Program-made: the position numbers and the translations under genes
Source of the DNA: Candidatus Binatia bacterium
GTDB lineage: Bacteria > Desulfobacterota_B > Binatia > UBA9968 > JAJDTQ01
Length of the DNA: 13,560 nucleotides
Reading direction: 5' to 3'
Assembly (NCBI GenBank): GCA_022827045.1
Contig: JAJDTQ010000090.1
Coordinates: 1-13,560 of the forward strand
In this document: in pieces, positions 1 to 13,560 of the stretch
Layout: every line of letters starts with the position of its first letter
Numbering within the stretch: the stretch's first letter is position 1
The notes under the pieces: generated by a model
Database searches by the model: none
What the model was told of the DNA's origin: nothing
The model's input: the letters and a program-made list of their open reading frames with translations, nothing else

Positions 1-1
1 C

Positions 2-949
2 GGACCCCTGGAGGGCAGCTACCACGGTCTCAAGTCGGCGGGCGGCTCCATCCCGCGCTTCGGCGTTACCGCCGCCCGCCTCACCTCCGATATCGTCACC
101 TGGCCGGAAGTGGACGGCGAGAGGCGTCGGGTCAAGGTGCCACTGGCCATGGGCAACAAGTACGTGGGCCTGGTTTTCCTGTTCAGCACCGCCACCGGCG
201 AGCTGCTGGCCATCTTCCCGGACGGCTTGGTCCAGGCCATCCGCGTGGGCGTCACCAACGCATTGTCGGCCAAGTACATGGCGCGGCCGGAATCATCGGT
301 GCTGGGGCTCTACGGCTCCGGTTGGCAGGCCCGGTCCGGCCTGCTGGCGATGTGCTCGGCCATGCCCATCCGGGAGGTGCGGGTGTACAGCCCCACGGCG
401 GATCATCGCCGGGGCTTCGCCGCTGAAATGAACCGACAAGTGGATGCGGAAGTGCTGGCGGTGGACGCCCCCGAGGAGGCCGCCCGGCGCGCAGACATCG
501 TCCTTCTCGCAACCAACGCCCTTGCGCCCTTCTTTCCGGCGGACTGGATTCGCGACGGTATGCATATCGCCACGGTACGGTCCAGCGAGATGACCGTTGA
601 TGCACTGCTTCGTTGCGACCGGGTGGTGGTGTCGAGCCGCGAGGCAGCGCGGCTGGTGACTCTTGCCGGGGAGGAAGAGAATATTCCGGAGTCTGGGCAA
701 GGCGACTACCGCCGGGAGGAGCTCCAGGGCACGGAGGCGGATTGGAGCGGGAAGCCGGAGCTGGGTGAGCTCATGGCCGGGAAAGCCGCTACGCGGGAAA
801 GCCCGGCCGAGGTGACCTGCATGCTCAACTACGTCGGGCTGGGGCTTCAGTTCGCCGCCGCCGGCGCGCGGATCTACGAATTGGCAAAGGAGCGGGGCCT
901 GGGCAGGGAGCTGCCCACCGAATGGTTCTCACAGGACCTGCACTCGTAG
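2..949 (+). CDS. Ornithine cyclodeaminase / mu-crystallin family protein, 5' end outside window
   Basis: The reading frame is open from base 2 to the TAG at 947-949 (315 codons), so the N-terminus lies upstream of the window; the GTG at 110 is internal. Family members are about 310-390 residues, so only a few dozen residues are missing. Visible hallmarks are the segment before the Rossmann fold (QAIRVGVTNALSAKYMAR, bases 230-283), the dinucleotide-binding loop GSGWQA (314-331), and the C-terminal GELMAGKAATRESPAEVT block. Known members are NAD(P)-dependent ornithine cyclodeaminases, ketimine reductases or alanine/opine-type dehydrogenases. The D-x-P-G-K-x-E block that carries the catalytic Asp in true ornithine cyclodeaminase is replaced here by VRSSEM (near bases 575-595), so cyclodeamination is unlikely and a cytosolic imine reductase/dehydrogenase is the better guess. 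Family is sure; substrate unknown. It converges on the small gene at 1003-1404. Confidence 0.88.
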   Translation, partial: GPLEGSYHGLKSAGGSIPRFGVTAARLTSDIVTWPEVDGERRRVKVPLAMGNKYVGLVFLFSTATGELLAIFPDGLVQAIRVGVTNALSAKYMARPESSVLGLYGSGWQARSGLLAMCSAMPIREVRVYSPTADHRRGFAAEMNRQVDAEVLAVDAPEEAARRADIVLLATNALAPFFPADWIRDGMHIATVRSSEMTVDALLRCDRVVVSSREAARLVTLAGEEENIPESGQGDYRREELQGTEADWSGKPELGELMAGKAATRESPAEVTCMLNYVGLGLQFAAAGARIYELAKERGLGRELPTEWFSQDLHS

Positions 950-1002
950 ACGAAACCGCAGACCCGTGCGGCAAGATGTCGGCAATGCTTCGCCGCTCCG
1001 CC

Positions 1003-1404
1003 CTACGAGAAGAAAATCAGCTTCACCAGGAACGCAAGAATGGCCGGATGGAAGCCAAAAACGGCTAGATTCAGCACGGCGACCCTCTTGTCGATGCGGG
1101 CGATGTCCGCCTTGGTAGCCATGTTCGTTTCCAGCCTGGTGATGGCCTTCTCGAGTCTAAGGAAGTCCTCCCTGGTAGCCATTTGCGTTTCCAGCCTGGT
1201 GGTGGTCTTCTCCAGCCTTAGGAAGTCCTCCCTGGTGGCCATTTGCGTTTCCAGCCTGGTGGTAGTCTTCTCCAGCCTTAGGAAGTCCTCCCTGGTGGCC
1301 AAACGCTCCACAAGCGGCAACGCGCCGGCGGCCGCCCTGGCCTTTTCTTCGGTAGCTCCGGCTTCCATCAACGCCTCGTAGACCTCTGACACGATCAGAC
1401 CCAT
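1003..1404 (-). CDS. Small coiled-coil, tail-anchored membrane protein with 20-residue repeats
   Basis: 133 residues, not assignable to a characterised enzyme. The N-terminus (residues 5-30, SEVYEALMEAGATEEKARAA...) resembles the start of DUF1640/CCDC90-like coiled-coil proteins. Residues 36-95 are three near-identical 20-mers of the type ATREDFLRLEKTTTRLETQM, and residues 96-115 are a diverged fourth copy (ATKADIARIDKR...). The heptad-like spacing of Leu and the alternating charges predict a coiled coil. The last ~25 residues (LNLAVFGFHPAILAFLVKLIFF) are hydrophobic and probably form a C-terminal membrane anchor. Start ATG 1402-1404 has AGGGGG at 1411-1416, six bases upstream, and a good sigma70 promoter behind it, which supports a real monocistronic gene. 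Codon and base use look less GC-rich than in the neighbours, so it may be accessory DNA. Oligomerisation or a scaffold role is only a guess. Confidence 0.72.
   Translation of the reverse strand: MGLIVSEVYEALMEAGATEEKARAAAGALPLVERLATREDFLRLEKTTTRLETQMATREDFLRLEKTTTRLETQMATREDFLRLEKAITRLETNMATKADIARIDKRVAVLNLAVFGFHPAILAFLVKLIFFS
1060..1299 (-). repeat. 60-bp in-frame tandem repeats inside the coiled-coil gene
   Basis: Four consecutive 60-bp units encode the four 20-residue repeats. Aligned by hand, 1181-1240 and 1241-1300 differ at one base (1204 g versus 1264 a), 1121-1180 differs from them at about eight, and the unit at about 1061-1120 is strongly diverged at DNA level. The gradient from identical to diverged indicates stepwise duplication with a recent last step. 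Unit length is a multiple of three, so gain or loss keeps the frame. Confidence 0.92.
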
Positions 1405-1428
1405 GAACCGCCCCCTGATACGCGCTCA

Positions 1429-1456
1429 ATTATAGGTGGAATGTTCCAGAATTCAA
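1429..1456 (-). promoter_or_regulatory. sigma70 promoter of the coiled-coil gene
   Basis: Read on the minus strand: TTGAAT (1451-1456), a 16-base spacer, then a perfect TATAAT (1429-1434). The expected transcription start is near 1422, giving a leader of about 20 bases that contains the AGGGGG ribosome site before the ATG at 1404. This is the closest consensus match I found in the window and is in the right place and orientation. Confidence 0.68.
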
Positions 1457-1550
1457 CCCGAAAGAGCGAAAGACTCTCGACCTTGACAATGGAAGTCGGC
1501 TCTTCGCGCCCGCTCTTTAGCCTGTACGGGTTAGACCAACGATGTCGCGG

Positions 1551-2540
1551 TTACGGGATCAGCAGGATCTTGCCGGTGGTGGCTCGGGAAGCCAGCAGCC
1601 GGTGAGCCTCGGCGGCCCGGGACAGCGGGAGCGCATGGCCGGTGCGCACGTTGAGCATTCCGGCCTCGATCCATTGCAGCACGTCGCCGGCCCGGGCCAG
1701 GATCTCGGCGCGGGCGGTGGTGTGGTGGGTGAGGCTGGGGCGGCTGAGGGAAAGCGATCCCTTGGCGTTGAGCACGGCGGTGTCGAAGGCCGGCACGGCG
1801 CCGCTGGACTGGCCGTAGAGGACCATGCAGCCGCGCGGCGCCAAGGCGTCGAGGCTCTTCTCGAAGGTACTCTTTCCCACGGAATCATAGACCACATTGA
1901 CGCCGTGGCCGCCGGTGAGGCGGCGCACTTGGGCGGCGAAGTCCTGCATGGTGTAGTCGATCACAGCGTCGGCGCCGGCCTGCTCGGCGATACGCGCCTT
2001 CTCCGGCGTCGATACCGTGCCGAACACCCGGGCGCCACGCGTCTTGGCCATCTGCACCAGCAGCAGTCCCGTGCCCCCGGCGGCAGCGTGGACGAGAACG
2101 GCGTCGCCGGGAGTCACAGGGTAGGTGTCGCGGATGAGGTAGTGGGCGGTCATGCCCTGGAGCATGGCGGCGGCCGCGGACCGGAGATCCACCGCCTCGG
2201 GGACGCGCACCAGGTGCTGCTCCGGCACCGCCGCCAACTCGGCGTATGAGCCGTAGCCGTTGGAGATGCCATAAGCCACCCGGTCGCCCACGCTGACCTC
2301 CGAGACCGCACTCCCCACTGCCACCACGGTGCCGGCGCCCTCGGCGCCGGGGATGTAGGGCAGCTCCCTCCCGTGGTGGCCGCCCCAATGGAAACCCGAG
2401 CGGTAGTAGATGTCCAGGTAGTTGACTCCGGCGGCCGCCACCTCCACCAACGCCTCGTCGGCTTTCGGCTCGGGAGGCGTAACCTCCTCGTAGCGCAGCA
2501 CCTCCGGATCGCCCAACTCATGTACCCGGACGGCCTTCAT
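1551..2540 (-). CDS. NADPH:quinone oxidoreductase, zeta-crystallin type (MDR superfamily)
   Basis: 329 residues from MKAVRVHELG, the canonical start of this family; the frame stays open 47 codons further upstream, but that part overlaps the cyclase gene and has no family similarity. Residues 38-49 (AGVNYLDIYYRSG) match the quinone oxidoreductase signature N-x-x-D-x-Y-x-R-x-G, residues 64-76 (PGAEGAGTVVAVG) are the GroES-like core, and residues 152-163 (AAAGGTGLLLVQ) are the NADPH-binding Rossmann loop. No catalytic-zinc ligands are apparent, as expected for the zinc-free QOR branch. Members reduce quinones or alpha,beta-unsaturated carbonyls in the cytosol using NADPH. It lies 46 bases after the cyclase stop and is probably cotranscribed. 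No clear Shine-Dalgarno precedes the ATG, so it may depend on coupling. QOR versus enoyl-reductase activity cannot be decided from sequence alone. Confidence 0.93.
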   Translation of the reverse strand: MKAVRVHELGDPEVLRYEEVTPPEPKADEALVEVAAAGVNYLDIYYRSGFHWGGHHGRELPYIPGAEGAGTVVAVGSAVSEVSVGDRVAYGISNGYGSYAELAAVPEQHLVRVPEAVDLRSAAAAMLQGMTAHYLIRDTYPVTPGDAVLVHAAAGGTGLLLVQMAKTRGARVFGTVSTPEKARIAEQAGADAVIDYTMQDFAAQVRRLTGGHGVNVVYDSVGKSTFEKSLDALAPRGCMVLYGQSSGAVPAFDTAVLNAKGSLSLSRPSLTHHTTARAEILARAGDVLQWIEAGMLNVRTGHALPLSRAAEAHRLLASRATTGKILLIP

Positions 2541-2554
2541 CGTGAACGGTCCCA

Positions 2555-2573
2555 CGCCCGCAACAGTCGGGCG
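2555..2573 (-). other. Small hairpin between cyclase and quinone reductase genes
   Basis: CGCCCG (2555-2560) and CGGGCG (2568-2573) form a perfect 6-bp stem with a 7-base loop, 14 bases before the quinone reductase ATG. It has no U-tract. It might tune translation or mRNA stability within the operon; it could also be chance in GC-rich DNA. Confidence 0.3.
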
Positions 2574-2586
2574 GCAACCTCCGGCA

Positions 2587-3285
2587 TCAGTCCAGCAGCG
2601 CCACCACCCGGGCCGGGGCGGATTCGGTCTTCCACTTGGCCGGGAGCGCGATGATCTTGGCGGTGGCGCCGATCTGGTCAAGGTTGATGAGGTTCTCTAT
2701 CTGGCAGGTAACCTTGGGCAGGATGGTGCGGTGGACGGTCATGCCGCTGGTGAGAATCTCGTCGGCATGCTGGTAGTCCGCGCCCTTCTCCTCCTGGGCG
2801 AAGTCGTAGCCGATGACCGCGGGCTGCTTGTCCACGACCCATTGGGCCGCCTCCCGGGAAAGGAACGGCGAGTCGTTCCACCAGGACGGATCGGTGGTCT
2901 GGTGCCCCTTGGGCCAGTCGGTGCGCAGCAGCAGGATGCCGCCGGGCTCGATCGTCACTCCCTGCTCCGTCAGCGCCTGCTCGGCCCGGTCCATATCCTC
3001 GCGAGTGATACGCGCTCCGGGCTGGCACCGGAACGACAGGTCCAGCACCACCGCGGTTCCCATCAAGGGTTCCAGCGGAAGCTGCTCCACCGACGGCTTG
3101 TCGCGAAAGAAATGGTGCGGTGAATCGATGTGGGTGCCGGCGTGAACCGTCATCTCCACGACATTGGAGACGAAACCCTTCTCCTCCCAGTTGATGATGG
3201 GCTTGATCCTGAAGTAGGACTCGTCGGGAGCGAACGGCGCCGAGTCGCACTCCTCGACGGTCATGCTGAGGTCGACGATGCGCAT
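2587..3285 (-). CDS. Cyclase family protein (KynB-like metal-dependent hydrolase)
   Basis: 232 residues from MRIVDLSMTV. This ATG was chosen over one 21 codons upstream because AAAGGAG lies nine bases before it and the protein then begins as family members do. Residues 48-58 (HAGTHIDSPHH) fit the family motif H-x-G-T-H-x-D-x-P-x-H, which in kynurenine formamidase binds the catalytic zinc pair. The C-terminal half keeps the GGILLLRTDW strand, the AVIGYDFAQ strand and the NLINLDQIG segment typical of the fold. Length matches the family (about 210-270). Relatives hydrolyse N-formylkynurenine, isatin or other amides and lactones; nothing nearby points to tryptophan breakdown, so the substrate is open. 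It is the first gene of a minus-strand unit with the quinone reductase, driven from the divergent region at 3286-3457. Confidence 0.9.
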   Translation of the reverse strand: MRIVDLSMTVEECDSAPFAPDESYFRIKPIINWEEKGFVSNVVEMTVHAGTHIDSPHHFFRDKPSVEQLPLEPLMGTAVVLDLSFRCQPGARITREDMDRAEQALTEQGVTIEPGGILLLRTDWPKGHQTTDPSWWNDSPFLSREAAQWVVDKQPAVIGYDFAQEEKGADYQHADEILTSGMTVHRTILPKVTCQIENLINLDQIGATAKIIALPAKWKTESAPARVVALLD

Positions 3286-3321
3286 GGGAAAGAGCTCCTT
3301 TCCACCAGACAAACGGCCAGC

Positions 3322-3346
3322 GGCCTGCATTTGCATGTTGCAGGCC
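3322..3346. promoter_or_regulatory. Operator-like palindrome in the divergent promoter region
   Basis: GGCCTGCA (3322-3329) and TGCAGGCC (3339-3346) form a perfect 8-bp inverted repeat around a 9-base spacer. It begins a few bases past the predicted start of the cyclase transcript, where a bound dimeric repressor would block transcription. No regulator gene is next to it in the window. Confidence 0.5.
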
Positions 3347-3355
3347 ACTCATGTC

Positions 3356-3386
3356 CTTATATCATTGCATGGCGGCGGAAAGTCAA
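3356..3386 (-). promoter_or_regulatory. Promoter of the cyclase - quinone reductase unit
   Basis: On the minus strand: TTGACT (3381-3386), a 19-base spacer, and TATAAG (3356-3361) preceded by TGA (3362-3364), an extended -10 TGn element that could compensate for the long spacer. The predicted start is near 3349, about 63 bases before the cyclase ATG. Confidence 0.5.
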
Positions 3387-3395
3387 CGTGCCGGG

Positions 3396-3410
3396 AGCCG
3401 CGGGGCGGCT
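3396..3410 (+). other. Hairpin upstream of the monooxygenase-like gene
   Basis: AGCCGC (3396-3401), GGG loop, GCGGCT (3405-3410): a 6-bp perfect stem in the likely leader of the gene starting at 3458. It has no following U-run, so it is not an obvious terminator. No convincing plus-strand promoter was found in 3360-3450. Confidence 0.3.
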
Positions 3411-3457
3411 GCTCCGTGCGGCGTCCCGTACCCTGCATCCCACAGGAGGTCACATTC

Positions 3458-3745
3458 ATGATTTACGAGGTCAGGTTCCAGACCGTCGATCCGGAGAAGC
3501 GAGACGAATACGTCAAGGCCTACAAGGAGGCCATCCAGTCCAGCAAGGAAGCCGGATGTCACGGCGGGCTGATCATGTGCAGCGACGATGATCCCTCGCG
3601 GGTCATGGTCCTGCTCCACTGGCCCACCCGCGAGCACCACGAACGCTGGCGCGGCACGCCGACCCACGTGAAGTTCCGCCAGACCATCGATCCCTGGCAA
3701 ACCGAGCCGAGCATCGGCGACTACTACGTGGCCGAGACCATCTGA
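3458..3745 (+). CDS. Antibiotic biosynthesis monooxygenase (ABM)-like small protein
   Basis: 95 residues from MIYEVRFQTV. The ATG at 3458 is fixed by a strong AGGAGGT (3444-3450) seven bases upstream; the longer open frame upstream crosses the divergent regulatory region. The pattern (beta strand MIYEVRFQTV, helix EKRDEYVKAYKEAIQSSKEAG, strand GGLIMCSDDDPSRVMVLLHW, helix TREHHERWRGTPTHVKFRQ, C-terminal strand GDYYVAETI) is that of the ABM ferredoxin-like dimeric barrel. Members include cofactor-free monooxygenases acting on phenolic or quinone-like compounds, and many of unknown function. It is divergent from the quinone reductase unit, which suggests a shared regulator and perhaps a redox partnership, but that is inference. 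Fold fairly sure; activity unknown. Confidence 0.8.
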   Translation: MIYEVRFQTVDPEKRDEYVKAYKEAIQSSKEAGCHGGLIMCSDDDPSRVMVLLHWPTREHHERWRGTPTHVKFRQTIDPWQTEPSIGDYYVAETI

Positions 3746-3808
3746 ACGATTGGCGCCGGGGCTCGCCATGGACATCGTACTGTACGGACCCCTTTCGGGC
3801 CGGGCAAA

Positions 3809-3836
3809 TTGCAAACAACCGGGCTCCTGTGATAAC
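3809..3836 (+). promoter_or_regulatory. Possible promoter of the tctC operon
   Basis: TTGCAA (3809-3814), a 16-base spacer, GATAAC (3831-3836) with an upstream TG (3828-3829) forming an extended -10. Start expected near 3843, placing the 3857-3881 hairpin and the 3899-3912 palindrome in an ~80-base leader. The -10 matches only 4 of 6 bases. Confidence 0.35.
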
Positions 3837-3856
3837 CCCGGCGGTTGTGCGAGGCA

Positions 3857-3881
3857 GGTAGGCGAGGGTACATCGCCTACC
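3857..3881 (+). promoter_or_regulatory. Perfect 9-bp stem-loop in the tctC leader
   Basis: GGTAGGCGA (3857-3865), loop GGGTACA, TCGCCTACC (3873-3881). All nine pairs are Watson-Crick. It lies 43 bases before the tctC ATG. There is no U-run after it, so it could be an operator, a leader structure or a weak terminator for the preceding ABM-like gene. Confidence 0.5.
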
Positions 3882-3898
3882 GGTGCGTAACTCGGATT

Positions 3899-3912
3899 TG
3901 GCAAGTTTGCCA
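3899..3912 (+). promoter_or_regulatory. Palindrome abutting the tctC ribosome-binding site
   Basis: TGGCAA-GT-TTGCCA (3899-3912) is a perfect 6-bp inverted repeat ending one base before the Shine-Dalgarno GGAGGTG (3914-3920), which is well placed for the ATG at 3925. The short 2-base centre suits a DNA-binding dimer better than an RNA hairpin. Confidence 0.45.
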
Positions 3913-3924
3913 CGGAGGTGAACC

Positions 3925-4938
3925 ATGCGGAGAAGAACGAGTTTGCGGAAGTCTCTTACCATGTCGGTCGCGGCCGCTGCCGCGCTGTTGCTGTGCCTGC
4001 TGGTCGGCTCCAATGCCGGCGCCCAGAAGCTGCCGAGCAAGATTACCTGGATCGTTCCCTTCGGACTGGGGGGCGGCACCGGGACATCGGCTCTGCTGCT
4101 GGCGCCGAAGCTGCAGGCGAAGCTCGCGGGCAACGGCGTCAAGGAAGTCAAGGTGGTGAGCCTGCCGGGCGCAGGCGGCACCGTGGGGACGAAGAGGCTC
4201 TACGGCTCGCCGGCGGACGGGAGCGTCATCGGCAGCATGCTGCCGGCCGGCGGACTGGCGCAGTCCGCGACGAGGGACGTGGGCTTCGACCTCTCCAAGT
4301 TCACGTACCTGGCGAAGATCACCACGGCTCCGCGTTTCCTGTTCGTGAAAGGAGACTCCCCCATCAAGACGCTGGACGACCTGATCGCCGAAGGAAAGAA
4401 GCGGCCGCTGAAGGTTTCGTCGGTGGGCCCCGCCTCGGCGGGTTCGTTCGTGCTGGCCAACATCATCGACAAGACCGGCATCCAGGTGAAGGACGTCACC
4501 GGGTACAAGAGCGGGCGTTCGCTGGTGGTGGCGGTGGCGCGCGGCGACGTGGACACCACCATCAAGACCACGGGCGGCGTGATCACCTTCATCAAGTCCG
4601 GCGAGGTCCGGGGTCTGGTTCAGCTCTCCTCGGAGAAGGACAAGGACCCGTTCTTCCCGGACGTGCCTTCGGCGGAGTCACTCGGACGCAAGGATCTCAT
4701 GGCCGGCGGCATCCTGTACATCCTCGTGGCGGCGCCCCCCAAGATGCCGCAGCCCGTCGCGGACGTGCTGAGGAACGCCGTGCACCAGGTCATCTCCGAG
4801 TCCAAGGCGGAGCTCGAGAGCAAGGCCCAGGTCATCCACGCCCCCGCCACCGGCAAGGAGACGACCGTGCTCGTAAACAACCTGATCAAGGACTACGCGA
4901 ACCTGATCGCCCTCTACAAGGCGCAGCAGAAGAAGTAG
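3925..4938 (+). CDS. tctC: TctC/Bug-family periplasmic solute-binding protein of a tripartite tricarboxylate transporter
   Basis: 337 residues. The N-terminus is a Sec signal peptide: basic residues 1-9 (MRRRTSLRK), hydrophobic core 14-27, and a likely signal-peptidase I site after Ala33 (NAGA|QKLP). Cys24 lies in the core without a proper lipobox, so a lipoprotein is unlikely. The mature part keeps Bug-family landmarks: the first strand ITWIVPFGLGGGTG, the ligand-loop motif LPGAGGTVGTKRL (about 80-92), the PADGSVIG segment, and a C-terminal PQPVADVLRNAV helix. Length is normal (about 320-335). It captures an organic acid or related small molecule in the periplasm and delivers it to TctA/TctB; Bug ligands are too varied to name one. 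The start is supported by GGAGGTG at 3914-3920. It is followed by TctA after a 170-base gap with hairpins and no TctB. Confidence 0.92.
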   Translation: MRRRTSLRKSLTMSVAAAAALLLCLLVGSNAGAQKLPSKITWIVPFGLGGGTGTSALLLAPKLQAKLAGNGVKEVKVVSLPGAGGTVGTKRLYGSPADGSVIGSMLPAGGLAQSATRDVGFDLSKFTYLAKITTAPRFLFVKGDSPIKTLDDLIAEGKKRPLKVSSVGPASAGSFVLANIIDKTGIQVKDVTGYKSGRSLVVAVARGDVDTTIKTTGGVITFIKSGEVRGLVQLSSEKDKDPFFPDVPSAESLGRKDLMAGGILYILVAAPPKMPQPVADVLRNAVHQVISESKAELESKAQVIHAPATGKETTVLVNNLIKDYANLIALYKAQQKK

Positions 4939-4973
4939 GCTCGAACCGGGCTTGAAGCCTCCTACCGCACCGT

Positions 4974-5042
4974 CCGGCCTGGATGATCCGCGGATTGTCT
5001 TGTCCGCGCATCCGGGCCGGCCCTGGTGGCCCCGCCGCCAGG
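4974..5042 (+). other. Two consecutive strong hairpins between tctC and tctA
   Basis: Hairpin 1 (4974-5020): outer stem 4974-4985 with 5009-5020 (12 pairs, one G-U), a 3-base bulge ATC (4986-4988), inner stem CGCGGA/TCCGCG (4989-4994 with 5003-5008) and an 8-base loop. Hairpin 2 (5022-5042): CCTGGTGGC/GCCGCCAGG, nine pairs with one G-U, loop CCC. Neither has a U-tract. Such structures after a binding-protein gene commonly protect the upstream mRNA from 3' exonucleases or partly end transcription, giving more binding protein than permease. A short 5-bp hairpin at 5077-5090 lies just ahead of the tctA ribosome site. Confidence 0.62.
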
Positions 5043-5108
5043 ATGACGTACCACGCCAAGCCGCGCGTTCCATGCACGTCGCGGCCGACGCGCTGAAAGA
5101 GATGCTCC

Positions 5109-6623
5109 GTGATTGAGGCGATCGGCGAAGCGCTGCTCAACGTTTTCGGGTTTCCCAACGTCCTGGTGGTGCTTCTCGGCGTCACGGTGAGCATGCTCTT
5201 CGGCGCCCTGCCCGGCCTGGGCGGCATCGTCATCCTGACCCTGTCGCTGCCCGTCATCATGGCGATGGAGACGAAGCTGGCCATGATGGTCTTCGCCGCT
5301 TCCATCGGCGGCATCACCTTCGGCGGCTCCATCTCCGCCATCCTGCTCAACGTCCCCGGCACCGTCGCCAACATCGCGACAGTCTTCGACGGGCATCCGC
5401 TGGCCCGGCAGGGACGCGCCGGCTACGCCCTCGCCATCTCCGCGACGGCGTCCGCCCTGGGGTCGGTGTTCGGCTACGTGATCTTCCTGCTGCTCCTCCC
5501 GGTGGTGCGCTCGGTGGTGTTCTCCTTCGGCCCGCCGGAGTTCTTCCTCATGGCGCTGCTGGGCATCAGCCTGATCGCGTCGCTGACCCAGAGCGAACCG
5601 GTCAAGGGGCTCATCTCCGCGGGACTGGGATTCCTGGTGGCCTTCATCGGGTACTCTCCGATTACCGGGGACGTGCGGTACGCCTTCGACCTGGACTATC
5701 TCTGGGACGGGGTCCACACAGGAGTTATCGCCATCGGCATCTTCGCCGTTTCCGAGATGTTCTTCCTGGCGGTGAAGGGCGAAGAGCTGGTCCAGGACAC
5801 CGGGGTGGTGCGGCCCACGGTCAGGGATGTGCTGGACGGCGTCCGGTTCGTGCTCGCCAACTTCTTCCTGCTGGTCCGGAGCGCGGTGATCGGCTGCGTG
5901 GTGGGCATAATCCCGGGTGTCGGCGCCAATGTCGCGGCCTTTCTGGCCTATGCCCAGGCGCAGGCGACCTCCCGGAACCGCGCCAACTTCGGCCGCGGCG
6001 CACCGGAGGGAGTACTCGCACCGGAGGCTTCCAACGATGCCAAGGACGGCGGCGCGCTGCTTCCCACAGTGGCCTTCGGGATTCCCGGGAGCGCGCCCCA
6101 CGCCATCCTGCTGGTGGGGCTGCTGCTGCTCGGATTGAACCCGGGCAAGGAGTTGCTGACCACACACCAGGCCACGGTGTTCACCCTGGTGCTGGCGCTG
6201 ATTGCGGCCAACGTGTGGACCTCCGTCCTGGGGCTCCTCTTCGCCAACCAGCTCGTCAAGATCACGCGGATCCGGGTCACGCTCATCATCCCCATCGTCC
6301 TGGTGATCAGCTTCGTCGGCGCCTTCGTGTTGCGCAACAATCTCCTGGACGCGTTCGCCGTGCTCGTGTTCGGCTTCATCGGCTACGGCATGAAGAAGTA
6401 CAATTACTCCTTCATCACCTTCATCCTCGCCTACGTGCTCGGGGAGATAGCCGAGGTCTCGCTGTTCCAGACGCTGCTCATCTCGGACACCGGTTTCCTG
6501 ATCTTCGTCACCCGTCCCATTTCGCTGGTGCTGACCCTGCTCATCCTCGTGGCCCTGGGCCTCCCACTGGTCGGCCCGCTCAAGCGGGCATGGACTCGGC
6601 CTCAACTGCCGGACGCCCGCTAG
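5109..6623 (+). CDS. tctA: TctA-family large membrane subunit of a tripartite tricarboxylate transporter
   Basis: 504 residues, starting at GTG 5109 with a modest GAAAGAGA site upstream; the nearby ATG at 5102 hits a stop after four codons. The protein is hydrophobic nearly throughout, consistent with the roughly 10-12 membrane helices of the family. Signature blocks: FGALPGLGG (31-39), FGGSISAILLNVPG (71-84), DGHPLARQGRAGYAL (94-108), and the second half's GIIPGVGANVAAFLAYAQAQ (from about 265) and FGIPGSAPHAILL (about 322-334). The two PG-G loops mirror the internal duplication of TctA. It carries the solute across the inner membrane using an ion gradient, with the small TctB subunit and periplasmic TctC. 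TctB is not adjacent; a TctB gene lies at 10559-11074 on the other strand. The next gene begins only 6 bases after this stop. Confidence 0.95.
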   Translation: MIEAIGEALLNVFGFPNVLVVLLGVTVSMLFGALPGLGGIVILTLSLPVIMAMETKLAMMVFAASIGGITFGGSISAILLNVPGTVANIATVFDGHPLARQGRAGYALAISATASALGSVFGYVIFLLLLPVVRSVVFSFGPPEFFLMALLGISLIASLTQSEPVKGLISAGLGFLVAFIGYSPITGDVRYAFDLDYLWDGVHTGVIAIGIFAVSEMFFLAVKGEELVQDTGVVRPTVRDVLDGVRFVLANFFLLVRSAVIGCVVGIIPGVGANVAAFLAYAQAQATSRNRANFGRGAPEGVLAPEASNDAKDGGALLPTVAFGIPGSAPHAILLVGLLLLGLNPGKELLTTHQATVFTLVLALIAANVWTSVLGLLFANQLVKITRIRVTLIIPIVLVISFVGAFVLRNNLLDAFAVLVFGFIGYGMKKYNYSFITFILAYVLGEIAEVSLFQTLLISDTGFLIFVTRPISLVLTLLILVALGLPLVGPLKRAWTRPQLPDAR

Positions 6624-6629
6624 TGTCCC

Positions 6630-9600
6630 ATGACTTTCTACGCCGACCTGCACATCCACTCCCGATTCTCCCGCGCTACCAGCCGCAACTGCGACCTCGA
6701 GCACCTCGCCATCTGGGCGCGCAAGAAGGGCATCGCTGTCGTCGGCACCGGTGATTTCACCCATCCGGCGTGGCGGGCCGAGCTGAAGGATCAGCTCGTG
6801 CCGGCGGAGCCCGGGCTGTTCCGGCTGCGTCCCGACCTCGAGCGTGCCGTCGAAGCGCAGCTCCCGCCGGCATGCGCCGGCGCCGACGCGGCGGTCCGGT
6901 TCATGCTGTCCGTCGAGATCTCGACCATCTACAAGAAAGGCGACAAGACCCGGAAAATCCATCACCTTGTCTATGTGCCCGACTTCGACTCGGCCGACAG
7001 GTTGGTGGCGGCCCTGTCCAGAATCGGCAACCTCAACTCCGACGGACGCCCGATCCTGGGCCTCGACTCCCGCCACCTGCTGGAGATGACGCTGGCGTCG
7101 GGACCTGACTCATACCTGGTGCCCGCCCACGTGTGGACGCCGTGGTTCGCGGCTCTGGGCTCCAAGTCCGGCTTCGACGCCGTCGACGACTGTTACGGCG
7201 ACTTGGCGCCGCACATCTTCGCGGTGGAGACCGGGCTCTCGTCGGACCCGCCGATGAACTGGCGGGTGTCGTCCCTGGACCGCTTCCGGCTGATGTCCAA
7301 CTCCGACGCCCACTCGCCGGAGAAGCTGGGGCGGGAGGTGTGCGTCTTCCACACCGAAATGGACTACTTCGCCCTTCGCCGGGCCCTGGAGACGGGCCAC
7401 GGCTACGGCGGGACGCTGGAGTTCTTTCCCGAGGAGGGCAAGTACCACCTCGACGGCCACCGCAACTGCAACGTCCGCCTGGAGCCCGACGAAACCCGCC
7501 GCCACAACGGCCTCTGCCCCGCCTGCGGCAAGCCCTTGACCGTGGGGGTGATGCACCGTGTCGAGGACCTGGCCGACCGTGGTTCCGACGCAACTCCGCC
7601 CGGGACGGCGGGGGACACCGAGGGCCTAATCCCGCTGCCGGAGATCCTGGGAGAGATCCACCGCGTGGGACCCAAGAGCAAGCGGGTGGCGCAGGACTAC
7701 GAGGGGTTGCTGGCCCGCCTTGGGCCTGAGCTCCCGCTCCTGAATTCCCTGCCGCTGGAGGAGATCGGGCCGGCGGCGTCTTCGCTGGTGGCCGAAGCGG
7801 TGGCGCGCCTGCGCCGGCGCGAGGTGATCCGGGAGGCCGGCTACGACGGCGTGTACGGCACGATCCGGTTGTTCCGGGACATTGAGCTGGAACGGCGAAG
7901 CCGCGGGGCGTCGCTGTTCGGAGACGACCTCAAGCCCGTGAGGCAAGCGGCTCCGGCCTCGGCGGACGAGGTCGATGCCCCTCCCCTCCAGGAACCGCCT
8001 CTTCCCGGGCCGGCGTCGCCTTCGGGCAGCGCGCGGTGGGACGACGCAACGTCCGGCCAGCTTTCGCTCTCGGGAGAACTATGGTCCGGCGGCCGGGATC
8101 TGCTGGCCGGCCTCGACGCCGATCAACGCCGGGCCGCGGAGATCGTCGACGGTCCGCTGCTCATCGTCGCCGGTCCCGGCTCGGGGAAGACGCGGACCCT
8201 GACCCATCGCCTCGCCCACCTCGTGACGAGCCGCGGCGTTGCGCCGGGCGGCTGTCTGGCCGTCACCTTCACCCGCCGGGCGGCCGACGAGATGCGCGGC
8301 CGGCTGCGGGCGCTCTTGCCGGACGCATGGGACGGCATCCCGTTGCACACCTTTCATTCGCTCGGGCTGAGCATCCTCCGCGAACACTGGAACGCCGCGG
8401 GGTTCCAGCGAGGTTTCCGGGTTGCCTCCGAGGCCGAACGGCTGTCATTGATGCAGGACACGCTCGAGATCTCCGAACGGCAGGCCCGCGCGCGCTTGTC
8501 CGTCATCTCCCGCGGCAAGCGGACGGGCGCACCTGCCGCGGACCAACAGCTTGCGCAGGCTTGGGAGGCCTACCGGCGCGAGATGGAGACGCGCAACTGG
8601 TGCGACTTCGACGACCTGGTCATCCGCGCCGCGGACGCTCTGGAACTCGATGACGAATCTCGCGCCAAGGTGCGGCAGCGGTATCCGTGGGTCTGCATCG
8701 ACGAGTACCAGGATGTGGACGAGCAGCAGGTGCGCCTCATCCGGCAGATCGCGCCGCCCGACGGCAACATCTGCGCCATCGGCGATCAGGCCATCTACGG
8801 CTTCCGCGGCGCCGACCGGCGGTTCTTCGCCGACTTCACCGAACACTTCCCGGGCGCCCGGGTGATGCGGCTCGACCGCAACTACCGCTCCAACTCCAAC
8901 ATCGTCACCCTCTCGTCGCAGGTCATCGCCGCGGCGGCGTCGGCGGGGCCGTCCATCCCCGTGCTCGACGACGCCCCCGACCGCGTCACCCTCCACGAAG
9001 CCCCGAGCGAAAAGGCCGAGGCGGAGTTCGTCGTGCAGTCGCTGGAAGAGACCCTTGGTGGCCACAGCTTCTTCTCCATCGACAGCGGGCGCGCGGCCGA
9101 GGTCCAGGGCCGCGACCTGTCCTTCTCGGACTTTGCCGTGCTCTACCGCACCGAAGCCCAGGCCGCGGCACTGGTGGAGGCGCTCCAGCGCTCCGGCATG
9201 CCCTTCCAGCAGCGCTCCCACGATCCCCTGCTGGATCATCCCGGGGTGGCCGCGCTGGTGGACAGCCTGAGCGGATCCCCCGACGGGGGTCCGGTGCGCC
9301 AACGGCTAGAAGCCGCCCGCGGGGACGAACAGACCGCACGAGAAGCCTGCGAGTTGCTGAAGCCCCTGGCCGATGCGTGCGGCGACGACCTGGAGCGCTT
9401 CCTGGCCGAGCTGGCCCTGGCGGCCCAGGTGGACACCTGGGACCCCCGCGCCGACCGGATCTCGCTGTTGACGCTTCACGCCGCCAAGGGGCTCGAATTC
9501 CCCGTCGTTTTCATCGTCGGGTGCGAGGACGGCCTGCTCCCCCTTACCTGGGGCAAGGCCGAGCCCGACGGCCTCGCCGAAGAGCGGCGCCTGTTCTACG

Positions 9601-9794
9601 TCGGCGTCACCCGCGCCATGACCCGGCTGTACCTCTGCCGCGCCCGCAAGCGGCTGTGGCGGGGAAGAATGCGCGAGATGCCCCCTTCCCCCTACCTCGC
9701 CGACATCGAGGAACGGCTTCTCGAACAAAGCCGCAGCCGCGCGGCCGGAGGGCGGACGCGGAAGCAAGATAACCAGCTGGACCTGTTCTCCTAG
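6630..9794 (+). CDS. Endonuclease Q (PHP nuclease) - UvrD/Rep helicase fusion with C-terminal clamp motif
   Basis: 1054 residues in one uninterrupted frame. Residues 1-~425 match the EndoQ family (standalone length about 400-425): PHP metal residues D6-L-H8-I-H10, GTGDFTH (39-45), E96, H111/H112, H167 and D226-A-H228, then a probable zinc module with EEGKYHLDGHRNC (268-280; H277, C280) and CPAC (C296, C299) before TVGVMHRVEDLADR. Known EndoQ enzymes nick DNA 5' of uracil, hypoxanthine, xanthine and abasic sites. Residues ~430-490 are a Pro/Ala-rich linker. Residues 490-1015 are an SF1A helicase: Q499, Walker A AGPGSGKT (514-521), Ia (544-556), DEYQD (691-695), GDQAIYGFRGAD (718-729), RLDRNYRSN (747-755), TLHAAKGLEF (948-957), RRLFYVGVTRA (986-996). 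All key residues are present. The chain ends NQLDLFS. It sits 6 bases after tctA without a clear Shine-Dalgarno. Fusion certain; combined repair role inferred. Confidence 0.93.
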   Translation: MTFYADLHIHSRFSRATSRNCDLEHLAIWARKKGIAVVGTGDFTHPAWRAELKDQLVPAEPGLFRLRPDLERAVEAQLPPACAGADAAVRFMLSVEISTIYKKGDKTRKIHHLVYVPDFDSADRLVAALSRIGNLNSDGRPILGLDSRHLLEMTLASGPDSYLVPAHVWTPWFAALGSKSGFDAVDDCYGDLAPHIFAVETGLSSDPPMNWRVSSLDRFRLMSNSDAHSPEKLGREVCVFHTEMDYFALRRALETGHGYGGTLEFFPEEGKYHLDGHRNCNVRLEPDETRRHNGLCPACGKPLTVGVMHRVEDLADRGSDATPPGTAGDTEGLIPLPEILGEIHRVGPKSKRVAQDYEGLLARLGPELPLLNSLPLEEIGPAASSLVAEAVARLRRREVIREAGYDGVYGTIRLFRDIELERRSRGASLFGDDLKPVRQAAPASADEVDAPPLQEPPLPGPASPSGSARWDDATSGQLSLSGELWSGGRDLLAGLDADQRRAAEIVDGPLLIVAGPGSGKTRTLTHRLAHLVTSRGVAPGGCLAVTFTRRAADEMRGRLRALLPDAWDGIPLHTFHSLGLSILREHWNAAGFQRGFRVASEAERLSLMQDTLEISERQARARLSVISRGKRTGAPAADQQLAQAWEAYRREMETRNWCDFDDLVIRAADALELDDESRAKVRQRYPWVCIDEYQDVDEQQVRLIRQIAPPDGNICAIGDQAIYGFRGADRRFFADFTEHFPGARVMRLDRNYRSNSNIVTLSSQVIAAAASAGPSIPVLDDAPDRVTLHEAPSEKAEAEFVVQSLEETLGGHSFFSIDSGRAAEVQGRDLSFSDFAVLYRTEAQAAALVEALQRSGMPFQQRSHDPLLDHPGVAALVDSLSGSPDGGPVRQRLEAARGDEQTAREACELLKPLADACGDDLERFLAELALAAQVDTWDPRADRISLLTLHAAKGLEFPVVFIVGCEDGLLPLTWGKAEPDGLAEERRLFYVGVTRAMTRLYLCRARKRLWRGRMREMPPSPYLADIEERLLEQSRSRAAGGRTRKQDNQLDLFS

Positions 9795-9813
9795 GTCGAG
9801 CCCGGCCGGCACC

Positions 9814-9861
9814 GCGTTCCGGCTTCCGCGAACGCTACCTGCCGAGAGCTCTTGACTCTCG
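9814..9861 (+). terminator. Two hairpins after the EndoQ-helicase gene, possible weak terminator
   Basis: GCGTTC/GAACGC (9814-9819 with 9830-9835, 10-base loop) and CGAGAG/CTCTCG (9843-9848 with 9856-9861, 7-base loop) lie 20-70 bases after the stop. Neither is followed by a U-tract, so intrinsic termination is uncertain; they may act as 3'-end stabilisers. Confidence 0.3.
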
Positions 9862-9974
9862 CCGAGGTTCTGAAAAACTGGTGGGTGTGAATGTGTGCGC
9901 TCCGGTCCCGGACCTGGGGAGCATCGACCGTGGAACTTGCCGCGACGAGGAATCGGACTCGGCGCCAGGCGCCG
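9852..9974 (+). promoter_or_regulatory. Upstream region of the lipoprotein gene: weak promoter candidate and leader hairpin
   Basis: TTGACT (9852-9857) lies 16 bases from AAAACT (9874-9879), which has a TG in the extended -10 position (9871-9872); the -10 is poor, only 3 of 6. A 6-bp hairpin CGGCGC-CAG-GCGCCG (9960-9974) is in the presumed leader. The rest of 9795-10006 shows no gene. Confidence 0.22.
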
Positions 9975-10006
9975 GACCCGAGCCCAACTACGAATAAGGA
10001 GACGCC

Positions 10007-10489
10007 ATGCATGCATTCAGAATGGCACTTGTGGGCCTGATCGCCTTGACCATGGGCCTCGCCGGCTGCTCAGGCAATCCGGGTGACAAGGAAGCCCTCG
10101 GCACGATCCTGGGCGCGGTCGGCGGCGGGATTGCCGGTTCGCAGGTCGGCAAGGGCCGCGGGAAACTCGTGGCCACGGGCATCGGCACGCTCCTGGGCGC
10201 GGCCATCGGCAACGAGATCGGCAAGTCGCTCGATCGCGCCGACCGGCTCGCCATGCAGCGCACCACGCAACAGTCGCTGGAAAAAGCGAAGACCGGCGCC
10301 ACCAGCACCTGGAAGAACCCCGACTCCGGCAACCAGGGTACGATCACCCCGAAAAAGACCTTTAGAAAGAAGGACGGAACCTACTGCCGCGAGTTCCAGC
10401 AGACCGTTACCATCGGCGGCCGCACAGAGGAAGCCTACGGCACCGCCTGCCGCCAGCCCGACGGAACCTGGAAGCTCGTCTCGACATAG
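10007..10489 (+). CDS. 17-kDa surface antigen-type outer-membrane lipoprotein with glycine zipper
   Basis: 160 residues. Residues 1-20 form a lipoprotein signal peptide ending in the lipobox LAGC, with Cys21 as the lipidated residue. Ser follows it, not Asp, so outer-membrane targeting is likely. Residues 32-72 ([18 protein letters not shown]... [13 protein letters not shown]) are a two-helix glycine-zipper segment of the Rickettsia 17-kDa antigen family. The C-terminal part (about 88-158) is the associated surface-antigen domain with the YCREFQQTV core and two conserved cysteines, C127 and C148, probably disulfide-bonded. Such proteins are envelope components thought to support outer-membrane integrity; the exact role is unknown. 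The ATG is fixed by TAAGGAG (9995-10001) five bases upstream. It ends facing tctB, separated by terminator-like hairpins. Confidence 0.9.
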
Positions 10490-10497
10490 AACTCCGA

Positions 10498-10511
10498 GCC
10501 GCGAACGCGGC
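10498..10511. other. Small tetraloop hairpin after the lipoprotein gene
   Basis: GCCGC-GAAC-GCGGC, five perfect pairs, nine bases after the lipoprotein stop codon. It probably works with the larger hairpin at 10532-10559 in the convergent 3' region. Confidence 0.35.
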
Positions 10512-10531
10512 GTAGGCAGCCTATCCCAACC

Positions 10532-10559
10532 GCGGGGGCGATCGGCCGGTCGCCCCTGC
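10532..10559 (+). terminator. Terminator-like hairpin between convergent lipoprotein and tctB genes
   Basis: Stem 10532-10543 (GCGGGGGCGATC) with 10548-10559 (GGTCGCCCCTGC), loop GGCC. Twelve pairs form in the plus-strand transcript, two of them G-U. In the minus-strand transcript those two become C-A mismatches, so the structure favours ending the lipoprotein mRNA. No U-tract follows. The arm overlaps the last base of the tctB stop codon. Confidence 0.5.
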
Positions 10560-11074
10560 TACAACCCCACCGCCTTCCACACTACTCCCTCGTGCAACGG
10601 GGCGCCCATGATGACGATGAAGACGATGTAGACGAACGCCCAGGTGACGGCGGTGATGGAGAGGGTCATGAGCCAGCTCTCGGAGGAGCGCAGGCGCAGG
10701 AACAGGACGAGGAACAGGGGGATGGCCACGAGGTAGCCGAGAAAGTAGATCAGCGCCATCAGCAGGAGCAGCCAGGCGGCGAAGTTGAGCTCGCGGCGGA
10801 AGACCGTGCCGGAGGGACGGCTTTCCTCGGAGGGTGCGGCGGCGCGGCCGGTGTCGATGCCGAAGAGGTCGTATTCCTGAAGGAAGCTGAAGCGGCGCCC
10901 CACCGCGGGAATCATGTCGATCAATAGCTGGAGCAGGGTCAACAGCAGCGTGGGCACCGCGATGATGAGCGGCACAAGGCGGGCCCGCGGCTGGTAATCC
11001 AGGGAGAGGACCAGGAACCCCAGGACCAGGACGAAGACGCCGAGAGTGAAGAGGGTCCGGTCGTTGAGCTTCAC
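10559..11074 (-). CDS. tctB: TctB-family small membrane subunit of a tripartite tricarboxylate transporter
   Basis: 171 residues from a GTG start at 11074, preceded by GAGGTG five bases upstream. The layout is typical of TctB: hydrophobic segments at about 8-25 and 32-52, a hydrophilic loop at 55-98 (RRFSFLQEYDLFGID... SGTVFRREL), then hydrophobic stretches at 99-127 and 135-157. The N-terminal GVFVLVLGFLVLSLDYQP resembles the family's first helix. TctB is the poorly conserved partner needed by TctA for transport. It is the last gene of a minus-strand operon, 42 bases after the carboxyltransferase stop, and no tctA or tctC follows; the only ones in view are on the opposite strand at 3925-6623. 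Assignment rests on topology, length and general resemblance rather than a catalytic motif. Confidence 0.82.
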   Translation of the reverse strand: MKLNDRTLFTLGVFVLVLGFLVLSLDYQPRARLVPLIIAVPTLLLTLLQLLIDMIPAVGRRFSFLQEYDLFGIDTGRAAAPSEESRPSGTVFRRELNFAAWLLLLMALIYFLGYLVAIPLFLVLFLRLRSSESWLMTLSITAVTWAFVYIVFIVIMGAPLHEGVVWKAVGL

Positions 11075-11116
11075 GGGTGCACCTCGAGGTCGAAAGGGCG
11101 GCCTGTTCCGGTCCCT

Positions 11117-12577
11117 TCAGGCGTCCCTTTGCTCCAGCCGCAACGACAGGTCCCTCCGCTGGATATGCACCTGCCGAAGCTCGCGGGCGGCCGCGAGCTG
11201 CTTCACCAGGACCGAGACCGGACGAGTCGCATCGAGAAATTCCCGGGGGGCGCCGGCCGCCAGCATCTCCTTGACAGAGTCGGGGCCGGCGATGACCCGG
11301 ATCACCAGCTCCTCGTCCGAGACACCCGCGCCGCCGAACTTCTGTCGCACCTCGTTCAGCGTGGGCTCCGGCCAGGTCCAGCCTCCCCATTCCCGGGCTC
11401 GGGGCCGGCTCAGGATCTTGTCCTTGACCTCCGGGTCCATGAGCCGCGCGCCCTCCTCGCCCCAATACCCCAGGGCGTACTGGATGCTCTGGTCCGTGAC
11501 CTCCTTGTAGCGCTCACCCGCCATGACGTTCACCGCCGCCTGGGTGCCGACGAACTGGGCCAGCGGCGTCACCATGATAGGGTAGCCGTACTCCTCGCGC
11601 ACGCGCCCCGCCTCCTCCAGGGTCTCCTCCAGCCTGTCGCCCATGCCCACGGTCTCGAGCTGAAAGCGCAGGTTGGAGATCATGCCGCCGGGCACCTGGT
11701 GCAGGTATTGGGCGTGGTCGTATTCCCTGGGAGCGCCGATGGGAAAGTTCTCCTGCCGGGCCACGCGGGTGAAGTGCTCCTCCACCGGCCTCACCGCCTC
11801 CAGGTCCACCATGGGCGTGAAGCCCAGGGCCTCGGCGTTGGCCGCCACGTTGAAGATGGAGGGCTGCGACGAACCGTTGGCCAAGGGCGGAATAGCGGTG
11901 TGGAGCGTCTTGACGCCCAGCTTGAGGGCTTCGACGTAGTTGAAGGGCGCGAGGCTGTTGTTGCAGTGGGCGTGGAATTCCACCGGGATATCGCCGACGT
12001 TGGCCATGACGAGCTGGAGCATCTCCCGGGTACGGTCCGGCGTCAACAGCCCGCCCACGTCCTTGAAGCAGACCCGGTAGGGGCGCAGCGCCGCCAGCTC
12101 GCGGGTCTTCCGCTCGTAGTACTCGTTGGTGTGCTTGGGCGAGACCGAGTAGATGATGTTGCCCACCACCTCCATGCCCCTGCTTCCCAGAAACTCGAGC
12201 TCCTTGGCGAGCACGCCGTAGTCGTTCCACGGGTTGGACGAGCGCGTGAGGGTGATGCCGTGGGCGATGACGCATTCCAGCAGGAGACGCCGAATGCACG
12301 GGGGAATGGGCTCGAAGCCGGAGCCGATGCCGCCGTGGTGGCGCAGCCGGGTCCTGGAAAACTGCTTCACGCCCAGCCGCACCCAGTCCCAGGGATTCTC
12401 CTTGAGCTCCCGCACCTGCTTGATGATGCTGGCGAAGCCGAAGAACTCCATCGACTCGAAGCCGCAGCGGTCCATCTGCCGGGCGGCTCCCAGCATGTGG
12501 CCGATGCGCATGCGCAGGGCCCAAAGGCTCAAGTGCCCGTCCCTCAGGGTGGTGTCGACAAAACGTATCTCGCTCAT
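11117..12577 (-). CDS. Pyruvate carboxylase/oxaloacetate decarboxylase-type carboxyltransferase, no biotin domain
   Basis: 486 residues from MSEIRFVDTTLRDGHLSLWA; the frame is open 38 codons further but runs into the preceding gene and looks unlike protein. It is an HMGL-like TIM barrel with the post-barrel conserved carboxylase domain. Metal and catalytic positions of the PC/OadA/transcarboxylase-5S group are present: D8 of DTTLRD, K172 of the carboxylated-lysine motif FKDVGGLL, H202 and H204 of FHAHCNNS, and S301 in PGGMISNL where pyruvate carboxylases have Thr and decarboxylase subunits Ser. Two departures: the pyruvate-binding Gln of the usual RD(A/G)HQSL motif is Leu16, and the chain stops without a biotinyl domain (no AMKM). 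It would need a separate biotin carrier, or has a different acid substrate or mechanism. It lies 56 bases after the MmgE-like gene, with a poor ribosome site, and before tctB. Confidence 0.88.
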   Translation of the reverse strand: MSEIRFVDTTLRDGHLSLWALRMRIGHMLGAARQMDRCGFESMEFFGFASIIKQVRELKENPWDWVRLGVKQFSRTRLRHHGGIGSGFEPIPPCIRRLLLECVIAHGITLTRSSNPWNDYGVLAKELEFLGSRGMEVVGNIIYSVSPKHTNEYYERKTRELAALRPYRVCFKDVGGLLTPDRTREMLQLVMANVGDIPVEFHAHCNNSLAPFNYVEALKLGVKTLHTAIPPLANGSSQPSIFNVAANAEALGFTPMVDLEAVRPVEEHFTRVARQENFPIGAPREYDHAQYLHQVPGGMISNLRFQLETVGMGDRLEETLEEAGRVREEYGYPIMVTPLAQFVGTQAAVNVMAGERYKEVTDQSIQYALGYWGEEGARLMDPEVKDKILSRPRAREWGGWTWPEPTLNEVRQKFGGAGVSDEELVIRVIAGPDSVKEMLAAGAPREFLDATRPVSVLVKQLAAARELRQVHIQRRDLSLRLEQRDA

Positions 12578-12633
12578 GTCCGTTCGTTCACGGGTGTCCA
12601 GCCCCCGCTCGGTCCGTGAGGCAGGGCGTCGCG

Positions 12634-13560
12634 TCACGGGCGCAGCAGCCGCACCCAGGAAGCCAGGGAATCGACGCTCTCCAGTGCCCACAGCTCATCG
12701 ATGAACTTCCGCAGGCTGCTCCCCTTCCCGACCCGCGCGTGCTCGGCGCACTGCCGAAACTTCTCCTCCAGGGCCCGTCGGTCCGGACGCCTGGCGGAAG
12801 CCCCGGACGCCGCTCCATAGTACCGAAGGCCGTCCGCTAAAGCCAGTTCCACTCTCGCCACCATGCCCTGGCCGCCTGGAGGGTTCAAGCCGGGGTCCTC
12901 CACCAACTCCACCCGAGGCATCAACGCCCGAACGGCGGGGTCCCGCACCCGGCCGTCGGTGTAGTGCGCAAGGGTGAGGCCGCGGTCGAGAAGCGCCGCC
13001 GCGGCGGTGTACGGCAGACTGAACTTGCCCTGGAGGCCGGTTTCAGGGCGTTCGTAGACCAGCGGGCGAGTAGCGTCGGGATGCAGGCGGATGCGCAACC
13101 GATGGACGGCGGCCGGGTTCACTTGGTGCTGCCGGATCAACGGCAGCAGGGCATCCAGCACCGGATGCATGACGCCGGCGCAGGGGTACCGCTTGATGAC
13201 GACGCCCGGCTCCCTCAGGAACCAGGGGCTGCCGAACCGCAACAACTCGGGGTCGTAGCGACCGCCGCAGGCGGCGCTGAAAAACCCCATGGGATCCTCG
13301 AACACGACGGCCGAGGCGGTGAAACCCTTGGCCGCGAGAGTTGCCGCCACCACGCCGTTCTCGGCCGCCCGTCCGGCGTTCAGCGCCTTGGCCATGGTGC
13401 CCCGGTTGGCGCGTAACCCAGCGCTGAGTCCGCCGGCAATGCCCAGCGTCCACCCGATACGCTCGCGGTCGAGCCCGAGGAGGTAGGCGCACGCGGCGGC
13501 GGCGCCGAACACGCCCAGCGTGCCCGTAGGATGGAAGCCGTCCATGTAGTGCCCCGGCTC
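12634..13560 (-). CDS. MmgE/PrpD family protein, 5' part outside window
   Basis: The frame is open to the window edge on the minus strand (it continues upstream of the Met at 13545 with EPGHY), so about the last 308 of some 450 residues are seen. Matches to the family: the FHPTGTLGVFGAAAACAYLLGLD helix, LSAGLRANRGTMAKALNAGRAAENGVVAATLAAKGFTAS (conserved K and H/N-x-G-x-A-A pattern), EDPMGFF, and the KRYPCAGVMHPVLDALLPL lid segment. Members include 2-methylcitrate dehydratase (PrpD), cis-aconitate decarboxylase and iminodisuccinate epimerase, all acting on small di- or tricarboxylates in the cytosol without an Fe-S cluster. Prp-pathway partners are not visible here, so I do not call it prpD. 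It is the upstream member of the operon with the carboxyltransferase and tctB, which suggests that all three serve one carboxylic acid. Confidence 0.9.
   Translation of the reverse strand, partial: EPGHYMDGFHPTGTLGVFGAAAACAYLLGLDRERIGWTLGIAGGLSAGLRANRGTMAKALNAGRAAENGVVAATLAAKGFTASAVVFEDPMGFFSAACGGRYDPELLRFGSPWFLREPGVVIKRYPCAGVMHPVLDALLPLIRQHQVNPAAVHRLRIRLHPDATRPLVYERPETGLQGKFSLPYTAAAALLDRGLTLAHYTDGRVRDPAVRALMPRVELVEDPGLNPPGGQGMVARVELALADGLRYYGAASGASARRPDRRALEEKFRQCAEHARVGKGSSLRKFIDELWALESVDSLASWVRLLRP

What the first reader, a model, noticed from the sequence alone, without database searches (positions are those of the whole stretch)
6630..9794. EndoQ-type base-damage nuclease fused to a UvrD/Rep helicase
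Seen: one 3.2-kb frame carries intact PHP metal residues, the EndoQ zinc segment and all SF1A helicase motifs, joined by a ~60-residue Pro-rich linker. Known: EndoQ, studied mainly in Thermococcales and a few bacteria, nicks 5' of deaminated bases and abasic sites; UvrD unwinds from nicks. Inference: the fusion may nick beside uracil or hypoxanthine and immediately unwind and remove the damaged strand, a single-chain alternative-excision repair machine distinct from glycosylase-based repair and from UvrABC. Similar unannotated fusions may exist in databases, but I know of no biochemical description.
Basis: partly seen in the sequence, partly recalled or inferred. Interest (0 to 1): 0.82.

Follow-up and report, generated by a model that had tools for sequence, protein, structure and literature searches.

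The report
Clamp-tagged repair nickase-helicase fusion protein
One bacterial protein joins an enzyme of a kind that cuts DNA beside damaged bases to a DNA-unwinding motor and ends in what looks like a tag for the replication clamp; it is widespread in bacterial databases, yet I found no experimental description of it.

Summary
The fusion is real. Window 6630-9794 (+) is one 1054-aa frame: an EndoQ-type PHP endonuclease (aa 1-418), a 64-aa disordered linker and a UvrD-like SF1A helicase (aa 490-1038). PfuEndoQ's catalytic and lesion-pocket residues are conserved in all 59 aligned proteins. It is not rare: 78 of 80 kept genome loci, nine phyla by NCBI label, encode it in one frame, and protein searches hit their ~8,000 limit. 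The halves co-diverge (r 0.93), so it is no assembly join. New here: (1) it ends in QLDLF, the canonical beta-clamp motif; its Gln is invariant in 59 of 59. Standalone bacterial EndoQs often carry such a motif right after EndoQ. (2) The autoinhibitory 2B subdomain is shrunken, gone in some relatives, and the helicases group apart from housekeeping UvrDs. (3) One genome has the two genes adjacent, each with a clamp motif. Best reading: a clamp-tethered enzyme nicks 5' of deaminated or abasic nucleotides, then unwinds the damaged strand. It mostly coexists with UDG and MutL. Caution: this copy lacks two motif III residues that all 58 other aligned proteins have. No activity is shown.

The parts
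6630..9794 (+). EndoQ-UvrD fusion gene, 1054 aa, ATG start, stop included
6630..7883 (+). EndoQ-type endonuclease part, aa 1-418 (PHP domain, zinc segment, helical part)
6915..6917 (+). E96, paired by motif with PfuEndoQ E76 (catalytic); invariant 59 of 59
   Evidence: role from PMC8307549 passage; E76 lies in a gap of the phmmer alignment
6960..6962 (+). H111 = PfuEndoQ H84 (catalytic)
7128..7130 (+). H167 = PfuEndoQ H139 (catalytic, pocket)
7233..7241 (+). G202-L203-S204 = PfuEndoQ G169-L170-S171 lesion pocket
   Evidence: role
7305..7313 (+). D226-A-H228 (PfuEndoQ D193, H195), PHP metal residues (role recalled)
7458..7526 (+). zinc segment H277, C280, C296, C299 (first Cys of PfuEndoQ replaced by His)
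7899..8090 (+). disordered linker aa 424-487, 9 Pro in 64
7905..7919 (+). GASLF, xxxLF element just after EndoQ; possible remnant of EndoQ's own clamp motif (QLDLF in L067/L069, QLGLF in L078)
   Evidence: L429, F430 at least 90% conserved
8097..9743 (+). UvrD-like SF1A helicase core aa 490-1038
8169..8192 (+). Walker A AGPGSGKT aa 514-521
8700..8714 (+). motif II DEYQD aa 691-695
8781..8789 (+). motif III site where two residues present in the 58 other aligned proteins are missing from this copy
9150..9470 (+). reduced 2B region (107 aa between motif IV LYR and motif V)
9774..9788 (+). QLDLF aa 1049-1053, canonical beta-clamp-binding motif in a disordered C-terminal tail
   Evidence: consensus

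Best explanation
It is a single-chain, clamp-tethered excision-repair enzyme. The EndoQ part flips out a deaminated base (uracil, hypoxanthine) or abasic site and nicks just 5' of it, leaving a 3'-OH and a lesion-bearing 5' end. The fused SF1A helicase loads at that nick and moves 3'-5' on the intact strand, peeling off the lesion-bearing strand. The C-terminal QLDLF motif holds the enzyme on the beta clamp, so nicking happens on clamp-loaded DNA and polymerase can extend the 3'-OH at once. The shrunken 2B subdomain means the motor is less autoinhibited than PcrA/UvrD, with damage specificity supplied in cis by EndoQ rather than by partners such as MutL. Shown here: domain identity, conserved active site, clamp-type motif, 2B reduction, a split homologue, co-divergence. 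Inferred: nicking specificity, helicase activity and polarity, clamp binding, order of steps.
Against: No biochemical data. This copy lacks two motif III residues. Standalone EndoQs nested in fused clades (L087, L089, L092, L093) show the helicase can be lost. Not every fused protein has the motif: of 19 fused frames from the phylum of G002, 7 fit the revised consensus and 15 a relaxed one; L110, which lacks 2B, has none. Some actinobacterial controls are also short between motifs IV and V (125-131 aa), and fused proteins range up to 181 aa. Most genomes sampled with it have UDG and MutL, so its niche is unclear. A five-residue motif is not proof of clamp binding.
Confidence: 0.6

Rival explanations
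1. The two halves are only loosely coupled: EndoQ nicks lesions, the helicase serves another clamp-linked task (for example Rep-like fork clearance or flap removal), and fusion mainly ensures co-delivery to the clamp.
For: Long variable linker (mean distance 0.77) and pTM 0.60 give no sign of a fixed interface; a split version exists; some fused clades lost the helicase.
Against: Halves co-diverge; the helicases group apart from housekeeping UvrDs and end in the clamp motif; 2B loss impairs protein displacement by Rep (PMC6158625 passages), which speaks against fork clearance.
Confidence: 0.22
2. Anti-phage defence effector against uracil- or hypoxanthine-containing phage DNA.
For: A review says bacterial EndoQ may take part in antiviral defence (PMC8307549 passage); PADLOC GajB models hit the helicase half up to 251 bits and a reverse-transcriptase-associated helicase model 218 bits.
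Against: The stretches shown for those hits lie in the UvrD half and the library gives no cut-off; no GajA-type domain among the ten window proteins scanned; neighbours vary and are metabolic in the window; no match in the phage and plasmid sets or, for close relatives, viral contigs.
Confidence: 0.06
3. In this particular organism the helicase half is inactive or altered because motif III lacks two residues, so here the protein works mainly as a clamp-tethered EndoQ nickase.
For: The 58 other aligned proteins have the residues; P0002, otherwise identical, has them.
Against: P0002 being identical elsewhere suggests an assembly or sequencing slip, or a very recent deletion; the rest of the frame is intact.
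Confidence: 0.1
4. Assembly or prediction artefact joining two genes.
For: No whole genome is held for the window, so its reads or assembly cannot be checked.
Against: 78 of 80 kept loci have one uninterrupted frame, among them chromosome-level records (L003, L037); halves co-diverge.
Confidence: 0.01

Closest known systems
Endonuclease Q (PfuEndoQ, TkoEndoQ, B. pumilus EndoQ)
   Same: Homology over aa 4-418, same fold, catalytic and lesion-pocket residues; standalone bacterial EndoQs often end in a clamp motif (noted for bacterial homologues in PMC4858679)
   Different: Here fused to a helicase; clamp motif at the helicase end; one zinc Cys is His
PcrA/UvrD/Rep SF1A helicases
   Different: Groups apart from housekeeping relatives, scores far below PcrA/UvrD/Rep equivalog cut-offs, 2B reduced or lost; only 13 residues follow the PcrA-matching part, so no room for PcrA's Tudor domain (recalled); ends in a clamp motif
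RecBCD (helicase-nuclease reported to bind the beta clamp, PMC13254535)
   Same: Helicase and nuclease in one chain (RecB) with a clamp-binding motif (passages)
   Different: RecB acts at double-strand ends; its nuclease is of another family (recalled); here the nuclease is of a lesion-specific kind
EndoV- or UVDE-type alternative excision repair
   Same: Repair begins with a single nick near the lesion (PMC4357722 passages)
   Different: Different nuclease families and no fused motor (recalled)

Membership tests
Endonuclease Q | Catalytic residues E76, H84, H139 | tested here: met
   E96, H111, H167, 59 of 59 (E96 paired by motif)
Endonuclease Q | Lesion pocket H139, G169, S171 | tested here: met
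   H167, G202, S204, 59 of 59
Endonuclease Q | Four-cysteine zinc site with CPXCG | tested here: inconclusive
   Three Cys kept with CPACG; first Cys is His in 58 of 59; zinc binding not tested
Endonuclease Q | EndoQ fold over the whole domain | tested here: met
Endonuclease Q | Nicks 5' of dU, dI, AP sites | not testable with these tools
   needs an assay
NCBIfam TIGR00375 (EndoQ-like model) | Score above curated cut-off | tested here: not met
   132.7 bits against 326.6
SF1A UvrD-like helicase | Walker A, DEYQD, motif V (TLHAAKGLEF) and the conserved C-terminal motif region | tested here: met
SF1A UvrD-like helicase | Intact motif III | tested here: inconclusive
   two residues missing in this copy; present in the 58 other aligned proteins and 78 of 78 intact loci; gap may be an assembly slip
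PcrA/UvrD/Rep equivalogs | Score above equivalog cut-off | tested here: not met
   PcrA 365.5 against 911.2; UvrD 288.3 against 1144.45; Rep 282.6 against 951.45
PcrA/UvrD/Rep equivalogs | Full 2B subdomain | tested here: not met
   107 aa between motifs IV and V against 188-207 in PcrA-like controls
Beta-clamp clients | Clamp-binding pentapeptide QL[S/D]LF or revised form | tested here: met
   QLDLF at aa 1049-1053; consensus
Beta-clamp clients | Binds DnaN | not testable with these tools
   needs a binding assay
Gabija (GajB) | GajA OLD-family nuclease next to GajB (definition recalled) | tested here: not met
   none among ten window proteins scanned with Pfam

The most novel reading that the evidence does not exclude
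A widespread, essentially undescribed bacterial repair pathway: a lesion-specific nickase and a naturally 2B-reduced, constitutively active monomeric UvrD-type motor in one clamp-tethered chain, giving a one-protein counterpart of the 'nick, load UvrD, use the clamp' logic of mismatch repair, but aimed at deaminated and abasic DNA. Relatives such as L111, L115, L116, L118 and L120 would be natural versions of the laboratory Rep-delta-2B helicase.
Probability: 0.35. Interest if true: 0.78.

Novelty: new variant of a known kind. Interest (0 to 1): 0.57.

Why it matters
How EndoQ nicks are processed is only proposed in the EndoQ passages I read (PMC4357722). A natural fusion names a likely partner, a UvrD-type helicase, and the clamp motif names the platform. 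The family's natural series of motif IV-V lengths (43 to 181 aa) makes the autoinhibition model of UvrD-family helicases testable with natural proteins. It also shows EndoQ is far more common in bacteria than those passages state ('only a few bacterial genuses', PMC4357722): 80 of 118 genomes in the phylum sample around one Binatia genome have a match (the centre genome was chosen because it has it).

Tried and rejected
Assembly join: rejected. Replacement of UDG: tested by crossing by hand in the same 118 genomes. UDG is absent from 4 of 33 genomes with a fusion-length frame, 0 of 47 with a shorter EndoQ frame and 8 of 38 without EndoQ, so no simple replacement. Replacement of mismatch repair: MutL is over cut-off in 108 of 118, including 31 of 33 fusion-length genomes, so no. 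Mobile or viral gene: no match in phages, plasmids or viral contigs (exact peptide patterns, so close relatives only). Conserved neighbours: none beyond related lineages (the window plus 80 loci, ORFs called by a simple script, several of the groups look like spurious frames; largest group 7 loci). Defence system: see rivals.

Weak points of my measures. The motif IV-V length was measurable in 91 of 97 fused loci and 14 of 20 controls: nine of 14 controls were 188 or more (one 380), five 125-131. In one search, with a wider pattern, the shortest control was 39 aa, clearly mis-anchored. The GIG-like pattern is crude (3 of 91 fused loci, 6 of 118 listed proteins, 9 of 14 controls, 0 of 1 split helicase) and I do not lean on it. 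Trees were quick searches. EndoQ tree: 5 changes of fused/solo on 63 labelled rows against a shuffled mean of 15.7; five sequences were left out because my start pattern failed (L009, L088, L102, L124, L125) and L095 was left unlabelled because its frame runs off the contig. An earlier run with a narrower pattern, nine sequences failing, gave 4 changes on 58 rows. The root is not known, so one fusion with later losses is the simplest reading, not shown. Helicase tree: two long branches (L126, L117). Open-frame length was used to class genomes as fused: of 33 frames of 870 aa or more, 19 were fetched and all 19 have both parts in one frame; of 47 genomes with shorter frames, 21 were fetched, and some of the 47 are cut by contig ends. 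L045 (two frames) and L080 (one stop) were dropped from counts of intact fusions. Motif III: P0019 has a conservative change, P0042, P0143 and P0161 also miss the pattern and were not looked into. VIA lists: absence of a family there is not used as evidence.

Surveys with the EndoQ part as query (each centre genome was chosen for having the fusion). Phylum of G002 (Binatia record L003): 80 of 118 with a match, 33 with frames of at least 870 aa. Class of G002: 12 of 58, 7 fusion-length. Phylum of G010 (an actinomycete): 4 of 149, 3 fusion-length. Phylum of G012 (an alphaproteobacterium): 19 of 200, 10 fusion-length. Phylum of G009 (a planctomycete): 13 of 79, 6 fusion-length with a near-full match, plus G490, a 1110-aa frame with a weak partial match that I did not count. 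Phylum of G016 (Caldilineae): 2 of 81, 1 fusion-length. In 20 genomes with the fusion the listed rows show further UvrD-type genes and no standalone EndoQ, but the list was cut.

Literature: ten searches of a library of open-licence PMC papers; eight bear on EndoQ or PHP-UvrD proteins, two on clamp motifs and 2B. None of the listings or the passages I read describes the fusion. I read passages only, of PMC4357722, PMC8307549, PMC6202378, PMC11354406, PMC3820547, PMC4858679, PMC6158625, PMC9690074, PMC13254535 and PMC13238157. PMC7776575 and PMC7690668 name both EndoQ and UvrD and were seen as listings only. Three EndoQ papers asked for are not held, so 'not in print' is not claimed.

Full report

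Is it EndoQ? Yes by sequence and fold. PfuEndoQ E76, H84 and H139, whose alanine mutants are inactive, and H139, G169, S171, which block T and A in the pocket (PMC8307549, passages), correspond to E96, H111, H167, G202 and S204, each invariant in 59 of 59 aligned proteins. The E76-E96 pair lies in a gap of the phmmer alignment and rests on the motif. D193 and H195 correspond to D226 and H228, 59 of 59. Of the four zinc cysteines three are kept; the first is His (58 of 59). The score for NCBIfam TIGR00375 is below its cut-off (132.7 against 326.6).

Is it common? Very. The whole-protein search scored 7,994 candidates, its limit, all with E up to 1e-3, and the 120 listed are fusion-length. A search with the EndoQ part only, among proteins of 0.55 to 1.75 times the fusion's length, returned 7,993 of 7,993 with E up to 1e-20, again at the limit; seven of the 120 listed are pieces of 596-919 aa. 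The scan of one genome per species found 558 relatives and kept 80; 78 of 80 carry the fusion in one uninterrupted frame, from nine phyla by NCBI label, though 58 of the 78 are Actinomycetota. One such protein carries the source name 'UvrD-helicase domain-containing protein'; the others listed bear none. Surveys show patchy presence: 80 of 118, 12 of 58, 4 of 149, 19 of 200, 13 of 79 and 2 of 81 genomes in six taxon samples have an EndoQ-like match, with long and short frames side by side.

New feature 1, the clamp motif. The protein ends in ...KQDNQLDLFS. QL(S/D)LF is the published beta-clamp-binding consensus (PMC9690074, passage) and Q-aliphatic-x-[L/M]-[F/L] a revised one (PMC13254535, passages). 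QLDLF at 1049-1053 is the only match in the window protein. In 160 listed full-length relatives (the window included) the revised form lies in the last 25 residues of 112, against 1.48 in shuffled tails (maximum 5) and an internal density of 0.004 per 25 residues; a looser form lies in 158. Among the 78 intact loci the revised form lies in the last 25 of 52 and the looser one in 72; among 19 fused frames from the phylum of G002 the numbers are 7 and 15; 0 of 20 housekeeping UvrD-type controls from the same genomes have even the looser one (L132 runs off its contig). In the 59-row alignment the Gln is invariant, the second Leu present in 57 and Phe or Leu in 53, while the preceding tail is poorly conserved. 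Of 20 EndoQs in short frames with a complete end (L091 included), 5 fit the revised consensus, 9 if Met is allowed at the second place, 13 by a loose reading, and 7 have none (my reading of the printed ends). A clamp-type motif at the end of bacterial EndoQ homologues, and PCNA binding by archaeal EndoQ through a C-terminal PIP box, were reported in 2016 (PMC4858679, passages). In fusion proteins the old EndoQ end keeps a conserved LF (GASLF here), which is a full QLDLF in L067 and L069 and QLGLF in L078. The simplest history is that EndoQ brought its clamp motif, which decayed after a helicase with its own clamp motif became the C-terminus.

New feature 3, the split version. In L091 an EndoQ of 429 aa ending KQLSLF is followed on the same strand by a 676-aa stop-to-stop frame holding a helicase that ends KQMKLF and groups with the fused ones. 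That helicase has a long motif IV-V stretch (189 aa). So the two activities are also kept together as neighbouring genes. EndoQ and helicase halves of the 59 aligned proteins co-diverge (r 0.93; best of 500 permutations 0.18). The EndoQ tree needs 5 changes between fused and solo (shuffled mean 15.7), with solo genes nested inside fused clades (L087, L089, L092, L093, all without a clamp motif), best read as later loss of the helicase; the root is not known.

How it probably works. EndoQ leaves a 5'-phosphate and a 3'-OH at the incision (PMC4357722). An SF1A helicase moves 3'-5' (recalled). Loaded on the intact strand at the nick it would travel under the lesion-bearing strand and displace it from its 5' end, while a clamp-bound polymerase extends the 3'-OH. 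EndoQ's discoverers proposed displacement of the downstream strand with flap cutting; the fusion supplies a motor for this. Lesion specificity, clamp binding, helicase activity and order of steps are inferred.

What argues against. Nothing biochemical is known of the fusion. Most sampled genomes with a fusion-length frame also hold UDG (29 of 33) and MutL over cut-off (31 of 33) (crossed by hand), so it is an added route. It has no neighbour conserved beyond related lineages and no match in the phage, plasmid or viral sets searched. The window's own copy lacks two residues in motif III; P0002 is identical elsewhere but has them. I cannot tell whether this is real or an assembly slip, so tests should use an intact homologue.

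Novelty. Both parts are known families, and the architecture sits in databases, one entry under a generic name. Eight literature searches bearing on it in the held open-licence library listed no account of it; subscription papers are mostly not held. I rate it a new variant of a known kind: an EndoQ-type repair enzyme with its own motor and clamp tag.

Noticed in passing
window 8781-8789: Two residues of helicase motif III missing from this copy; an otherwise identical protein (P0002) has them. The flanking DNA, compared with L001, looks like a slip between short repeats.
   Followed up: partly
window 1003-1404 (-): 133-aa ORF over a 60-bp tandem repeat (1105-1301, 3.3 copies, 91% match), giving a 20-aa repeat ATREDFLRLEKTTTRLETQM; looks like a coiled-coil protein.
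   Followed up: no
window 3925-6623 (+) and 10562-11074 (-): Tripartite tricarboxylate transporter genes TctC and TctA directly upstream of the fusion gene, TctB downstream on the other strand. TctC and TctA matches occur in all of L001-L005 and TctB in four of them, so lineage-level synteny.
   Followed up: partly
P0121, P0122, P0132, P0149, P0162: A newer Pfam accession, PF27218, is the only domain listed on these EndoQ-only pieces and is listed on nearly all fusion proteins, so it probably models part of EndoQ.
   Followed up: no
L091: Adjacent EndoQ and helicase genes, each ending in a clamp motif; the only such pair among 21 fetched loci with a shorter EndoQ frame.
   Followed up: yes
G438:C171:4770-4940: A 688-aa frame matching only EndoQ residues 360-416: perhaps a helicase that kept the end of EndoQ.
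   Followed up: no
G490:C126:9067-10143: A 1110-aa frame with a weak, distant match to the EndoQ part (29% identity): perhaps another PHP fusion.
   Followed up: no
window 11117-13545 (-): Pyruvate-carboxylase-B-like HMGL protein next to an MmgE/PrpD-type gene, both also found in L001, L002 and L005.
   Followed up: no
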